Shown: one piece after another, positions 1-64,000 of the stretch
How positions within the stretch are numbered: position 1 is the stretch's first letter
Layout of the letters: each line of letters starts with the position of its first letter
Translations under genes and position numbers: made by a program
The notes under the pieces: generated by a model
Told to the model about the DNA's origin: nothing
The model's input: only the letters and a program-made list of their open reading frames with translations
Database searches by the model: none
From: Candidatus Amunia macphersoniae
GTDB taxonomy: Bacteria; Chloroflexota; Dormibacteria; Aeolococcales; Aeolococcaceae
Direction of reading: 5' to 3'
NCBI GenBank assembly: GCA_016464795.1
Contig: JAEKNN010000063.1
Span: 1 to 64,000, forward strand
Length of the DNA: 64,000 bases

Positions 1-484
1 AGTGCTCGCCGTTGGTGGCCCACATCTTGGTGCCGTTGATGACGTAGTCGTCGCCGTCGCGACGCGCCCGCGTCTCGATGGCCTGCACGTCGCTGCCGCA
101 GTTGGGCTCGCTCATCGAGAAGCCGCCGTGCATCTCTCCGGTGGCCATCGCCGGCAGAAAACGGTGCTTCTGCTCGTCGGTGCCGAACTGCTCGATCAGA
201 TAGCTGACGATGAAGTGGGTGTTGATGACCCCGGTGATCGACATCCAGCCGCGCGCGATCTCCTCGCAGCACATCGCGTAGGTCTCGAAGTCGAGCCCCG
301 AGCCCCCGTAGTCCTCGGAGATGGCGAAGCCGAAGAAGCCCAGCTGCTTCATCTTGGCGACGATCTCGGTGGGGTACTCGTCGTCGTGATCGAGTTGCTG
401 GGCGACCGGCATGATCTCCCGCTCGACGAAGTCCCGGACCAGGGACACGATCTCGCGCTGTTCGGGACGCACTGCCACTGTCAT
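1..484 (-). CDS. Acyl-CoA dehydrogenase, N-terminal part (runs off the window)
   Basis: This is a flavin-dependent acyl-CoA dehydrogenase, which oxidises an acyl-CoA to the 2-enoyl-CoA and passes electrons to ETF. The 161 visible residues start at ATG 484 and carry the helical N-terminal domain, then the FAD/substrate strand FSMSEPNCGSDV and the following DYVINGTKMWATNGE, both diagnostic of the family. The C-terminal half with the catalytic glutamate lies outside the window, so substrate class cannot be told. The start ATG overlaps the TGA of the upstream methyltransferase in an ATGA, so the two are translationally coupled although functionally unrelated. Confidence 0.9.
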   Translation of the reverse strand, partial: MTVAVRPEQREIVSLVRDFVEREIMPVAQQLDHDDEYPTEIVAKMKQLGFFGFAISEDYGGSGLDFETYAMCCEEIARGWMSITGVINTHFIVSYLIEQFGTDEQKHRFLPAMATGEMHGGFSMSEPNCGSDVQAIETRARRDGDDYVINGTKMWATNGEH

Positions 485-1236
485 GGCGCGGAGTCTACGT
501 TTGCCGGCCTTTCGCCCGGGTCGGCAGCACCGCCGGCCACCGCCGCGCAGCGCTCGGAGGTGAGCCGCACCGCTCGTGGATCGACGTCGCATCCCGCGAA
601 GCCACAGCCAGCCCGCAGCGCGGCCACCGCTGACGACCCGCTGCCGACGAAGGGGTCACACACGGTCATGCCCGGCTCCGCGCTGCCGCTGAGCATCCGG
701 TTGAAGAGGGCCACGGGCTTCTGGGTGGGGTAGGCGCCGCGGTGGATGCGCTTGATCGCCCAGACGTCGGGGAGATCGCGGCGTGAGAGGCGGCGGTGGC
801 CCTTGGTGGCGAACACGATGGTCTCGTGGCGACGCCGGAAGTAGTGGCCCATGCCCAGATTCACCTTGTCCCAGACGATCACGTTCTTGACGGCGAAGAC
901 CTCCCGCATCAGGTGGCCCAGCGACAGCAGCGAGAAGCTGTCGAACATCACGTAGATGTGGCCGCCGTCCGCGAGCACGCGGTGACACTCGCGAAGGAAG
1001 AGCAGGAAGGTGTCAGCGTCGTCTTGGAACTCCGTGAACCACCGCTGGTTGGCCGCGTCGCCGTAGCGGCCGACGATCCGCCCGTGGCCGAATGACATGT
1101 GCTGGTTCATTCCGCTGTACGCAGGATCTGTGGTGATCACGTCAACGCGACCCGATGGCAGGGTGCCGAGAAAGGCCATGCAGTCGGCCTGCTCCACGCG
1201 CCATGGAGCCCCCACCGGCAGGTGCAGCGCGGTCAT
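481..1236 (-). CDS. Site-specific DNA methyltransferase (beta-type motif order)
   Basis: This is a 251-aa SAM-dependent DNA amino-methyltransferase, probably modifying adenine N6 or cytosine N4. The catalytic motif IV is DPAY at residues 37-40 (the usual form is DPPY or SPPY). The SAM-binding motif DPFVGSGSS comes late, near residue 194, preceded by the family's TQKP signature near 171. Catalytic motif first and SAM motif last is the beta-class order. No restriction endonuclease is visible next to it, so it is either an orphan regulatory methylase or part of a system split elsewhere. Its stop overlaps the acyl-CoA dehydrogenase start. Alanine in DPAY is unusual but tolerated in some families. 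Confidence 0.85.
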   Translation of the reverse strand: MTALHLPVGAPWRVEQADCMAFLGTLPSGRVDVITTDPAYSGMNQHMSFGHGRIVGRYGDAANQRWFTEFQDDADTFLLFLRECHRVLADGGHIYVMFDSFSLLSLGHLMREVFAVKNVIVWDKVNLGMGHYFRRRHETIVFATKGHRRLSRRDLPDVWAIKRIHRGAYPTQKPVALFNRMLSGSAEPGMTVCDPFVGSGSSAVAALRAGCGFAGCDVDPRAVRLTSERCAAVAGGAADPGERPANVDSAP

Positions 1237-1354
1237 GTGACCCCAACGCTACCAGCCAATCGGTTCCACGGCGACACCGCATGGACGAAACGGCATGGCG
1301 GAAAGCGGCTACAGTTGCCTTACCCCGCAGGCAACACGAGTGGAGGGCAGACCC

Positions 1355-1423
1355 ATGGCAGCAACCGTTGCGCTCCTGGCGCACCCCACCGCCGTCGTTC
1401 CCGGTCCCGCCGCCGCGCAATAG
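1355..1423 (+). CDS. Possible 22-aa small ORF with strong ribosome-binding site
   Basis: An ATG at 1355 lies 8 bases after a GGAGGG Shine-Dalgarno (1342-1347). It opens a 22-codon ORF ending TAG at 1421, encoding an Ala/Val/Pro-rich hydrophobic peptide that begins MAATVALLAHP. It sits in the 266-bp gap between the methyltransferase and rsgA. It could be a leader peptide or small membrane peptide. The only evidence is the ribosome-binding site and the clean ORF, so it may be chance. Confidence 0.3.
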   Translation: MAATVALLAHPTAVVPGPAAAQ

Positions 1424-1502
1424 CCGCTCTGACGCGGTCGTCACCACGACCCGTCGGCTGTCCTCGACCCGAGACCGGGTGTTCACTCACTCGGAGTACC
1501 TC

Positions 1503-2544
1503 GTGCAGACATCCTCATCGGATCTCTCCCGCCTGGGGTGGGATGACCTGTTCGGTTCGGCCTTCACCACGCTCGCGCTTGCCGACTCCGTGCCGGCTCG
1601 GATTGCGCTGGTGTCCTCCACCAGCGTGGTCGTGCTCGACAGCGCCGGTCGCCGCGACGCGGTTCTCTCCGGCGCCGTACGCGCATCGCCGCCCGAGGGT
1701 GGGGTCACCACCGGGGACTGGGTGGCCATCGAGGACGGGACGGTGGTGGCCGCGCTGCCCCGCCGCACAGTGCTGCTCCGGCGCGGCCGGCGGGGCGTCG
1801 ATGGCGCAGGCGGTGGCCGCCAACGTCGATACCGTCTTCATCGCCGTGCCCCTGGGCCTGGGCGTTGGGGTGCGCCGGCTGGAACGCAGCCTGGCAATGG
1901 CCTGGTCGAGCGGTGCCCGGCCGGTGGTGTTGCTCAGCAAGGCTGATCTCAGCCTCGACCTGCCCACTGACCTCGACGCTGCTGGCGCGGTGGCCGGCGG
2001 CGCTCAGGTGATCGCTGTCAGTGCTCAGGGCTGGGGCCTCGACGCGCTGCGCGCCTGCCTGCCACCGGGGCAGACCGGTGCCATCGTGGGACCGAGTGGG
2101 GCGGGCAAGTCCACCCTGATCAATCAGCTCTGCGGAGGTGACCGCCTGGCCACCGCCGAGGTTCGGGCCGACGGTCGTGGCCGCCACACCACCACCAACC
2201 GCGAGTTGGTGGAGCTGCCCGAGGGGGCGATGCTGATCGACACCCCCGGCATGCGCGAGATGGGCGTCTGGGATGCCCAGGCTGGGATCGATGCGGTCTT
2301 CGGGGAGATCGGAGAGCTCGCCGCTCGGTGCCGCTTCAGCGATTGTGCTCACCACGGCGAGCCGGGATGCGCAGTGCAGGCGGCGGCGCAGGACGACCCG
2401 GTGATCCTCGAGCGCCTGGGCTCACTGCGCAAGCTCGAGCGCGAGCAGCGACATCTCGCGGGACAGGTGGACGCGCGCCTGCGCGCGGAGTCGCGCCGGG
2501 AGCGGCGCGTCAGACGCGCCCCGAGCCGTCGCGCCGGTAGGTGA
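1503..2544 (+). CDS. rsgA: Ribosome small-subunit-dependent GTPase RsgA, interrupted by a +1 frameshift
   Basis: RsgA is a circularly permuted GTPase that checks late 30S subunit maturation. The OB-fold part (LGWDDLF to LPRRTVLLR) is read from GTG 1503, which has GGAG 6 bases upstream. The GTPase part (from AAGGASMAQAVAANVD) is in the next frame. One extra base near 1782 would account for the switch. In the second frame the permuted order G4 (LSKADL), G1 (GPSGAGKST), G3 (DTPGM) is complete, followed by the zinc motif CRFSDCAHHGEPGC. All motifs are intact, so either this is a sequencing error or the gene broke very recently. A GTPase-only product could start at ATG 1801. The 3' end overlaps the convergent dioxygenase by 35 bp. 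Confidence 0.85.
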
Positions 2545-3151
2545 CGGTAATGACCCGCCGCGGCCTGCCGGAGGTGTTGGCGGTGCCGCTGTGCCACAGG
2601 TGCGAGCTGAACACCAGGGCGTCTCCGGCGGGGCAGGTGATGCACACCTCGTCGCGATGGCGGGCGCGGGGGTCGGACAGGTTCTTTGGCGGAATCGACG
2701 CCGATCGGTGGCTGCCGGGGACGACGCGGGTGGGGCCGTTCTCGGCTGAGACGTCGTCGAGGTAGAACATCGCCTGGGCCTGCTGATCGCGGCCCGGGGC
2801 GATCGGGCCGGCCCAATCCACGTGCAGCGCCTGCTGAGCCGTCCGGCCGACCGGGTTGCGCATCACCGCGCTGATCGGAGCCGGGTTGCGCCCGAGCAGC
2901 TCGCAGACCGCCTCGAGCACTGGCGGCGAGGTGCGCAACGCCTCGACGGGCTCTCCGAGCACGCCGGCGTCGCGGATCCAGACGGTGCCGGCGCGGACAT
3001 CGACGCCGTCGCCGCCGGCTGCGACCGCCGCGTCGATCGCAGTCCTCAGCGCCTCGAGGGCGTCCCGGCCAACAGCCTCACGGATCAGAACGTATCCACG
3101 AGTGGTGATCGCCGCCATGACGCGCCCAGGATACCGGCGGTCGTCCGTCAC
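2510..3151 (-). CDS. Phytanoyl-CoA dioxygenase (PhyH) family Fe(II)/2-oxoglutarate oxygenase
   Basis: This is a 213-aa non-haem iron oxygenase of the PhyH family, which hydroxylates small molecules using 2-oxoglutarate and O2. The iron ligands are visible: HVD at residues 110-112 and the distal histidine in SSHLWHSGT (184 or 187). The RPRR arginine that would bind 2-oxoglutarate lies about ten residues on. The strand VVPGSHR is also typical. At 213 aa it is shorter than most PhyH proteins (about 250-300 aa) but the core is complete. An internal ATG at 3119 (MAAITTRGYVLI) is an equally good start. The substrate is unknown and the neighbours give no clue. Confidence 0.8.
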   Translation of the reverse strand: MTDDRRYPGRVMAAITTRGYVLIREAVGRDALEALRTAIDAAVAAGGDGVDVRAGTVWIRDAGVLGEPVEALRTSPPVLEAVCELLGRNPAPISAVMRNPVGRTAQQALHVDWAGPIAPGRDQQAQAMFYLDDVSAENGPTRVVPGSHRSASIPPKNLSDPRARHRDEVCITCPAGDALVFSSHLWHSGTANTSGRPRRVITVTYRRDGSGRV

Positions 3152-3247
3152 ATCGGCCCCGACTGATCGCTCAGCTCGGATCTCCTCGAGGTCACATCAG
3201 GCGGCCCTGATTTTGAGCCGGTCACATCCGCCAGCCCTCCTTCGATG

Positions 3248-3331
3248 AACCGGCAACAGTTTCAAAGGGGTTGCGTACTTGTAACGGTCCCTGCTACATT
3301 TGCGCTACTTGACGCGTTCGGCTCAATCACT
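3248..3331 (+). promoter_or_regulatory. Conserved promoter region of surface-stalk gene 1
   Basis: About 80 bp here closely match the region upstream of the second stalk gene (5061-5142). Shared blocks include AACCGGCAACAGTTTCAAAG and, later, TTGACGCGTT. A promoter is visible: -35 TTGCGT (3271-3276), an 18-bp spacer and -10 TACATT (3295-3300). Conservation well beyond the promoter boxes suggests a shared regulator site. Confidence 0.6.
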
Positions 3332-3363
3332 CACCACCCACACCAACTCAAAGGGGCAAGGCA

Positions 3364-4416
3364 ATGAACGGGACTCTCAAGCTGGCAGCGGCGGGGCTCT
3401 CTGCCACCATGGCGATGGCAACGTTTGCGACGGGCGTCCTCGCCTGCAGCACGCAGTCGGGCAACGACCAGGGCGGTGACCGCGGGACCACCCGATCCAC
3501 CGTGAGCTGCCGGGACTCCGGCCAGTCCGGCAACCACAGTGGCCAGAACAACGACCGAAACGGTGACTGCAAGAGCGGCGACAAGGGCAACAAGGACAAC
3601 TCTGGCGACAAGACCGGCGACAAGGGTGACAAGTCCCCGGCGCCGGCGCCCTCGTGCTCGGGCAATCCCCAGCTCAGCAACGTCAGCTACCTCCTCGGCG
3701 GCACCAAGACGGTGAGCGACCTCCGCGGTCACGTGACCTCCGGCGAGAGCGTCAAGGTCACCTTCACCGTCCCCGCCAACTGCGCGATGGACCTCGTCCT
3801 GGCCTCGTACCAGGCGCCGCTGCCGTACTTCACCGAGCAGAGCGCCCCCCAGCAGGTTCTCTTCGACCATCAGTCCGCCACCAACATCCCTGCCGGCGTC
3901 CACTCCTTGAGCGTCAACGTCCCCGGCTGCATGTTCCAGGTCGACTTCGCCCACGGCGCGCTGCTGACCACCCTGGGCTCCTCGCGCTCGACCGACTACG
4001 CCGATCGCCTGATCAGCGCTGACAACGGCGGCAGCACCTCGTGCAGCGCCGTCGCCGGCACCCCGACCCCGGCGCCAACCCAGACCCCGGCGCCGACCAA
4101 CACACCGGCGCCGACCAACACTCCCGCGCCAACCCAGACCCCGGCGCCGACCGGAACCCCGGCCACCACCCCGACCCCCGCAGCGGTGACCACACCGGGC
4201 GCCCCGCAGTCCACCCCGACGGCACCCGCTGCCCCGATCGGCGCTGTCCAGGCGGCCACCGTCAACGCTCCTCCAGCGGCGCCCTCGGGCGTGCTCGGCC
4301 TCACCACCTCGACCCCGATGACCGGTGTCAAGCTGGCTCTGGGCGGAGCCACCATCATGGTGCTGGTCGGCTTCATCCTCATGGGCCTCGCCGGGCTCCG
4401 TCGCGAGGTCCTCTGA
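3364..4416 (+). CDS. Surface-stalk protein 1: signal peptide, one Cys-containing beta-type domain, PT-rich stalk, C-terminal anchor
   Basis: I do not recognise a named family in this 350-aa exported protein. A signal peptide (residues 1-28) is followed by a polar Asp/Asn/Lys/Gly-rich segment to about residue 96. Next comes one roughly 125-aa domain (GNPQLSNVSYLLGG to GGSTSC) with conserved PANC and VPGCMFQVDF cysteines. A Pro/Thr-rich stalk of near-perfect PTPAPTQTPAPTNT repeats (about 233-275) follows. The protein ends in a transmembrane helix (VKLALGGATIMVLVGFILM) and a short basic tail, with no LPXTG. This is a wall-spanning, membrane-anchored design. From base 3655 onward its sequence is identical to the 3' part of the next gene. 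Role unknown; adhesion or ligand display is inferred only from architecture. Confidence 0.8.
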   Translation: MNGTLKLAAAGLSATMAMATFATGVLACSTQSGNDQGGDRGTTRSTVSCRDSGQSGNHSGQNNDRNGDCKSGDKGNKDNSGDKTGDKGDKSPAPAPSCSGNPQLSNVSYLLGGTKTVSDLRGHVTSGESVKVTFTVPANCAMDLVLASYQAPLPYFTEQSAPQQVLFDHQSATNIPAGVHSLSVNVPGCMFQVDFAHGALLTTLGSSRSTDYADRLISADNGGSTSCSAVAGTPTPAPTQTPAPTNTPAPTNTPAPTQTPAPTGTPATTPTPAAVTTPGAPQSTPTAPAAPIGAVQAATVNAPPAAPSGVLGLTTSTPMTGVKLALGGATIMVLVGFILMGLAGLRREVL

Positions 4417-4484
4417 CCCCACCGCGACCGAGCTGACCCCAGGAAGGGAATCCGGAGGCCGGGAGCACAGCGCTCCCGGCCTCT
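3655..4484 (+). repeat. 830-bp exact direct repeat, copy 1
   Basis: Bases 3655-4484 appear identical to 5723-6552 (constant offset of 2068). The repeat starts inside the coding region at the beginning of the Cys-containing domain. It covers the stalk, the anchor, the stop codon and the hairpin terminator, and ends four bases past the hairpin. Identity with no visible synonymous change implies recent duplication or gene conversion. Confidence 0.95.
4456..4482 (+). terminator. Hairpin terminator after stalk gene 1
   Basis: A perfect 10-bp stem (AGGCCGGGAG / CTCCCGGCCT) closes a 7-base loop about 40 bp past the stop codon. There is no U-tract, so it may act as a transcript-end stabiliser or weak terminator. 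Confidence 0.7.
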
Positions 4485-4696
4485 CCTGCGTGTTCACGCG
4501 GGCGAACGAGAACTGACACGATGAGGAGCGCACATCCTTCGATGGCAAACCGGAGCAGACGGCGGTGAGAGCCCTCTTCCTCCGCGAGCCGCAGGAGTTG
4601 CCGGACCTCATCTCAGCGGCGAACGCGGCCAGGCACGGTGTCGGAACTGCTCGCGCAGCAGCTTCGCCTGGCGGGCGGCTCAGCTCCAGCAGGTAG

Positions 4697-4930
4697 TCAC
4701 TGGTGCTGCAAGACCGAGTAGTGGGCGGCGCGGTTGCCGGGGCGCTGAATGACAGTCAGCAGGCCCTTGCGTGCCAGCCGGCTCAGCGTCGTCATGACCG
4801 TCGTGTAGGCGAGCTCCGGCATGAAGGTGGTCGCGGACCTGGGCGCTGGTGAACGCCTCGTGCAGCTCTCGGCGCCGGAGTGCCTGATTCAGTCGGCCGC
4901 GAGAGGCCCGAGGAGCGCAGCGCGGCCTCG
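4697..4930 (-). pseudogene. BlaI/MecI-type repressor remnant
   Basis: Reading the minus strand, three fragments in shifted frames match the winged-helix repressor family in order: LGPLAAD, then ELHEAFTSAQVRDHL, then ELAYTTVMTTLSRLARKGLL ending ...AAHYSVLQHQ and TGA (4697-4699). The first frame hits a stop directly after LGPLAAD, and another frame change is needed before MPELAYTT, so no intact product is possible. BlaI proteins repress surface and antibiotic-response genes and are usually paired with a BlaR1-type sensor protease, which is absent here. The flanking 4485-4696 holds nothing I recognise. Confidence 0.6.
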
Positions 4931-4956
4931 AGACCCTTCACCCGGCCCGGAGTCGA

Positions 4957-4974
4957 CTACGACACCTGTCGTAG
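4957..4974. promoter_or_regulatory. Palindromic operator, probable BlaI-type site
   Basis: CTACGACACCTGTCGTAG has perfect 8-bp arms around a CC spacer. It lies just upstream of the blaI-like remnant, where autoregulatory BlaI operators normally sit, and about 120 bp before the promoter of stalk gene 2. BlaI-type operators are short dyads of this general size. The link to the remnant and to the stalk gene is inferred. Confidence 0.55.
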
Positions 4975-5060
4975 CCAGGCGGGCGGGTCCTCTCGCTCAC
5001 GCGGGCAATGCCGAAGGCGCTTGTTGAGGACCCGTCACATCGCGGCTGGCTCCTCTGACG

Positions 5061-5142
5061 AACCGGCAACAGTTTCAAAGGGCTTGCGAAGTTGTAACGA
5101 TCCATGCTACATTCGCTGCAGTTGACGCGTTTGGCTCAATCA
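5061..5142 (+). promoter_or_regulatory. Conserved promoter region of surface-stalk gene 2
   Basis: This is the counterpart of 3248-3331. The -35 is TTGCGA (5084-5089), the spacer is 18 bp and the -10 is TACATT (5108-5113). The block AACCGGCAACAGTTTCAAAG is identical in both copies, while the surrounding bases have diverged. So the promoter is an older duplicate than the identical 830-bp 3' module. Confidence 0.6.
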
Positions 5143-5170
5143 CCACAACATCCAACCGAAAGGGGAAGAC

Positions 5171-6484
5171 ATGAACGCAGCAGTGAAGATGGCAGCGGCG
5201 GGGCTCTCGGCGTCCCTGGCGATGGGGGCTCTCTCGACGGGAGTGTTCGCACACGGTGACGGCAACAACGACCACGGCGGCGCCAACTGCCCGAGCGGCA
5301 ATGGCCTCATCCAGAACGTCTCCTTCACCACCACCAGCCACGGGGCCGGCTCCTCGCTGAGCGGCCGGGTCTCGTCCGGGGACCACGTGGTCGCCAGCTT
5401 CAGCGTGCCGGCCAACTGCGGCCAGGTCGAGGTCTCCCTGGTGTCCTACCAGGCCCCGAGCGCCTCGTTCGACGCCAAGACAGCCGATAAGCAGACCGTC
5501 TTCCGCCAGTCCCCAGCCGGGGCCACGTACGGCGCCGGAAATCACTCGCTGGCGGTGGACGTCCCCGGTTGCTACTTCCAGGTGGACTTCGTGCGCGGCT
5601 CCGTGATCCCGCAACTCGGGCCTGAGGGTTCGAGCAACTTCTACAGCCCCCAGGGACGCCTCCTCGCCGGCGCCAACGGCGGCAGCAAGTCCTGCACCGC
5701 GCCGAACCCCGGTCCCACCCCCTGCTCGGGCAATCCCCAGCTCAGCAACGTCAGCTACCTCCTCGGCGGCACCAAGACGGTGAGCGACCTCCGCGGTCAC
5801 GTGACCTCCGGCGAGAGCGTCAAGGTCACCTTCACCGTCCCCGCCAACTGCGCGATGGACCTCGTCCTGGCCTCGTACCAGGCGCCGCTGCCGTACTTCA
5901 CCGAGCAGAGCGCCCCCCAGCAGGTTCTCTTCGACCATCAGTCCGCCACCAACATCCCTGCCGGCGTCCACTCCTTGAGCGTCAACGTCCCCGGCTGCAT
6001 GTTCCAGGTCGACTTCGCCCACGGCGCGCTGCTGACCACCCTGGGCTCCTCGCGCTCGACCGACTACGCCGATCGCCTGATCAGCGCTGACAACGGCGGC
6101 AGCACCTCGTGCAGCGCCGTCGCCGGCACCCCGACCCCGGCGCCAACCCAGACCCCGGCGCCGACCAACACACCGGCGCCGACCAACACTCCCGCGCCAA
6201 CCCAGACCCCGGCGCCGACCGGAACCCCGGCCACCACCCCGACCCCCGCAGCGGTGACCACACCGGGCGCCCCGCAGTCCACCCCGACGGCACCCGCTGC
6301 CCCGATCGGCGCTGTCCAGGCGGCCACCGTCAACGCTCCTCCAGCGGCGCCCTCGGGCGTGCTCGGCCTCACCACCTCGACCCCGATGACCGGTGTCAAG
6401 CTGGCTCTGGGCGGAGCCACCATCATGGTGCTGGTCGGCTTCATCCTCATGGGCCTCGCCGGGCTCCGTCGCGAGGTCCTCTGA
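5171..6484 (+). CDS. Surface-stalk protein 2: signal peptide, two Cys-containing beta-type domains, PT-rich stalk, C-terminal anchor
   Basis: This is a 437-aa paralogue of the preceding gene. A signal peptide ends around VFAHG and is homologous to that of protein 1. It is followed directly by a diverged domain (NGLIQNVSFTTT to GGSKSC) and then by a second domain identical to that of protein 1. Both domains share the pattern V(S)SGD/ES...PANC, SYQAP, VPGC(Y/M)FQVDF and a terminal GGS-SC, so about 125 aa is the repeating unit. The Pro/Thr stalk and the anchor helix follow unchanged. Protein 1 has an Asn/Asp/Lys-rich linker where protein 2 has a domain. No homologue with known function comes to mind. 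Confidence 0.8.
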   Translation: MNAAVKMAAAGLSASLAMGALSTGVFAHGDGNNDHGGANCPSGNGLIQNVSFTTTSHGAGSSLSGRVSSGDHVVASFSVPANCGQVEVSLVSYQAPSASFDAKTADKQTVFRQSPAGATYGAGNHSLAVDVPGCYFQVDFVRGSVIPQLGPEGSSNFYSPQGRLLAGANGGSKSCTAPNPGPTPCSGNPQLSNVSYLLGGTKTVSDLRGHVTSGESVKVTFTVPANCAMDLVLASYQAPLPYFTEQSAPQQVLFDHQSATNIPAGVHSLSVNVPGCMFQVDFAHGALLTTLGSSRSTDYADRLISADNGGSTSCSAVAGTPTPAPTQTPAPTNTPAPTNTPAPTQTPAPTGTPATTPTPAAVTTPGAPQSTPTAPAAPIGAVQAATVNAPPAAPSGVLGLTTSTPMTGVKLALGGATIMVLVGFILMGLAGLRREVL

Positions 6485-6552
6485 CCCCACCGCGACCGAG
6501 CTGACCCCAGGAAGGGAATCCGGAGGCCGGGAGCACAGCGCTCCCGGCCTCT
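5723..6552 (+). repeat. 830-bp exact direct repeat, copy 2
   Basis: This is the second copy of the module at 3655-4484, including domain, stalk, anchor, stop codon and hairpin. Outside these limits the two loci differ at once (C versus G before, T versus C after). Confidence 0.95.
6524..6550. terminator. Hairpin terminator between stalk gene 2 and the convergent CitE-like gene
   Basis: This is the same 10-bp stem and 7-base loop as at 4456-4482. Here the distal arm runs into CTCTTTCGCATTCTT, a slightly better U-rich tail. It sits between convergent genes and could serve both. Confidence 0.7.
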
Positions 6553-6569
6553 TTCGCATTCTTCCAGGG

Positions 6570-7523
6570 CTAACCCGCCGCGCCGGCCTCCACCGTCTGC
6601 TGGCGCGGGGACGGTGTCAGTCCCGCCGCCCGGCCGCGCAGCTCGAACTGGGTGGCCATCTTGCGCGATGCCTCATCGATCATCTCGTCGCCGAGCATCA
6701 CCGCGCCGCGCCGCTCGACCTCGGTAGCGTGGCGGTAGGCGTCGAGGATCTCCACCGACCTGTCGAAGTCGGCCTGGGAGGGGGTGAACACCTCGTTGCA
6801 GGGCTCGATCTGGCCGGGGTGGAGCACCCACTTGCCGTCGTAGCCGAGCGCAGCAGCGCGACCGGCCGCAGCACGGAATCCCTCGATGTCGCGGATCAGC
6901 AGGTAGGGGCCGTCGACCACTTGGATGCCGGCCGCGCGCGCTGCCACGGCGAGCTTGAAGAGCACGTAGTGGAAGATGTCGCCGGGGTAGTTGTAGCTGT
7001 TGGCGACAGTCAGGTTGGGGAACTGCATGCCGGCGGAGAAGTCGGCCGGACCATAGGTGATGGTCTCGATCCTCTTGCTGGCGAAGGCGATCTCCTCGGC
7101 GTTCATGAGGCCGAGCGCGTCCTCCACCTGGGCCTCGATGCCGATGCCGCCGGAGGCGAGCCCAAGGGACTGCTCCAGGCTGCCCAGGGCGCGATCGACG
7201 AAGGCGATGTCGCCGGCGTTCTGCACCTTGGGCACCATGATGCAGTCGAGCACATCGCCCGCCCCGGTCACCACCTCACGGAGGTCATCGAGCGCGAATT
7301 GACTGCCGACCTGGTTGATGCGCACCACCCGCACCTTGCCCCGCCAGTCGTGGGTGCGCAGAGCCTCGACGATCTTGCTGCGCGCCCCCGGCTTCTCCAT
7401 GGGCGCGCAGGCGTCCTCGAGGTCGAGGAACACCTCATCAGCCGCCGCGCCGGCAGCCTTCTCCATCATCCGCGGGTTGCTGCCAGGACAGGCAAGAACA
7501 GATCGGCGCAGACGGGTCGGCAT
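6570..7523 (-). CDS. HpcH/HpaI aldolase / CitE-like CoA-ester lyase
   Basis: This 317-aa TIM-barrel lyase belongs to the CitE/malyl-CoA lyase family. These Mg-dependent enzymes cleave or form 3-hydroxyacyl-CoA esters such as malyl-, beta-methylmalyl- or citramalyl-CoA. Family motifs in order are RSVLACPGSN, the metal-binding FLDLEDAC, IMVPKVQNA, EAQVEDALGLMNAEEIA (second metal carboxylate), YGPADFSAGM and GKWVLHPGQI. No citrate-lyase alpha or gamma subunit is nearby, so a stand-alone CoA-ester lyase is more likely than citrate lyase. With the acyl-CoA dehydrogenase and CaiB-type transferase elsewhere in the window it suggests CoA-dependent organic-acid metabolism. The exact substrate cannot be told. 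Confidence 0.88.
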   Translation of the reverse strand: MPTRLRRSVLACPGSNPRMMEKAAGAAADEVFLDLEDACAPMEKPGARSKIVEALRTHDWRGKVRVVRINQVGSQFALDDLREVVTGAGDVLDCIMVPKVQNAGDIAFVDRALGSLEQSLGLASGGIGIEAQVEDALGLMNAEEIAFASKRIETITYGPADFSAGMQFPNLTVANSYNYPGDIFHYVLFKLAVAARAAGIQVVDGPYLLIRDIEGFRAAAGRAAALGYDGKWVLHPGQIEPCNEVFTPSQADFDRSVEILDAYRHATEVERRGAVMLGDEMIDEASRKMATQFELRGRAAGLTPSPRQQTVEAGAAG

Positions 7524-7538
7524 CGGGCGCTTCCCTCC

Positions 7539-8081
7539 TCAGGCGCCGGCGGGCGCGTCATCGCCGTCAGTGGACGGCGGAGTCGGCTTGTCGTTGCCGC
7601 CCGGTGTCTGCCGGGGACGGTCGTCGTATGACTCGTTGGCGGGCTTGGGTGGGCTGGTGCCTCCGAAGCCGGTTGCCTCACCCGGGCTCTCGGGATTGCC
7701 GATGCCACCGATCCCGCCTGGCCCCATCGGCAGGCCCAGTCCGCTGAAAAGCTTGGCGAGCTCGTCGGGGCCGCCGAGATCCTCCTGGACACGGTCCATC
7801 ATCCGCATCATCAGCTCCTGGAGCTGCGGATCCTGGGTCAGCTTGTCCTGGACACCGCCGAGCTGGCCGATGAGGTCCTTGATCGCCGCCTCCTGGGCGA
7901 CCTGCATCAGCACCGGCTGGCTGGCGGCCGCCACCACCGTCTGAGACTGCTCGCGCAGGATCTCGAAGCCCTTGCAGGCCAGGCAGGTGCCCTGGTGCTG
8001 GCACCGGCACAGCTGGGCCTTGAGGCGATCGAGCTCGCGATGCAACCCGCTGAGATCGACGCCCTCATTCTCATTGGCCAT
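7539..8081 (-). CDS. Conserved-looking unknown protein with N-terminal CxC-CxxC cluster
   Basis: I do not recognise this 180-aa protein. A short helix is followed by four cysteines in CRCQHQGTCLACKGFE (near residues 24-39), which could bind zinc or a cluster. A helical, Gln/Met-rich middle (QELMMRMMDRVQEDLGG) and a Gly/Pro-rich disordered tail follow. ATG 8081 is preferred because an upstream ATG (8117) adds only an unstructured extension, although neither has a good ribosome-binding site. It lies 15 bp upstream of the CitE-like gene on the same strand and may be cotranscribed with it. Confidence 0.6.
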   Translation of the reverse strand: MANENEGVDLSGLHRELDRLKAQLCRCQHQGTCLACKGFEILREQSQTVVAAASQPVLMQVAQEAAIKDLIGQLGGVQDKLTQDPQLQELMMRMMDRVQEDLGGPDELAKLFSGLGLPMGPGGIGGIGNPESPGEATGFGGTSPPKPANESYDDRPRQTPGGNDKPTPPSTDGDDAPAGA

Positions 8082-8136
8082 AAGTTGATCGTAGCCGCGA
8101 GCGCCGAGCGACGGCATCGCAGTGCGCGGGGCGGCG

Positions 8137-10809
8137 TCAGCGGGCCGGGGTGGCCCTTCGTCGCCGAAGTCCGAACGCCACAGCGATGAGCAGCGCCGGC
8201 ACCAGCAGCAGCACCACCCGAGGCGCCTCGGGCACGTTGGTCGCGGGCGCTCCGAGAACCGCGTCCATGGGCGGGGAGGAGTCGATGGTGCGCAGTGACA
8301 CGAACACCTGCGAGCTCGCCTTCTGGCCGGCGATGAGGCTGTCGGCCGGGCCGGCGAGGCTGAACGACGCGTAGCTCACCAGCGTGTCACCGGCGGCGGC
8401 CGCGAAGTCCGACAGCCGCCCGGTGATCAGCAGGCTGTTGCCCTGGACCTTGCCGCTGACAACAAAGGCCTGCTGCGGACGGTAGGAGACCCCCACCGCT
8501 GAATTGCCATTGCTGAGGGCGTTCGACGCATCCACCCTGCCACCGTAGTAAGACAGTGCCCCTGTGGCGTCGGCCTCGGCCACGAGGTAGTACGCATCTC
8601 CCCTGCTGTCCCATCGGGCCACGTACTGAAGCCGGCTGGCCGGGAGGTCGGTCGAGGTCACCGCGTTGTAGGCAGCGAGATCGCGCACGAATCCGGCCTT
8701 GCTAGCGTCCTTGAGGTCGATGCGCGCCACCAGCGACGTCCCGCTGATGCTCACGCCGCTGCCGAGGATGTCGAGAGCCGGGAGGTTGGCGCCACCGCTG
8801 GCGTTCGGCCGGGTGGCATCGTTGGGGGCCGAGGCGCGGAAGTCGGTGGGGTAGGTCAGCGTATACGGACCATGGCCATTGAGCAGCGACGGGCCGTTGG
8901 CCAGGCGCGCCACCTTCACGTAGGGCGAGCCCTTCGAGCCCTGGGACGCCTCCTGCCGGCCGAAGGAGTTGTTGTTGTCGGTGAACACCACGGCGAGTCG
9001 ACCGTCGTTGTCCATGGTGATGTCGATCAGGTCGAGCAGCGATCGGTCGCCCATCGTCGCCGCGCAGGCGGTGCCGGACGTACAGATCGACCCTGTGTGG
9101 ACCACCTGGTGGGACACGACACCGGTCTGGAAGACAGGATTGGAGTCCAGAGCGTCAGCGCTGGTGGAGACGTACGCATTCCATGTGGCGGGCTTGGTTC
9201 CGGCGGGAGCGCCGTCACTCAACCCCGTGTAGTCGGCGGTGGCCACATAGGCGATGGCGATGTGTCCCGGGTCACCGGCGACCACCTCGGGGAAGACAGT
9301 GCTGCCCAGGTTGGGCGCGTTGACCTTGAGCTTCGGCGACCAGGTGGTGCCCGGCACTCCCGCAGGCGTGGCCATGGGGTTGTTCTTGGGGTCGAGGATT
9401 CGCGAGAAGCTGTAGTAGAGCTGACCGTTGGGCGCCACCCAGGTTGCGTACAGGTTGCCCTTTGTGTCCAGGTTGATCCAGGGAAACACCTGGGGCTGGT
9501 CGGTGCTGACCGTCTGCAGCGTGTATGCCGTCGGGTCCTGCAGCCCGGAGAGCCGAGCCACACCGACTCTGAAGCCTGTGCTGTCGCGATACCCCTGATA
9601 GAAGTAGCCGGCTCCGGGACTGCCCGGCTGGGTGTCGACCCGGCTGGGCCCACTCTGCGAGACGCTGGGGATCACCGGCACGGCGTCGCGAACGATGCCG
9701 TCGGTGCCCACCCCGGCGACCAGCTCGCCGGCTGCGGGGATGTGATACGAGTACACCGCCTGGAGTTCGTACCGCACCGGGCCGGCCATCATCCCCGGGG
9801 CATCGACAGTGGAGATCCACTGGCGGTCGACACCGCTGAACGTGGATGTGACAGCCGTCTGCCGGGTCGCCGGGAAGCTGTCACCGTGGTCGATGGAGCT
9901 TGCGTACGCCTCCTGGGCGAGCGACTCCTGATCGCCGAAGTTGACGGTGCCGTCGTAGTTGTTGACCCGGTTGACGGTGTCGCCCCCGCCCCCGGTGAGG
10001 CAGTTGGGCACCTGGCGCGGCGCACAGCTGAGGTCGACCAGCTGCCGGTAGCTGTCGCCACCGTTCTGGGTTCGCCACAGGGTGCCGATCATCGACCGCG
10101 AGCTCACCGGCCAGTCCACGAAACCGCGCTTCGGATCGAGCCCGGCCCCGGCCTTGGGGCTGGCCACCGGACGCTCGAAGCTGATCTGGGGCTCCGCGCC
10201 GAGGATGCTCGGCGACACCACAGCCGCCGGTGCGAAGGCCACTGGCGTCGAGGACTGGGTGACACCGGGCACCGTGGGTCCTGCTCCGGACTGCCGCGCC
10301 GAGGCGGTGCCGGAGTACAGCTCCGAGGCGGCGCCGGCCTCCCCGGAGATCTCGAGCGTGTACATGCCTGGATCGAGCTTGCCGCCCGTCGCCACCGCTG
10401 GTGAGCTTCCAGACACTGACGAGGCGACGGTGGCGCCGGTGCTGTCGATGATGTACAGGTCGAGACCGGTCAGACCTGACGGGTTGCCCCCGGCCGCAGT
10501 GAAGGTGAGCGTCACCGTCAGATCGATGCTCTTGGCCGGGAACTGCGCTGGGGCCTGGAGGGTCAGGGGGATGCTCTCGCAGGCTGGGGCGCTGCAGACC
10601 ACCGGGGTAACGCTGCCACTGGCGTCAGCGCTGCCGGTGATCGGCCCTCCCCTGAAGCTCTGGGAGGCGCCGCCAACAGCCACCGTCAGCATGCCGGGTG
10701 ACGGCGCAGCGGCCACGCGCTGGGCGGGACCGAGTGCCAGCGTCGCCAACGCGACGGCGCCGAGGGCGATCGCGAGTCGACGCGGGCGCGCTGATGTGCT
10801 GGTTCTCAC
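8137..10809 (-). CDS. Large secreted beta-rich protein with sialidase-like segment and PEP-CTERM-like C-terminal anchor
   Basis: An 890-aa exported protein. An Arg-containing signal peptide ends near RVAAAPS. A pre-peptidase-type domain (about 60-170; LTGLDLYIIDSTGATV, MYTLEISG) is followed by a region with sialidase/BNR-like wording (GTLWRTQNGGDSYRQLV, SSIDHGDSFP, DRQWISTVDAPG, GYFYQGYRD, DNDGRLAVVFTDNN). These are consistent with a beta-propeller. The C-terminus reads VPEAPRVVLLLVPALLIA followed by RRRR. This is a VPEAP box, one helix and a basic cluster, the layout of PEP-CTERM sorting signals. No catalytic set is obvious, so a structural or binding role is as likely as hydrolysis. The penicillin acylase at 40842-43724 ends in the same kind of tail. 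Confidence 0.72.
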   Translation of the reverse strand: MRTSTSARPRRLAIALGAVALATLALGPAQRVAAAPSPGMLTVAVGGASQSFRGGPITGSADASGSVTPVVCSAPACESIPLTLQAPAQFPAKSIDLTVTLTFTAAGGNPSGLTGLDLYIIDSTGATVASSVSGSSPAVATGGKLDPGMYTLEISGEAGAASELYSGTASARQSGAGPTVPGVTQSSTPVAFAPAAVVSPSILGAEPQISFERPVASPKAGAGLDPKRGFVDWPVSSRSMIGTLWRTQNGGDSYRQLVDLSCAPRQVPNCLTGGGGDTVNRVNNYDGTVNFGDQESLAQEAYASSIDHGDSFPATRQTAVTSTFSGVDRQWISTVDAPGMMAGPVRYELQAVYSYHIPAAGELVAGVGTDGIVRDAVPVIPSVSQSGPSRVDTQPGSPGAGYFYQGYRDSTGFRVGVARLSGLQDPTAYTLQTVSTDQPQVFPWINLDTKGNLYATWVAPNGQLYYSFSRILDPKNNPMATPAGVPGTTWSPKLKVNAPNLGSTVFPEVVAGDPGHIAIAYVATADYTGLSDGAPAGTKPATWNAYVSTSADALDSNPVFQTGVVSHQVVHTGSICTSGTACAATMGDRSLLDLIDITMDNDGRLAVVFTDNNNSFGRQEASQGSKGSPYVKVARLANGPSLLNGHGPYTLTYPTDFRASAPNDATRPNASGGANLPALDILGSGVSISGTSLVARIDLKDASKAGFVRDLAAYNAVTSTDLPASRLQYVARWDSRGDAYYLVAEADATGALSYYGGRVDASNALSNGNSAVGVSYRPQQAFVVSGKVQGNSLLITGRLSDFAAAAGDTLVSYASFSLAGPADSLIAGQKASSQVFVSLRTIDSSPPMDAVLGAPATNVPEAPRVVLLLVPALLIAVAFGLRRRRATPAR

Positions 10810-10884
10810 CGTGGGTCCCCCTTCCTTGTTGCTGCCGCGAATGGTATGCGAGTGTCGCCCGGACCGGCGTTCCCGGGCCTGGAG

Positions 10885-12246
10885 TCAGTGCCGGGCGGGT
10901 TCGGCCCCGGCGATCTCCTGGGTCAGGAGGAGCACGCTGGCACCGGACAATCGTGGGGACACGTCAGCTTCGGCGCCACCAGGCCAGTCCGGCAGGTGCT
11001 CGTTGCGATAGGCGGGCTTGGCGAGTACCAGCTGCATGTCAGTGATGCGCCGCTCGGTGAAGCCTGCCTCGCACAGGCTGAGATAGAGGGACCAGGTGCG
11101 CAGGAAGCGACTGTCGAACCTGGGCGGAAGCTGCGCCTGGTTGCGCAGCAGGTTGTCCCGCCACACGGCCAGCGTGGTCGGATAGTGCGGGGTGATGTCC
11201 TCGGCGTTGATCAATCGCAGGGCCCCGGTGCGTCCCGCGGACTCCAGCATCGCTTCGACCGACGGGCAGTGGCCACCGGGGAAGATGTGGGTGTTGATGA
11301 AGGTGCGATGACCGCGAGTGGCCAGGTACGTGCGGTGGGGCTGGCAGATCGCCTGGATGGCGGCGAGGCCGTCGTGCGCCAGCAGGCGGCTGCACTGCCT
11401 GAAGAAAGTGTCGTAGGAGCGCCAACCGATGGCCTCGATCATCTCCACAGACACCAGCTTGGTGAAGCGGCCGCGCAGATCGCGGTAGTCGTCCAGCAGC
11501 ACTGTGACTCGATCACCCACGCCGGCGCGCAGCACCCGCTCGGTGGCCTGGGCGTGCTGTTCTTCACTGATGGTGGTGGTGGTGACACGGCACCCATAGG
11601 CCTGGGCGGCGTGAACCGCCAAAGCCCCCCAGCCACTACCGATCTCGACCAGATGGTCATGGGGATGCAGATCGAGCTTGCGGCAGAGACGGTCGATCTT
11701 CGCCACCGAGGCGTCGTGAAGGCTGGCGTCGGGTCGCTCGAAGATGGCGCTGGAGTACGACATGGTGTCGTCCAGCATCAGCGAGAAGAGGTCGTTGCCG
11801 ATGTCGTAGTGCTGGGCGATGTTCTCGCGGCTGCGCCCGCGGTTGTTGCGGCGCACCCATTCGCGTCCGGCGCGCAGTGGGCGAAGCAGCGGCTCGACAG
11901 CCGCCTGCAGACGTTCGAGCGTGTCGAGATTGCGGGTGGCGATGCGCAGCAGGGAGACGAGGTCCGGACAGTCCCAGTCGCCGTTGATGTAGCTGAACGC
12001 CCCGTTCATGCTGCCCCCCGCGATCGCGCGGTAGAAGGTCGAGCGGTGCACGTGGACCCGCGCCCGCACCGGAAAGTCGGCCATCGAGCCGAAGCGATGC
12101 CGGGCGCCACCGTCTTCGATGATCTCCAGCTCTCCGTGACGGATGTGAGCGAACACCCGTAACGCCAGCGCTCGCGCGGCGGTGTCGAGGCGCGGCAGCT
12201 CGCGCAGGGGCGGATGCAGCCGAGCAGTGGGTGGGTTGGAGGTCAT
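10885..12246 (-). CDS. cfa: Cyclopropane-fatty-acyl-phospholipid synthase family methyltransferase
   Basis: A 453-aa SAM-dependent enzyme that adds a methylene or methyl group to unsaturated phospholipid acyl chains at the membrane. Family signatures are HYDIGNDLFSLMLDDTMSYSS, the SAM-binding VEIGSGWGALAVHAA, FTKLVSVEMIEAIG and FINTHIFPGG. The N-terminal lipid-binding part (GSMNGAFSYINGDWDCPDL) is present. ATG 12246 is chosen because it overlaps the TGA of the DUF1365 gene (ATGA). It is the last gene of a tightly coupled three-gene operon. In proteobacteria such FAD-oxidoreductase/DUF1365/Cfa trios are linked to stress-induced modified fatty acids, so the product need not be a simple cyclopropane. 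Confidence 0.88.
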   Translation of the reverse strand: MTSNPPTARLHPPLRELPRLDTAARALALRVFAHIRHGELEIIEDGGARHRFGSMADFPVRARVHVHRSTFYRAIAGGSMNGAFSYINGDWDCPDLVSLLRIATRNLDTLERLQAAVEPLLRPLRAGREWVRRNNRGRSRENIAQHYDIGNDLFSLMLDDTMSYSSAIFERPDASLHDASVAKIDRLCRKLDLHPHDHLVEIGSGWGALAVHAAQAYGCRVTTTTISEEQHAQATERVLRAGVGDRVTVLLDDYRDLRGRFTKLVSVEMIEAIGWRSYDTFFRQCSRLLAHDGLAAIQAICQPHRTYLATRGHRTFINTHIFPGGHCPSVEAMLESAGRTGALRLINAEDITPHYPTTLAVWRDNLLRNQAQLPPRFDSRFLRTWSLYLSLCEAGFTERRITDMQLVLAKPAYRNEHLPDWPGGAEADVSPRLSGASVLLLTQEIAGAEPARH

Positions 12247-13019
12247 GCCGCGGCGCGCTCGTCGACGATCGCGCACGGGCGGCGATGGTAGGGAGTGCCC
12301 TTTCGCCACAACAAGATCGCCTGCCAGTGAATGCCACCCAGGACATGCAGAGACATCGGTGGGTAGCGCAGCAGCAGCCCGGCCATGGACAGGCGGGTCA
12401 GGGGACGGCGGCGCATGGCGACGCTGGTCTCGACCACCACGCCGGCGCGGTCGGCGACGTCGATGCTCAGCGCCAGGTGGTCGCCCGGGCGTGTCAGCTT
12501 CCACTGGTAGCGCAGGTCCATGGGCAGGAATGGCGACACGTGCAGCTCCTTGTCCATGCCGCCGCTCAGAACCCTGGGCTCGCCATGCGCGTCGAGCACG
12601 TAGTGGTGGCGCTCGCGCCAGGGTGTGCTGGTCACCTCGAGCACCGCCCACTCGAGAGTCACGCCGTCAGCGGCAAAGCAGTAGTACACGCTGATGGGGT
12701 TGAACCAGGCGCCGAGATAGCGCAGGTGGGTCAGCAACCGCACCGGTCCTGACGGCCGTACGCCGGTGCGCTCCAGGACGAGATTGCGCGCCCAGTCGTC
12801 GAGCGGCTGCCCAGGGCGGCCCGGATAGTCGCTGCGACGAAAGCGGGCGGGTGCTGTGCGTCGCGCCGACCAGAGCAGGCGATGGTCGAGCGCGCGAGGC
12901 AGCTCGCCGAGGTCGAGGTAGAGCATGAACACTCGATACCGGAAGGCGTGCACGGCTGGCCTGCGGCGGCGGTGACCGACGACGCCCTCGTACGCGCAGC
13001 TGTTCGACGTCACGGTCAC
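12243..13019 (-). CDS. DUF1365 family protein
   Basis: A 258-aa DUF1365 protein. Recognisable stretches are YEGVVGHRRRRPAVHAFRY, FRYRVFMLYLDLGELP, LTHLRYLGAWFNPISVYYC and MDKELHVSPFLPMDLRYQW. Its biochemical role is not established. It is regularly found between an FAD-dependent amine-oxidase-like gene and a cyclopropane-synthase gene, as here, and is thought to act on the same lipid. Both ends overlap neighbouring genes by four bases (ATGA), so the three products are made together. Confidence 0.88.
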   Translation of the reverse strand: MTVTSNSCAYEGVVGHRRRRPAVHAFRYRVFMLYLDLGELPRALDHRLLWSARRTAPARFRRSDYPGRPGQPLDDWARNLVLERTGVRPSGPVRLLTHLRYLGAWFNPISVYYCFAADGVTLEWAVLEVTSTPWRERHHYVLDAHGEPRVLSGGMDKELHVSPFLPMDLRYQWKLTRPGDHLALSIDVADRAGVVVETSVAMRRRPLTRLSMAGLLLRYPPMSLHVLGGIHWQAILLWRKGTPYHRRPCAIVDERAAA

Positions 13020-14263
13020 GACAGCGCGGCGCCGAAGTGGGCGGCGACCCGCAGCGCCGAGTCGACCCCATCCTCGTGGAAGCCATAACCCCAGTATGCA
13101 CCGCAGAAATACGTCCGATTGGCACCGAGCACGCTCTGGTGGCGCTCCTGCGCGCGGACGCTGCGATGGGTGAACACGGGGTGCTGATAGTTGAAGGTGC
13201 GCACGATCTTGCTGTCATCGATGCCGGCGAGGTTGTTGAGGGTCACGCAGAACTGTTCGGGCGCCTCGATGGACTGAAGACGGTTCATGTGATAGGTCAC
13301 TGCGCTGCTGCCGGTGTGGCCGTCGATGAGGTGGTAGTTCCACGCCGCCCAGGCGCGGCGCCGGCGCGGCAGCATCCCGGTGTCGGTGTGCAGCGCCACC
13401 TCATTCTGCTGATACTCGAACGAGCTGAGCATGTCGCGCTCGTGCGGGGTGGGCTGGCTGAGCATGCGCAGAGCCTGGTCGGAGTGGGTGGCGATGATCA
13501 CTCTGTCGAAGCGCTCCGGCTGCCCGTGGTCGGGGGTGATGTCGACCCAGTCCTCGGTGCGGTCGATGGCGCGCACCGGCGAGCTCAGCCTGATGCGTCG
13601 CTTGAAGGGGCGGGTCATCGCCTCCACGTAGCGCGCCGAACCGCCCGGAACCGTTGCCCAGCGCGGATGACCCCCCACCTGCAGCAAACCATGGTTGTCG
13701 AGGAACTGGGCCAGGTACTTGGCTGGGAAGGCGCGCGCCTCCTCGGCGGCAGCTGACCACACCGCCGCGACCTGGGGCACGATCAGGCGGTCGACGAAGG
13801 TGCGGGAATAGCGCCGGGCGTCGAGGAACTCCCCCAGCGTAGGGCCCTCGCCGACCTGCTCGAGAAGGCGGCGGACCTCGCGGTTGAATCGGACCTTGTC
13901 GACGAGCATCCTGTAGAAAGCCGGCCGGACCAGGTGGGAGCGCTGCGCGAAGATGGCGTTGGCGCCGGCGCTGGAGTACTCGAAGTCATCCTGACGCGAG
14001 CTGACGCTGAAGCTCATGTTGGAGGGCTGCTCGCCGACACCGATCCGCTTGAGGAGGCGGCGGAAATTGGGGTAGTTGGCCTCGTTGAAGACGATGAAGC
14101 CGGTGTCGACCTGGTAGGTGCCGCTCTGCACCTCGACCGGGATGGTGTTGACGTGGCCGCCCGGGTAGTCCCCGGCCTCGAAGACTGTGATGTCGTGCTC
14201 GCGGTGGAGGAGATAGGCGGCCACCAGACCGGACACCCCCGCCCCGACGATCGCCACTCTCAT
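13016..14263 (-). CDS. FAD-dependent amine-oxidase-like oxidoreductase of the Cfa/DUF1365 operon
   Basis: A 415-aa flavoprotein. The dinucleotide-binding motif VAIVGAGVSGLVAAYLL begins at residue 3 when ATG 14263 is used, which argues for that start over an upstream in-frame one. FEAGDYPGGHVNT (FAD ribose contact) and the C-terminal FCGAYWGYGFHEDGVDSA follow. It resembles NAD/FAD proteins next to DUF1365 and Cfa in other bacteria, where an oxidation or desaturation step on the lipid has been proposed. It is first gene of the operon and divergent from a hydrolase, so the promoter lies in 14264-14339. Confidence 0.87.
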   Translation of the reverse strand: MRVAIVGAGVSGLVAAYLLHREHDITVFEAGDYPGGHVNTIPVEVQSGTYQVDTGFIVFNEANYPNFRRLLKRIGVGEQPSNMSFSVSSRQDDFEYSSAGANAIFAQRSHLVRPAFYRMLVDKVRFNREVRRLLEQVGEGPTLGEFLDARRYSRTFVDRLIVPQVAAVWSAAAEEARAFPAKYLAQFLDNHGLLQVGGHPRWATVPGGSARYVEAMTRPFKRRIRLSSPVRAIDRTEDWVDITPDHGQPERFDRVIIATHSDQALRMLSQPTPHERDMLSSFEYQQNEVALHTDTGMLPRRRRAWAAWNYHLIDGHTGSSAVTYHMNRLQSIEAPEQFCVTLNNLAGIDDSKIVRTFNYQHPVFTHRSVRAQERHQSVLGANRTYFCGAYWGYGFHEDGVDSALRVAAHFGAALS

Positions 14264-14339
14264 GGGCAGAGATACACCGCTACGCCGCGAGCGGATCAGT
14301 GAGGTTGCCGCACCGGGAGCGTGTGCCACGATCCTTGCC

Positions 14340-15149
14340 GTGTCCCTCGCCTGGCGCCGTCACCGCGTGCCCCTCAGCTGGGGTCGCCTCTCCGTCAACG
14401 TGGCGGGGGACGGGCCGCCCCTGCTGTTGATCCACGGTCTGGGAGGCAGTGGCCGTTACTGGGCGGGGTTGGCGCCGTACCTCGCCGGCCGGCGAACTCT
14501 GATCGCCCCGGACCTGGCGGGCTTCGGACGCTCTGACAAGCCGCGACTCGACTACTCCCGCGACTTCCACCTGGCCAACCTTGACGGACTCCTCCACGGT
14601 CTGCACGTCGACGGTCCCGTGGCGGTGGCCGGACATTCGATGGGAGGCGTCCTGGCAGCTCTGTTCGCGGCCCACCGGCCGGAGCGCACCGGGGCCCTGG
14701 TCCTCGCCGCCGTGCCGTTTCCGCGAGTGCAGCTGCACCCGTACCGCGTGCCCCGGGGCGTGGTGGGGCGGGCCGTGTACGGGTCGCTGCAGCGCGTGCT
14801 CCCTCTGGCCTCGCCGCTGGTGCGGTCGAAGACATTCCCGCGGGCGGTCATCGCCGATTACATGCGTCACACCGTGGACAGCTATCAACGCACCTCGGAG
14901 TCACTGATCTGGGACCCGGCCGTCGTCGACGAGCTGGCGCCGCTGCGCTCGCTGGACCTCCCCGAGCTGCTGCTGTTCTCCCGGGACGATCGCACCATCG
15001 CCCCGGACAGCCTCGATCGCTGGCGCGTCCAGGTGCCGCGAGCGCAGGTGACCATGGTCCCGGGGGCACACCAGCTGCTCCTCCGCGGAGGCTTCGCGGT
15101 GTTGGCGCAGTGGTTGCTGGGCCACAGCTCGCAGGTCATGCGCGCCTAG
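14340..15149 (+). CDS. Alpha/beta-fold hydrolase
   Basis: A 269-aa serine hydrolase of the alpha/beta fold. The oxyanion segment LLLIHGLGGSGRYW, the nucleophile elbow AGHSMGGVLAAL, the acid-region strand LLLFSRDDRTIAP and the terminal histidine in VPGAHQLLL are all present. The substrate is unknown; esterase, lipase or haloperoxidase-like activity is possible. GTG 14340 is preferred because earlier starts overlap the divergent FAD gene's start and add a non-homologous leader. Transcribed away from the lipid-modification operon, it may share its control region. Confidence 0.82.
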   Translation: MSLAWRRHRVPLSWGRLSVNVAGDGPPLLLIHGLGGSGRYWAGLAPYLAGRRTLIAPDLAGFGRSDKPRLDYSRDFHLANLDGLLHGLHVDGPVAVAGHSMGGVLAALFAAHRPERTGALVLAAVPFPRVQLHPYRVPRGVVGRAVYGSLQRVLPLASPLVRSKTFPRAVIADYMRHTVDSYQRTSESLIWDPAVVDELAPLRSLDLPELLLFSRDDRTIAPDSLDRWRVQVPRAQVTMVPGAHQLLLRGGFAVLAQWLLGHSSQVMRA

Positions 15150-15244
15150 GCTCCCGAAGCACACCCCGTCCTGTCGCCGCCCAGCGGCGGTGACCGAGGG
15201 CGGCCTGACCCGGTCTTGTTACACGGCCGCTTCCAGGACCCATG

Positions 15245-15272
15245 TTGCAAGCGCAGCCGGCTGCGCTATAGT
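15245..15272 (+). promoter_or_regulatory. Promoter whose spacer is a perfect 16-bp palindrome
   Basis: A -35-like TTGCAA (15245-15250) and a -10-like TATAGT (15267-15272) are separated by exactly 16 bp. All 16 form the perfect palindrome GCGCAGCCGGCTGCGC. A protein bound there would block polymerase directly. It lies about 115 bp before the helicase gene. The alternative is a U-less hairpin ending the upstream hydrolase transcript. Confidence 0.5.
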
Positions 15273-15385
15273 TCGGGACACGCGGGAGCCTTCGGGAGCC
15301 GCAGCGCGGCCAGTCCGGCCGCCACGCCAGCAGATGAGCGATCGTCGCTGTTCGCTGACACCCGAATCCATCCCGAACCGGATGC

Positions 15386-18217
15386 ATGGCGCCGGGGCTT
15401 GCACCCACCGGCGCTCGAGGTTTGACAGTCCGTCTCATAGCCCCGGACCTCGCACTCGACCGCCTCCATCTCGTCGTGCCCGATGGCAGCGACGCCATGG
15501 TGGTGCTCACCACGCTCGCCGACGGTGACGCCGGTGACGCCGACCCCCGCGACCTCTTCGCCCAGCGGATCAGTGAGGTCGGTCATCTCACTGTCTCCTT
15601 CGGCGAGGATGATCCGCCCCACCTGCTGCTGTCGCTTCCCGACCTGGCGTTGCAGTGCGTGCCCCAGGAGTCTCCCAACCGCGACCCTGACCACCTCGCC
15701 CTGCGCGTGGTCTCGATGCGCCCGGCGATGGACCATCCCGAGGGCAGCAAGGTGCTGACCGTCACCGCGCGGACTCCCATCGTCACCGCTGCCAACGGCG
15801 TGCTCAGCGACACCCGCCGGCTGCTCGACTGGCGCTCGGCGAGCGCCACCGCGGCCAAGTCGGCCGAGCTGTACGCCGCCCTCAAGCTCGTCGACAGCCT
15901 GGAGAGGGCCGAGCGCCAGCGGGCCGCCACCCAGCGCACCCACTTCATCGCAGCCAAGGAGTACTGGCGCTGCAAGCGCTGCCGAGCGTTGTGGCGCCCC
16001 GCCGACCACGAGCGCTGCCCATCCTGCGGCCACGAGTTCAGCGATGTGGACCGCCGCCAGCCGGAGGTCGGCAAGGTGGAGTTCACTGTGCCCGAGGGGG
16101 AGCAGATCAACCTCACCTCCGACGCCGCAGTGCTCGTCGAGCCCGAGGACGAGCCCAACTTCGTGGGCCGCGTCTCGCGCATCGATCACCACCGCCACAC
16201 AGTCGAGATCACCTGCCGCACGTTCGAGCACGCGGGCACCGAGGGCACCATCACCCCCTCGTTCAACAAGGCGCTGTACCAGGCCAAGCGCAGTGTGCTG
16301 GCGGCCATCGCCACCCGCGACTTCGGTGTCGGCCTGCTCGCCCAGCTGATGGTGTCGCCGCAGTGGGTGACCGCGCCCGTGCACGTCGAGGACACGGCGG
16401 CCCGGGAATGGCTGACCGAGGGGATGATGGCCAACCCTCCCCAGGATCGCGCTGTGGCCCTGCTGAGCAAGCTCGCCGCCGGTGAGGCGGTGTTCATTCA
16501 GGGACCGCCGGGCACGGGCAAGACGACAGTCATCGTCGAGGCCATCAAGCGACGCCTCGCCGCCAATCCGGACGAGCGAATCCTGGTCACCTCGCACAGC
16601 AACCTGGCCGTCGACAACGCGCTCGAACGGCTTGCGGGCACGCCAGGAATGCGCGCGGTGCGCGTGGCTCGCGCCGAGCGTGTCCATCCCACGGTCGACC
16701 GTTTCCGCTGCGATGACGAGGACGATCCCCGGCTGCTCGAGGCCAACTGTTACTTCGCCACCTGTGCCACGGCGGCAACGTCGGCGATCACCGACATGAA
16801 CTTCGACATGGTCATCCTCGACGAGGCCAACAAGGCGCGCGTCGACGAAGCGCTGCCGGCGCTGCGGCTGGGCTCGGCGCTGGCGCTGGTCGGTGATCAC
16901 AAGCAGCTGCCGCCGGTCGAGGACGATGCGCTGTACGGCATCGTGGAGAGCGACGAGGCGCTGGAGACTCTTGTCAACAGAAGCCTTTTCGAACAGGCAT
17001 GGGAGGGTGGCCTCCCCGAGTCCGCGCGCTGTCTGCTGACCATCCAGCACCGCATGCATCCGGACATCGCAGCGTACGTCTCCAAGGCCAGCTACGAGGG
17101 TCAGCTTCAGGACGCGCCCGAGGTGCAGGCGTACGACTACATCACTCGCACCCCGTTCCCGGTGGCGCTGCACTTCGTCGACACCGAGGGGATGCGCGGA
17201 GTCCGTGAGCGTCGCGGTCCCGGGGGTGCGCTGCGCAACGAGGCGGAGGTGCGGGTTGCCGCCCAGGTGGTGCGGCTCCTCGACGAGCGTGCGCCGCGGG
17301 AGATGAGCATGGCGGTCATCGCCATGTACGCCGAGCAGGTCGAGCGCCTGCGCCAAGCCTTGGGCCGGCGCCGGTTCAAGCGCCCGGTGAAGATCGACAC
17401 CGTGGACTCCTTCGAGGGGCGCGAGGAGGACATGGTGGTGATCTCGCTGGTGCGCTCCAACGAGCGCGGCCGGATCGGCTTCCTGCGCGTGCCCAACCGG
17501 CTCAACGTGGCCATCTCACGCGCCAAGCACCTGGTCGCGTGCATCGGCGACAGCGCCACGTTGCGCGCCGGCGAGGAGTCGATGTACGGGGAGCTCGTCG
17601 AGGCGGCGCGTTCCACGGGAGGCTGGCTAAGCGCGCTCGACATCGTCAGCCCCGGCAAGCCGCAGCGTCGGCGTCGGGGCGCGCCGGTCATCACTCCACG
17701 GGTGGGCGCCGACGGCGAGCCGCTTCCGGCCGACGAGAGCGAGGAGGGCGCACGGCGGCGCCGTCGCCGGCGCCGCCGTGGTCAGTCGCAGGGCCAGGGC
17801 GGTCCCCGAGCGGCCGCCGACGCACAGCAGCAGACGACGACCGGAGACGCCACCACCACCGAGACCCAGCTCGGCCCCGACGGCGAGCCGTTGCGGCGCC
17901 GCCGCCGCCGTCGCCGCAAGGGACGGGGACCAGGTGCGGGGGGCGGGGGTGCCGGCCCCGAGACCACGCCCGGGGCAGGCCTGCTGCCTGAGCCACCCGG
18001 GGCCAGCCCCAGCGCCAGCCCCCACGGCGGCCTCCACTTCGCGCCCGGGGAGACACAGAGCTTCCGTCCCCGCCGCCGCCGCCGCCGCCGCGGGGCGACC
18101 GGGCAGGCAAGCGGTGGGTCGGGCCAGGCGGGCGGGGGCAGCGGTCCGCCACGTGACGGCGGTGATGGGCCGGCGACATCGACGTCGGCGCCCTCCCCGC
18201 CCGCTTCGGCCGGCTGA
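15386..18217 (+). CDS. Superfamily 1 helicase (UPF1/DNA2-like) with zinc cluster and Arg-rich tail
   Basis: A 943-aa SF1B-type helicase. After an N-terminal domain there is a four-cysteine cluster CKRCRALW...RCPSCGHEF (near 196-216), a beta-barrel-like region, then Walker A GPPGTGKTT (near 373), Walker B VILDEANKA (DEAN, near 480), GDHKQLPPVEDD, TIQHRMHP, TVDSFEGREEDMVVISLVR and LNVAISRAKH. This order is that of DNA2/UPF1 helicases. The last 160 residues are low-complexity with three poly-Arg clusters (near 790, 837 and 895), two of them introduced by ADGEPL/PDGEPL repeats. Such a tail would bind RNA or DNA non-specifically. It is probably the first gene of a unit with the Grx-PDZ gene 45 bp downstream. 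Confidence 0.85.
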   Translation: MAPGLAPTGARGLTVRLIAPDLALDRLHLVVPDGSDAMVVLTTLADGDAGDADPRDLFAQRISEVGHLTVSFGEDDPPHLLLSLPDLALQCVPQESPNRDPDHLALRVVSMRPAMDHPEGSKVLTVTARTPIVTAANGVLSDTRRLLDWRSASATAAKSAELYAALKLVDSLERAERQRAATQRTHFIAAKEYWRCKRCRALWRPADHERCPSCGHEFSDVDRRQPEVGKVEFTVPEGEQINLTSDAAVLVEPEDEPNFVGRVSRIDHHRHTVEITCRTFEHAGTEGTITPSFNKALYQAKRSVLAAIATRDFGVGLLAQLMVSPQWVTAPVHVEDTAAREWLTEGMMANPPQDRAVALLSKLAAGEAVFIQGPPGTGKTTVIVEAIKRRLAANPDERILVTSHSNLAVDNALERLAGTPGMRAVRVARAERVHPTVDRFRCDDEDDPRLLEANCYFATCATAATSAITDMNFDMVILDEANKARVDEALPALRLGSALALVGDHKQLPPVEDDALYGIVESDEALETLVNRSLFEQAWEGGLPESARCLLTIQHRMHPDIAAYVSKASYEGQLQDAPEVQAYDYITRTPFPVALHFVDTEGMRGVRERRGPGGALRNEAEVRVAAQVVRLLDERAPREMSMAVIAMYAEQVERLRQALGRRRFKRPVKIDTVDSFEGREEDMVVISLVRSNERGRIGFLRVPNRLNVAISRAKHLVACIGDSATLRAGEESMYGELVEAARSTGGWLSALDIVSPGKPQRRRRGAPVITPRVGADGEPLPADESEEGARRRRRRRRRGQSQGQGGPRAAADAQQQTTTGDATTTETQLGPDGEPLRRRRRRRRKGRGPGAGGGGAGPETTPGAGLLPEPPGASPSASPHGGLHFAPGETQSFRPRRRRRRRGATGQASGGSGQAGGGSGPPRDGGDGPATSTSAPSPPASAG

Positions 18218-18261
18218 GCCCGGGCGGGCGCGGCACCCTGGACGCGGTACCCTCGACATCG

Positions 18262-18894
18262 ATGGCTGACAACATCACAGTCTTTGTCCGGCGCGGCGAT
18301 CCGCAGTGCGAGGCACTGCTGCGCTATCTCGATCAGCGCAACCTCACCTACACCACCAAGGATGTCACCGCCGATCCCTCGGCGACGGCGATCCTCTTCG
18401 GCAGGCTCGGGCGCGTGGCGGTGCCGGCGCTGCTCATCGGTGAGCGCCTGATCGTGGGCTTCGACCCAGTCCAACTGTCCCGATACCTTCCCCGTCCGGA
18501 GAGCGAGAGCCAGGGCGTGTCCTTCGGGGCCGGCGTGCGCAGCGTGACCGTCGACGTGGCCCGTGCGCATGGGCTGGCGGCGGCGTTCGGAGTCGAGGTG
18601 GGGTCGGTGCGCGAGGGCTCACCCGCGGCCAGCGCAGGGATCCGGGCTGGCGACATCATCACAGCCATCGGTGCGTACACCCTGACGGGAGGCGCCGACC
18701 AGTTCCGGACCGCGGTCTCGGCTCGCCGGCCGGGCGACACCATGACCGTGTCGGTGTGGCGGGATCGCGTCGCCATGGACGCCGCCGTCGAGTTCCCCCG
18801 CGAGGAGGCACCGCCGCAGGATGAGGTCGACCCACCGGTAGCTCCCCCCGTTGACGAGCGCGAAGGAGCATCCGAGCTCGGCGACAGGGGCTGA
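18262..18894 (+). CDS. Glutaredoxin-like domain fused to a PDZ domain
   Basis: A 210-aa two-domain protein. Residues 1-78 have a glutaredoxin-like fold (ITVFVRRGDPQCEALLRYLDQ, VAVPALLIGERLIVGFDP), but the usual CPYC site is GDPQC, keeping only the second cysteine. Residues about 85-178 are a PDZ domain with the carboxylate-binding and core pattern GSVREGSPAASAGIRAGDIITAI. An acidic disordered tail follows. No signal peptide or transmembrane helix is seen, so it looks cytoplasmic, unusual for a bacterial PDZ protein. It could be a redox-sensitive adaptor; that is inference from domains only. It follows the helicase and precedes the DUF1697 gene by 6 bp. Confidence 0.75.
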   Translation: MADNITVFVRRGDPQCEALLRYLDQRNLTYTTKDVTADPSATAILFGRLGRVAVPALLIGERLIVGFDPVQLSRYLPRPESESQGVSFGAGVRSVTVDVARAHGLAAAFGVEVGSVREGSPAASAGIRAGDIITAIGAYTLTGGADQFRTAVSARRPGDTMTVSVWRDRVAMDAAVEFPREEAPPQDEVDPPVAPPVDEREGASELGDRG

Positions 18895-18900
18895 TCATCC

Positions 18901-19419
18901 GTGGCATCGCTCGTCGCATTGCTGCGGGGCGTCAACGTCGGCGGCAAGAACCCAGTACCGATGGCGCAGTTGCGGGAACTTGTGGAGTCGCTCGGCGCCA
19001 CCGAGGTTCGCACCTACATCCAGAGCGGCAACGTCATCTTCGCCGACGAGGGCAGGATCACCTCCACGGCTCTCGAGGAGGCGATCAGGGCGCGCTTCAG
19101 CCTCGACATCAGGGTGGTGCTCCGCACCGCCACCGAGCTGACCCGAGCGATGCAGGCCAACCCCTTCCCCACGGCTGACGTCTCCGCGGTCCACATCGGC
19201 TTCATGGCTGTGGCCCCCTCCGCCGCGTTGGTCGCCGGCATCGACCGCGAGCCGTTCCTGCCCGACGAGTTCGAGGTCATCGGCACCGAGATGTACTTGC
19301 ACCTGCCCAACGGCCAGGCCACCACCAGGCTGCCCGCCCACCTGGGGCGCAGGCTCAAGGTGCCCACCACTGTGCGCAACTGGACCACCGTGGCCAAGCT
19401 CGCCGCCCTGGCGGAGTAG
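18901..19419 (+). CDS. DUF1697 family protein
   Basis: A 172-aa DUF1697 protein from a GTG start six bases after the Grx-PDZ stop. The family signature is complete: LLRGVNVGGKNPVPMAQLR, TYIQSGNVIF, ANPFP, and the C-terminal RNWTTVAKLAALA. The family's biochemical role is unknown. It is probably cotranscribed with the two preceding genes. Confidence 0.9.
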   Translation: MASLVALLRGVNVGGKNPVPMAQLRELVESLGATEVRTYIQSGNVIFADEGRITSTALEEAIRARFSLDIRVVLRTATELTRAMQANPFPTADVSAVHIGFMAVAPSAALVAGIDREPFLPDEFEVIGTEMYLHLPNGQATTRLPAHLGRRLKVPTTVRNWTTVAKLAALAE

Positions 19420-19424
19420 GCAGT

Positions 19425-19488
19425 CAGCCCGACGGGCTGGGGACGCCAGGAACAATCGCGCGCGTCGCCCGGCCCAGGAAGGGGCCGG
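19425..19488. terminator. Pair of GC hairpins between convergent genes
   Basis: CAGCCCGACGGGCTG (19425-19439) starts five bases after the DUF1697 stop. A second hairpin, CCGGCCC/GGGCCGG (19469-19488), lies just before the convergent 84-aa gene. Both are compact GC stems without clear U-tracts and probably terminate the two converging transcripts. Confidence 0.5.
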
Positions 19489-19497
19489 CCTCCGCGC

Positions 19498-19752
19498 TCA
19501 CCAGCCCGGCGGTGGCTCGGTGCGGTTGAGCAGGCGCACGAAGTCCTCAGCGCGAGCCACCGCCTCCCAGCGGCGGGCGAAGAAGTCCTGGCAGATCATC
19601 CTGCTGTCAGCGAGCGCGGTGACGGTCACCGCCCACTGATTGAGGGCCTTGGTGACCTCCACCTCGTGGGTGTTGGCCTCGTTGCGCAGAACCATGCCGC
19701 TGGGCGCGGGGCGACGAGCGCCATCGTTGCGTGGGGGGGACGTCATGGCCAT
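19498..19752 (-). CDS. Hypothetical 84-aa protein
   Basis: A small ORF starting MAMTSPPRND with a GGAGGG about nine bases upstream of ATG 19752. After a Pro/Arg-rich start it encodes a compact charged segment with helix-like spacing (LNQWAVTVTALADSRM, FARRWEAVARAEDFVRLL). I recognise no family. A good ribosome-binding site and a position in an otherwise empty stretch between two real genes support it. Confidence 0.5.
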   Translation of the reverse strand: MAMTSPPRNDGARRPAPSGMVLRNEANTHEVEVTKALNQWAVTVTALADSRMICQDFFARRWEAVARAEDFVRLLNRTEPPPGW

Positions 19753-19901
19753 TGAGAGAACCCTCCAAACTGCGGTGGGGCCGGTGGGAACGATGGGGAC
19801 AGCAGTCGCTCGCCGCCGAAGCGCACCGGCCCGACAGGACACCAGCGGTCGAGCCCAATTGTGGCGCATATCGGCCTGAGACGGAAGTGGCCGCCGCCCG
19901 G

Positions 19902-20885
19902 TCAGGCCTCGAGATCCAGCATGCCCTGCGCCGTCTCCGGCGGCTCGGACCACGCCGGCTCGGGTTCCTCGGAGATCGGGGCGGACTCGACCCACGCGGG
20001 GACACTGCCGTCCCGCTGGGCCATGGTGTCCACGATCGGCCGCGGCGGCCGCCGCGGGGTCTGGCCGAGCAGGGCGCCAAAGTCGAAGGCGTTGACCACC
20101 GCGTAGTTGCTCCGGTTGTTGTTGAGGAGCACGTGGACGGGGGTGCCGCGCTCCGCGGCCTCCCTGATCCCCGGCACCCACTCCTCGAGCTCGTCGGGCG
20201 AGTACAGATAGTTGAAGCGGAAGTCGCTGGTGGGCCCGTCCGGGCGGTACCAGGTCTTGCGGTTGCGGCCGTGGAAGCGCGCGATGCACAGCTTGCGCGA
20301 GGTGATCGCCAGGATCGGCGGTGCCGTCCCAGAGCCGAGCTGGGGTGCGTCGACACCCACGTACACGCAGTCGAGCTCACGGAGCAGGTCCTCAGTGGCC
20401 GCCCACGCGCCCTCGTCGAACCAGCTGCGATGGCGGAATTCGATGGCCACGATGTCGTCGGGGTGGCGGTCGCGGGTCTCGAGGAGCACCTCGCGCGCGT
20501 CTGGCCGGTTGGTGAACCAGGGCGGGAATTGGTAGTGGACGGCGCTGAGGCGACCGCTCTCGCGCAGGGGTAGCAGCGCGGCCATGAAGTCGCGCACCTC
20601 GTCGCGCGTGGGTGGCCGTGGCCGTCCGGCGTCCCGCTCGTGCCGGGTGAGGCTTCGGAACGCCTTGATGTTGAACCGGAAGTCGTCAGGAGTGCGCTCG
20701 AGCCATCCCTCGACCACCTCGGGCCGCGGGATGCCGTAGAAGCTGGTGTCGATCTCGACGATCGGGAAGTAGCGCGCGTAGTAGGTGAGCTTGTCGCGCT
20801 GGCGGCGACCCTTCTCGAGCTCGGGTGGGTAGAAGGCCTTGTGGTCGGCCCAGTTGCAGGTGCCGACGAGGATCTCGGCGGTCAT
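19902..20885 (-). CDS. DUF72 domain-containing protein
   Basis: A 327-aa TIM-barrel protein of the DUF72 (YecE) family. It starts at ATG 20885, where the family begins: LVGTCNWADHKAFYPP, then LTYYARYFPIVEIDTSFYG, FRFNIKAFRSLTRH, QFPPWF, AIEFRHRSWF, ARFHGRN and the strand HVLLNNNRSNYAVVNA. The catalytic function is not established. A C-terminal extension after about residue 275 (PRRPPRPIVDTMAQRD onward) is acidic and probably disordered. It is divergent from the GGDEF-EAL gene. Confidence 0.88.
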   Translation of the reverse strand: MTAEILVGTCNWADHKAFYPPELEKGRRQRDKLTYYARYFPIVEIDTSFYGIPRPEVVEGWLERTPDDFRFNIKAFRSLTRHERDAGRPRPPTRDEVRDFMAALLPLRESGRLSAVHYQFPPWFTNRPDAREVLLETRDRHPDDIVAIEFRHRSWFDEGAWAATEDLLRELDCVYVGVDAPQLGSGTAPPILAITSRKLCIARFHGRNRKTWYRPDGPTSDFRFNYLYSPDELEEWVPGIREAAERGTPVHVLLNNNRSNYAVVNAFDFGALLGQTPRRPPRPIVDTMAQRDGSVPAWVESAPISEEPEPAWSEPPETAQGMLDLEA

Positions 20886-21012
20886 GGCCCCCCCGCCGCC
20901 TGAGCGGCATCTTCGATTCCTGGATGAACAGTAACCACGCCGTGACGGGTGCTGTGACAAGCCCGCGCAGTGCTGCCCAGACAATGCCCCCAACCGCAGC
21001 AAAGGAGTTCAG

Positions 21013-23667
21013 TTGACCATCGCCTCCCCACCCGCACTGACGCCGGCAGCCTACCCACGGCTGGCGTCCAGCCCCCGCGTCGGGTCGGCGTTGCGCCTCC
21101 GCCTGCTGGCCGCGATCCTGCTGGTGCCGACGATCCCCCTGTGGATCCTCACGCTGCTGCCGCTGCGGCCATTCACGCTGCTGCACTCCCTGCCCGTCTG
21201 GGGCCTCGTGGTCCTGTTCTTCATCACCGAGCGCTGGCCGGTGACCATCTCGGTGCGGCGCAGCACCCCGTCGGTGGGCCTGTCGGCAGCGCCGCTGGTG
21301 CTGGGCCTCTTCTTCTCGGACAGCTGGGCGATCATCGTCGGCTTCCTGATCGGGGCGGTTCTCGCCGCAGCCAGCCGCCGCGAGATGCGCCAGCCTGAGA
21401 CCACCTTCGGAATCGCCCAGTTCTCCTTCTTCGCCGCGCTGGCGGTGGTGACCTTCAGAACTCTGATGGGCGTGCAGCATGCCCACGGAGGCGAGCTCGA
21501 TTGGAGCGCCTACTCGTCGGTGTACGCCGCGGCCGGCGTGCTCATCCTCACCAGCCTCACCACCTCGTTCGCCGTGGCTCTGCACGACGGTCACGTCACC
21601 AAGCAGCTGGCGCTCGAAAACGTTGCCCTGGCGGTTGCCGGCATCGGGGCGGCGGCGAGCTACGGGATGGTGGCCGTCGACCTGATCTGGGCCAACCCGA
21701 AGGGGCTCTTCGTGGTGGCAGTCCTCGGTGTGGTGCTCCTCGGTGGCTACCGCATCCTCCTCGCCGAGCGTCGCGAGCGGCGGATGGCCGAGTTCCTGCG
21801 CGGCGCCGACCAGGCATTGCACCACTCTCCCGAGCTCGAGTCGGCGATCGTCGCCCTGATCGGGCGGGCGCGAGAGATGTTCGACGGGCAGATTGCCCAG
21901 CTGACCATCTACCCGAGCTCCGCCGGACAGAAGGCGTACCGCACCACCGTGCGTGCCGGTGACCCTGCCCCGATCGAGGTGATGGCGCCCATCGACCTCA
22001 CCGAGCTCGACGACATCCTCGAGGCGGACTCGGACGGCGTGATCATCGACCAGGGCAGCGCCTCACCTCGCTCTCGCGACGTGCTGAACCGCCGCGGCGT
22101 GGACCACGCCATGGTCGCGCTGCTCCGCGGCCGAACCCGCCTGGTCGGCAGCCTCATGGTCGGCAGTCACGTCAGCGCGCGCAGCTTCGACCAGCGAGAC
22201 CTGCAGCTCTTTCAGACGCTGGCCATCCAGACCACGTCCACCCTGGAGAACGGCCGCCTGGAGCACTCGATCACCCGCCTCACCGAGCTGCAGCAACAGC
22301 TGTCGCACCAGGCATTCCACGACTCGCTCACCGACCTCGCCAACCGCGCTCTGTTCAGCGACCGCATCGAGCACGCTCTGCTGCGCCGTTCGCGCACAAA
22401 CAAGCCGGTAGCCGTGCTGTTCATCGACCTGGACGACTTCAAAGGCATCAACGATACCCTCGGCCATGCAGCGGGTGACGAGCTCCTGGTCGGCGTCGCC
22501 GAGCGGCTGCGCAGCTCGTTGCGCCGGCCCGACACCGCCGCCCGCCTCGGTGGCGACGAGTTCGCGGTGCTCATCGAGGACATCGACCAGGTGTCAGAGG
22601 CCGAAGCCGTCGCCGAGCGTGTGTTCCTGGCTCTGGCGGCTCCCTTCGCCCTCGCCGGACAATCGGTGACAGTGCGCGCCTCGATCGGAATCGCCGTGTC
22701 GAACGACGACAACGACACCGCCGGGGGGCTGATGAGCCACGCCGACGTGGCCATGTACGCGGCCAAGAGCGCGGGCAAGCACCAGCAGATCCTGTTCGCC
22801 CCCGGCATGGAGGCGGAGATCGTGGCCCGCCACCGGCTCCGCGCCGACCTCGAGAGGGCTGTCGACGCCGACGAGTTCGGCGTCCACTTCCAGCCGATCT
22901 TCGACCTCTCTACGGGCCGCCTGGTGGGCACCGAAGCCCTGGTGCGCTGGCGTCACCCCACCCGAGGCATGGTCGCGCCCGACGACTTCATCCGCATCGC
23001 CGAGGAGACAGGCGTGATCCTCGAGCTGGGCACCCAGGTGCTGCGCATGGCCTGCGCGGAGACCGTGCGTTGGCAGGTGCGCCACCCTCTCGGCCAGCCT
23101 CTGTGGGTGAGCGTCAACATCTCGGCGCGTCAGCTGGCCCAACCGCAGTTCGTCAGCGACGTGCTTGCCATCGTGGCGCGCAGCTGCCTGCCGCCCTCCT
23201 CCCTGGTGCTTGAGCTCACCGAGAGCATGGTCCTCGAGAACGCCGAAGCCAGCATCGTCAAGCTGGACGCGCTCAAGCGCGTCGGAATTCGCATCGCCAT
23301 CGACGACTTCGGCACCGGCTACTCGTCGTTGAGCTACCTGCGCCGCCTGCCCGTGGACATCCTCAAGATCGCCAAGCCCTTTGTCGACGATCTCGACGAC
23401 AGCGACCAGGGCGACTTCGCACGCGCCATCGTGGGCATCGGCAACGCCCTGCGTCTGACCATGATCGCCGAGGGCATCGAGAACAGTGACCAGCTGGTGA
23501 CCCTGCGCGAGCTGGGCTGCCACCTCGGCCAGGGCTACCACCTCTCTCACCCCGTGATCGCCGACGCCATCGACCGCATGCTCGCCACCGGCGGCGTCGA
23601 CCAGGAGTTGTTGGCGCTGGCCCCGATCGGGGCGCACGTGTTGCAGTTCTCGCGGGCGGCGATGTAG
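21013..23667 (+). CDS. Membrane-anchored GAF-GGDEF-EAL cyclic-di-GMP enzyme
   Basis: An 884-aa c-di-GMP turnover protein. Residues 30-250 hold about seven hydrophobic helices (LLPLRPFTLLHSLPVWGLVVLFF onward), a membrane sensor region. A GAF-like domain (about 265-410) comes next. The cyclase domain has LTDLANRALFSDRIEHAL and an intact RLGGDEFAVLIEDI (near 512). The phosphodiesterase domain has EALVRWRHP (near 641), NISARQLAQPQF, ELTESMVLEN, IDDFGTGYSSLSYL, KIAKPFV and AEGIEN, so both activities look competent. The start TTG 21013 precedes the first helix; a weak AAAGGAG lies just upstream. It would respond to membrane or ligand cues and set local c-di-GMP. Confidence 0.9.
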   Translation: MTIASPPALTPAAYPRLASSPRVGSALRLRLLAAILLVPTIPLWILTLLPLRPFTLLHSLPVWGLVVLFFITERWPVTISVRRSTPSVGLSAAPLVLGLFFSDSWAIIVGFLIGAVLAAASRREMRQPETTFGIAQFSFFAALAVVTFRTLMGVQHAHGGELDWSAYSSVYAAAGVLILTSLTTSFAVALHDGHVTKQLALENVALAVAGIGAAASYGMVAVDLIWANPKGLFVVAVLGVVLLGGYRILLAERRERRMAEFLRGADQALHHSPELESAIVALIGRAREMFDGQIAQLTIYPSSAGQKAYRTTVRAGDPAPIEVMAPIDLTELDDILEADSDGVIIDQGSASPRSRDVLNRRGVDHAMVALLRGRTRLVGSLMVGSHVSARSFDQRDLQLFQTLAIQTTSTLENGRLEHSITRLTELQQQLSHQAFHDSLTDLANRALFSDRIEHALLRRSRTNKPVAVLFIDLDDFKGINDTLGHAAGDELLVGVAERLRSSLRRPDTAARLGGDEFAVLIEDIDQVSEAEAVAERVFLALAAPFALAGQSVTVRASIGIAVSNDDNDTAGGLMSHADVAMYAAKSAGKHQQILFAPGMEAEIVARHRLRADLERAVDADEFGVHFQPIFDLSTGRLVGTEALVRWRHPTRGMVAPDDFIRIAEETGVILELGTQVLRMACAETVRWQVRHPLGQPLWVSVNISARQLAQPQFVSDVLAIVARSCLPPSSLVLELTESMVLENAEASIVKLDALKRVGIRIAIDDFGTGYSSLSYLRRLPVDILKIAKPFVDDLDDSDQGDFARAIVGIGNALRLTMIAEGIENSDQLVTLRELGCHLGQGYHLSHPVIADAIDRMLATGGVDQELLALAPIGAHVLQFSRAAM

Positions 23668-23687
23668 AGGGCTCGACGCCGGGCGAC

Positions 23688-23832
23688 GGGCGGGGCGGGG
23701 CGGGGGTGCACGGCTCGCTTCGGACAGGCTTCGCGGGCGCTCGCGTCGCTGCGAACTCGCCACCGGCGAGTTCTTCGCTCCTTCGCCCGCTGCAGAACTT
23801 GCTCGCCGTGCACCCCCGCCCCCGCCCCGCCC
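23688..23832. repeat. Palindromic intergenic repeat, copy A (long form)
   Basis: Inverted arms at 23688-23714 and 23805-23832 (GC-rich, ending GTGCACGGC / GCCGTGCAC) enclose a core. The core contains CGGACAGGCTTCGCGGGCGC and the inner hairpin AACTCGCCaccGGCGAGTT (23754-23772). The core recurs at 25035-25075 and, reversed, at 35301-35395. No coding sense is evident. Confidence 0.85.
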
Positions 23833-23854
23833 TGCGGGCGTGCTCGTGGGAGTG

Positions 23855-23905
23855 CGGCTTCGACAGGCTTTCGCCTCCTGGGCCGCTGCAGGAGTTGCGC
23901 TTGGG
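23855..23905. repeat. Degenerate relative of the palindromic repeat core
   Basis: CTTCGACAGGCTTTCGC followed by GCCGCTGCAGGAGTTGCG resembles the core CGGACAGGCTTCGCGGG...GTCGCTGCAGAACTTGC of copies A and B, with no convincing outer arms. Together with copy A it fills the 243-bp gap between the GGDEF-EAL and dehydrogenase genes. Confidence 0.45.
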
Positions 23906-23910
23906 AGCGG

Positions 23911-24945
23911 CTAGAGAGCGATAACTGTGATGCCAGATGCCGCGGGGCGGTCCATGGCTGCCAGGGCGGCGGGTGCGTCGTGAAGGCCGATCACCGAGCC
24001 GATCAGGCGCTCGGGGTGGAGCGCGCCGGAAGTCACCAGTTCGAGCATCGCCGGGTACTCGTGGGCAGCCATGCCGTGCGAGCCATAGATCTCGAGCTCG
24101 TGGGCGATGACCTGGTCGATCGGCAGGGCGGGGGTGGTCTCGTCGCCGTGGAGGAGCCCGACCTGGAGGTGGCGGCCGCGGGGGCGCAGGGAGGTCACTG
24201 ACGCGAACGCGGTGGCGGCGCTGCCGAAGGCGTCCATGGCCAGGTGCGCGCCGCCGCCGGTGAGGGCGACGACAGCCGCGGCCGGCTCGGTCTCGGTGGC
24301 GGCGTTGACGGTCGCAGCTGCGCCAAGATTCTCGGCACGGGCCAGGGCGGCGGCCGACAGGTCGACCACCACCACCTGCGCACCCAGAGCGGTGGCGATC
24401 ATCACCGCGGAAAGGCCCACGCCACCGCAGCCGAGAATGGCGACCCACTGCCCTGGCCCGACCCGGCCGTGGGTGGTCAGTGCTCGGAAAGCGGTGGCGA
24501 ACCGGCAGCCCAGCGAGGCTGCGGTCACGAAGTCAAGCTCGTCCGGGAGGCCGACCAGATTGAAGTCGGCACGCTCGACCGCGACCAGCTCGGCGAACGA
24601 CCCGGGGCCGGTGAAGCCGGGCTGGCGCTGGTCGGGACAGACCTGGGCGTCGCCGCCACGGCAGTACTGGCACGCGCCACAGCCGAGGACGAAGGGCGCA
24701 GTGACCCTGTCCCCGACCGACCACGACCGGACAGCGTCACCGACCGCCGACACCACCCCGGCGAACTCGTGCCCGGGAATGTGTGGCAGCGCCACCGGTT
24801 CGTGGCCGCGCCAGGCGTGCCAGTCGGACCGGCAGAGACCGGTGGCACCAACCTCGATGACCACGCCATCCGCGGGGACCACGGGCGCCGGCACCTCGGT
24901 CAACCTCGGCTGCTCGCCGTACGCGTCGAATTGAACCGCCTTCAT
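23911..24945 (-). CDS. Zinc-dependent medium-chain alcohol dehydrogenase
   Basis: A 344-aa MDR-family dehydrogenase. Catalytic zinc ligands are seen in GLCRSDWHAW and GHEFAGVV, and the structural zinc lobe in LGCGACQYCRGGDAQVC. The NAD(P) site is ILGCGGVGLSAV, followed by an acidic residue (VVDLS) that favours NAD. The full family length is present and all ligands are intact. The substrate is unknown. It stands alone between two palindromic repeats, so it is probably monocistronic. Confidence 0.9.
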   Translation of the reverse strand: MKAVQFDAYGEQPRLTEVPAPVVPADGVVIEVGATGLCRSDWHAWRGHEPVALPHIPGHEFAGVVSAVGDAVRSWSVGDRVTAPFVLGCGACQYCRGGDAQVCPDQRQPGFTGPGSFAELVAVERADFNLVGLPDELDFVTAASLGCRFATAFRALTTHGRVGPGQWVAILGCGGVGLSAVMIATALGAQVVVVDLSAAALARAENLGAAATVNAATETEPAAAVVALTGGGAHLAMDAFGSAATAFASVTSLRPRGRHLQVGLLHGDETTPALPIDQVIAHELEIYGSHGMAAHEYPAMLELVTSGALHPERLIGSVIGLHDAPAALAAMDRPAASGITVIAL

Positions 24946-25002
24946 GCCGCGTAATCCTCGCTGAACCCGCTCGCTGCGGCGGCGGTGCTCGGCTGCGGCG
25001 GC

Positions 25003-25107
25003 GGGCGGGGGTGGACGGGTGCTGCCCGGCTCGCCTCGGACAGGCTTCGCGGGCGCTGGCGTCGCTGCAGAACTTGCGAGCCGGGCAGCACCCCTCCACC
25101 CCCGCCC
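25003..25107. repeat. Palindromic intergenic repeat, copy B (short form)
   Basis: 32-bp inverted arms (25003-25034 and 25076-25107, one mismatch) surround the shared core TCGGACAGGCTTCGCGGGCG...GTCGCTGCAGAACTT. The inner AACTCGCC hairpin of copies A and C is absent, as if lost by recombination between the two flanking GCTGC(A)GAAC motifs. Confidence 0.85.
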
Positions 25108-25205
25108 TCAGGGCGGGCTTCGCTGTGTCGATCCGCCCGAGCCGTTCGTGTAGAGGGTGAGACGCCGGCGAGGGACCGGTGACAATCGCCGCTGGAGGAA
25201 ATCCG

Positions 25206-25559
25206 ATGACCCAGTACCTGATGAGCGTGTACCACCCCGAGGACCGCGCCGTGGAGCCTGCTGACATGGAGAAGGTGTACCGCGACGTCGACGCGTTGAA
25301 CGTGGAGATCAGGGCGGCCGGAGCGTTTGTGTTTGGCGGTGGGCTGCACCAATCCAGCACGGCGACTGTGATGCGCGTCAAGGATGGCGACGTGCTCACC
25401 ACCGACGGGCCGTTCGCCGAGGCCGTCGAGCACATCGGCGGCTTCTGGGTGATCCAGGCCGACTACCTCGACTCCGCGCTCGAGTGGGGCCGGAAGGCCG
25501 CTCTGGCCTGCCTGGTCCCCATCGAGGTGCGGCCGTTCCAAGACGAGCCCGCGGGCTGA
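25206..25559 (+). CDS. YCII/DGPF-domain protein (ECF42-associated type)
   Basis: A 117-aa YCII-related protein. ATG 25206 has GGAGGA six bases upstream, which fixes the start. It shows YLMSVYHPE, the DGPF motif (TTDGPFAEAVEHIGGFWVI) and the C-terminal IEVRPF. DGPF proteins are encoded next to ECF42 sigma factors and are part of that signalling module. The expected sigma gene follows within 8 bp but is broken (next entry), so this protein has lost its partner here. Confidence 0.88.
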   Translation: MTQYLMSVYHPEDRAVEPADMEKVYRDVDALNVEIRAAGAFVFGGGLHQSSTATVMRVKDGDVLTTDGPFAEAVEHIGGFWVIQADYLDSALEWGRKAALACLVPIEVRPFQDEPAG

Positions 25560-25566
25560 CGGTCAG

Positions 25567-25902
25567 GTGCCGGCGCTGGCCGACTCCGAGATCGAGCGTG
25601 TGTTCGTGCAGGAGTTCGGCCGCGCCGTGGCCGTGCTGGTCCGTGTGTTCGGTGACATCGACGTCGCCGAGGAGGCCGTCCAGGACGCGTTCGCCGAGGC
25701 GGTGCAGCGCTGGCCCGGCCACGGGAGTGCCTCCGAGCCCGGCCGGATGGATCATCACCACCGCGCGCAACCGGGCCACCGACAGGCTGCGACGCGAGGC
25801 GTCTCGGGATGACCGGCACGCAGAGGCAGCTCTGCTCCATGCCCGCGAGCAACCCGTTGAGGGGGGCCGTGCGCCGCGACCGACTGCGCCTGATCTTCAC
25901 CT
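25567..25902 (+). pseudogene. ECF42-type sigma factor remnant
   Basis: Three consecutive frames carry in-order pieces of an ECF42/SigJ-like sigma factor. The first is region 2 (VFVQEFGRAVAVLVRVFGDIDVAEEAVQDAF) from GTG 25567. The second is PAGWIITTARNRATDRLRRE. The third is DRLRLIFT, after which a TGA falls exactly where the family continues with TCCHPAL. Region 4 and the usual C-terminal TPR part are missing (family about 400 aa). At least two frameshifts plus truncation make it dead. Confidence 0.75.
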
Positions 25903-26106
25903 GATCACCGTGCCCGCAATCTTCGAGAAGTGTGGCTGCGGCAATGCGGTGAACTGCAAAATCCAGACATTCGTGGCAGGCCTGGCGGTGAAGATGCGGT
26001 TGCCCGCACGGTCATCAATGCTGGTGACCCCAGCCTTGATGTCCGCAGGATGAACAGGCGTTGCGGTGCCACGAGGCGGCAGCGGCCGCGGCCGTCCGCC
26101 GGGCCC
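25903..26106. other. Intergenic remnant DNA between sigma pseudogene and bioB
   Basis: No intact gene is seen. The minus strand from about 26060 to 25897 reads as a plausible coding fragment (GVTSIDDRAGNRIFTARP, then NVWILQFTALPQPHFS) lacking a start codon. It may be the C-terminal end of a lost gene that truncated the sigma factor. I cannot name its family. Confidence 0.3.
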
Positions 26107-27189
26107 TCAGGCGATGACGGGGATGACGCTCAGCGGCCGGCGCCCGCCGGTGCCGGTGAGGGGCTTGGACGCCACCGGCATGTCGAGGTCGGCGAGCATG
26201 GCCAGGTCGACTTCGGCGCTGCGGCCGAGCGTCGTCAGGTAGTTGCCGACGATCAGGCCGTTGGCCCCGGCGAGCATTCCATAGGCCTGCAGGTCGCGGA
26301 GCACCACCTCGCGGCCCCCGCTGTAGCGGAGCACGCAATCGGGGTTGACCAGCCGGAACATGGCCACGCACTTCAGGGCCTCGAGCGGACGGAGCAGCGG
26401 GGCATCGCCGAGAGGCGTGCCCGGACGAGGATTGAGGAAGTTGCAGGGGATCTCGTGCGCGCCGAGGTCGCGCAGCTCGAAGGCGAGGTCGAGCCGATCC
26501 GACCACGTCTCCCCCATCCCGAAGATGCCGCCGCTGCACAGCTCCATGCCGGCGTCGGTGACCATGCGGCAGGTGTTGACGCGGTCCTCGAACCTGTGGG
26601 TGGTGCAGATCCGCGGGAAGAAGCCCGGCCCCGCCTCGAGGTTGTGGTTGTAGCGGTGAATCCCGCCGGCGGCAAGGCGCTCGGCCTGCCCCTCTTTGAG
26701 GAGGCCCAGCGACGCCGCCACCTCGATGTCGACACTGGAGCGAATCGCCCGTGCCGCGTCGATGACCTGCTGGAGCATTCGCTGGTTGGGCCCGCGAACC
26801 GCGACCACGATGCAGAACTCGGTGCCGCCGAGGTCCTTGGTCCGCTGAGCCAGTTCCACCAGCTTGTCGAGCGGCAGCATCGGCTCGCGCACCACCTCGG
26901 TGTCATAGCGCGCCGACTGTGAGCAGAAGGTGCAGTTCTCCGGGCAGCCGCCGGTCTTGGCGCTGATGATCGACTCCACCTCGACGGCCGGTCCCATCCA
27001 CGCCAGGCGCACCTGGTGGGCCAGGGCGATCAGGGCCGGAAGGTGGTCATCCGACAGCTCCACCAACCGCTCGGCCAGGTCGCGGTCGATGACCGCGCGC
27101 TCGTCCAGCAGCCGATGCGAGGCCCGGTCGAGCACGTCGGCACCTGCTTCCTGCACGACGGCTGAGGATAGCGTCCGGCCCACCGTCAC
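26107..27189 (-). CDS. bioB: Biotin synthase
   Basis: A 360-aa radical-SAM enzyme that inserts sulfur into dethiobiotin to form biotin. The [4Fe-4S]/SAM motif is GGCPENCTFCSQS (CxxxCxxC). Other BioB signatures are KTGGC before it, RVNTCRM, GMELCSGGIFGMGET, IPCNFLNPRPGTPL and the terminal ANGLIVGNYLTT. The cysteines and asparagine/arginine that bind the [2Fe-2S] cluster and substrate appear present. No other bio genes are adjacent. Start GTG/ATG choice near 27189 is uncertain by a few codons. Confidence 0.95.
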   Translation of the reverse strand: MTVGRTLSSAVVQEAGADVLDRASHRLLDERAVIDRDLAERLVELSDDHLPALIALAHQVRLAWMGPAVEVESIISAKTGGCPENCTFCSQSARYDTEVVREPMLPLDKLVELAQRTKDLGGTEFCIVVAVRGPNQRMLQQVIDAARAIRSSVDIEVAASLGLLKEGQAERLAAGGIHRYNHNLEAGPGFFPRICTTHRFEDRVNTCRMVTDAGMELCSGGIFGMGETWSDRLDLAFELRDLGAHEIPCNFLNPRPGTPLGDAPLLRPLEALKCVAMFRLVNPDCVLRYSGGREVVLRDLQAYGMLAGANGLIVGNYLTTLGRSAEVDLAMLADLDMPVASKPLTGTGGRRPLSVIPVIA

Positions 27190-27438
27190 CGCCGGCAGTC
27201 AGGGCGTTCCGAGCCGGCCGCGTTCGTCGCGACAGACCAGGGACGCGGCCACGCGAATCGGCAGCTGGCCAGCGCTGCGTCGACTGACCCGCACCTGACT
27301 TCTGAGCTCGACTGGGCAACCCAATGCTCGGCAACGTCCAGTCGGACTGGTCGCCCGCGCTCCGAACAAGGCACCCCGGCCGGTCCATCCTGCCCGGCGG
27401 ACGGCAAGTCACCCTTAGGCAACATCGGAGCCGGCCAG

Positions 27439-27525
27439 CTAGAACTGTGTTCGCGAAATAGCTTGACAATCCAGTGGGAGCGCCTACACTGCGCCTGTGG
27501 CATGGAGTAGCGCTGCAGCAATCGT
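27439..27525 (+). repeat. Left terminal inverted repeat (87 bp)
   Basis: It matches the reverse complement of 29280-29366 with four mismatches in 87 bp. It contains an inward promoter (TTGACA 27463-27468, 16-bp spacer, TACACT 27485-27490) and the GTG start of the transposase at 27497. It is far longer than the roughly 15-30 bp usual for IS630 ends. Confidence 0.9.
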
Positions 27526-28546
27526 TCTATCTGACGATGATCACCGGGTTCTGAAATCTTGGATTCAAGCTGGATCAACGCCACAAGGTGTGGTAATGCG
27601 TGCCCAGATCATTCTGAAAGCCGCTGACGGCGTTGCGAATCACCGCATCGCGGGCGACCTTAACGTGAGTCGTCCCACCGTGCTTCTGTGGCGTCGGAGA
27701 TTTCTCGAGCGTGGAACCGTCGGGCTGACCGAGATCGCCGAAGGCCGCGGGCGGAAGAGTTCGATTTCAGCCGCGAAGGAGAAGCAGATCGTCGAGGCGA
27801 CGCTGCACACCAAGCCGAAAGCTGCTACTCACTGGAGCTGCCGCACCATGGCCAAAGCTCAAGGTGTCAGTGCAGCCACCGTACATCGGATCTGGGATGC
27901 AAACGGCCTAAAGCCGCACCGAGTGAAGACGTTCAAGCTCTCCACCGACAAGCAGTTCACCCAGAAGCTGACCGATGTGTAGGCGTGTACCACGCTATTT
28001 GCCGCACTCAACGTTCTGGACGGAACTGTCATTGGTGATTGTTATCCGCGACATCGCCATCAGGAGTTTCCAAAATTCCTGCGTACGCTAGACCGCGAGA
28101 TACCTGCTGGTCTCGATCTCCATCTTATCCTCGACAACTACGGCACTCATACGCACTCAAACGTCAAGAGCTGGCTCGCCCAGCATCCGCGATTCCACGT
28201 CCATTTCACTCCCACCAGTTCCTCCTGGCTGAATCTCGTTGAGCAGAGGTTTCGCGAACTCACGCAGAAGCGGATTCGACGCGGTGTGTTTCACAACGTG
28301 TCCGCGTTGATTGAGGCCATCCGTGAATATCTCGATACCAACAACGAGGACGCCAAGCCGTTCAAGTGGACAGCATCAGTCGACGAGATCCTTGCCAAGG
28401 TGTTGCGTGGTAAAGCAATTTTGCAAACGACTACAACCCAACTAGGTGACCTGGAGCATGCAAGAAGTCGACGCCCCACAACTCGGCAATGGGAAAGTCG
28501 TGGCGAGTTCGGGGGAAATGGCCGCACGATTATTCCTGCTGTGTGA
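27497..28546 (+). pseudogene. IS630-family transposase, deleted and frameshifted
   Basis: The N-terminal 161 residues (27497-27982) hold the helix-turn-helix domain (HRIAGDLNVSRPTVLLWRRRF, GVSAATVHRIWDANGLKPH) and end at a TAG. Another frame (from about 27989) resumes with [16 protein letters not shown] and carries the second and third catalytic residues in [13 protein letters not shown] and [15 protein letters not shown]. Roughly 40 residues between them are missing, including the first catalytic aspartate (normally in a CVDEK-type motif). The usual stop after the C-terminus is also lost, and the frame reads on to 28546. No activity is possible. Confidence 0.85.
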
Positions 28547-28602
28547 TGTCCACGTTGTAGGATGGCCGCCCCACGATCAGGACTTTTGAAGGAAAAGTGC
28601 CA

Positions 28603-29055
28603 ATGCCCGCAACAAAGAAGCCCGCTCGCAGCACCGCCTCCACGGTATTCACCGCCGAAGAGAAGGCGGCCATGAAGGAACTGATCAAGGAACGAAAGGC
28701 GAGTGGAAACAAGGCTGAGGCCGAAGCTGACTGCCTGGCCAAGATCGCCGAGATGCCGCCGTCCGATCGCAAGATGGCCGAACGGCTCCACAAGCTCATG
28801 GTTGCGACTGCACCCCAGCTTGGGCCTAAGACCTGGTACGGAATGCCCGCATACGCCAGAGACGGCAACGTCGTCTGTTTCTTCCAAAGCGCCGGAAAAT
28901 TCAAGGCGCGCTACGCCACCCTCGGGTTCACCGATAAGGCCAACCTCGACGATGGTGAGATGTGGCCGACTTACTACGCGCTCAAGACGTTGACCACCGC
29001 CGGCGAGGCGAAGATCGCCAAGCTGGTGAAGAGGGCGGTTACGTCGGGAAGATGA
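28603..29055 (+). CDS. DUF1801-type protein carried as cargo in the IS element
   Basis: A 150-aa protein starting at ATG 28603, with GAAGGA (28588-28593) nine bases upstream. The N-terminal half is Lys/Ala-rich and helical (EEKAAMKELIKERKASGNKAEAEADCL). The C-terminal half has the DUF1801/YdhG-like pattern (MPAYARDGNVVCFF, KARYATLGFTDKANLDDGEMWPTYYAL). Function is unproven for the family. It lies between the dead transposase and the right inverted repeat and has a lower-GC composition than chromosomal neighbours, so it was probably acquired with the element. Confidence 0.75.
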   Translation: MPATKKPARSTASTVFTAEEKAAMKELIKERKASGNKAEAEADCLAKIAEMPPSDRKMAERLHKLMVATAPQLGPKTWYGMPAYARDGNVVCFFQSAGKFKARYATLGFTDKANLDDGEMWPTYYALKTLTTAGEAKIAKLVKRAVTSGR

Positions 29056-29279
29056 TGTCCACAGGCACGGGAAACCACCCCTGCTGCGCCACCGCGCACA
29101 CGGAAACGGACATACTCAGCGGCGGCCGCCGTCCGCAGTGGTGCGGGCACCTGAACCGGGCGCCCCAGCCGAACACCCTGTGATTCCTTCACCGCCAACG
29201 CCGGGCGGCACTCGAGAAGCTCGACGAGGAGGCGCCCCGTGAATCCCCGATGCTAGAGCTTGCCTGCTACACCAAACGG

Positions 29280-29366
29280 ACGATTGCTGCAGCGCTACTC
29301 CATGCCACAGGCGCAGTGTAGGCGTGCCCACTGGATAGTCAAGCTATTTCGCGAACACAGTACTAG
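29280..29366 (-). repeat. Right terminal inverted repeat (87 bp)
   Basis: An inverted copy of 27439-27525. It also includes the transposase promoter and start codon, now pointing back into the element. So the right end is a duplicate of a left end, not a normal right end. Confidence 0.9.
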
Positions 29367-29679
29367 AGGGAGGGTCGTTGGGGTCTGGTGCTGGCCGGTC
29401 GACGAGGCCTGCGGACTCCATGGCGCCTGGCTCCTCCATCCAGCTCGTGGCCGGCTGGGCCCTGGCCCGGTGGGAGATTTCAGCCAGCTTGCGGTCGCTG
29501 TCGCGGAGAAGCTCCTCCCGTTCACTGATGATCGGAGTTGGAAGGTAGCCGGGCCCGTCCTCACCGGGGCCAAGCACGCCGACGTTGTTGGTGCCGAGGG
29601 TGGGCCCGGTGTTCTGATCGGTGCGCAGAATCAGCCAGAAGACCACCGTCAACAGGCCCACAATCAGCAGCAGCGCCAC
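29344..29679 (-). pseudogene. Small single-helix membrane protein interrupted by the IS element
   Basis: The ORF starts at a GTG (29679) and encodes an N-terminal membrane helix (ALLLIVGLLTVVFWLIL) followed by a polar, possibly helical region (SEREELLRDSDRKLAEISHRA). The last few codons and the stop (STVFAK) come from the inverted repeat of the IS element, so the native C-terminus is gone. No family recognised and no good ribosome-binding site, so coding status itself is moderate. Confidence 0.45.
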
Positions 29680-29768
29680 GATCAGGGATTACCTGCGCAT
29701 TGTGGGCACTGCCGCGGCTGGTCGGTGGTGCGCATGTTCCCAGCAACGCGGGGGTGGATACTCGAGGG

Positions 29769-30658
29769 GTGCAGACGCGTGGGGGGTGGAGCCGCTCGAC
29801 CCTGGTCATGACGGTCGCGGCCGGTGCTGTCGTGGTGGTGGCGGTCGTGGTGGGCTCGGGCGGCAGCGGTGCTCCAACCTCGTCGCCGTCTCCATCCACT
29901 CGGGATGGAATCCAGCAATTGGTGGGACGGTTCCGGCGGGCTCGCCGATGACGATGGCGTGCCGCGACGCGCTGTCAGATAGGGCGAACGTGCCGCCTTC
30001 AGTCGACACCACCTGGGGGGTGGGCGAGCCCACACGCCAGCTGGTCGGTCTGGCCAACCAGTACGACGTGCTCTAGACCTACGACGGCCGAGCCTGGGTG
30101 AGCAACCTGCCCGCATAGCCATCGCCACGGCCAGCGCTGAGACTCCCCTGACGACCTTCAGCGGGCACCCTGGTGCGTAGAGGCCACAACCACATCACCG
30201 TCTCCGACATCCAGCTGGGACCGTGGAGCACCCCGCCGAGGAGCGCCAGGCAGCAGAGCCTCGGCGGCTGCTTCGTGACCCGCACCCCCAAGCAGCTGGC
30301 GGGGATCGAGGTTTACACTGCGACACCTATACAGAGGGGGAGCCGTGACCACATGTGCAATCCGGCACATCCTGGCAGCGTGACCGGCGACCTTCCCCGG
30401 TCCGGCGACGTGCATGCCGATGTTCCCCAGGGCGGTGATTACCGACTGCGCACGAGATTGGTCAACATCGCCACCGGCGCAGCTTCCTGCGATACCAACA
30501 GCACGCCGCCGAGGATGGGCATCTACAGCCGTAAGGCGGGGCAGGTGATCACCAGCACCTGCGACCTGGACAAGCAGTTTGCGCAGAAGGCGCTCAGCCG
30601 GCTGGACCTCGGTCAGGGCTGCAGCTTGGACATCCACCCGGTTCAATCAGAGGAGAGA
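29769..30658 (+). pseudogene. Decayed secreted-protein genes upstream of the lipoprotein
   Basis: This stretch has coding-like pieces but no intact gene. GTG 29769 opens a protein with a signal-anchor helix (LVMTVAAGAVVVVAVVVG), which shifts frame near 29900 into NPAIGGTVPAGSPMTMACRD and ends at 30076 (NQYDVL). Beyond, an ORF to 30664 has no convincing N-terminus. It ends CDLDKQFAQKALSRL, closely resembling the C-terminus of the next lipoprotein (CDQAKAFALKVLSRL). I read this as one or two broken paralogues of the intact downstream gene. Confidence 0.4.
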
Positions 30659-30660
30659 CG

Positions 30661-31197
30661 ATGACGCTGAAGAGATCATTCATCGCCTGGGCCGCCATGG
30701 TGGCGAGTGCGGGTGTGCTGACCGCCTGCGGAGGCGCTTCACCGACCTCGTCGTCATCGGCGAGCGCCGCCGGGCAGGCGGGTGGCCAGAGTGCGCCGGG
30801 CACACAACCACCGCACCCCTGCACGCTGGTCACGAAAGATGAGGCGGCCGCGATGCTGGGTGGGGCTGTTCAGAACCCTGTTGAGGACACGACCACCCTC
30901 CCGGGTGCCACCAAGTGCACCTACACGTCGGCGTCCGACAGCACCAACGTCGTTGAGGTCAGCTTTCTCAATGACGATGCCAACGGCACGCTGTACAACC
31001 ACATCAACGGCCAGGGGAACAACACGCCGGTCGCTGGTGTTGGTGACGCTGCCTTCTGCATCCCGGACGCGCTTGGCCACACACAGGTCGAGGCACTGAG
31101 CAAGGCCAAGGGTCTGATCGTCGTCGTGCAGGGACTGACCAGCAACAGCTGCGACCAGGCGAAGGCGTTTGCCCTCAAGGTCCTGAGCCGGCTCTGA
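30661..31197 (+). CDS. Lipoprotein with DUF3558-like domain
   Basis: A 178-aa exported lipoprotein. GAGGAG lies nine bases before ATG 30661. The lipobox LTAC at residues 20-23 gives a lipid-modified cysteine, then a Ser/Ala/Gly-rich linker. A domain follows that begins PCTLVTKDEAAAMLGG and ends CDQAKAFALKVLSRL, the layout of DUF3558-type actinobacterial lipoproteins, with internal cysteines (KCTYTS, AFCIPD, SCDQAK). Function unknown. The decayed sequence upstream looks like a paralogue. Confidence 0.75.
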   Translation: MTLKRSFIAWAAMVASAGVLTACGGASPTSSSSASAAGQAGGQSAPGTQPPHPCTLVTKDEAAAMLGGAVQNPVEDTTTLPGATKCTYTSASDSTNVVEVSFLNDDANGTLYNHINGQGNNTPVAGVGDAAFCIPDALGHTQVEALSKAKGLIVVVQGLTSNSCDQAKAFALKVLSRL

Positions 31198-31276
31198 GAG
31201 CGATCTGTCATCTCCGAGCGCCGGAGGCGCGGCTCACGCCACCCTGCCGCCAACCGTCCCTGTACCCTCGCCTTCA

Positions 31277-32062
31277 ATGCGTACCAACCGCGATCTGTGC
31301 ACCCTGGCGACGGCCGCCGCCCAGGCCGCCGGCGACGTGATCCGCGCCTCACGGCGTGACTCGGCGCCACTGCACACCCAGCGCAAGGGCATCGGCGACT
31401 ACGTGACCGCCGTCGACAAGGCAGCCGAGGCGGCCGCGGTGACATTGCTCCGCGGGGAAGAGCCGTCGATCAGCGTGCTCGCCGAGGAGGGCGGCGGCGA
31501 GCGGTCGGCGCGGATGTGGGTGATCGACCCGCTCGACGGCACCACCAACTTCCTGCGCGGCTACCCGGAGGTCGGGGTGTCGGTGGCCCTGGTCGAGGAC
31601 GGGGTGCCCAGCGTCGGCGTGGTCACCGCCCCGCTCACCGGTGGGGTGTGGTCGGCGGTGGCGGGCCATGGCGCCTTCGACGCGGCCGGTCGCCGGCTCG
31701 ACATCAGCGGCTCGCCGGGCGACGGCGTGGCCGCCACCGGTTTCCCCTTCCGCCGCCCTGACGCCAGGGCCCGATACGTGCCGGTGCTGACCGCGGCCAT
31801 GGAGACCTTCGAAGACCTGCGCCGCGCCGGCGCCGCCAGCCTCGACCTCGCCTACAGCGCCGCCGGGGTGTGGGACGGCTTCTTCGAGCTCAATCTGGCG
31901 CTCTGGGACATCGCCGCCGGCAGCCTGCTGGTGCGCGAAGCGGGCGGGGTGGTCAGCGACTGGAGCGGTGATCAGAGCGCGGTGTTCGTCAGCGGCGACA
32001 TCCTCGCCGGCTCGCCCGCCTGGCACGAGCGGATGCTCGCGCTCGTCCGCGCGGCCGCGTAA
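31277..32062 (+). CDS. Inositol monophosphatase family phosphatase
   Basis: A 261-aa Mg-dependent sugar/inositol phosphatase. The metal-binding motifs are complete: AEEGGGE (first carboxylates), WVIDPLDGTTNF, and the C-terminal LWDIAAGSLLVREAGG. Substrate could be inositol-1-phosphate, histidinol phosphate or a nucleotide such as PAP. ATG 31277 is the plausible start. It is followed 14 bp later by fabI and is probably cotranscribed with it. Confidence 0.9.
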   Translation: MRTNRDLCTLATAAAQAAGDVIRASRRDSAPLHTQRKGIGDYVTAVDKAAEAAAVTLLRGEEPSISVLAEEGGGERSARMWVIDPLDGTTNFLRGYPEVGVSVALVEDGVPSVGVVTAPLTGGVWSAVAGHGAFDAAGRRLDISGSPGDGVAATGFPFRRPDARARYVPVLTAAMETFEDLRRAGAASLDLAYSAAGVWDGFFELNLALWDIAAGSLLVREAGGVVSDWSGDQSAVFVSGDILAGSPAWHERMLALVRAAA

Positions 32063-32076
32063 CCCGAGATGAGGCC

Positions 32077-32940
32077 ATGGACTCTGCCGGCAGCATGGTG
32101 AGCAGCAGCGACGGCCCCGACGCGCCCAGCGTCGAGGGCATCCTCGCCGGCAAGCGCATCCTGGTCACCGGCGTGCTCACCCCCAAGAGCATCGCCTACT
32201 CGATCGCGGAGGCCTGCCAGAGGCACGGGGCCGAGGTGGTGCTGACCTCGTTCGGCCGGGCGATGAGCCTGACCCAGCGCAGCGCCAAGCGTATGTCACC
32301 CGCGCCCGACGTGCTCGAGATGGACGCCACCAACGTGGAGCAGGCGCGCGCGGTGGCGGTCGCGGTCCGCGAGCGCTGGGGCGGGCTCGACGGCGTCGTC
32401 CACGCCATCGGCTTCGCCCCGGAGGACTGCCTGGGCGGCCACTTCCTCGAGGCGCCCTGGGAATCTGTCGCCACCGCCATGCACGTCAGCGCCTTCTCGC
32501 TGAAGACGCTGGCCGCCGAGTTTGTGCCGCTGATGCCACCAACCGGCGGGGCGCTGGTGGCGCTCACCTTCGATGCCACGGTGGCCTGGCCCCTCTACGA
32601 CTGGATGGGGCCCACCAAGGCGGCGTTGGAAGCGGTCGGCCGTTACCTGGCGCGCGACCTGGGCCGCCGCCATGTGCGTGTCAACACGGTCTCCGCCGGA
32701 CCGCTGGAGACGATGGCGGCCAAGTCGATCCCCGGCTTCAGCACGCTCAAGGACGCCTGGGTTGGACAGGCGCCGCTAGGATGGAATGCAGCCGACGCCG
32801 GGCCCGTCGCCGACACCACAGTGTTTCTGCTCAGCGAGATGGCCCGCGGGATCAGCGGCGAGGTGATCCACGTCGACGGCGGCTACCACTCGCAGGGTGC
32901 GCCCCTGCTCGATCATCGAGGCGAACAGGAAGAGCAGTGA
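32077..32940 (+). CDS. fabI: Enoyl-[acyl-carrier-protein] reductase, InhA-like
   Basis: A 287-aa NADH-dependent enoyl-ACP reductase, the last step of each fatty-acid elongation round. The dinucleotide motif is LVTGVLTPKSIAYSIA, the Y-x6-K catalytic pair is YDWMGPTK, and HAIGFAPED, VRVNTVSAGPLETMAA and the terminal ISGEVIHVDGGYH follow. The HAIGFAP and YDWMGPTKAALEAVGRYLARD wording is closer to mycobacterial InhA than to Gram-negative FabI. There is an N-terminal extension of about 25 residues; a later start is possible. The stop overlaps the fabF start (GTGA), so the two elongation enzymes are coupled. Confidence 0.9.
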   Translation: MDSAGSMVSSSDGPDAPSVEGILAGKRILVTGVLTPKSIAYSIAEACQRHGAEVVLTSFGRAMSLTQRSAKRMSPAPDVLEMDATNVEQARAVAVAVRERWGGLDGVVHAIGFAPEDCLGGHFLEAPWESVATAMHVSAFSLKTLAAEFVPLMPPTGGALVALTFDATVAWPLYDWMGPTKAALEAVGRYLARDLGRRHVRVNTVSAGPLETMAAKSIPGFSTLKDAWVGQAPLGWNAADAGPVADTTVFLLSEMARGISGEVIHVDGGYHSQGAPLLDHRGEQEEQ

Positions 32941-34214
32941 GTAGCAGCAACGGCAACGGCAACGGTGCCGGCCACGGCCGACCCCGCATCGTGATCACCG
33001 GCATCGGCGTGGTCAGCCCGCTCGGTAACGACGTCAAGACAACCTGGACCGCGCTGCGCGCCGGCAAGAGCGGGGTCGGGCCGATCACCCAGTTCGACGC
33101 TTCGGCGCTGCCCACGCGCATCGCCGCCGAGGTCAGGGACTTCGATCCCGTCGCCCACTTCGGGGTCAAGGAGGCCCGCCGCACCAGCCGCTGCATCCAG
33201 GTGGCGCTGGTCGCCGCCCGCGAGGCGGTTGCCGACTCGGGGCTCGACATCGCCGGCATCGGCCCCGATGCAGGAGTGTTGGTGGCGTCCGGGGTCGGCG
33301 GTCTCGAGGTGGTCGAGCGCTCGACGCTCAACCTGCACCAGCAGGGGGTGCGCCGGGTGTCGCCGTTCACCGTGCCGTCGATGATCGCCGACATGCCGGC
33401 GGGGATGATCGCCATCGAGCACGGCGCCAAGGGACCGAATTTCGCGGTGGTCAGCGCCTGCGCCTCGGCCGCGCACGCCATCGGTGAGGCGGCTGAGTGG
33501 ATCCGCCGTGGCGACGCCACCGCCGTGATCGCCGGCGGCACCGAGGCCTCGGTGTGCGCGCTCGGCATCGGCTCGTTCAACGCCATGCAGGCGCTGTCGA
33601 CGCGCAACGACGAGCCCGAGCGTGCCTCGCGCCCCTTCGACCGCGACCGCGACGGCTTCGTGATGGGTGAGGGCGCCGCCATCGTCATCCTCGAGGAGCT
33701 GGAGTCGGCGCGCTCCCGCGGCGCGCACATCTACGCCGAGGTGAGCGGGTACGGCGCCACCGCTGACGCGTCGCACATCACTGCTCCCGACCCCACCGGC
33801 GACGGTGCTCGTCGCTGCGTGGTACGCGCCCTCGAGCGCGCCCACGCCACCCCTGAGGACGTCGGCTACATCAATGCCCACGGCACCAGCACCCAGCTCA
33901 ATGACGCCGCCGAGACCAAGGCCATCAAGGCCGCCCTCGGCGAGGCCGCGTCGACCATCCCGATGTCGTCGACCAAGTCGATGCACGGCCACCTGCTCGG
34001 CGCAGCAGGCGCCCTGGAGGCGGTCATCTCAGTTCTGGCCATCCGTGACCAGTTCGTGCCACCCACGATCAACCTCGACGAGCCCGACCCGGAATGCGAC
34101 CTCGATTACGTGCCCAACGTGGGCCGCGATCATCGCATCGATCTGGCGATCAGCACCTCGTTCGGCTTCGGCGGACACAACGCTTGCCTGGCGTTCTCGC
34201 GGGTGGAGGAGTAG
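32937..34214 (+). CDS. fabF: Beta-ketoacyl-ACP synthase II
   Basis: A 425-aa condensing enzyme of type II fatty-acid synthesis. The thiolase-fold signatures are VVITGIGVVSPLG, the active-site cysteine in VVSACASAAHAIGEA, the first histidine in NAHGTSTQLNDAAETKAI and the second in KSMHGHLLGAAGALEA. The end FGFGGHNACLAF is typical. GTG 32937 is chosen: AGGAAG lies just upstream, it overlaps the fabI TGA, and translation from it begins with a Gly/Asn linker directly before the conserved strand. Confidence 0.93.
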   Translation: MSSSNGNGNGAGHGRPRIVITGIGVVSPLGNDVKTTWTALRAGKSGVGPITQFDASALPTRIAAEVRDFDPVAHFGVKEARRTSRCIQVALVAAREAVADSGLDIAGIGPDAGVLVASGVGGLEVVERSTLNLHQQGVRRVSPFTVPSMIADMPAGMIAIEHGAKGPNFAVVSACASAAHAIGEAAEWIRRGDATAVIAGGTEASVCALGIGSFNAMQALSTRNDEPERASRPFDRDRDGFVMGEGAAIVILEELESARSRGAHIYAEVSGYGATADASHITAPDPTGDGARRCVVRALERAHATPEDVGYINAHGTSTQLNDAAETKAIKAALGEAASTIPMSSTKSMHGHLLGAAGALEAVISVLAIRDQFVPPTINLDEPDPECDLDYVPNVGRDHRIDLAISTSFGFGGHNACLAFSRVEE

Positions 34215-34253
34215 CTCCGCTGCAGGGGGCGGGACACTGACCACATCTCATGT

Positions 34254-34300
34254 CGTTCAGACAGGCTTCGCGGCCGGTGCCATCGCTGCCAACCCAGCGG
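34254..34300. repeat. Degenerate copy of the palindromic repeat core
   Basis: TCAGACAGGCTTCGCGGCCG followed by GCCATCGCTGCCAAC resembles the core of copies A to C (TCGGACAGGCTTCGCGGGCG, GCGTCGCTGCGAAC). Clear outer arms are not seen. It lies between fabF and the convergent ArsR gene. Confidence 0.5.
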
Positions 34301-34310
34301 GAGTTCCCAG

Positions 34311-34673
34311 TCATGGCTTGCTCCCAGTGTTGTGGTGATCATCGGCGTCGTCCCTCTGGATCTCGCGGAGATGCTCGTCGAGCCGGTCGAAGCTGGTCTC
34401 CCAGAAGGTGCGGTAGCGCTCGAGCCACTGCGAGGCGTCACCGAGCGGCTCCGCATCGAGCCGGCAGGGGCGCCATTGCGCGTTGCGCCCACGCGCGATC
34501 AGCCCCGCCCGCTCGAGCACCTTGAGGTGTTTGGAGATTGCCGGCAGGCTGACCGCGAACGGTTGAGCGAGCTCGGTGACTGTCGCCTCGCCCCGAGCCA
34601 GCCGGGCCAAGATGGCCCGGCGGGTGGGGTCGGCAAGCGCCGCGAACGTGGCGCTCAGCTGGTCGGTGCTCAC
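34311..34673 (-). CDS. ArsR-family transcriptional regulator
   Basis: A 120-aa winged-helix repressor. It shows ALADPTRRAILARLARGEATVTELA and the recognition helix VSLPAISKHLKVLERAGLI. No metal-binding ELCVCDL motif is seen, so it is of the non-metal type that is paired with SRPBCC (Aha1-like) proteins. The GTG start overlaps the stop of the SRPBCC gene by four bases. It probably binds the dyad at 35179-35213 and represses its own operon. Confidence 0.88.
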   Translation of the reverse strand: MSTDQLSATFAALADPTRRAILARLARGEATVTELAQPFAVSLPAISKHLKVLERAGLIARGRNAQWRPCRLDAEPLGDASQWLERYRTFWETSFDRLDEHLREIQRDDADDHHNTGSKP

Positions 34674-35163
34674 CGCATCGTCTGCAGCAGCTCGGCCATG
34701 CGCTCATAGCTCTCCCGAGCGCCGGTCTCCATGCCGCTGTCGAGGATCCCGTCGCGAACCTGCTTGGTCTCGCAGGTGGTGATGCAGGTCATCGAGGTCC
34801 GCCCCTGGTGCTCGTCGAGCAGCACGGTGATCACGGCGGCGGTCTCATTGAAGGGCGCCACGTCGTAGATCCAGGTGTAGACCAGCCGCTCAGGAGGGTC
34901 GATCTCGCGGTACTCGCCCTTGAACGGATGGTCGGTGCCGTCGGCGGCACGGTCGACGAAGCGGTAGCAGCCGCCGACCCGGAGGTCGACGTCGCAAACA
35001 GCCGGGCTGCTGCCACGCGGTCCGTACCACTTGACGTGTGCTCGGGCCGGGTCATCGCCTCGAAGACGAGCTCACGCGGAGCATCGAAGTCCCGGGTGAT
35101 CACGTACTCGAGGTCGTTGGGCAGGCTGACTGTCAGGTCGTCGGTGGCGCTGTGCTGGGCCAT
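34670..35163 (-). pseudogene. SRPBCC/Aha1-type lipid-binding protein, broken by a 2-base insertion
   Basis: The 5' part (ATG 35163, with GGAGGA upstream) encodes LEYVITRDFDAPRELVFEAMTRPEH. Then the frame is lost at CACACGTCAAG (35035-35040 region). With one AC removed, the frame continues KWYGPRGSSPAVCDVDLRVG, then ERLVYTWIYD and the end ESYERMAELLQTMR, a complete Aha1-like domain of about 163 aa. A CA-dinucleotide slip explains the break: either a young mutation or a read error. The family binds hydrophobic ligands and is commonly encoded with an ArsR repressor. Confidence 0.8.
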
Positions 35164-35178
35164 GGGGTTTCCTCCGTG

Positions 35179-35213
35179 ATTAACCGATCAGCTAAATAAC
35201 CTACCGGTTTAAT
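35179..35213. promoter_or_regulatory. Dyad operator upstream of the SRPBCC-ArsR pair
   Basis: ATTAACCG and CGGTTTAAT form an inverted pair around an A/T-rich centre. A smaller dyad AACCTACCGGTT lies inside it. It sits 16 bp before the SRPBCC start, as expected for the ArsR repressor's own operator. It is one of the few AT-rich spots in this window. Confidence 0.6.
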
Positions 35214-35278
35214 ACACCCAGCGACCGATGACGTCAAGTGTGGTCGGTGTTAGCCCACTCGGCATGTCGACCACGAGA

Positions 35279-35418
35279 GGCGGGGGCTGACAACATCTCC
35301 GCAGCGCGAGTTCTGCAGCGGGCGAAGAAGCGAAGAACTCGCCGGTGGCGAGTTCGCAGCGACGCCAGCGCCCGCGAAGCCTGTCTGAGCGGCCAGGAGG
35401 TGTTGTCAGCCCCCCGCC
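35279..35418. repeat. Palindromic intergenic repeat, copy C (long form, reversed)
   Basis: Arms at 35279-35300 and 35396-35418 (CTGACAACATCTCC / GGAGGTGTTGTCAG plus GC ends) enclose the reverse complement of the copy A core, including the inner hairpin AACTCGCCggtGGCGAGTT (35337-35355). The arms share no sequence with those of copies A or B beyond a G-run. Confidence 0.85.
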
Positions 35419-35430
35419 GCTCTGCAGCGA

Positions 35431-37029
35431 CTACCTCTCCGCCTGGCTCAGCCCCGCGATCCACGCCTCCACCGCGTCGGGATCACGCGGCAGTCTCTCG
35501 CTGAGCACGCGGTGACCGTCCTCGGTCACCAGCACGTCGTCCTCGATGCGCACCCCGATGCCGCGGTAGCGCTCGGGCACAGTGAGGTCGTCGGGCTGGA
35601 AGTACAGCCCCGGCTCGACGGTGAGCACGTAGCCCGGGCGCAGCTCGCCGTGGTAGTGCTCGTCGCGCGCGTTGGAGCAGTCGTGCACGTCGAGGCCGAG
35701 CATGTGGCTGGTGCCGTGGATGGTCCAGCGGCGATGCAGCTGCTGGTCACGACGAACCGCCAGCTCGGGCTCGACGGTGAGGATGCCGAGCCGGTGCAAG
35801 CCCTCGGCGAGCACCCGCATCGCGGTGCGGTGCGGGGTCATGAACTGCGCGCCGGGCGCCACCTCGGCGATGGCGGCGGTCTGGGCGTCGAGCACGATCT
35901 GATAGATCTCGCGCTGCTCGGCGGTGTACTTGCCCGACACCGGGATGGTGCGGGTCACGTCGGCGGTGTAGAGCTGGCGGCACTCCACCCCGGCGTCGAG
36001 CAGGAGCAGGTCGCCGTAGCCAACCTGGCCGTCGTTGCGAGTCCAGTGCAGGAAGGTGGCGTGCGCGCCCGAGGCGGCGATGGTGTCGTAGCCGACGTCG
36101 TTGCCCTCGAGTCGGGCGCGAGCGTTGAACACGCCCTCGACCACGCGCTCGCCGTTCTCGAGCACTTCGGGGAGCGCCTTGACCACATCCTCGAAGCCAC
36201 GGATGGTGGAATCGACTGCCTGCTGGAGCATGGCCACCTCGAACCGATCCTTGACCAGACGCATCTCCGCCAGCGCGGTGACCAACTCGTCGTCGCCGTC
36301 GCTCTCGGCGAAGACGTCATCGATGCGCGGGTCCATGTCGCGAAGGGTCACGGTGTCGGAGGCGGCCAGGCGCTCGAGGCGTTCGTCGAGCTCGTCGATC
36401 GGCGCGGTGGCCACCCCCAGATGCTGGGTGGTCTCGGCGAGCCCCATACGCGGGCCTGTCCAGAACTCGCCGTAGCGGGCGTCGGTAAAGAAGTCGTGGG
36501 TGGAGCGGTCGTTGCGCGGTTGCACGAACAGCGTCGGGGTGTGCCCGTCACCGTCCGCCTCGAGCACCAGCACCGCGTCCGGCTCCATGCCGCCGGTGAG
36601 CCAGAAGAAGTCGGTGCCGGGCCGGAAGCGGTAGTCGGTGTCGTTGGAGCGCACCTTGAGCGGGCCGTTGGGGATGACCAGGTTGCGTCCCGCGAACAGC
36701 TCGGACAGGGCGGCGCGGCGGGCCGCGAAGTTGTCGGCGGCGGGATGGCGCGGCACCTCGGCCTGGTCCTGCGCCGCCCACCCCGACGACATCAGGTTCA
36801 TCAGTGCGCGCGGCACCGGAGGGCGGTGCCGGCCCACCCAGATCCAGCTCTCGCTCTCCGGATGTTGCTCGTCGACGTCGGGTGCGACCGGAGCGCCGTT
36901 GCCGCTGTCGCTGGCCTCAGCGGGGGCGGCACTCGCGCTGTCGCTGTGGATCGCGCTGGCGCTGGCGCCCTCGCTCGCGCTGTCGGTCGGGGTGTCGGCG
37001 TCGCCCTCGCTGACCATGTCGCTGTCCAT
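35431..37029 (-). CDS. M24 aminopeptidase P-type (Xaa-Pro) metallopeptidase
   Basis: A 532-aa dinuclear-metal peptidase that removes N-terminal residues before proline. The N-terminal 60 residues are an acidic Ser/Ala/Asp-rich extension. The creatinase-like domain follows (FRPGTDFFWLTGGMEPDAVLVL). The catalytic pita-bread domain carries the metal ligands in LLLLDAGVE, YTADVTRTIPVSG, IHGTSHMLGLDVHD, LTVEPGLYF and VRIEDDVLVTEDG. All five ligands are present. The acidic leader may be disordered and is not a signal peptide, so the enzyme is cytoplasmic. Confidence 0.9.
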   Translation of the reverse strand: MDSDMVSEGDADTPTDSASEGASASAIHSDSASAAPAEASDSGNGAPVAPDVDEQHPESESWIWVGRHRPPVPRALMNLMSSGWAAQDQAEVPRHPAADNFAARRAALSELFAGRNLVIPNGPLKVRSNDTDYRFRPGTDFFWLTGGMEPDAVLVLEADGDGHTPTLFVQPRNDRSTHDFFTDARYGEFWTGPRMGLAETTQHLGVATAPIDELDERLERLAASDTVTLRDMDPRIDDVFAESDGDDELVTALAEMRLVKDRFEVAMLQQAVDSTIRGFEDVVKALPEVLENGERVVEGVFNARARLEGNDVGYDTIAASGAHATFLHWTRNDGQVGYGDLLLLDAGVECRQLYTADVTRTIPVSGKYTAEQREIYQIVLDAQTAAIAEVAPGAQFMTPHRTAMRVLAEGLHRLGILTVEPELAVRRDQQLHRRWTIHGTSHMLGLDVHDCSNARDEHYHGELRPGYVLTVEPGLYFQPDDLTVPERYRGIGVRIEDDVLVTEDGHRVLSERLPRDPDAVEAWIAGLSQAER

Positions 37030-37080
37030 GGCGGCACTGTACTGAGCGCGGCGGCCCGGGTGACCTAGGATCGAGCGGCT

Positions 37081-37587
37081 GTGTCAGTGCGCGCCATCCG
37101 AGCCGACATCACCACCGTCGCCGCCGATGCCATGGTCAACGCGGCCAATCAGCACCTTGCCGGCGGAGGTGGGGTGGACGGAGCCATCCATCGCGCCGGC
37201 GGCCGGGAGATCATGACCGAGCTGAGCGAGCGCTACCACGGCTGTGCCACCGGCTCGGCGGTGATCACGTGTGCAGGTCGCCTGCCCACCCGCCACGTGA
37301 TCCACGCCGTCGGCCCGCGCTGGCGCGACGGCGAGCACGGCGAGCCCGAGCAGTTGCGCTCCGCCTACCGGCGAGCCTTCAAGCTGGCCGCCGAGAACGG
37401 CGCCCAGACGGTGGTCAGCCCCTCGATCAGCACTGGCATCTATGGCTTCCCGATCGTCCGCGCGGCCCCGATCGCAATCGAGGAGGCACGCGCCGCGCTG
37501 GCGATCGCCGAGACGCCGCTGCGCGAAGTCACCTTCGCGCTCTTCAGCGACGCCGACCTCGCTGAGTTCGAGAGCGCGCTCGCCTGA
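37081..37587 (+). CDS. Macrodomain protein (ADP-ribose/O-acetyl-ADP-ribose hydrolase type)
   Basis: A 168-aa macrodomain that binds ADP-ribose. Signatures are ADITTVAADAMVNAANQHLAGGGGVDGAIHRAGG, HVIHAVGPRW, and VVSPSISTGIYGFP. The NAAN and GGGVDGAI motifs with the catalytic aspartate are those of deacetylases of O-acetyl-ADP-ribose such as YmdB. GTG 37081 is the first start. It is divergent from the M24 peptidase with about 50 bp between them. Confidence 0.92.
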   Translation: MSVRAIRADITTVAADAMVNAANQHLAGGGGVDGAIHRAGGREIMTELSERYHGCATGSAVITCAGRLPTRHVIHAVGPRWRDGEHGEPEQLRSAYRRAFKLAAENGAQTVVSPSISTGIYGFPIVRAAPIAIEEARAALAIAETPLREVTFALFSDADLAEFESALA

Positions 37588-37588
37588 G

Positions 37589-38446
37589 TCACCCCGGCTC
37601 CGGAAGGGCTCCCAGCCAGCTGACCGCGGCCACCGCCACGCACACCGCCAGCAGCGGGAACATCAGCGAGCGGGCTCGCGCCGGCAGCCACGCCGCCCCC
37701 GCGCCGGCCACCAGCAGGGCCGCCGCCACCACCGCCAGGCCACCCTGGCCGAGTGACCCCCGCACCGCCAGCACGTAGGCCGCCGCGATCAGCAGGGCCA
37801 CCACCATGACCACCCGCGAGCGCCTGTCGCCAAGCGCTGCCGACAACGTTCGGGCGCCGGCGAGGCTGTCGGCGGCGGCGTCGGGCAGCCCGTTGGCGAT
37901 CAGCACCGCCAGCGACAGCAGGCCGGCGAGCGGGATGGTCTGCACCGCGCCGGTCAGCCGGCCGGTCATCACCATGGCGAGCAGCGGCACCGCCACGAAG
38001 CCGGCCCACCAGGCCAGCACCGCCACTTGGGTGCGCTTCAGGAACAGGTCATAGGTGGTGCCCGCCACCACCGCCAGCAGGCCCACCGCCATCACACCGG
38101 CGCCGAACCAGGCCCCGGTCGCCACCGACACGGCCAGCATCGACGCCGTCACCATCGCCGCGCCCCGGGGCGTCACCAGGCCGCGGGCGATCGGCTTGAA
38201 GGGCTTGGACGTCCTGTCGCTGGCGACGTCGACCCAGTCGTTGAGGGCGCCGATGGCCAGCTGCCCCGGCAGCATCACCAGCACCAGGCCGAGGGTGGTT
38301 CGCCCCGAGGGCAGCCCCCGCGTCAGCAGCCCCGCCGCGGCCACGGTCACCACGGTGACCAGCAGCGACGGTCCCGGGTGGGTGAGGTACAGCCAGGCCT
38401 TGGGCCGCCCGCCGGCGGGGGAGCGCTCGTCGAAGAACCGGATCAT
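37589..38446 (-). CDS. UbiA-family prenyltransferase
   Basis: A 285-aa membrane enzyme with about eight helices that transfers a prenyl chain to an acceptor. The first Asp-rich motif is intact, NDWVDVASDRTSKPFKPIARG. The second is reduced to NGLPDAAADSLAGARTL. KPIARG and the YD after it (TTYDLFLKRT) match the chlorophyll/menaquinone/digeranyl-type branch, so the acceptor could be a quinone head or a lipid. Its ATG overlaps the stop of the MFS/spermidine-synthase-like gene (ATGA), so it is translated as part of that cluster. Confidence 0.87.
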   Translation of the reverse strand: MIRFFDERSPAGGRPKAWLYLTHPGPSLLVTVVTVAAAGLLTRGLPSGRTTLGLVLVMLPGQLAIGALNDWVDVASDRTSKPFKPIARGLVTPRGAAMVTASMLAVSVATGAWFGAGVMAVGLLAVVAGTTYDLFLKRTQVAVLAWWAGFVAVPLLAMVMTGRLTGAVQTIPLAGLLSLAVLIANGLPDAAADSLAGARTLSAALGDRRSRVVMVVALLIAAAYVLAVRGSLGQGGLAVVAAALLVAGAGAAWLPARARSLMFPLLAVCVAVAAVSWLGALPEPG

Positions 38447-40005
38447 CCAGGACGGGTCGGCAGCAACGCCTCATTGAAGTGGCCGCCTGCCTGGATCTCC
38501 TCCAGCAGGGCGCGATCGGTGAGCCACTCCACCGGCGCGTGGTCGTCGGTCAGCGGGCTCGAGGCGGCGACCACGGTCACCAGCTGGCTGCTCACCAGCG
38601 GCACCAGCGATTGCAGCTCGGCCGGCAGCATGCCCAGGCGGATGTGCAGCGTCGTCGACGAGATCGGGCGGTCGAAGCCGATCACCAGCTCGTTGAAGCT
38701 GAGCGCCGGCCACACCCGGGTGTCGGGGAACACGGTCGCCAGGGTGCCGCTGACCGCCTGCGCTAGGCGATCGTCGCCGGGCACCCGGGCCATGTTGAAG
38801 GCGATCGCCCCGCCACCGTTGAGATGGGCGCGGGCTACCCCGAAGAACTCCTGGGTCACCAGCCAGAAGGGCACGTAGGCCTGCCGGTAGGCGTCGATGA
38901 TGATCAGGTCGTAGCGCGCGGTGGTGGTGGCGAGGAAGGCCCGCCCGTCGCCCTCGAACACCTGCAGCCCGGGGACCGCGCCCATGCCCAACAGCGCCCG
39001 GCCGATGTCGCTCACCGCCGGGTCGGGCTCGACCCCGTCGATCCGCACCCCCGGGTACTCGTGGGCCAGCGCCCGCGCCATGGTGCCGCCGGCGTTGCCG
39101 ATGACCAGGGCGCGGCGCATCGGATGCTCGAGCAGCGGCGGCAGGATCAGCGGCATGTCCCACTCCCCGCCGGTGAGCACGGTGCCGGGGCGATACACCG
39201 ACTGGTCGGCGAGGCCGTCGTCGAGGCGCAGGGTGGTGCGCCCATCCTCGGCCTTCACCACCTGAACGTACTGGTAGCGAGTCTCTTGCTCCAGCACCGC
39301 CCCGGCGACCGGCTTGACGGTGGCCGGCGGCAGCAGCATCAGCGCCCCCACCAACACGGCAACGATCGGCGCCCGGCGTGGCAGCAGCGGCATTGCCGCC
39401 AGGCTCACCAGCAGGGCGGCGCTGAGCAGGGTGCGCTGGGTGCCGATGGCGGGGATCAGCACCAGCGCGGGCACGAAGGTGCCGACGATCGCCCCCAGCG
39501 TGGCCAGCGAGCTCAACCTGCCGCTGACGCTGCCGGCGGTGCGCACGTCGCGCACCGCCAGACGCACCGCGAACGGCGACACCATCCCCAGCAGCGACAC
39601 CGGCACGCTGAACAGCAGCAGGGTGGCGAAGAACGACCCCGCGACCACGCCGATGCTGAGCGCGCTGAAGCCCTGCAAGGCCAGCTGCAGGAAGGGGTGG
39701 GCGACGAATGGCAGCACCGTGATCGCGGCCGCCGCCACCAGCAGGATGCCGCCCAGCACCGTGGGCCGCGGATGGCGGTCGGCGACCCGGCCGCCCAGCC
39801 AGTAACCCACCGACAGGTACACCAGGATCAGCCCGATCACGTTGGCCCACACCACTGTGGTGTTGCCGAAGTACGGCGCCAGCAGTCGCGAGGCGCAGAT
39901 CTCGGTGGCCAGCGAACCGGCGCCGGCGGCGAACACGATCAAGGGCAGCGCCCGGGGCGCCGCCGGTGTGTCCGTGCCGGCGCCGCTCAGCTCGGCTGTT
40001 GCCAT
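38443..40005 (-). CDS. Fused MFS-type membrane domain and spermidine-synthase-like domain
   Basis: A 520-aa protein. Residues 15-240 contain about eight hydrophobic helices, including LIVFAAGAGSLATEICASRLLAPYFGN, the signature of spermidine-synthase-associated membrane domains. Residues 250-500 are a Rossmann methyltransferase-like fold (ALVIGNAGGTMARALAHEYP, IDGVEPDPAVSDIG, FEGDGRAFLATT, YDLIIIDAYRQAYVPFWLVTQEFF). The aminopropyltransferase DxxxD-type region is only partly like true spermidine synthases, so the small-molecule substrate is uncertain. ATG 40005 is chosen since the earlier in-frame sequence lies within the upstream gene. Confidence 0.8.
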   Translation of the reverse strand: MATAELSGAGTDTPAAPRALPLIVFAAGAGSLATEICASRLLAPYFGNTTVVWANVIGLILVYLSVGYWLGGRVADRHPRPTVLGGILLVAAAAITVLPFVAHPFLQLALQGFSALSIGVVAGSFFATLLLFSVPVSLLGMVSPFAVRLAVRDVRTAGSVSGRLSSLATLGAIVGTFVPALVLIPAIGTQRTLLSAALLVSLAAMPLLPRRAPIVAVLVGALMLLPPATVKPVAGAVLEQETRYQYVQVVKAEDGRTTLRLDDGLADQSVYRPGTVLTGGEWDMPLILPPLLEHPMRRALVIGNAGGTMARALAHEYPGVRIDGVEPDPAVSDIGRALLGMGAVPGLQVFEGDGRAFLATTTARYDLIIIDAYRQAYVPFWLVTQEFFGVARAHLNGGGAIAFNMARVPGDDRLAQAVSGTLATVFPDTRVWPALSFNELVIGFDRPISSTTLHIRLGMLPAELQSLVPLVSSQLVTVVAASSPLTDDHAPVEWLTDRALLEEIQAGGHFNEALLPTRPG

Positions 40006-40754
40006 GCCTCGATGACCTGGCGGAAGCCCGCCCGGTGGTCCGGGTAGCGCGGGGTGAAGCCGGGCAGGCGGGGCATCGGCCGCCCATGGGCCGCCAGCTC
40101 GCACATCTCCTGGTGCGGCTCACGAACCACCAGGTGCACCAACCGGCGTGCCACCCCGGGGATGTGCAGCGGTCGCGCTCGCCCCACCTGGTGGGCGAAG
40201 TCGTCCATGAAGTCGGCGAAAGAGGTTGGGCTGCCGTCGGTGACGTAGAGCACCGGGCCGTCCGGCCGGGTGGTCGCGGCCAGCAGCAGCGCCCGGGCGG
40301 CGTCGCTGGTGTGGAGGTGGTGCTGTCGGCAGTCGCGCGCTCCCGCCCAATAGGCGCGGCGCAGCTGGAAGGCGCGACGGTAGGCGCGCAGGTCGCGCAG
40401 CTCAGGTCCATAGACGTAGCCAAGCCGCAGCACCACCGCGCGGCGGTCGCTCTCCAGCACCAGCCGCTCCGCCTCCAGCGCCGCGTCGACGATCGGGCGC
40501 AGCCGTCGGCCCACCTGGCCGCCCTCCTCGGCCGAGCCGAGAAACGCGTAGCTGGCGTGGACCACGAAGCCGCACTTGGTGCGCGCTGCCTCGCCCAGCG
40601 CCCGACGCGTCGCGGCCACCATGTGATCGGCTGCGTTCGGCTTCCAGGCGTGGCCGTCGTGGAGCAGGGTGTTGGGGATCTGCAACGACAGGTTGACCAG
40701 GCTGCGTCCTCGGCCGCCGCCGTGGTCGCGCTTGTTCCACTCGCGCTGGACCAC
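39987..40754 (-). CDS. Degenerate SDR/NAD-epimerase-like protein without the Rossmann glycine motif
   Basis: A 255-aa protein whose C-terminal two-thirds matches extended SDR epimerases (RRAVVLRLGYVYGPELRDL, HHLHTSDAARALLLAATT, VLYVTDGSPTSFADFMDDFA). The usual N-terminal GxxGxxG strand is absent. The frame opens directly after the penicillin acylase stop and has no ATG before GTG 40754. The catalytic YxxxK is also not evident (the expected region reads RRLRPIVDAALEAERLV). So it may bind no cofactor, or be a truncated gene. It overlaps the next gene by 19 bp. Confidence 0.65.
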   Translation of the reverse strand: MVQREWNKRDHGGGRGRSLVNLSLQIPNTLLHDGHAWKPNAADHMVAATRRALGEAARTKCGFVVHASYAFLGSAEEGGQVGRRLRPIVDAALEAERLVLESDRRAVVLRLGYVYGPELRDLRAYRRAFQLRRAYWAGARDCRQHHLHTSDAARALLLAATTRPDGPVLYVTDGSPTSFADFMDDFAHQVGRARPLHIPGVARRLVHLVVREPHQEMCELAAHGRPMPRLPGFTPRYPDHRAGFRQVIEAWQQPS

Positions 40755-40841
40755 CTGGCCGAGCTCGCTGCGCTGTCCTGTCAGAACCAGTTCCGTGGCC
40801 AGCCCTCCGGGTCGACGCAGGTCATCGGCAAGGGGGCCAGT

Positions 40842-43724
40842 CTACGTTCGCCGCCTCCTGTGCAGCAGCGCCGCCATCACCGCGCTGGGCACGATCAGGA
40901 GGAGCGGTGCCGCCGGCACCTCGGCGACGTCGGCCGCCGGGGTGCCGGTGAACTCGACCACCTGCTGGAAGGTCGGCCGGTTCTGCCAGGCGATGTTCGG
41001 CTGGGTGGCGATCCCCACCGCCGCGAAGTGGATGGAGTCCAGCGCGGGCAGCGACGACCCCGCCGTCTTGGTCTCTGTGTTGTTGGTCCACGACGGGACA
41101 TCGGTCGAGCTGTTGGCGCTGACCATGGCGTTGTAGGTGTCGAGCAGGGCCTTGTCCAGGGCGGCGGCACAGTCGCTCAGGCCATTGGCACCGCACAGCC
41201 GTGACGTCGTGTCTGTGGTGAACGGCTGGTCGACGTGACCGCCGCTGTATTGAACCAGCGCCTTGAGGACTTGGCTCTGCAGGCCGCTGTAATAGGACGA
41301 GCCACCACGGCCGGTCTGATCCGGGTTCTGGCTGAACCCCTCGGGCACGACTGTGTAGGCCGACGGAAGTCCCAGCTGAGTGCCGACTCCCCCCGCGGCG
41401 AAGATGTTGTCGAAGAGCGCGCGAACCACGCGCGGGTAGAGCTCGTCCATGATCACCACAGCTGCCGTGTGGGCGTACTGCGTGTCGCCAGGCTGCCCCT
41501 TGATTCGCAGCGCGCCCGTGTTCAACCAGCTGTGCAGGGCGGCGAGCATGGCCTGGACTCCCGCCGGCTGAGCGCTCGCGGGGACGGCTGAGAGCAGCTG
41601 GGGAAGCACAGTGGTGCCGAGCAGGTCGACAGCTGCCGCCTGCTCCATCGCTGACACCAGGTTGGCGCGCGTCAGCCGTCCGCCGTGAGCGCCGAGCTGC
41701 GCGCCGATGGCCCGTTGCAGCGACTGCACCCGCTGCACTGGCCCGTAGGTGTAGTTGTCGTCGGCAGCTCCGAAGCCGGGGGCAGGCTTGTTGTTCCAGC
41801 TGGTCATGTACCCGGTCGGCGAGCCGACCGCGTGGGGGTGATCGTTGTACGCGAGGAATCCCTGCCACTCGGCATCACCGGTGCCCCACGCCGGCAGGTT
41901 GGGATCGACACCGGTGGCGCGCAGCGGGTCCAGCCCCGATTGGTAGTAGGCGATGTCGTTGCTGTCCGCATAGAACCAGTTGAAGGTGTACTGGATGCTG
42001 CCGGCGCCCTGCATGAACGACGCCGGGTCGTGGGTGTACGACGGGCGATTCCACCTCAGGAATCCCACCCCCGAGTCGACCTCGTGGTTGTAGGTGCTGC
42101 GATGGTTGACGATGGCGACCGGTGCGTTGTCAACGGTGGTCCAGCCCTGCACCACCCCGTGCACTGTGTAGTACACGTCGTGGGTGATGACCATCGGCGT
42201 GCCAACGCCCCCGGGCTTGGGGAAAGCAGTCTCGGTGAACTGCGTTTGCTCCATCGCTCTGCACACGCCCTTGTAGAGGTAGCTGGTTCCCTGTGCCGCC
42301 GGGGCGCCGCCATTGGGATCACACACCTTCTCGGCGACCTGATCGACGTTGTCGGTGTTCGCGGACGTCGCCGACCACGCGAAGTCGCGACCACGGCCGA
42401 GCTCGATGATGAAGTTGGTGCCCGGGAAGGCGACGCCCTGGGCGTCGAAGTCGGGGGCGTGCATATCCTCCTGCATGAGGATCTGCGGGGTGTAGTAGCT
42501 CACCTGCGGGCCCATCACCGCGATCGGATGGCCGTCGGCGCTGTGGGCGCTATCGACCAGCAGCGCGTTGCTCATCTGTGCGGGCAGCGTGAGCAGGCTC
42601 TGGAGGATGGTGAGCGCGGGCAGGCTCGGCGGGGTCAGGCTGCACCTCGGGGTGGTGTCGGTGGGTCCGCCGGTGAGCGTGGCACTGTCGACCAAGGCCA
42701 CCTTGGTGGGGTCCACAGTGCCGGTGCGCTCGTAGGGGAACGGTGTGGGAATGGTGGTCGGCGCGGCCGGGTCGCTCTGCTCTTTGACGTCGCTGAAGAT
42801 CGAGTGCGCAGCCGGCTCGCCGACCTGTGCCTTCAGGTAGCGCAGCAACGCGGCGTTGTGGGTCTCATTGCCGCCGCCCTTGCCGAAGATGCCCCCGACT
42901 AGGGTGGCGATGTCGATCACGTCGGTCGCCTGCCACATCGCGGGTGCACCCAGCGCGGCCGCGTAGTCGGCGGGGAGAAGCGCGAGATTGGTCCGGGTGG
43001 CCGTGATGTATGCGTTGATGCCGCCCACGTACGAGGTGGCGAAGCTCTTCAGCTCGGCGCCGAGCGTGCCGTACTGAGTTGGCAGCGCGTCGAGCTGCGC
43101 CTGCTTCTGGGCCAGCGTGTAGCCACCCAGCAGGAGGGAGTTGTGGTCCATGTGCTCATCGGCGCACGACGGGCCCAGGAACTCGGAGAGGTTGCCAGCG
43201 CCGTAATGGCGAAGCACGTCCATCAGGAAGAGCCGGTCCTCGGCTGCCGCGTACCCGGCGCCGTATGCGAGCGACACGCGATCCTGCGCGTAGATGTGGG
43301 GGACCTCGTGGCTGTCGCGGTAGATCACCACCGGCACCGTGGCCGACGGGGTCTCGGTGCGCGACGGTTGCCCCTGGATGCCGAAGGACTCGTCGTTGAA
43401 GTAGTTGGGCAGCTGCGCGTCGGTGAGCCCGCCGGCGTTGTAGAGGAGGTTCTGGTACTTGGGGAGCTGGTCTGCCGCCCCCGCAGGGCGGGTGCCACTG
43501 GCCTCGAAGGCGGCGATGTCGATGGCGTTGTAGAGGCCATGCTCACCGGGAGGGAGGATGCTGAGCACGTTGCCGCCCGAGAGGTCGTTGAGCTGGTAGG
43601 TGGGCGGAGTCGGCGTCCACGTGTCGGCCCGCGCAATCGAGGTGCTGGCGGTCAGCGCCAGCAGCGCTGTGGCGGCGGCGATGAGGCGCCTCGTATGGCC
43701 GCGCCGCGAGTGATTCGATCGCAT
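40842..43724 (-). CDS. Secreted penicillin-acylase-family amidase with PEP-CTERM-like anchor
   Basis: A 960-aa Ntn-hydrolase precursor. The signal peptide ends near ARADT. Alpha-chain motifs are VPVVIYRDSHEVPHIYAQD and AYGAGYAAAEDRLFLMDVLRHYGAGNLSEFLG. The nucleophile serine that autocleavage would expose is Ser385 in QMSNALLVDSAHSADGHPI, and HRSTYNHEVDSG and NFIIELGRGRDFAWSAT follow. These enzymes cleave acyl amides such as penicillins or acyl-homoserine lactones. The C-terminus EVPAAPLLLIVPSAVMAALL then RRRR is a VPxAP box, helix and basic cluster, as in the 890-aa protein at 8137-10809. It is first of the minus-strand cluster. Confidence 0.85.
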   Translation of the reverse strand: MRSNHSRRGHTRRLIAAATALLALTASTSIARADTWTPTPPTYQLNDLSGGNVLSILPPGEHGLYNAIDIAAFEASGTRPAGAADQLPKYQNLLYNAGGLTDAQLPNYFNDESFGIQGQPSRTETPSATVPVVIYRDSHEVPHIYAQDRVSLAYGAGYAAAEDRLFLMDVLRHYGAGNLSEFLGPSCADEHMDHNSLLLGGYTLAQKQAQLDALPTQYGTLGAELKSFATSYVGGINAYITATRTNLALLPADYAAALGAPAMWQATDVIDIATLVGGIFGKGGGNETHNAALLRYLKAQVGEPAAHSIFSDVKEQSDPAAPTTIPTPFPYERTGTVDPTKVALVDSATLTGGPTDTTPRCSLTPPSLPALTILQSLLTLPAQMSNALLVDSAHSADGHPIAVMGPQVSYYTPQILMQEDMHAPDFDAQGVAFPGTNFIIELGRGRDFAWSATSANTDNVDQVAEKVCDPNGGAPAAQGTSYLYKGVCRAMEQTQFTETAFPKPGGVGTPMVITHDVYYTVHGVVQGWTTVDNAPVAIVNHRSTYNHEVDSGVGFLRWNRPSYTHDPASFMQGAGSIQYTFNWFYADSNDIAYYQSGLDPLRATGVDPNLPAWGTGDAEWQGFLAYNDHPHAVGSPTGYMTSWNNKPAPGFGAADDNYTYGPVQRVQSLQRAIGAQLGAHGGRLTRANLVSAMEQAAAVDLLGTTVLPQLLSAVPASAQPAGVQAMLAALHSWLNTGALRIKGQPGDTQYAHTAAVVIMDELYPRVVRALFDNIFAAGGVGTQLGLPSAYTVVPEGFSQNPDQTGRGGSSYYSGLQSQVLKALVQYSGGHVDQPFTTDTTSRLCGANGLSDCAAALDKALLDTYNAMVSANSSTDVPSWTNNTETKTAGSSLPALDSIHFAAVGIATQPNIAWQNRPTFQQVVEFTGTPAADVAEVPAAPLLLIVPSAVMAALLHRRRRT

Positions 43725-43961
43725 GTGGTGACCCCCTGCTCAGCACAGACGATCGCCGGGCGGGGTTTCTTGCGGCCGGCGAGACCCGCCCGCACCATCG
43801 CGAGCAGTCATACCACCGGGGCCCGGCGATCCAGCTTGATCCGAAGGAGCGGCCGACATGCCTCGGCGCCCATCTGCATTTGTGGTCGCGTCGACCCCTC
43901 TTCGGCGGCGTGAAACGCTTGTGGCTGGCGAAGAGCCTCCCCGAATTGACAGAGTAGGTGG

Positions 43962-44702
43962 ATGCCGGATCACTATGGTGCGGGTTTTTTCGGGGAGCGC
44001 GAGGCGGCGGCCTACGATGATCTGACCGCCGACATGTTTGACGCGGCGGTGGTCACGCCAGTGGTTGCGACACTCGCGGACCTGGCTGGCCACGGTCGAG
44101 CGTTGGAGCTGGGGATAGGCACGGGGCGGATCGCGCTGCCCTTGGCAGAACGTGGGGTGCCGGTCCATGGGATCGATGTGTCGGAAGCGATGGTTGCCAG
44201 GCTTCGCGCCAAACCCGGCGGCCGGGAGATCGATGTCAACATCGGCGACTTTGCGACGACCCGTGTCGACGGGTACTTCTCACTGGTCTACCTGGTCTTC
44301 AACACGATCTTCAACCTGATCACCCAGGATGAGCAGGTCGCCTGCTTCCAGAACGCCGCCGCGCACCTCGAGGCGGGTGGCAGCTTCGTGGTCGAGCTCA
44401 CCGTCCCTGACCTGCAGCGAATTCAACCGGGCCAGGACATCTCGATGATCGGCGTCGATGCACGCTCGATGTCGTTTGATGTCTACGACGTCGTCACCCA
44501 GCGCTTGACCTCGCATCACTTCGTGATCAGCGGGGACAGAATCTCTTCGTACCCGGTGGAAGGCCGTTATGCGTGGCCTGCGGAGCTCGACCTCATGGCC
44601 CGCCTTGCCGGTTTGAGGCTGCGCGAACGCTGGGGTGGATGGAAGCGAGAGCCCTTCACGAGTCTCAGTCGCTCGCATGTCTCCATCTACGAGAAACCCT
44701 GA
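43962..44702 (+). CDS. Class I SAM-dependent methyltransferase
   Basis: A 246-aa small-molecule methyltransferase. Motif I is GRALELGIGTGRIALPLAERG, then VHGIDVSEAMVARLRAKP (post I), IGDFATTRVDGYFSLVYLVFNTIFNL (motif II-III) and AHLEAGGSFVVEL. An AGGTGG ribosome-binding site precedes ATG 43962 and a TTGACA-like box overlaps it. The substrate is not predictable. It stands alone before a tRNA gene on the other strand. Confidence 0.85.
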   Translation: MPDHYGAGFFGEREAAAYDDLTADMFDAAVVTPVVATLADLAGHGRALELGIGTGRIALPLAERGVPVHGIDVSEAMVARLRAKPGGREIDVNIGDFATTRVDGYFSLVYLVFNTIFNLITQDEQVACFQNAAAHLEAGGSFVVELTVPDLQRIQPGQDISMIGVDARSMSFDVYDVVTQRLTSHHFVISGDRISSYPVEGRYAWPAELDLMARLAGLRLRERWGGWKREPFTSLSRSHVSIYEKP

Positions 44703-44753
44703 CTGGCCGCGGCGGACCAGCTCTGCGGTGCGTGCCGGCGGTATTCAAACAGG

Positions 44754-44830
44754 TGGTACCCGCTGAGGGATTCGAACCCACGACCAAGGGATTAAGAGTC
44801 CCCTGCTCTGACCAGCTGAGCTAAGCGGGC
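44754..44830 (-). tRNA. tRNA-Lys (CTT anticodon), CCA encoded
   Basis: The minus strand folds as a full cloverleaf. The 7-bp acceptor pairs GCCCGCT with AGCGGGT. The D-arm has AGCTCAGCTGGTCAGAGC, and the anticodon loop is CTCTTAA with CTT at positions 34-36. The T-loop is GTTCGAATC. A discriminator A is followed by an encoded CCA (44754-44756). Confidence 0.96.
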
Positions 44831-44843
44831 GCAGCCATGGATT

Positions 44844-45638
44844 CTACTGGCCCGCCCGCGCCGGCCCCACGCCCCGGCCCACCCGTCCCGTGCGGCGCTG
44901 GTGGGACAGCCAGATCATCGACCGTCGCTGCTGGCCGAGCCGCGCCCGCCACCCCGGCGGCCGAGGCGCGATCCCGTACCGCGGTGACGTCGTCCCCGCC
45001 TCCAACGCCTCACGCAGCCCGGCGGCGCTGGCGCCCTCGAACACAGTCACCACCCGGCCAATGTCGTTGGCCCCGAAATGGCTGTCGCCGGCTCCCAGGG
45101 CCGCTCCGAGCTGCTCTCGGTGGGCGGCGTAGTACTCGTCGAGCCGCTTCCACGTCCCCGGCAGCACGGGCGCTGTGTGGCGAAGCTCGATCCCGTCCAC
45201 CGTCCGGGTGTCGAGGAGCGCGTCCAGCCGTCCCGGCGACATCGAGGCGAAGTACGTGGGCATGAACGGGTGGGCCACCACGGCCAGGCCGCCCTGGTCG
45301 TGGATGGCGTCGACGGTGTCCTCCGCCGACATGTGCATGCGGATCTGTCTCTCGATGAACAGCGCCACGATGTGCGTGCCCGGCGGGAACACGCAGGTCA
45401 CCTCCTCCCCGCGCACCACCTCGACGCCCAGTTCGGCGCCGACGTCCACCGCCTCAGACAGGTCGCCGATGGTGTCGTGGTCGGTGACGCAGACCACCGT
45501 CAAGCCCGCTGCGGCAGCAGCACGGACCAACGCGGCCGCGGTCACCATGCCGTCGCTCGCCAGGGTGTGAGCGTGCACCTCGGCAGCGCTGTGCCCGGGA
45601 GGCAGCTCGACGCGCTGCGGGCTGGTCGCCTCAGGCAA
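44844..45638 (-). CDS. PHP-domain phosphoesterase
   Basis: A 264-aa metal-dependent phosphoesterase of the PHP superfamily. Metal ligands are visible in EVHAHTLASDG (HxH), VTDHDTI (H-D), EEVTC, VVAHPF and GDSHFG. The family includes nucleotide and histidinol phosphatases such as RNase AM-type TrpH proteins, which it resembles most in length. TTG 45638 is the inferred start. It overlaps the TGA of the PAP2 gene by eight bases and lies about 20 codons before the first conserved strand. The 3' end is 14 bp from the tRNA. Confidence 0.8.
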   Translation of the reverse strand: MPEATSPQRVELPPGHSAAEVHAHTLASDGMVTAAALVRAAAAAGLTVVCVTDHDTIGDLSEAVDVGAELGVEVVRGEEVTCVFPPGTHIVALFIERQIRMHMSAEDTVDAIHDQGGLAVVAHPFMPTYFASMSPGRLDALLDTRTVDGIELRHTAPVLPGTWKRLDEYYAAHREQLGAALGAGDSHFGANDIGRVVTVFEGASAAGLREALEAGTTSPRYGIAPRPPGWRARLGQQRRSMIWLSHQRRTGRVGRGVGPARAGQ

Positions 45639-46560
45639 CCGCGCGCTCCGCCTCCGGTGTCGGCGGCACCTCGATGAGGGCGCGCTCCTGCAGGACACCG
45701 ATGCGCGGCACTGCCAGCTTGATCATCACCCACCACGCCCCCGCAGCCAGCGCCACTCCGGCGATGACGTCGACCACGTAGTGCTCACCGAGGAACACCA
45801 CGCTGAACCACACCAGCACGCACCACGCGAATGCGATCCACGCGGCGTGCGGGTAGACGCGTCGCATGGCCAGGAATCCGAGGAACGGGAAGGCCGCGTG
45901 TAGCGATGGGAAGGCGGCCACCGGGTTGGGGTTGAGGTCGTGGTAATAGGGGGACACGGCGCTCGGCAGGGTCGTGCCGATGATCTTCTCGAAGCCACCG
46001 ATCACCCCCTGCTGCTCCGCGTACCACGGTGGCGCAGTCGGCAACAGAAGAAAGAACACGAAAGCCACCAGCGCCATGGCCATCAAGGCCATGGTGAAGC
46101 GCACGAACTGAACGCGGTCGACGAGCCACAGCACCATGCCCACCGCCAGCGGGAACACGAAGTGGCAGAAGTACACCACCGTTGCCGCGTACGACAGCAC
46201 CCGTCCCAACATGCCGACGTTGAGTGCCTGCTGCAGCGCGGCGGTTGGCAGGTGACCAGCGAACAGGGTCGTCTCGATGCGGGCCAGGTCGGCCACGTGG
46301 GGAGTGAAGTCTGTCTCCACCGCTATGCCGCGCATCGCCTCCCAGCCGAGGAAGATCACCACGAACGGCACCCAGTCGCGAAGGAAACCGAAAAAACGTC
46401 CGCTCAGCACCGCGACGGGGATCAGCAGAAAGAGCAGGTAATCCGGGGAGACGCTGATCCCGCGCCAGATGAGGATCCCCGCCACCGCCACCAGGTAGGC
46501 CAGCGAGATGACCACCAGCGGGCCGGGACGGCGGACACGACGGAGCATCTGCGAGGTCAC
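45631..46560 (-). CDS. PAP2/Aur1-type membrane phosphatase or inositol-phosphotransferase
   Basis: A 309-aa polytopic membrane protein of the PAP2 superfamily. The phosphatase signature is in AAFPSLHAAFPFLG and GEHYVVDVIAG. The upstream helix region (GWEAMRGIAVETDFTPHV) and the LPTAPPWYA motif are those of the Aur1/inositol-phosphorylceramide-synthase-like branch. It would dephosphorylate lipid phosphates or transfer a head group on the outer membrane face. It is in an overlapping pair with the PHP gene. Confidence 0.85.
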   Translation of the reverse strand: MTSQMLRRVRRPGPLVVISLAYLVAVAGILIWRGISVSPDYLLFLLIPVAVLSGRFFGFLRDWVPFVVIFLGWEAMRGIAVETDFTPHVADLARIETTLFAGHLPTAALQQALNVGMLGRVLSYAATVVYFCHFVFPLAVGMVLWLVDRVQFVRFTMALMAMALVAFVFFLLLPTAPPWYAEQQGVIGGFEKIIGTTLPSAVSPYYHDLNPNPVAAFPSLHAAFPFLGFLAMRRVYPHAAWIAFAWCVLVWFSVVFLGEHYVVDVIAGVALAAGAWWVMIKLAVPRIGVLQERALIEVPPTPEAERAVA

Positions 46561-46676
46561 ATCGGAGCCAAGTCTACGCGGCGCCCCGCCCTGACTTTCT
46601 GCCGGCGGTTGAGAATCTGCTGAGAAGTGGCCGTCAACTCGCAGCCATCGCTCTGAGCCGCTCCTATACTCGCGCG

Positions 46677-47375
46677 GTGACCGAGACCACTCGGGTGCTG
46701 GTGGTCGACGACGAGACCGGCATTCGCGATTTCATTTCGCTTGGCCTGCGCCACGAGGGGTTCGAGGTGGAGACGGCCGCCGACGGCCACGCCGGCCTGC
46801 GCGCGGTCGACGACTTCAAGCCGCACCTGGTGATCGTCGACCTGATGATGCCACGGCTTGACGGCTGGGAGATGTGCAAGGCCATCGCCGGTGACCGCAG
46901 CCGCGGCGTGATCATCCTCAGCGCCCGCGATGAGACCGGCGACCGCATCCAGGGCCTCGAGCTTGGCGCCGACGACTATCTGGTCAAGCCCTTCGACTTT
47001 GGTGAGCTGCTGGCCCGCATCCGCGCGGTGCTGCGGCGGCGCAACCCATCGCTGGCGCGTGTGGTTCGCGCCGGCGACCTGTCCATCGACACCGCCACGC
47101 GTGAGGTCACCGCCGGCGACCGCCTGCTGAGCCTCTCGGCGCGCGAGTTCGACCTGCTCCTGTACCTTGCGGTCAACGCCGACCAGGTGCTGCCGCGCCA
47201 GCGCATCCTCGATGAGGTCTGGGGTTTCAACTTCTTCGGCGACGAGAACAACGTCGAGGTGTACGTCCGCTATCTGCGCCAGAAGCTCGACGACGTCGAC
47301 CATCAGCGCATCCAGACAGTCCGCGGCGTCGGCTATCGTCTGCACGCGGTTGCCCCGTCCGTCCGCGAGGACTGA
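46677..47375 (+). CDS. OmpR/PhoB-family response regulator
   Basis: A 232-aa two-component regulator. The receiver has the acidic pair VVDDETG, the phosphoacceptor aspartate in LVIVDLMMPRLDGWE, the threonine/serine switch IILSARDE and the lysine DYLVKPFD. The C-terminal winged helix has LSAREFDLLLYLAVN and NNVEVYVRYLRQKLD. GTG 46677 is the start. It precedes its sensor kinase by 30 bp. Confidence 0.95.
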   Translation: MTETTRVLVVDDETGIRDFISLGLRHEGFEVETAADGHAGLRAVDDFKPHLVIVDLMMPRLDGWEMCKAIAGDRSRGVIILSARDETGDRIQGLELGADDYLVKPFDFGELLARIRAVLRRRNPSLARVVRAGDLSIDTATREVTAGDRLLSLSAREFDLLLYLAVNADQVLPRQRILDEVWGFNFFGDENNVEVYVRYLRQKLDDVDHQRIQTVRGVGYRLHAVAPSVRED

Positions 47376-47405
47376 CCCACGAACCGCTTCGCCTTCCTGC
47401 GCAGC

Positions 47406-48902
47406 GTGCGCTGGCGCCTGACTCTCGTGTACGTCGCCCTGATCGCGGTGCTCCTCGCCGGTCTCGGTGGGTATGAGTACGTCTCGTTGCGCCAGAGCCT
47501 CGTCGCCGCGAGGGTCACCGCATTGCAGGACGACTACGCGACCGCGCGCACCCTTCTGCAGCGCTCGACAGCGCCCGCGGTGCGTGGCGCACGCATCCTC
47601 TGCGCGACCGACGCCGGCATCGATCTCGTCGGCCGCGTCGTGGCCAGCACCGCGGCCAACGTGTCGGGCCACACGGTCGCTGTGGTGGTGTACGACCGCG
47701 CCCTTCAGCCGGCCGCTCAAGCGCCCAGCGACACGGCACTGCCGCACCTCGACCCGGCGGGCCTGCAGACCGCGCTGGGAGGGGTGCGCAGCAGCCCCCA
47801 GGTGGTCACCGGTGTGGGCGGACACGACCAGCTGGTGGTCGGCTTTCCGATTCGCACCGGCGTTGCCACAGGCCGTGTCTGCGGCGTGGCGCAGCTGTCA
47901 ACCACGATGGCGCCGCTCGAGGCGGTGCTCAACGATGAGCTCGGTCTGCTGGCCGCAGGGGGGATCGCCGTGCTTGTGCTGGCTCTGCTCGCCGGCCTGC
48001 TTCTCACCGGTCGGGCGCTGCGTCCTCTCCGGCGCCTCACCGAAACCTCCCAGCAGCTCGCTGGTGGCGACCTCCGAGCCCGCAGCGGCGTGGAGAGCCG
48101 CAAGGACGAGGTGGGAATGCTGGCCCGGTCCTTCGACGACATGGCCTCCCGCATCGAACAGTCATTCGCGATCCAGCGCGAGTCCGACCAGCGCACCCGG
48201 CGCTTCATCGCTGACGCATCGCACGAGCTGCGCACCCCGCTCACCGCGATCATGGGCTACATCGACATCATTCGCCGCGGGGCCACCCCCGACCCGGTGG
48301 CGCTGGACGCCGCTCTGGCGGCGATGGGTCGCGAGGCCGACAGGATGCGCGCCCTGGTGCTCGACCTGCTCACCCTGGCGCGGCTCGACGCCACGCCACC
48401 CTCGGTGCCACAGCCAATCGATCTCAGCACACTCGTGGTCAGCCATCTCGATGACGGCGTTCCGGGGATGCCTCCGCAGGTGACTCGCGAGCTGAGCGAG
48501 CCGGTTCATGCCAGCACCGACCGCAACGCGATGGACACCATCATCCGCAACCTCCTGGTCAACGCCTGCAAGTACGCACCGGGCGCGCCGCAGACGTGGC
48601 GGACCTGGACCGAGGGCGGCCGGGCCTGGATGTCGGTGCGCGACGAGGGCCCGGGCATCGCGTCGCCCGACCTTGCTCACGTCTTCGAGCGCTTCTATCG
48701 CGGTGAGAAGACACGTGCCCGCGAGGAGGGTGGCAGTGGGCTCGGCCTGTCGATCGTGCAAGGTCTGGCCCGAGCCCACGGCGGCGACGTCAGCGTCGAC
48801 AGCCACGAGGGGATGGGCACCGTCGTCACGGTCTGGTTCCCGGCAGCCAATCCCACGCCGCCGGCGGACATCCCGCCGCCGCCACCTGCGCCTACAGGTT
48901 GA
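47406..48902 (+). CDS. Sensor histidine kinase (HAMP-HisKA-HATPase)
   Basis: A 498-aa membrane kinase. Two helices (about 8-27 and 178-200) flank a roughly 150-aa outer sensor domain. A HAMP domain (TGRALRPLRRLTETSQQL) follows. The phosphorylated histidine is in ADASHELRTPLTAIMG, and N, G1 and G2 boxes are in IIRNLLVNACKYAP, VRDEGPGI and GSGLGLSIV. A Pro-rich tail ends the protein. It phosphorylates the preceding regulator; the stimulus is unknown. The 3' end overlaps the convergent ccdA gene by 11 bp. Confidence 0.93.
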   Translation: MRWRLTLVYVALIAVLLAGLGGYEYVSLRQSLVAARVTALQDDYATARTLLQRSTAPAVRGARILCATDAGIDLVGRVVASTAANVSGHTVAVVVYDRALQPAAQAPSDTALPHLDPAGLQTALGGVRSSPQVVTGVGGHDQLVVGFPIRTGVATGRVCGVAQLSTTMAPLEAVLNDELGLLAAGGIAVLVLALLAGLLLTGRALRPLRRLTETSQQLAGGDLRARSGVESRKDEVGMLARSFDDMASRIEQSFAIQRESDQRTRRFIADASHELRTPLTAIMGYIDIIRRGATPDPVALDAALAAMGREADRMRALVLDLLTLARLDATPPSVPQPIDLSTLVVSHLDDGVPGMPPQVTRELSEPVHASTDRNAMDTIIRNLLVNACKYAPGAPQTWRTWTEGGRAWMSVRDEGPGIASPDLAHVFERFYRGEKTRAREEGGSGLGLSIVQGLARAHGGDVSVDSHEGMGTVVTVWFPAANPTPPADIPPPPPAPTG

Positions 48903-49623
48903 AGGGCGACTGGAAGCTGAACTGGTTCAGCAGGGTGATCTCGTTGCTCACCAGCAGCAGGCCGAACCCCACCAGCAGCGCGCCGGCGACGGCGTTGATG
49001 ATCCCCATTCGCCTGTTGATCGCGCGGATCACGCTCTGCAACCGATCGGCGAGCACTGCCACAAGCAGGAACGGCACTGCCAGGCCGGCGCAGTACACGA
49101 GCATGAACGGAAGGCCGCCGAAGTCGCCGCTCACCGCCAGCTGGAGGATCGCACCGAGCTGCGCCCCGATGCAGGGAGTCCAGCCGAGCGCGAACGTGAT
49201 CCCGAGCACGAACGCACCCACGGTGCCGCCCAGGGGCGCTGAGTGGAACCGCCAGTCGCGCATCAGCAGCGGGATGCGGAGCACCCCCATGGTCTGCAGC
49301 GCCAGCAGGATGATCACCGCCCCCGCGATCCTGTTCACCGCCACCTGGTGGCGCAGCAGGAACGTCACCTCGAGCGCCTGCAGCACGTAGAACAGCGCGA
49401 TGAACACCACACAGAACCCGGCCACGAAGGCGATGCCGTTGCCGAGGATGGGTGCTCGCGGCACGGCTACGGCGCCACCCTGCGCGGGTGCCAGCTGGCG
49501 CGACGCCCGCCCGCCCAGGTAGGCGGCGTAGGCCGGCACCAGCGGGAACACGCAGGGCGAGAGGAACGACACCAGCCCTGCCACGAACGCGAGCGGGTAG
49601 GACGGGCCGATCACCGCGAGCAC
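48892..49623 (-). CDS. ccdA: Cytochrome c biogenesis protein CcdA
   Basis: A 243-aa six-helix membrane protein that carries electrons from cytoplasmic thioredoxin to extracytoplasmic thiol proteins. The two redox cysteines are in SFLSPCVFPLVPA (helix 1) and LGWTPCIGAQLGAI (helix 4). The family core is complete. No ResA/ResB or DsbD-type domain lies beside it; the neighbours are a convergent kinase and a Ycf48-like gene 60 bp away on the same strand. Confidence 0.92.
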   Translation of the reverse strand: MLAVIGPSYPLAFVAGLVSFLSPCVFPLVPAYAAYLGGRASRQLAPAQGGAVAVPRAPILGNGIAFVAGFCVVFIALFYVLQALEVTFLLRHQVAVNRIAGAVIILLALQTMGVLRIPLLMRDWRFHSAPLGGTVGAFVLGITFALGWTPCIGAQLGAILQLAVSGDFGGLPFMLVYCAGLAVPFLLVAVLADRLQSVIRAINRRMGIINAVAGALLVGFGLLLVSNEITLLNQFSFQSPFNL

Positions 49624-49683
49624 GCGCGAATCGTACGCGTGAGCTGCGTGCCGGCAGTAGCCCGATCACCGGTTGCGCTACAT

Positions 49684-51000
49684 CTAGGGCGGCCCCTCGA
49701 CGTAGTACCGCTGCCGCCAGCGCACCAACAGGTATCCGATCGCCAGCACCAGCAGCACCTCGAAGACCAGCGGCACCGGCCAGTGGAACACGTCGCCGAT
49801 CAGCCTCCCCAGGGCGCTGCTGCCGGCCGGGGTTGGTGTGGCCCGGGGCGCCACGGCTGCGCTGGCACTGGGCTTCGGCGTCGACAGCGTCGCCGGGATC
49901 GGTGCACCCGGCGCTTCCGCCACCAGAGCGGGCGGCGCCGGCGCGGTGCCGTCGGTTTGGGTGAACACCACCCCTCCCGAGGCGGGGTCGAGCGCGGCGA
50001 TCACCGTCGGCGGAGTGGTCTGGGCGATGGCGATGCTCTCCACCTGGCGGGTCTTGTCCGGAAGCCCCTGGTCGGCGACGCCGAAGCTGGCGCCCCCGTC
50101 GGTGGAGCGCAGCAGGTCGCCGCCGTTGCTGCTGCCGGCATCGGAGCCGGCGTACACCAGGCCGGGGTCGAGCGGGCTGAAGGCCGCTGTGGTCAGAGTC
50201 AGGTTGTCAGGCACCCCGGTGCTCGCGGTCCAGGTCGAGCCGCTGTCACCGCTATGAAAGGTGCCCTTGTTGGTGGTCACGACCAGCGGACGCTTGGTGA
50301 CCGAGGTCGAGAGAGGGCCGGCTGCGACGTTAGTGGCCACGGCCTGGGAGGGCAGCCCACTGGCCAGCGCGGCCCACGCGGTCCCGGTGCCGCCATACCG
50401 CCACAGGTAACCCTGGCTGAGGTCGCCCCGATCGGTGGCGGCCACCAGCACCAGCGAGGGCGAGTTGGCGGCCACCACCACCGAGGCGACCCCGAACCGG
50501 TCGAGCCCGCCGTCATGCCAGCCGCTCCCGTCAGGGCTCAGCGACACACCCCTGTTGGTGCCTGCGGCGATGCCGTCGAGCCCGAACGCCAGGGTGCGCA
50601 CGGTGAGGTCGTTCAACCCCTGTGACGCGCTCGCCCAGGTGGCACCTGCGTCGACGCTGAGCTGTACTCCCCGTCCATCGGTGCCCGCCAACAACCGCTT
50701 GGGGTCGCGGGCGTCGAACCCCACAACCCACACACGCACGTTCTGCACACTGGTCGCCGCCCAGGTGGCGCCGCTGTCGGCGGTGATGTACACGCCCCTG
50801 TCGGTCCCGGCGATCACCAGCCCCGCAGTCGACGGGCTGGCGGCCACCGACCAGATCCGACCGGCTGCGAGAGCCGGCAGGGTTCCCGCTCGGGCCCATG
50901 CTGCACTGGCCGCGACCGCACCCGCCCAGGTGAGGACCACCGACGCAACCGCGGCGCCCAGCAGCAGGGCCGCCACCGGGCGGCGCGTTCTCATGTGCAT
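49684..51000 (-). CDS. Secreted Ycf48/BNR-type beta-propeller with C-terminal membrane anchor
   Basis: A 438-aa exported protein. A signal peptide ends near VAASAAWA. About seven repeating blades follow, each with a D-x-G-x-T/S-W-type turn (DRGVYITADSGATW, GRGVQLSVDAGATW, KGTFHSGDSGSTW, LLRSTDGGASFG). This is the Ycf48/sialidase propeller pattern. A Pro/Ala linker leads to a C-terminal helix (VPLVFEVLLVLAIGYLLV) and basic end. Sialidase catalytic residues are not evident, so a binding or scaffold role is more likely. ATG 51000 is used; the frame extends upstream without a signal-like start. Confidence 0.78.
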   Translation of the reverse strand: MHMRTRRPVAALLLGAAVASVVLTWAGAVAASAAWARAGTLPALAAGRIWSVAASPSTAGLVIAGTDRGVYITADSGATWAATSVQNVRVWVVGFDARDPKRLLAGTDGRGVQLSVDAGATWASASQGLNDLTVRTLAFGLDGIAAGTNRGVSLSPDGSGWHDGGLDRFGVASVVVAANSPSLVLVAATDRGDLSQGYLWRYGGTGTAWAALASGLPSQAVATNVAAGPLSTSVTKRPLVVTTNKGTFHSGDSGSTWTASTGVPDNLTLTTAAFSPLDPGLVYAGSDAGSSNGGDLLRSTDGGASFGVADQGLPDKTRQVESIAIAQTTPPTVIAALDPASGGVVFTQTDGTAPAPPALVAEAPGAPIPATLSTPKPSASAAVAPRATPTPAGSSALGRLIGDVFHWPVPLVFEVLLVLAIGYLLVRWRQRYYVEGPP

Positions 51001-51239
51001 GGCAGTCGACTTGTGTGGCGAGCGCTGGAGGATGTGAGAGGGACAGCGCCCCGCCGGTGTGTGGAGGCGGCCGCCGGACCGCCGCTTCGTCCGGAGGATA
51101 CCAGCGACAGGCCGCGCCCGCGTCCCCGTTGTCAGCCGGAGACACTGTGTGAAACCCGTGTGCCTTCCGGGTAACGATATGCCGCTGTCGCCTGGGTTGT
51201 CCCATGCTCCAGTGCGAGACGCGACCATGCTCTCCGCAG

Positions 51240-51503
51240 CCGTGCCACAGTGCGTGCGCTTCGCGCCGGTGAGGTCACAGCCCACCGCGGCGTGATGCGC
51301 CTCTGCAATGCCGGCGATCACATTGTCTGGGTGGAGTCCTCGGCCTCCCTCGTGCGCGACTCGCGCAGACAACCCCTGCATGATCGTCCAGCTCCAGGAC
51401 ATCTCCGAACGCAAGCGCTTCGAGGAGAGGCTGCGCCATCTCGCCGACGTCGACGCACTGACGGGGATCCGCAATCGCTGGCTGTTCGAGGCCGGCCCGT
51501 CGG
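51240..51503 (+). pseudogene. PAS-GGDEF diguanylate cyclase remnant
   Basis: The end of a PAS/PAC domain and the first helix of a GGDEF domain, in two frames. GVMRLCNAGDHIVWVESSASLVRD runs to about 51370. Then MIVQLQDISERKRFEERLRH, ADVDALTGIRNRWLFEA follows in the other frame and stops at the 3' end of the convergent DUF2142 gene. Everything upstream and the catalytic GGDEF are missing. No intact product. Confidence 0.7.
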
Positions 51504-53054
51504 TCAGCGCAGACCCCGGCGCCGGAACGACAGGAGAGGAGCGGCCAGCGCCGCAACTGCGATCAGCACCAGCGCCAGCCACGGCCACCAGCCCCCTGGC
51601 GGCGCCCATTGCGCGCTGGGCAGGAACCACACAGGCCCCTGTAGGCCCACCGCGTAACGCCTGGCGTTCTGCCACCAGGAGATCAGCTGGACTGCCGCCA
51701 CCCCGACGAGGATCACCCGCAGTCCGGTGCCACCGTACCCCCTCAACCGATCCGGGTGGCGTGTCAGAACCTCGGCTGCCAACAACGGCACCACCACCAC
51801 GAACGGCAGCGTATAGCGACCTTGGCTGGGGAACCCGGTGGGATCGATCAGGAACACGGCCACCGCCACCGTCACCGCCACGCTCAGCACGCACGCGCAT
51901 ACCAGCACCACCCGCTCGCGGGCGGTGCCAGCCACCAACGCCGCGATCAGCACCGCCCCGAGCATCAGTTCCCACAGCCAGTACACAGGCTTTGGCGATG
52001 GGGTGTCGAGATACCCGAAGACGCCGAGCTGCTGCGGCAGCGTGACCCCCGGGAGCGCCCGGAGGTCGGCGAACGCCCGGCTGGCGATGCTCTGTGTGCC
52101 TCCGCCGGCGTGGCTGTGGGTCACCAGCTCCCAGGCCAGGGCGGCGCACAGTCCCGCGGTGGTGGTGACCACGGCGACCAGCGCCCACCGACCCCCGGTG
52201 CGCAGTCGAGTGAGCGTGCCGCGGAACCCGAGCAACATGACCGCAACCAGCAGGATCATGGCCACCCAGAGCGGCCCCAGGGTCCGGCTCATTGCCAGCA
52301 CCGCGCCGCTCAGGCCAGTGGCCAGCCACACCCACCGCGACGGTGCCTGCGTCCGTGAGAGCCGCAGGCAAGCGGCGGCGAAGCAGATTCCAGCCGCGAT
52401 CTCGCCGCCGTTGGGATTGAGCGAGCTGCCCAGGAACATCACCATCGGGGTCACGGCCAGGCCGAGACCGACGAGCGGCGTGGAGCCAGCCGGGGACAGC
52501 AGGAGCCACACCGCAAGTGTCAGAAGTGCCAGCACGACCGCTGCTGACACCAACCGACCCGCCAGGAGCGCGCTCACAGGACCGTCGGCCATGTGCATCG
52601 CCGCGCCGGGGAGCACGTACAGGTAGGGGTCGTAGTCCCCGACATAGCTGGCTGCCCGCACCAACCCTGGCGTCGGTGGCGGAACCGGCGCCAAGTGGCA
52701 CGCCGCGCTGACATTCGGGCGGAGCCCCTCGCAGGAGAAGTTCTGCGGCACCAACGAGCCGGGTATGTCGTACTGGCGAGTCACCACCCTGAACCATGCG
52801 GTCTGGACCGCGTCGGCACCGGGGACAGTCACGGTCGGGTCGGCCACCCCTCGGATCTGGCCGAGACCGGCAGCCACCGCCTTCACATAATGTGCCGACT
52901 CATCCGGAGATGCCCCGGGCGGGTCGGCGAACGCCCACGCGACGAGCAGGAGTGCGTATGCAACGACCATGAGGATCCCCGCGTCGCGGCCTCGTGACCT
53001 GGCGACGCGTAGGGGGCGACGCGCTGCGGGGGCGGATGCGATCACGGCTCCCAT
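51504..53054 (-). CDS. DUF2142 family polytopic membrane protein
   Basis: A 516-aa protein with about ten helices. The DUF2142 hallmark PPGASPDESAHYVKA follows the first helix, with an outer loop containing paired cysteines (FSCEGLRPNVSAACHL). LGSSLNPNGGEIAAG and PSQGRYTLPFVVVVPLL are further family motifs. These proteins resemble GT-C glycosyltransferases and lie in cell-envelope glycan loci. The DE after GASP would be the catalytic acid pair if so. It is divergent from the flavoprotein at 53142. Confidence 0.85.
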   Translation of the reverse strand: MGAVIASAPAARRPLRVARSRGRDAGILMVVAYALLLVAWAFADPPGASPDESAHYVKAVAAGLGQIRGVADPTVTVPGADAVQTAWFRVVTRQYDIPGSLVPQNFSCEGLRPNVSAACHLAPVPPPTPGLVRAASYVGDYDPYLYVLPGAAMHMADGPVSALLAGRLVSAAVVLALLTLAVWLLLSPAGSTPLVGLGLAVTPMVMFLGSSLNPNGGEIAAGICFAAACLRLSRTQAPSRWVWLATGLSGAVLAMSRTLGPLWVAMILLVAVMLLGFRGTLTRLRTGGRWALVAVVTTTAGLCAALAWELVTHSHAGGGTQSIASRAFADLRALPGVTLPQQLGVFGYLDTPSPKPVYWLWELMLGAVLIAALVAGTARERVVLVCACVLSVAVTVAVAVFLIDPTGFPSQGRYTLPFVVVVPLLAAEVLTRHPDRLRGYGGTGLRVILVGVAAVQLISWWQNARRYAVGLQGPVWFLPSAQWAPPGGWWPWLALVLIAVAALAAPLLSFRRRGLR

Positions 53055-53141
53055 GGTGTCAGCCAGACCCTCAGTTGATGTAGTTGCCCGTATGATCGGT
53101 CGCGTATTGGTCCCAGTCCCGCATAGTCAGGATGTCGAGAC

Positions 53142-54773
53142 GTGTCGGACGAACACTGTGCGCCGCATCGTGAGATGGAGATTCGTGTGCCACAAACGGA
53201 CACTGCCCGGACGGCGGGATCGCCCCAGAGACGTGGTACTGTGATCGCAGACGAGGATGCTCCGCCCGCTGAGGCGCACCAGGTGGTGATCATCGGCGCC
53301 GGACCGGCGGGCTTGACAGCGGCGTACGAGCTCACCAAGAAGGGCGTCAGGTCGACGGTGCTGGAGTCCGAGGACGTTGTCGGTGGAATCTCTCGCACTG
53401 TTGAGCGCGATGGCTGGCGCTTCGACATCGGCGGACACCGTTTCTTCACCAAGGTCAAGCCGGTGGAGGACCTCTGGGTGGAGATCCTCGGCAAGGAGAA
53501 CTTCCTGCTGCGCCCTCGGATGAGCCGGATCTATTACCGGGGGAAGCTCTTCGACTACCCCCTTCGCGCTTTCAACGCGCTGAGCGGACTCGGCCTGCTC
53601 GAGGCGATCCGCTGCTTCATGTCGTACTTCTGGGTCAAGGTGCATCCTCCCAAGAACCAGAGTTCATTTGAGGGCTGGACCGCCTCGCGTTTCGGCTGGC
53701 GTCTGTACCGCATCTTCTTCAAGACCTACACGGAGAAGGTCTGGGGCATTCCCGCCAACGAGATTCAGGCTGACTGGGCGGCGCAGCGCATCAAGAACCT
53801 CAACCTGATGACGGCGGTCATCAACGCGATGATGCCCAAGCGCAATCAGAAGAACGTTGCCAGCCTGATCGAGGAGTTCAACTACCCGAAGTACGGCCCC
53901 GGGATGATGTGGGAATACGCCAGGGACAAGGTGGAGAAGGCGGGCAGCACGGTGCTGATGAACAGCCCCGCGGTGGCCGTGCACCACAGCGGCGGCCATG
54001 TCGCCGGCGTCACCACCGTCATCGACGGCAAGCGTCGGAGACTCCCAGCCACGTCAGTCGTTTCGTCGATGCCTTTCAGTGAGCTGGTGCTGGCCATGGA
54101 CCCACCCGCACCGGCGCCAGTGCAGAAGGCCGCAAGGTCATTGCGTTACCGCGACTTCCTCACGGTTGCGCTGATCGTTCCCAAACAGTTCGGTTTTCCC
54201 GACAACTGGATATACATCCACGATCCCGGCGTGTCGGTGGGGCGCATCCAGAACTTCGGGTCGTGGTCGCCCTACATGGTCAAGGACGGCAAGACCTGCC
54301 TGGGGATGGAATTCTTTGTCACCGAGGGTGACCCGTTGTGGACGATGAGCGATGCTGATCTCATCGCCTTGGCCAAGAGCGAGCTGGTCTCACTCGATCT
54401 TGCCGAGGCGTCGCGGCTCGAGAACGGCTACGTGGTGCGCGTGCCCAAGGCGTATCCCCTTTACGACGACGCGTACAAGGGCCACGTCGCCACCATCAAC
54501 GGATGGCTTCAGAGCTGCGTACGTGGCGTGTACCCGGTCGGACGGAACGGCATGCACAAGTACAACAACCAGGACCACTCCATGTATACCGCGATGCTCT
54601 CGGTGGAGAACATCCTCGGAGGGCAGCACGACGTGTGGGCTGTCAACGTTGACGAGGAGTACCACGAGGAGAAGGGCCAAGACGGTGACATGGAGTTGAG
54701 CGGGAGCGGCCTGCCGGCTGCCAGCGCCGCCACGCCGCGAGAGGCGTCGCGAACGCGCGAAGCCACGGGCTGA
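53142..54773 (+). CDS. FAD/NAD(P)-binding protein, UDP-galactopyranose-mutase/protoporphyrinogen-oxidase-like
   Basis: A 543-aa flavoprotein. The FAD motif is VVIIGAGPAGLTAAYEL, followed by VLESEDVVGGISRTVERDGWRFDIGGHRFF, the GGHRFF loop of UGM-like proteins. YTEKVWGIPANEIQADWAAQRI and VYPVGRNGMHKYNNQDHSM match proteins annotated as UDP-galactopyranose mutase or amine-oxidase-like in glycan clusters. The first 40 residues are disordered; a start near GTG 53240 is possible. With the DUF2142 and membrane genes it makes a small envelope-glycan island. Mutase activity itself is an inference. Confidence 0.82.
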   Translation: MSDEHCAPHREMEIRVPQTDTARTAGSPQRRGTVIADEDAPPAEAHQVVIIGAGPAGLTAAYELTKKGVRSTVLESEDVVGGISRTVERDGWRFDIGGHRFFTKVKPVEDLWVEILGKENFLLRPRMSRIYYRGKLFDYPLRAFNALSGLGLLEAIRCFMSYFWVKVHPPKNQSSFEGWTASRFGWRLYRIFFKTYTEKVWGIPANEIQADWAAQRIKNLNLMTAVINAMMPKRNQKNVASLIEEFNYPKYGPGMMWEYARDKVEKAGSTVLMNSPAVAVHHSGGHVAGVTTVIDGKRRRLPATSVVSSMPFSELVLAMDPPAPAPVQKAARSLRYRDFLTVALIVPKQFGFPDNWIYIHDPGVSVGRIQNFGSWSPYMVKDGKTCLGMEFFVTEGDPLWTMSDADLIALAKSELVSLDLAEASRLENGYVVRVPKAYPLYDDAYKGHVATINGWLQSCVRGVYPVGRNGMHKYNNQDHSMYTAMLSVENILGGQHDVWAVNVDEEYHEEKGQDGDMELSGSGLPAASAATPREASRTREATG

Positions 54774-54803
54774 CGCCTCACTGCACAGGGGGCACGTAGG
54801 TCT

Positions 54804-56381
54804 GTGAACGAGCCTTTCGTGGCCCGTGTGGCCGCGCCGAGACGTCAAGCCGGTGCGGCGCGACCGGCAACGCGTGCGACCGCCGTCGTCGATGGAGTCC
54901 GCGAGCGGTTGATCGCCGGCCAGCCGCACCCAATGCGAGCGTGGGCGTGGGCTGTGCTTGTTGTCGAGGCGGTGGTGCTGGTGGCGATGCTGTTCGTGCA
55001 CACCCGCTGGGAGGACGAGGCGCAGGCGTGGCTGCTTGCTCGCGACGTGTCGCCGCTGGAGCTGATCACTCACGCCCTGCGCTACGAGGGAAGCCCGGGG
55101 CTGTGGCACTTGTTGCTGATGCCGTTTGCCAAGCTGGGCCTGCCGTTCGCAACGCTCGGCGTCATCTCCGCGGTGGCCGCGCTCAGCGCTGGCTACCTGT
55201 TCCTGCGCTACTCGCCGTTCCCGGCGATCGTGCGCGCTCTCTTCCCGCTGTCGTATTTCGTTCTGTACCAGTACGGGGTCGTCGCACGCAGCTATTGCCT
55301 GCTGGCGCCGCTGCTGTTCCTGGTTGCCATCCTCTTCCCCAAATGGCGGCAGCAGCCCTTGACGATGGCGCTGTTGTTGTGTCTTGTAGCCAACATCTCA
55401 GTGCACGGCATGCTGATCTCGCTCGGAATCGTGGCCGCCTCTCTCCCAGCCGCTCGCCGGGCGTGGCCGGAGCTGTCGCTCAGCCTGCGCCGCCGGCACC
55501 TGGTCGCCGGCGCCATCGAGACCGTCGTCCTGCTAGCTCTGGTGGCGATGCTCTGGCCCCCGGCCGATCTCGGTGGCCCGTCCGGTTGGAACCTCAGCAT
55601 CGTGCATTTCATCACGACCGCGCCTTTCATCCTGGTCCACGCCGTGGCAGAGAACGTGGTGTCACTTCTGGCGCTGGCGGTGACTGCGGTGTGGCTGTGG
55701 CGCGAGCGCGCGTTGCTGCTGTTCGTGGTGCCAACAGCAGGCTTGCTTGTTCTGTACAACGTCAAGTACTTCAGTCCCTGGAACGAGGGCCCGCTGGTGC
55801 TGCTCTGGCTCGCGGTCCTATGGATCGTGCTGGCCCGACGGGTGCGCATCGGTTCGACTCGCGACACGCTGACAGTGGCGATGTGCGCAACCCTCGGGGT
55901 GGCCTTGATCGTGCAGGTGTCATGGTCGGTGAGGACGGTTCTCCACGAGGTCGCGCACCCGTACTCGAGCAGCGCCGCGGTCGTCGAGTACATTCGCAAC
56001 CACGATCTGGTCGGACCGCAGCTCGACGTTGCCGGCTACGCCGGAGTGGCTGTGCTCTCCTACTTCTCAACGGACGTCGACCTGAGCATCAACGGCGGAC
56101 GCCCCACCGCGTATTGGATCTGGTCGTCGGCTGCCGGCTATCTCTCATCGCAGGCAATCGTTGCCCACGGTGCCGAGTACGTCCTCCTGCCGGTCAAGTC
56201 GGCGAGCGGCCACTTTCCCTGTCTGGACGGGTACGAGGTGGTCACCACTTTCGCCGGCGGAATCTTCTACAAGACGCACGTGAGCGAGGGTGACGGAGCC
56301 GTACTGTTCAAGCGGCTCCCCGGCTGGAGCGGTCGCCAGCCCGAGAAGCCCGGAGACTGCGGTTCGGTGTCGGTGGGCTGA
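54804..56381 (+). CDS. Polytopic membrane protein, GT-C glycosyltransferase-like
   Basis: A 525-aa protein with about eleven helices and a C-terminal extracytoplasmic part (about 390-525). The first outer loop carries RWEDEAQAWLLARD, an acidic DE motif where GT-C enzymes have their catalytic acid. LRYEGSPGLWHLLLMP follows. This layout is that of polyprenyl-phosphate-dependent glycosyl- or mannosyltransferases, though no close family comes to mind. GTG 54804 starts 30 bp after the flavoprotein stop, so the two are probably cotranscribed. The basic N-terminus (residues 1-45) is probably cytoplasmic. Confidence 0.75.
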   Translation: MNEPFVARVAAPRRQAGAARPATRATAVVDGVRERLIAGQPHPMRAWAWAVLVVEAVVLVAMLFVHTRWEDEAQAWLLARDVSPLELITHALRYEGSPGLWHLLLMPFAKLGLPFATLGVISAVAALSAGYLFLRYSPFPAIVRALFPLSYFVLYQYGVVARSYCLLAPLLFLVAILFPKWRQQPLTMALLLCLVANISVHGMLISLGIVAASLPAARRAWPELSLSLRRRHLVAGAIETVVLLALVAMLWPPADLGGPSGWNLSIVHFITTAPFILVHAVAENVVSLLALAVTAVWLWRERALLLFVVPTAGLLVLYNVKYFSPWNEGPLVLLWLAVLWIVLARRVRIGSTRDTLTVAMCATLGVALIVQVSWSVRTVLHEVAHPYSSSAAVVEYIRNHDLVGPQLDVAGYAGVAVLSYFSTDVDLSINGGRPTAYWIWSSAAGYLSSQAIVAHGAEYVLLPVKSASGHFPCLDGYEVVTTFAGGIFYKTHVSEGDGAVLFKRLPGWSGRQPEKPGDCGSVSVG

Positions 56382-56455
56382 GCCCCGGGAGCCTCATCGA
56401 CGTGATGGTGGTCGGCTCTCCCAGTCGCAGGGCTACTGCGACGGCGAGTAATGCG

Positions 56456-56959
56456 TCAATCCGGTACGCGCCAGGCGATGATCGCTGCAACCACTGTCAG
56501 CGCCGCCCCGCCCAGTCCGATGAAGAAACCGGGACCGTAATACGGCTTCATATAGAGCGACACACCCCGTGTGCTCCAGTCGTAGTAGTCGAAGACCATG
56601 CCGTTCACAGCTGCAAACGCGAGCACAGTGAGGGCCCACTTGTTGCCACCAGTGAGCATCCGCATGTACGTCCGGATGGCGAGGACGAGCGCAAATGCCG
56701 CGACCACGAGCAGCCAGCTGGCGGCACTGAGACCGTTGAACACCGCGACCGCTGGCGGCCCGTAGAAGGAAGCGGCTGGGATCCTGAGATGGTGCCAGAC
56801 CAGAGGCATCGCCGCGATCGCCACCGCGGCGGCAAGCGTGAGCGTGGCGGGCAGAAGGCGGGTGGGGTGCCCCGGCGCGTTGTCGCGCGCATCGAGGCTG
56901 TGCCACCACGTCGATACCCCCTCCGCCCGGGCGCTCCCCCCGCTCGTTGACGGATCCAT
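56456..56959 (-). CDS. Hypothetical four-helix membrane protein
   Basis: A 167-aa protein with four predicted helices (ATLTLAAAVAIAAMPLVW, GLSAASWLLVVAAFALVLAI, WALTVLAFAAVNGMVFDYY, GLGGAALTVVAAIIAW) after a polar N-terminus. No family recognised. ATG 56959 lies downstream of a polar region with no clear ribosome-binding site. It is between the glycan island and the FadR-type gene, on the regulator's strand. Confidence 0.6.
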   Translation of the reverse strand: MDPSTSGGSARAEGVSTWWHSLDARDNAPGHPTRLLPATLTLAAAVAIAAMPLVWHHLRIPAASFYGPPAVAVFNGLSAASWLLVVAAFALVLAIRTYMRMLTGGNKWALTVLAFAAVNGMVFDYYDWSTRGVSLYMKPYYGPGFFIGLGGAALTVVAAIIAWRVPD

Positions 56960-57104
56960 GACAGCACACCCCCTTGGACGCCTCGACCTCACCAGCGTAT
57001 CAGCGACCGACTCTGGCGACCGCAGTCCCCCGGGCCAGCCGTCAGCCGCAGCCGCGAATCCTGCCGGATGCTTGGTGCCCCGCCGAAGCACCCACGCCGG
57101 TACC

Positions 57105-57830
57105 TCAGGCGTCGGCTGGCGACGCCTCCGGTTCCCAACGAAGCAGTGCCACGTCCGACACCTGGCGCAGGTGGGCGCGCATCGCGCCTGCCGCCCGCGC
57201 CGGATCCCCAGCCTCGATCGCCTCCAGGATGCGCCGATGCGCAGCCAGCGACTGTCGCGGCCGGTCCGGCTCGGACAGTGACTCGATGCGGGTCTCGTGG
57301 ATCGCCTCGGCGAGCCCGTCGATGACGTGCTCCAGCACCCTGTTGTTCCCGGCCCGGTGCACTGCATGGTGGAAGGCGGTGTCGCCGCCCACGCCCAGGC
57401 CGGCCGCCCCCACCTCCGCCTCCATCTGGGCCAGCGCAGCTCGCAGCGACACAAGGTCCGGGGAGGTTCGCCGAGTCGCCGCCAGCTCGGCCAGACGCAC
57501 CTCGAGCAGCTCCCGCGCCTCAAGCACCTCAGGCAGGCGGGCGCGCCGCTCCACCAGCTTGTGCAGCACCCCGCCGAATCCCCGGCGGCGACGCAGGAAC
57601 ACGCCGCCCCCGTGGCGCACCTCAATGAAGCCCTGGGCCTCGAGCACAGCCAGAGCCTGCCGCAACGAGGCCCTGCTCACCCCCAGGCGCGTGGCCAGCT
57701 CCCGCTCCGGCGGGAATCGAGCCCCCACCTCGAGGTCGGCACGGATCACGTACTCGCCAAGCCGCTCCACCAGGCCCTCGTAGAGGCGGGTGCGACCCAA
57801 CGGGCGCAGTGGCGATGTGTCCAGTGGCAT
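57105..57830 (-). CDS. FadR-type GntR-family transcriptional regulator
   Basis: A 241-aa regulator. The winged helix has GARFPPERELATRLGVSRASLRQALAVLEAQGFIEVRHGGGVFL. The C-terminal FCD ligand domain has EARELLEVRLAELAA, FHHAVHRAGNNRVL and AAHRRILEAIEAGDPARAAGAMRAHL, with the aspartate/histidine metal-site residues visible. FCD domains bind organic or acyl acids. It is divergent from the branched-chain-type transporter and probably controls it. GTG 57836 is an alternative start. Confidence 0.9.
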   Translation of the reverse strand: MPLDTSPLRPLGRTRLYEGLVERLGEYVIRADLEVGARFPPERELATRLGVSRASLRQALAVLEAQGFIEVRHGGGVFLRRRRGFGGVLHKLVERRARLPEVLEARELLEVRLAELAATRRTSPDLVSLRAALAQMEAEVGAAGLGVGGDTAFHHAVHRAGNNRVLEHVIDGLAEAIHETRIESLSEPDRPRQSLAAHRRILEAIEAGDPARAAGAMRAHLRQVSDVALLRWEPEASPADA

Positions 57831-57855
57831 CGGCACGATAATGACAGCGCAGAAT

Positions 57856-57880
57856 TGGTCCGTCCACTAGGCCATTGACA
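57856..57880. promoter_or_regulatory. GntR-type operator and -35 box in the divergent region
   Basis: TGGTCCGTCCA (57856-57866) is a near-palindrome of the FadR/FCD operator type (TGG-C-G-CCA). A perfect -35 TTGACA (57875-57880) lies eight bases on, pointing to the transporter genes, though no strong -10 follows. A second TTGGTCC at 57884-57890 repeats part of the site. Confidence 0.5.
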
Positions 57881-57957
57881 CACTTGGTCCCGGTGCGCAA
57901 CACTCCGGCGTCGTGCTGTGCGAGCGCCCGCGACGGGGTACCAGACGGAGGGTGGAC

Positions 57958-59262
57958 ATGGCGCCGACTGCAGTGGCCCGCATCACCGGCAGGACCGGCT
58001 CTCGGCGCCTGCTGACCACTGCCTCACTGGCGCTCCTGCTCGCCGCCTGCGGCAGCACCACCAGCAGCGGCGGCAGCGGTTCCACCAACATCAAGACCAA
58101 CAGCGCCGGCCACGTGGGCTATGGAGTGCTCTCCTGTTTCACCGGCACCCTGGCCAGCCTCGGCCAGGCCATGCTGCAAGGCTCGCAGGTGGCCCAGAAG
58201 GTCATCAACGACGCCGGCGGCGTGCTCGGCAAGCAGCTCGACCTCACCCACGCCGACACCCAGTGCGACGAGGCCGACGCGGTCCCTGCGGTGCGCAAGC
58301 TGCTGGCCACCGACAACGTCACAGGCATCATCGGCCCCGAGACCCAGGAGATCGCCGCGGTCTCGCCGATCGTCAGCGCCGCCAAGGTGCCCACCGAGTT
58401 CCAGGGCGGCAGCACAGATTTTGACAAGAACAGCAACAAGTACCTGTGGCGCGACAGCCCCTCGGACTCCCAGCTCGGCGTCGCCATGGCGGTGTACGGA
58501 CAGAAGAAGGGCTTCAAGAAGGCTGCCCTGATCTTCTACAGCGACATCGCCGCCCAGACCTTCGCCAAACCGATCACCGCGACGTGGCAGAAGCTCGGCA
58601 ACACCATCGTCTCCAATGTGACAGTGGCTCCCGACCAGACCTCCTATCGAACCCAGGTGCAGAGCATCATCGACTCCAAGCCTGACGTCATCTTCACCCA
58701 GACGGACGCAGCCACCGCGGCGGTCATCTTCCAGAACTTCAAGGAGCTCAACAACCTCGCCATCCCCATCGTGGGCACCGACATCACCGGCGGTGACGAC
58801 TACCTCAAGGCGATCACCTACCCGGTCGCCCACGACCACCTGATCTCGGTCTACGGCACCAACGCCACCGGCGCCGCCGCCGACAACTTCGCCAAGGCCT
58901 TCGCGGCACAGAACGGCGCCAGCGCGCAGCCGCTGGCCAATGCCAACTACGGATACGACGCGGTGATCAGCCTGGCGCTGGCCATGGACAAGGCGGGCAC
59001 CACCGACGGCCCTGCCGTCATCAATGCCATGAAGCAGGTCACCAACCCGCCGGGAAGCGCGTGCGACACCTACGCCGACTGCCTGCGGGGGATCAAGGCA
59101 AGTACCAAGATCAAGGTGGACGGCGCCAGCGGCGACCTCGTGTACAACGACTTCAACAACGTCTTCGGTCCCTACGGCGCCTTCCAGGCTGACGCCGGCA
59201 CTGGTGCAGAGGCCCAGCTGCAGCTGCTCTCCGCATCAGACCTCGCCGCAGCCACCCCGTAG
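57958..59262 (+). CDS. Branched-chain-amino-acid-type ABC transporter substrate-binding lipoprotein
   Basis: A 434-aa periplasmic-binding-fold (type I) lipoprotein. GGAGG lies five to ten bases before ATG 57958. The lipobox is LLAACG. The mature domain shows VGYGVLSCFTGTLASLGQAM, IIGPETQEIAAVSPI, FRTSP-like YLWRDSPSDSQLG, and IPIVGTDITGGDDYL, the LivJ/LivK-type pattern. It may carry a substrate other than branched-chain amino acids, such as an amide or short organic acid. It is first gene of a five-gene unit under the divergent FadR-type regulator. Confidence 0.92.
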   Translation: MAPTAVARITGRTGSRRLLTTASLALLLAACGSTTSSGGSGSTNIKTNSAGHVGYGVLSCFTGTLASLGQAMLQGSQVAQKVINDAGGVLGKQLDLTHADTQCDEADAVPAVRKLLATDNVTGIIGPETQEIAAVSPIVSAAKVPTEFQGGSTDFDKNSNKYLWRDSPSDSQLGVAMAVYGQKKGFKKAALIFYSDIAAQTFAKPITATWQKLGNTIVSNVTVAPDQTSYRTQVQSIIDSKPDVIFTQTDAATAAVIFQNFKELNNLAIPIVGTDITGGDDYLKAITYPVAHDHLISVYGTNATGAAADNFAKAFAAQNGASAQPLANANYGYDAVISLALAMDKAGTTDGPAVINAMKQVTNPPGSACDTYADCLRGIKASTKIKVDGASGDLVYNDFNNVFGPYGAFQADAGTGAEAQLQLLSASDLAAATP

Positions 59263-59270
59263 CCCGGCTC

Positions 59271-60152
59271 GTGCACCAGGCCCTTCAGACCCTCGGCTTC
59301 GGCATCGTCGCCGCCGCCATCCTGGCGCTGTCGGCGCTGGCGTTCACCCTCGAGTACTCGGTCACCAACGTGGCCAACCTCTCCCACGGTGAGATCCTCA
59401 CAGTCGGCGCCTACTCCGCCTACCTGGTGCAGAACGCCGGCGGCGGTCCCATCCTCGCCGGGCTCGCTGCGGCGGGGGGCGGAGGCGCGCTCGCGCTCGC
59501 GGTGCACACAGGCATCGTCGACCGGTTCGTGCGCAAGGGCATCGGTGCCCTGCCCACGTTCATCGCCACCCTGGGGGTGTCGCTGGTGATCCAGAACGTC
59601 CTGGTGATCATCTTCGGCGCCTCCAACCTCGGCTACAAGATCCCCCAGGGAAAGCCGCGCGACATCGGCCCCTTCCTCTGGACGGACACCGAGATCGAGA
59701 TCATCGTGTCAGCAGTGGCCATCACTGCCCTCCTCTACGTGATCATCCAGCACACCCGCTTCGGCAAGTCGCTGCGCGCGGTCTCGCAGAACCGCTCGCT
59801 GGCCAGTGTCAGCGGCATCAACGCCCACCGGGTGTCAGCGCTCACCTGGTTGCTGGCCGGGCTGATCGCCGGCTACGCCGGCTTCATCCTGGCCGAGAGC
59901 ATCGGCACCTTCAGTCCCTACTCGGGGTTCACTTTCTTCCTGATCACCCTCACGGCGGCGGTCGCCGGCGGGCTCGGCAAGGCGCTCGGCACCCTGGTGG
60001 GCGGGATCATCGTCGGCATCATCCTGGAGTTCGTCGGTGGCTACATCAGCGCCAGCTACAACCTCGCCTTCGCGTTCGCGATCCTCTCGGTGGTGATCCT
60101 GGTGCGCCCGCGTGGGCTCTTCGTCGGCGGCCGCCGGAGCGTCTTCGAATGA
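59271..60152 (+). CDS. livH: ABC transporter permease LivH-type
   Basis: A 293-aa membrane permease with about eight helices. It has the family features LEYSVTNVANLSHGEILTVGAYSAYLV, GRNRALAA-like VSQNRSLASVSGINAHRVSALTW and LTAAVAGGLGKALGTLVGGIIVG. GTG 59271 is eight bases after the binding protein's stop. It pairs with the next gene to form the translocation channel. Confidence 0.92.
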   Translation: MHQALQTLGFGIVAAAILALSALAFTLEYSVTNVANLSHGEILTVGAYSAYLVQNAGGGPILAGLAAAGGGGALALAVHTGIVDRFVRKGIGALPTFIATLGVSLVIQNVLVIIFGASNLGYKIPQGKPRDIGPFLWTDTEIEIIVSAVAITALLYVIIQHTRFGKSLRAVSQNRSLASVSGINAHRVSALTWLLAGLIAGYAGFILAESIGTFSPYSGFTFFLITLTAAVAGGLGKALGTLVGGIIVGIILEFVGGYISASYNLAFAFAILSVVILVRPRGLFVGGRRSVFE

Positions 60153-61171
60153 TCGACTACCTGGTCACGATCTTCACCGAGGGCTCGATCTTCGCGATCA
60201 TGGCGCTCGGGCTCAACATCGTCTGGGGCTGGTCGGGCGACTTCGACCTCGCCTTCTACGGCTACGTGGCGCTGGGCGCGTACATGACCCTGGTGCTCAC
60301 CGTCGGTCCCGCCAGCTCGCCCACCGAATACATCCTCGGGCTCACCCTGCCCTTTCCGGTGGCCGTGTTGTTGGCAACCCTGTCAGCAATGCTCCTGGCG
60401 CTGATCGTCGGCGCCATCGCGCTCCGCCATCTGCGCGGCATCTACTTCTCGATCGTCACCCTGGGGGCGGTGTACGTGCTGTACATCCTGGCCGGACAGT
60501 TCGTGCCGCTGTTCAACGGCTACAACGGGCTCAGCGGCCTGGTCGCCCCCATGGGTGACGTGCTGGGCATCGACTACTCGAGCTACCAGTTCTTCTACGT
60601 GGCCCTCTGCATGGTGATGCTGACCATCGTCCTGTTCGGCGTCACCCGCCTCTCGGGCAGCCGCTTCGGGCTGGCGCTGCGCAGCCTGCGCGAGGACGAG
60701 CGCGCCGCCGCCGCCTTCGGCCGCGACATCTACATCCTCAAGCTCAAGGCCTACGTGCTCGGCGCTGGGCTGGGCGGGTTCGCGGGCGCGCTGTTCGCGG
60801 GCTATCTGACCGCGTTCAACCCGTCCTCGTGGTCACCGGTGGAGACGATCATCCTCTACGCCGCGATCCTGGTCGGCGGCCGTGGCAGCACCCGCGGGGT
60901 GGTCCTGGGGGTCGCGGTGATGGTGATGGGCCTGCAGGAGGCCACCCGCTACCTGCCCGAGATCGCCGGCCACCCCAGCTTCGCCCCCGCGTTCCGGCTG
61001 ATCCTCACTGGGATCGTGCTGGTGGTCTTCATCCGCTTCCGCCCCCAGGGCATCCTCCCCGAGCGGCGGATGCGCGACGGGGACCCACCCGGCAGCCCAG
61101 GCACCCGGCCCGAGCCGGCCCCCGGCCCGCAGCCGGTCACCGGGCCCGCTCTGGAGACCGGCGCAGCATGA
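60149..61171 (+). CDS. livM: ABC transporter permease LivM-type
   Basis: A 340-aa permease with about nine helices. LNIVWGWSGDFDLAFYGYVALGAY and LRSLREDERAAAAFGRDIYILKLKAYVLGAGLGGFAGAL are LivM signatures. Its ATG overlaps the LivH stop (ATGA). The C-terminal 35 residues are Pro/Gly-rich and disordered, ending PALETGAA. It is the second half of the channel. Confidence 0.92.
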   Translation: MIDYLVTIFTEGSIFAIMALGLNIVWGWSGDFDLAFYGYVALGAYMTLVLTVGPASSPTEYILGLTLPFPVAVLLATLSAMLLALIVGAIALRHLRGIYFSIVTLGAVYVLYILAGQFVPLFNGYNGLSGLVAPMGDVLGIDYSSYQFFYVALCMVMLTIVLFGVTRLSGSRFGLALRSLREDERAAAAFGRDIYILKLKAYVLGAGLGGFAGALFAGYLTAFNPSSWSPVETIILYAAILVGGRGSTRGVVLGVAVMVMGLQEATRYLPEIAGHPSFAPAFRLILTGIVLVVFIRFRPQGILPERRMRDGDPPGSPGTRPEPAPGPQPVTGPALETGAA

Positions 61172-61196
61172 CCGGCGTGGCGATGACTGGCGCGAC

Positions 61197-61985
61197 ATGA
61201 CCGCCCTGCTCGAGGTCCGCGACCTCTCCAAGCACTTCGGCGGCGTCTACGCCGTCGAGGACTGCTCGTTCAGCGCCGCCGAGGGCCAGGTCACCGGGCT
61301 GATCGGACCCAACGGCGCCGGCAAGAGCACAGCCATCGACCTGATGACCGGCTTCAAGATCCCCGACGCCGGCACCGTGCTCCTCGACGGCACCCCCATC
61401 GCCGGCAGGCCGCCCCACCGGATCAGCCGGCTGGGCCTGGTGCGCACCTTCCAGTCGCCCCGCGAATGGCCCGGTCTGACAGTGCTCGAGAACCTCGTCC
61501 TGGCCGCGTGGAACGGCCGCCGCGAGCGCTTCCTGCGCTCCCTGCGCGGGCCCACCAAGAAGGAGAAGGCGGCCGCCGCCGACGAGCTGGTCCGCGCCCG
61601 CCAGATCCTCGACGAGCTCGGTCTGCTCGGCCTGCGCAACGAGCGTGCCGGCAACCTCAGCGGCGGCCAGAAGCGGCTTGTCGAGTTCGCGCGCATCCGC
61701 ATGGCCAGGCCGCGGCTGGTGATCCTCGATGAGCCCATGGGCGGGGTCAACCCGGTTCTCGGCGAGCGCATGGCCACCGCCGTGCTCGGCTTCGTCGCCG
61801 CCGGCACCTCGGTGATCATCGTCGAGCACAACCTGCCCTTCATCGAGCGGGTCACCGACCAGGTGGTGGTGATGGCCGCCGGCACAGTGATCGCCCAGGG
61901 CCCCTTCGACACCCTGCGTTCCAACCAGGCAGTCGTCGACGCCTATCTCGGAGAGATGCCCACCTATGACGGCGCTGACGCCTGA
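61197..61985 (+). CDS. livG: ABC transporter ATP-binding protein LivG-type
   Basis: A 262-aa ATPase. Walker A is GPNGAGKST, the Q-loop follows at VRTFQSP, the ABC signature is NLSGGQKRLVEFARI, Walker B is PRLVILDEPMGGVNP and the H-loop is VEHN. The LivG C-terminal extension (VVMAAGTVIAQGPFDTLRSN) is present. It starts 25 bp after LivM and overlaps the next ATPase by 20 bp. Confidence 0.94.
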   Translation: MTALLEVRDLSKHFGGVYAVEDCSFSAAEGQVTGLIGPNGAGKSTAIDLMTGFKIPDAGTVLLDGTPIAGRPPHRISRLGLVRTFQSPREWPGLTVLENLVLAAWNGRRERFLRSLRGPTKKEKAAAADELVRARQILDELGLLGLRNERAGNLSGGQKRLVEFARIRMARPRLVILDEPMGGVNPVLGERMATAVLGFVAAGTSVIIVEHNLPFIERVTDQVVVMAAGTVIAQGPFDTLRSNQAVVDAYLGEMPTYDGADA

Positions 61986-62766
61986 TCCCGCGCCCGAGCC
62001 GGCCTCCGTGCCCGCCGCCGGGCACGCCGCCGTCGCGCAACACCCCAGTCCCGCCGCCCTCGACGTCACCGGGCTCACCGCAGGCTACGGCGGGCCCCCG
62101 ATCGTCGAGGACGTCAGCATCCGCGCCCACCGCGGGGCGATCACCGCCATCGTCGGCCCCAACGGCGCCGGCAAGTCCACCCTGCTCAAGGCGATCGCGG
62201 GTGTGATCCGCCCCAAGGCCGGGTCGGTCAGGGTCGAGGACCACGATGTCACTGGCCTGGCGGCCGACAAGCTGGTCCGTCGCGGCATCGCCTACGTGCC
62301 CCAGGTGGCCAACGTCTTCCCCCAGCTCTCAGTGCACGAGAACCTGGAGATGGGCGGCTACATCCGCCACGGTCGAGGTGTCAAAGAACGCGCCGCGGAG
62401 CTCTACACCCTGTTCCCCGACCTCGAGGCAGCCCGCTCGCGCCGCGCCGAGACCCTCAGCGGCGGCCAGCGCACCATGCTGGCGATGGCCCGCGGCCTGA
62501 TGGTCGACCCCGCTGTCCTCATCCTCGACGAGCCCAGCGCCGGCTTGTCGCCCAAGTTCCAGAGCACCGTCTGGGAGCGTATCGAGCAGGTGCGCAGCAC
62601 CAACGTGGCAGTGCTGGTGGTCGAGCAGAACACCCGCGAGACGCTCCGCCACGCAGCCTGGGCGTACGTCCTGGTGCTCGGGCGGAACCGCCTCGAGGGC
62701 CCCGGCCGCGAGCTTCTCCACGACGACGAGGTGGTGCGGCTCTACGTCGGCGTGCTCACCAAGTAG
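61966..62766 (+). CDS. livF: ABC transporter ATP-binding protein LivF-type
   Basis: A 266-aa ATPase, the partner of LivG. Walker A is GPNGAGKST, the signature is TLSGGQRTMLAMARGLM, Walker B is PAVLILDEPSAGLSP and the H-loop is VVEQN. An Ala/Pro-rich extension of about 30 residues precedes the conserved core, so a later start is possible. It ends 23 bp before the CoA-transferase gene. Confidence 0.94.
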   Translation: MTALTPDPAPEPASVPAAGHAAVAQHPSPAALDVTGLTAGYGGPPIVEDVSIRAHRGAITAIVGPNGAGKSTLLKAIAGVIRPKAGSVRVEDHDVTGLAADKLVRRGIAYVPQVANVFPQLSVHENLEMGGYIRHGRGVKERAAELYTLFPDLEAARSRRAETLSGGQRTMLAMARGLMVDPAVLILDEPSAGLSPKFQSTVWERIEQVRSTNVAVLVVEQNTRETLRHAAWAYVLVLGRNRLEGPGRELLHDDEVVRLYVGVLTK

Positions 62767-62789
62767 CGGGGGGCACAGACCACCAGGCC

Positions 62790-64000
62790 ATGGACGCCCA
62801 GCCACCGCCACTCCCGCCGCCGCCGCCCCCGCAGTCCGCGCCGCCCACGCCCGGCCCACTTGCCGGCCTGCGCGTCCTCGACCTCAGCCGGATCCTCTCC
62901 GGCCCCTTCGCCACCATGATCTTCGCCGACCTCGGTGCCGACGTGATCAAGGTCGAGAACCCCACCACAGGCGACGACACCCGCCAGTGGGCGCCCCCCT
63001 TCCAAGGCGACCAGTCGGCGTACTTCCTCGCCGTCAACCGCAACAAGCGCGGCCTCGCCGTCGACCTCAAGACCGACGCGGGTCGGGCCATCGCAGAGAG
63101 GCTGGCCGAGCAGTCCGACGTGGTCATCGAGAACTTCCGCCCCGGCACCGCCTCGCGCCTGGGCCTCGGCTACGACCAGCTGCGCGCCCTCAACCCGCGG
63201 CTGATCTACGCCTCCATCTCAGGCTTCGGCCACACCGGCCCATACAGCTCAGAGCCCGGCTACGACGCCATCGCCCAGGCGCTCGGGGGCCTGATGAGCG
63301 TCACCGGCGAGGCCGGCGGGGAGCCGGTCCGGGTCGGCAACTCCGCCGCCGACATCGGCGCCGCCATGTGGGCGGCGATCGGCATCCTCGCCGCCCTGCA
63401 CGCTCGCCAGGCCAGCGGCCAGGGCGAGTGGGTCGACATCTCCCTGCTCGACGGCCAGATCGCCTGGCTCACCTACCTGGCCGGCGGCTACTTCGCCACC
63501 GGTGAGGTGCCCAGGCGCTATGGCTCGGCGCACCCCAGCATCGTCCCCTACCAGGCGCTGCGCACCGCCGACGGCCACCTGATGGTGGCGGTGGGCAACG
63601 ACACGCTCTGGCAACGCTTCGCCCCGCTGGTCGGGCTCGGCGCGCTGGCCGGCGACCCCCGCTTTGCCACCAACCCGCAGCGCGTGGTCAACCGGGCCAC
63701 GCTGATCCCGCTGATCGAGGCGGCGCTGGCCGCCCGCCCGTCTGCGGAGTGGGCCGAGCTGCTCTCGGGGGTGGGCGTCCCCGCCGGCGTCATCAACACC
63801 ATCGACGCCGCGCTCGAACACCCTCAGGTGCAGGCGCGCGACATGGTGGTCAGCGCCGAGCATCCCACCGCCGGCACTGTGAGGATGGCCGCGTGCCCGA
63901 TCAAGCTCACCAGGCATACCGCCACTGTGCGTCTGCCCCCGCCGACGCTCGGCCAGCACACCGACCAGGTCCTCGCCGAGCTCGGCTACTCGGCCGTCGA
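62790..64000 (+). CDS. CaiB/BaiF-type (family III) CoA-transferase, C-terminus cut by window end
   Basis: At least 403 residues of a family III CoA-transferase, which moves CoA between organic acids. After a poly-Pro leader (residues 1-28), LRVLDLSRILSGPFATMIFADLGADVIKVENP, NRNKRGLAVDLKTDAG, VVIENFRPGT and the catalytic aspartate in PGYDAIAQALGG (near 155) are present. VTGEAGGEPVRVG and SLLDGQIAWL follow. It may activate the acid imported by the preceding transporter, a common pairing. The stop codon lies beyond the window. Confidence 0.93.
   Translation, partial: MDAQPPPLPPPPPPQSAPPTPGPLAGLRVLDLSRILSGPFATMIFADLGADVIKVENPTTGDDTRQWAPPFQGDQSAYFLAVNRNKRGLAVDLKTDAGRAIAERLAEQSDVVIENFRPGTASRLGLGYDQLRALNPRLIYASISGFGHTGPYSSEPGYDAIAQALGGLMSVTGEAGGEPVRVGNSAADIGAAMWAAIGILAALHARQASGQGEWVDISLLDGQIAWLTYLAGGYFATGEVPRRYGSAHPSIVPYQALRTADGHLMVAVGNDTLWQRFAPLVGLGALAGDPRFATNPQRVVNRATLIPLIEAALAARPSAEWAELLSGVGVPAGVINTIDAALEHPQVQARDMVVSAEHPTAGTVRMAACPIKLTRHTATVRLPPPTLGQHTDQVLAELGYSAV

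Follow-up and report, generated by a model that had tools for sequence, protein, structure and literature searches.

Two tandem genes for putative surface proteins lie close to the start of the window, that is, the 64,000-nucleotide stretch of contig JAEKNN010000063.1 from Candidatus Amunia macphersoniae that was analyzed here. Both genes are on the + strand and, by sequence comparison, are paralogs. Gene 1 (3364 to 4416) encodes 350 amino acids comprising a signal peptide, a linker, a domain here named D2, a Pro/Thr stalk, and an STPMTG motif followed by a hydrophobic segment and an RR tail. Gene 2 (5171 to 6484) encodes 437 amino acids with a signal peptide, a further domain named D1 (5282 to 5704, + strand), and then D2, the Pro/Thr stalk, the STPMTG anchor, the hydrophobic segment, and the RR tail. 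In place of D1, gene 1 carries a hydrophilic linker rich in Asp, Gly, Lys, and Asn (3448 to 3654, + strand) that gave no domain match. A previous reading of the sequence without database searches (here called the sequence-only reading) had described the two genes as differing in their first domains; the 5′ parts do differ, but gene 1 lacks a first domain and has this low-complexity linker instead. Each gene is preceded on the + strand by its own promoter and leader region, located at 3237 to 3363 for gene 1 (candidate TTGCGT-N18-TACATT) and at 5050 to 5170 for gene 2 (candidate TTGCGA-N18-TACATT), and sequence comparison revealed these two regions to be paralogous as well. The genes are separated by an intergenic spacer (4485 to 5049), and the pair is flanked by two genes on the − strand, which, from our reading of their sequences, we take to be a phytanoyl-CoA dioxygenase-like gene on the left (2510 to 3151) and an HpcH/HpaI aldolase or citrate-lyase-like gene on the right (6570 to 7523).

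D1 and D2 are paralogous domains with about 44% amino acid identity. Searches of Pfam and NCBIfam gave no meaningful match for either of them, and a sequence-profile search of the PDB returned chance-level matches only. The domain fits no family in Pfam or NCBIfam, and a new family could be defined for it. A fold model of D2 predicts eight strands at moderate confidence (pLDDT 69), and a PDB fold search with this model yielded no match at an E value of ≤0.001, only generic beta-sandwich matches, e.g., to adhesin repeats. We tentatively regard the domain as Ig-like.

The C terminus of both proteins harbors a sorting signal (STPMTG...LRREVL) that consists of a TPxTG motif, a hydrophobic stretch, and a basic tail. 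Within about 1 Mb, such C termini were found in genes 1 and 2 and in one other gene only, and TPxTG-type ends were also found in proteins of relatives. Furthermore, the genome contains three matches over the cut-off to the sortase family PF04203, one of them with an internal TAA. As predicted from these features, genes 1 and 2 probably encode wall-anchored surface proteins. They share with sortase-anchored modular surface proteins the order of parts (signal peptide, Ig-like domains, Pro/Thr stalk, and LPxTG-type signal), the TPxTG motif followed by a hydrophobic segment and a basic tail, and the presence of sortase-family genes in the genome. They differ from them in that T replaces L at the first position of the motif, in that anchoring is a prediction here, and in that neither D1 nor D2 could be matched to a family in Pfam, NCBIfam, or the PDB sequences.

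Direct comparison of 3655 to 4484 with 5723 to 6552 (both + strand, offset 2068) revealed an exact match of 830 bp with 0 differences. This bears out the earlier description of 830 bp that read as identical through the second domain, stalk, anchor, stop codon, and hairpin. The block contains D2 from its first Cys codon, the stalk, the anchor, the stop codon, and a terminator hairpin with the stem GAGGCCGGGAGC/GCUCCCGGCCUC, and it stops 1 base past this stem. The identity of the two copies thereby extends to silent sites, to the terminator, and to the rest of the untranslated 3′ sequence. Outside the block, identity drops at once on both sides to 15 to 55% per 20 bp. The left edge is located where the linker of gene 1 faces D1 of gene 2, the right edge where unrelated downstream DNA begins; both edges thus lie at heterology. 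The finding of 0 differences in 830 bp limits divergence to about 0.36% at most (95% upper bound). The 91%-complete draft genome contains two copies of the block only, and the block is the sole exact repeat of >93 bp in the 1.02 Mb of this draft that was sampled by taking 20 kb from the start of most contigs.

The homologous parts next to this tract show much lower identity, 85% and 74%, in contrast to 100% over the 830 bp. The first value was obtained for the promoter regions (3237 to 3330 versus 5050 to 5143, 94 bp), which confirms that the promoters have drifted, and the second for the first 80 nucleotides of the two genes, where the signal peptides start; these comparisons cover about 80 to 180 nucleotides. 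At the promoter-level divergence of 15%, the chance of finding 0 differences in 830 bp is ~1e-58. The spacer harbors a decayed, frameshifted copy of what is presumably a blaI-type repressor gene (4541 to 4975, − strand), with 78% DNA identity to an intact paralog (G000:C41:233-691). The latter is an intact open reading frame (ORF) of 129 amino acids with AYTTVMTTLSRLARKGLL, the frames of which are broken in the window copy, and it adjoins a gene that, again by our reading of the sequence, we take to encode a BlaR1/M56-type peptidase. The decay of the spacer copy and its 78% identity to the intact gene argue that the pair has been in tandem for some time. The duplication is therefore older than the homogenized tract, as indicated, on small samples, by the diverged promoters and signal peptides and by the decayed blaI copy between the genes. 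The same three features contradict a fresh duplication of the whole gene, and with it the very recent duplication that the sequence-only reading had offered as one explanation.

Furthermore, we analyzed whether the surface genes exist in related genomes. Ca. Aeolococcus gillhamiae (QHBU01000205.1, G002), a sister species of the same genus, is the nearest relative with such a gene; in its genome, one two-domain gene occupies the slot between the same dioxygenase and aldolase neighbors. Both flanking genes are conserved: the left one has an orthologous ORF (L032:2280-2888) with 72% amino acid identity, and the right one is 90% identical at the amino acid level to G002:C205:4565-5509. D1 of gene 2 is orthologous to D1 of the Ca. 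Aeolococcus gillhamiae gene (65% amino acid identity), and D2 matches D2. The tail shows 52 to 65% amino acid identity to this ortholog, with diverged third positions, and the two paralogs are hence closer to each other (tail 100%) than to the ortholog in the sister species. Each of the two promoters is about 65% identical to the Ca. Aeolococcus gillhamiae region. Because the promoters are 85% identical to each other, compared to about 65% to this region, the duplication seems to postdate the split from Ca. Aeolococcus gillhamiae, yet it is not fresh.

Two other genomes of the same genus have no surface gene copy at this locus, and a scan of genome contigs with gene 2 as the query found no relative. 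In genome G001 (L049, 2747-4771), the aldolase gene directly adjoins a DNA methylase gene; the genes that separate these two in the window, for the GTPase, the dioxygenase, and the surface proteins, are absent. In a wider sample of the phylum, the domain was detected in 15 of 400 genomes, usually in single genes with a low-complexity stalk. The single- and two-domain relatives within the same bacterial family (L032, L033, L034, and L035) share the domain, the low-complexity stalk, and the TPxTG-type anchor with genes 1 and 2 and differ from them in that one gene per locus was seen, without an identical tandem tail. In a distant genome of the same phylum (L235), two tandem surface genes with a related domain show about 75% identity in each of the two homologous stretches that were compared; a homogenized tail was looked for in both stretches and was found in neither. 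Such a pattern is the one expected from uniform divergence. The Pro/Thr stalks encoded by the L235 pair (2924-6108) are very long, and a conserved YTQGYWKNHP... domain is located at the C terminus.

Because diverged 5′ ends lie beside a 3′ end that is identical even at silent and untranslated sites, recent gene conversion between old tandem paralogs is, in our judgment, the best reading of the locus and a reasonably likely one, with the event deduced from one assembly. In the ancestor, the dioxygenase and aldolase genes would have flanked a single gene composed of a signal peptide, two Ig-like domains, a Pro/Thr stalk, and a sortase-type anchor, a state for which Ca. Aeolococcus gillhamiae is the one relative that serves as a model. 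This gene would have been duplicated as a whole in the present lineage, after which a blaI-like fragment may have become lodged in the space separating the two copies, where it decayed. In copy 1, a charged linker would now stand where D1 was lost, and both copies would have drifted at their 5′ ends. Later, homologous recombination of the RecA type would have copied all of the shared 3′ sequence, from D2 to the terminator, from one gene to the other, in whichever direction, and the conversion tract would have halted where homology halts, i.e., at the linker or D1 on the left and at the different downstream DNA on the right. As the edges of the block are the ends of homology, its module-like exactness needs no cassette or other special mechanism. 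The probable outcome would be two promoters and a long and a short protein that expose the same D2 on the same stalk and anchor. Among the explanations proposed in the sequence-only reading, gene conversion is thus the best-supported one, given the diverged 5′ ends and spacer, the identical 3′ end, and the single-gene slot in the sister species.

Gene conversion between paralogs is a known and fairly ordinary process. The bab genes of Helicobacter pylori are an example from a cultured pathogen for which many strains are available and the role of these genes in adhesion is known. Unlike babA/babB, the present locus belongs to an uncultured Dormibacteria-type genome and consists of two tandem genes, with one putative event in one assembly. 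Conversion and concerted evolution of paralogs have been surveyed across prokaryotes (PMC6053082); the feature that the present locus shares with such cases, babA/babB (PMC4552749) among them, is that paralogs of the same genome are over part of their length closer to each other than to orthologs of a sister species. The locus is a clear case of partial homogenization of tandem surface-protein genes in little-studied uncultured bacteria, with a sister species that keeps the single-gene state.

A possible, although clearly less probable, explanation is that the exact identity is a product of assembly consensus. The two tandem genes would be real, their tails would differ by up to a few percent, and these tails would have been merged in one path of the assembly graph that was printed twice; the 2068-bp units of spacer and gene 2 may then number more than one. 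The draft has the appearance of a short-read metagenome assembly, as its division into 72 contigs, their sizes, the presence of a 10-N gap, and the lack of any other exact repeat above the stated length in the sampled 1.02 Mb are typical of such data, and an assembly graph of this kind could resolve the simple loop formed by an A-R-B-R-C layout into two identical copies. It has been described that metaSPAdes, one example of such an assembler, collapses strain-like bulges and differences (PMC8021871). With a draft of this type, exact identity may therefore be overstated and copy number understated, and perfect repeats in metagenome assemblies generally require long reads before they are read biologically. 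However, merging itself requires near-identity, and the homogenization relative to the 15 to 26% diverged 5′ ends stands regardless. Moreover, both outer flanks are fixed by synteny and the contig has no N gap, which leaves the two-gene locus as the simplest path.

The layout also exactly fits an insertion flanked by direct repeats, with both edges of the block at heterology. Such an event could have been a single crossover that placed the 2068-bp segment of spacer, gene 2 head, and tail within an existing tail, or the promoter and linker of gene 1 could have captured a fresh gene 2 tail by fusion. We regard this as unlikely, since it requires a donor circle or, alternatively, an old head that lacked a tail but had a signal peptide of its own and a related promoter, and the paralogy of promoters and signal peptides, which points to the whole gene, makes conversion simpler. 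It is rather improbable, too, that the 830-bp direct repeats act as a live recombination switch by which cells lose or multiply the 2068-bp gene 2 unit. If this were true, the consensus assembly would conceal a population in which short-only, short-plus-long, and multi-long versions of the surface protein are mixed.

The sequence-only reading had further suggested variable heads on a fixed stalk, i.e., a cassette in which many alternative heads recombine onto one stalk and vary the exposed domain. A recombination-prone tail of 830 bp shared by both genes would be expected to permit deletion or exchange between them. Nevertheless, a variable-head cassette is very unlikely and was rejected, as there are two copies only and gene 1 has no head domain. 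Furthermore, relatives have one or few scattered genes, and it is the end of homology, not a special module boundary, that delimits the block. A system for phase or antigenic variation would call for several silent or alternative heads, but the 91%-complete draft contains only the two copies. That purifying selection alone has kept the tails identical since the old duplication is hardly credible: although the exposed domain and the anchor reside in the tail, the identity also includes silent sites and the untranslated 3′ sequence with its terminator, and the divergence of the tail from its Ca. Aeolococcus gillhamiae ortholog, third positions included, speaks against such a constraint.

Apart from the surface genes, the window contains a short ORF (about 1354 to 1422, + strand) upstream of an rsgA-like GTPase gene. 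The surrounding stretch (1342 to 1425) shows 89% DNA identity in Ca. Aeolococcus and 76% in genome G003, and the ORF and its counterparts read MAATVALLAHPTAVVPGPAAAQ, MAATVALLARPTAVVPGPAR, and roughly MAAAIARPASPSFIVPGPTV. Judging from the VPGP close to the stop codon and the GGAGGG that precedes the start codon, the ORF may encode a leader peptide with a possible role in regulating the GTPase gene.
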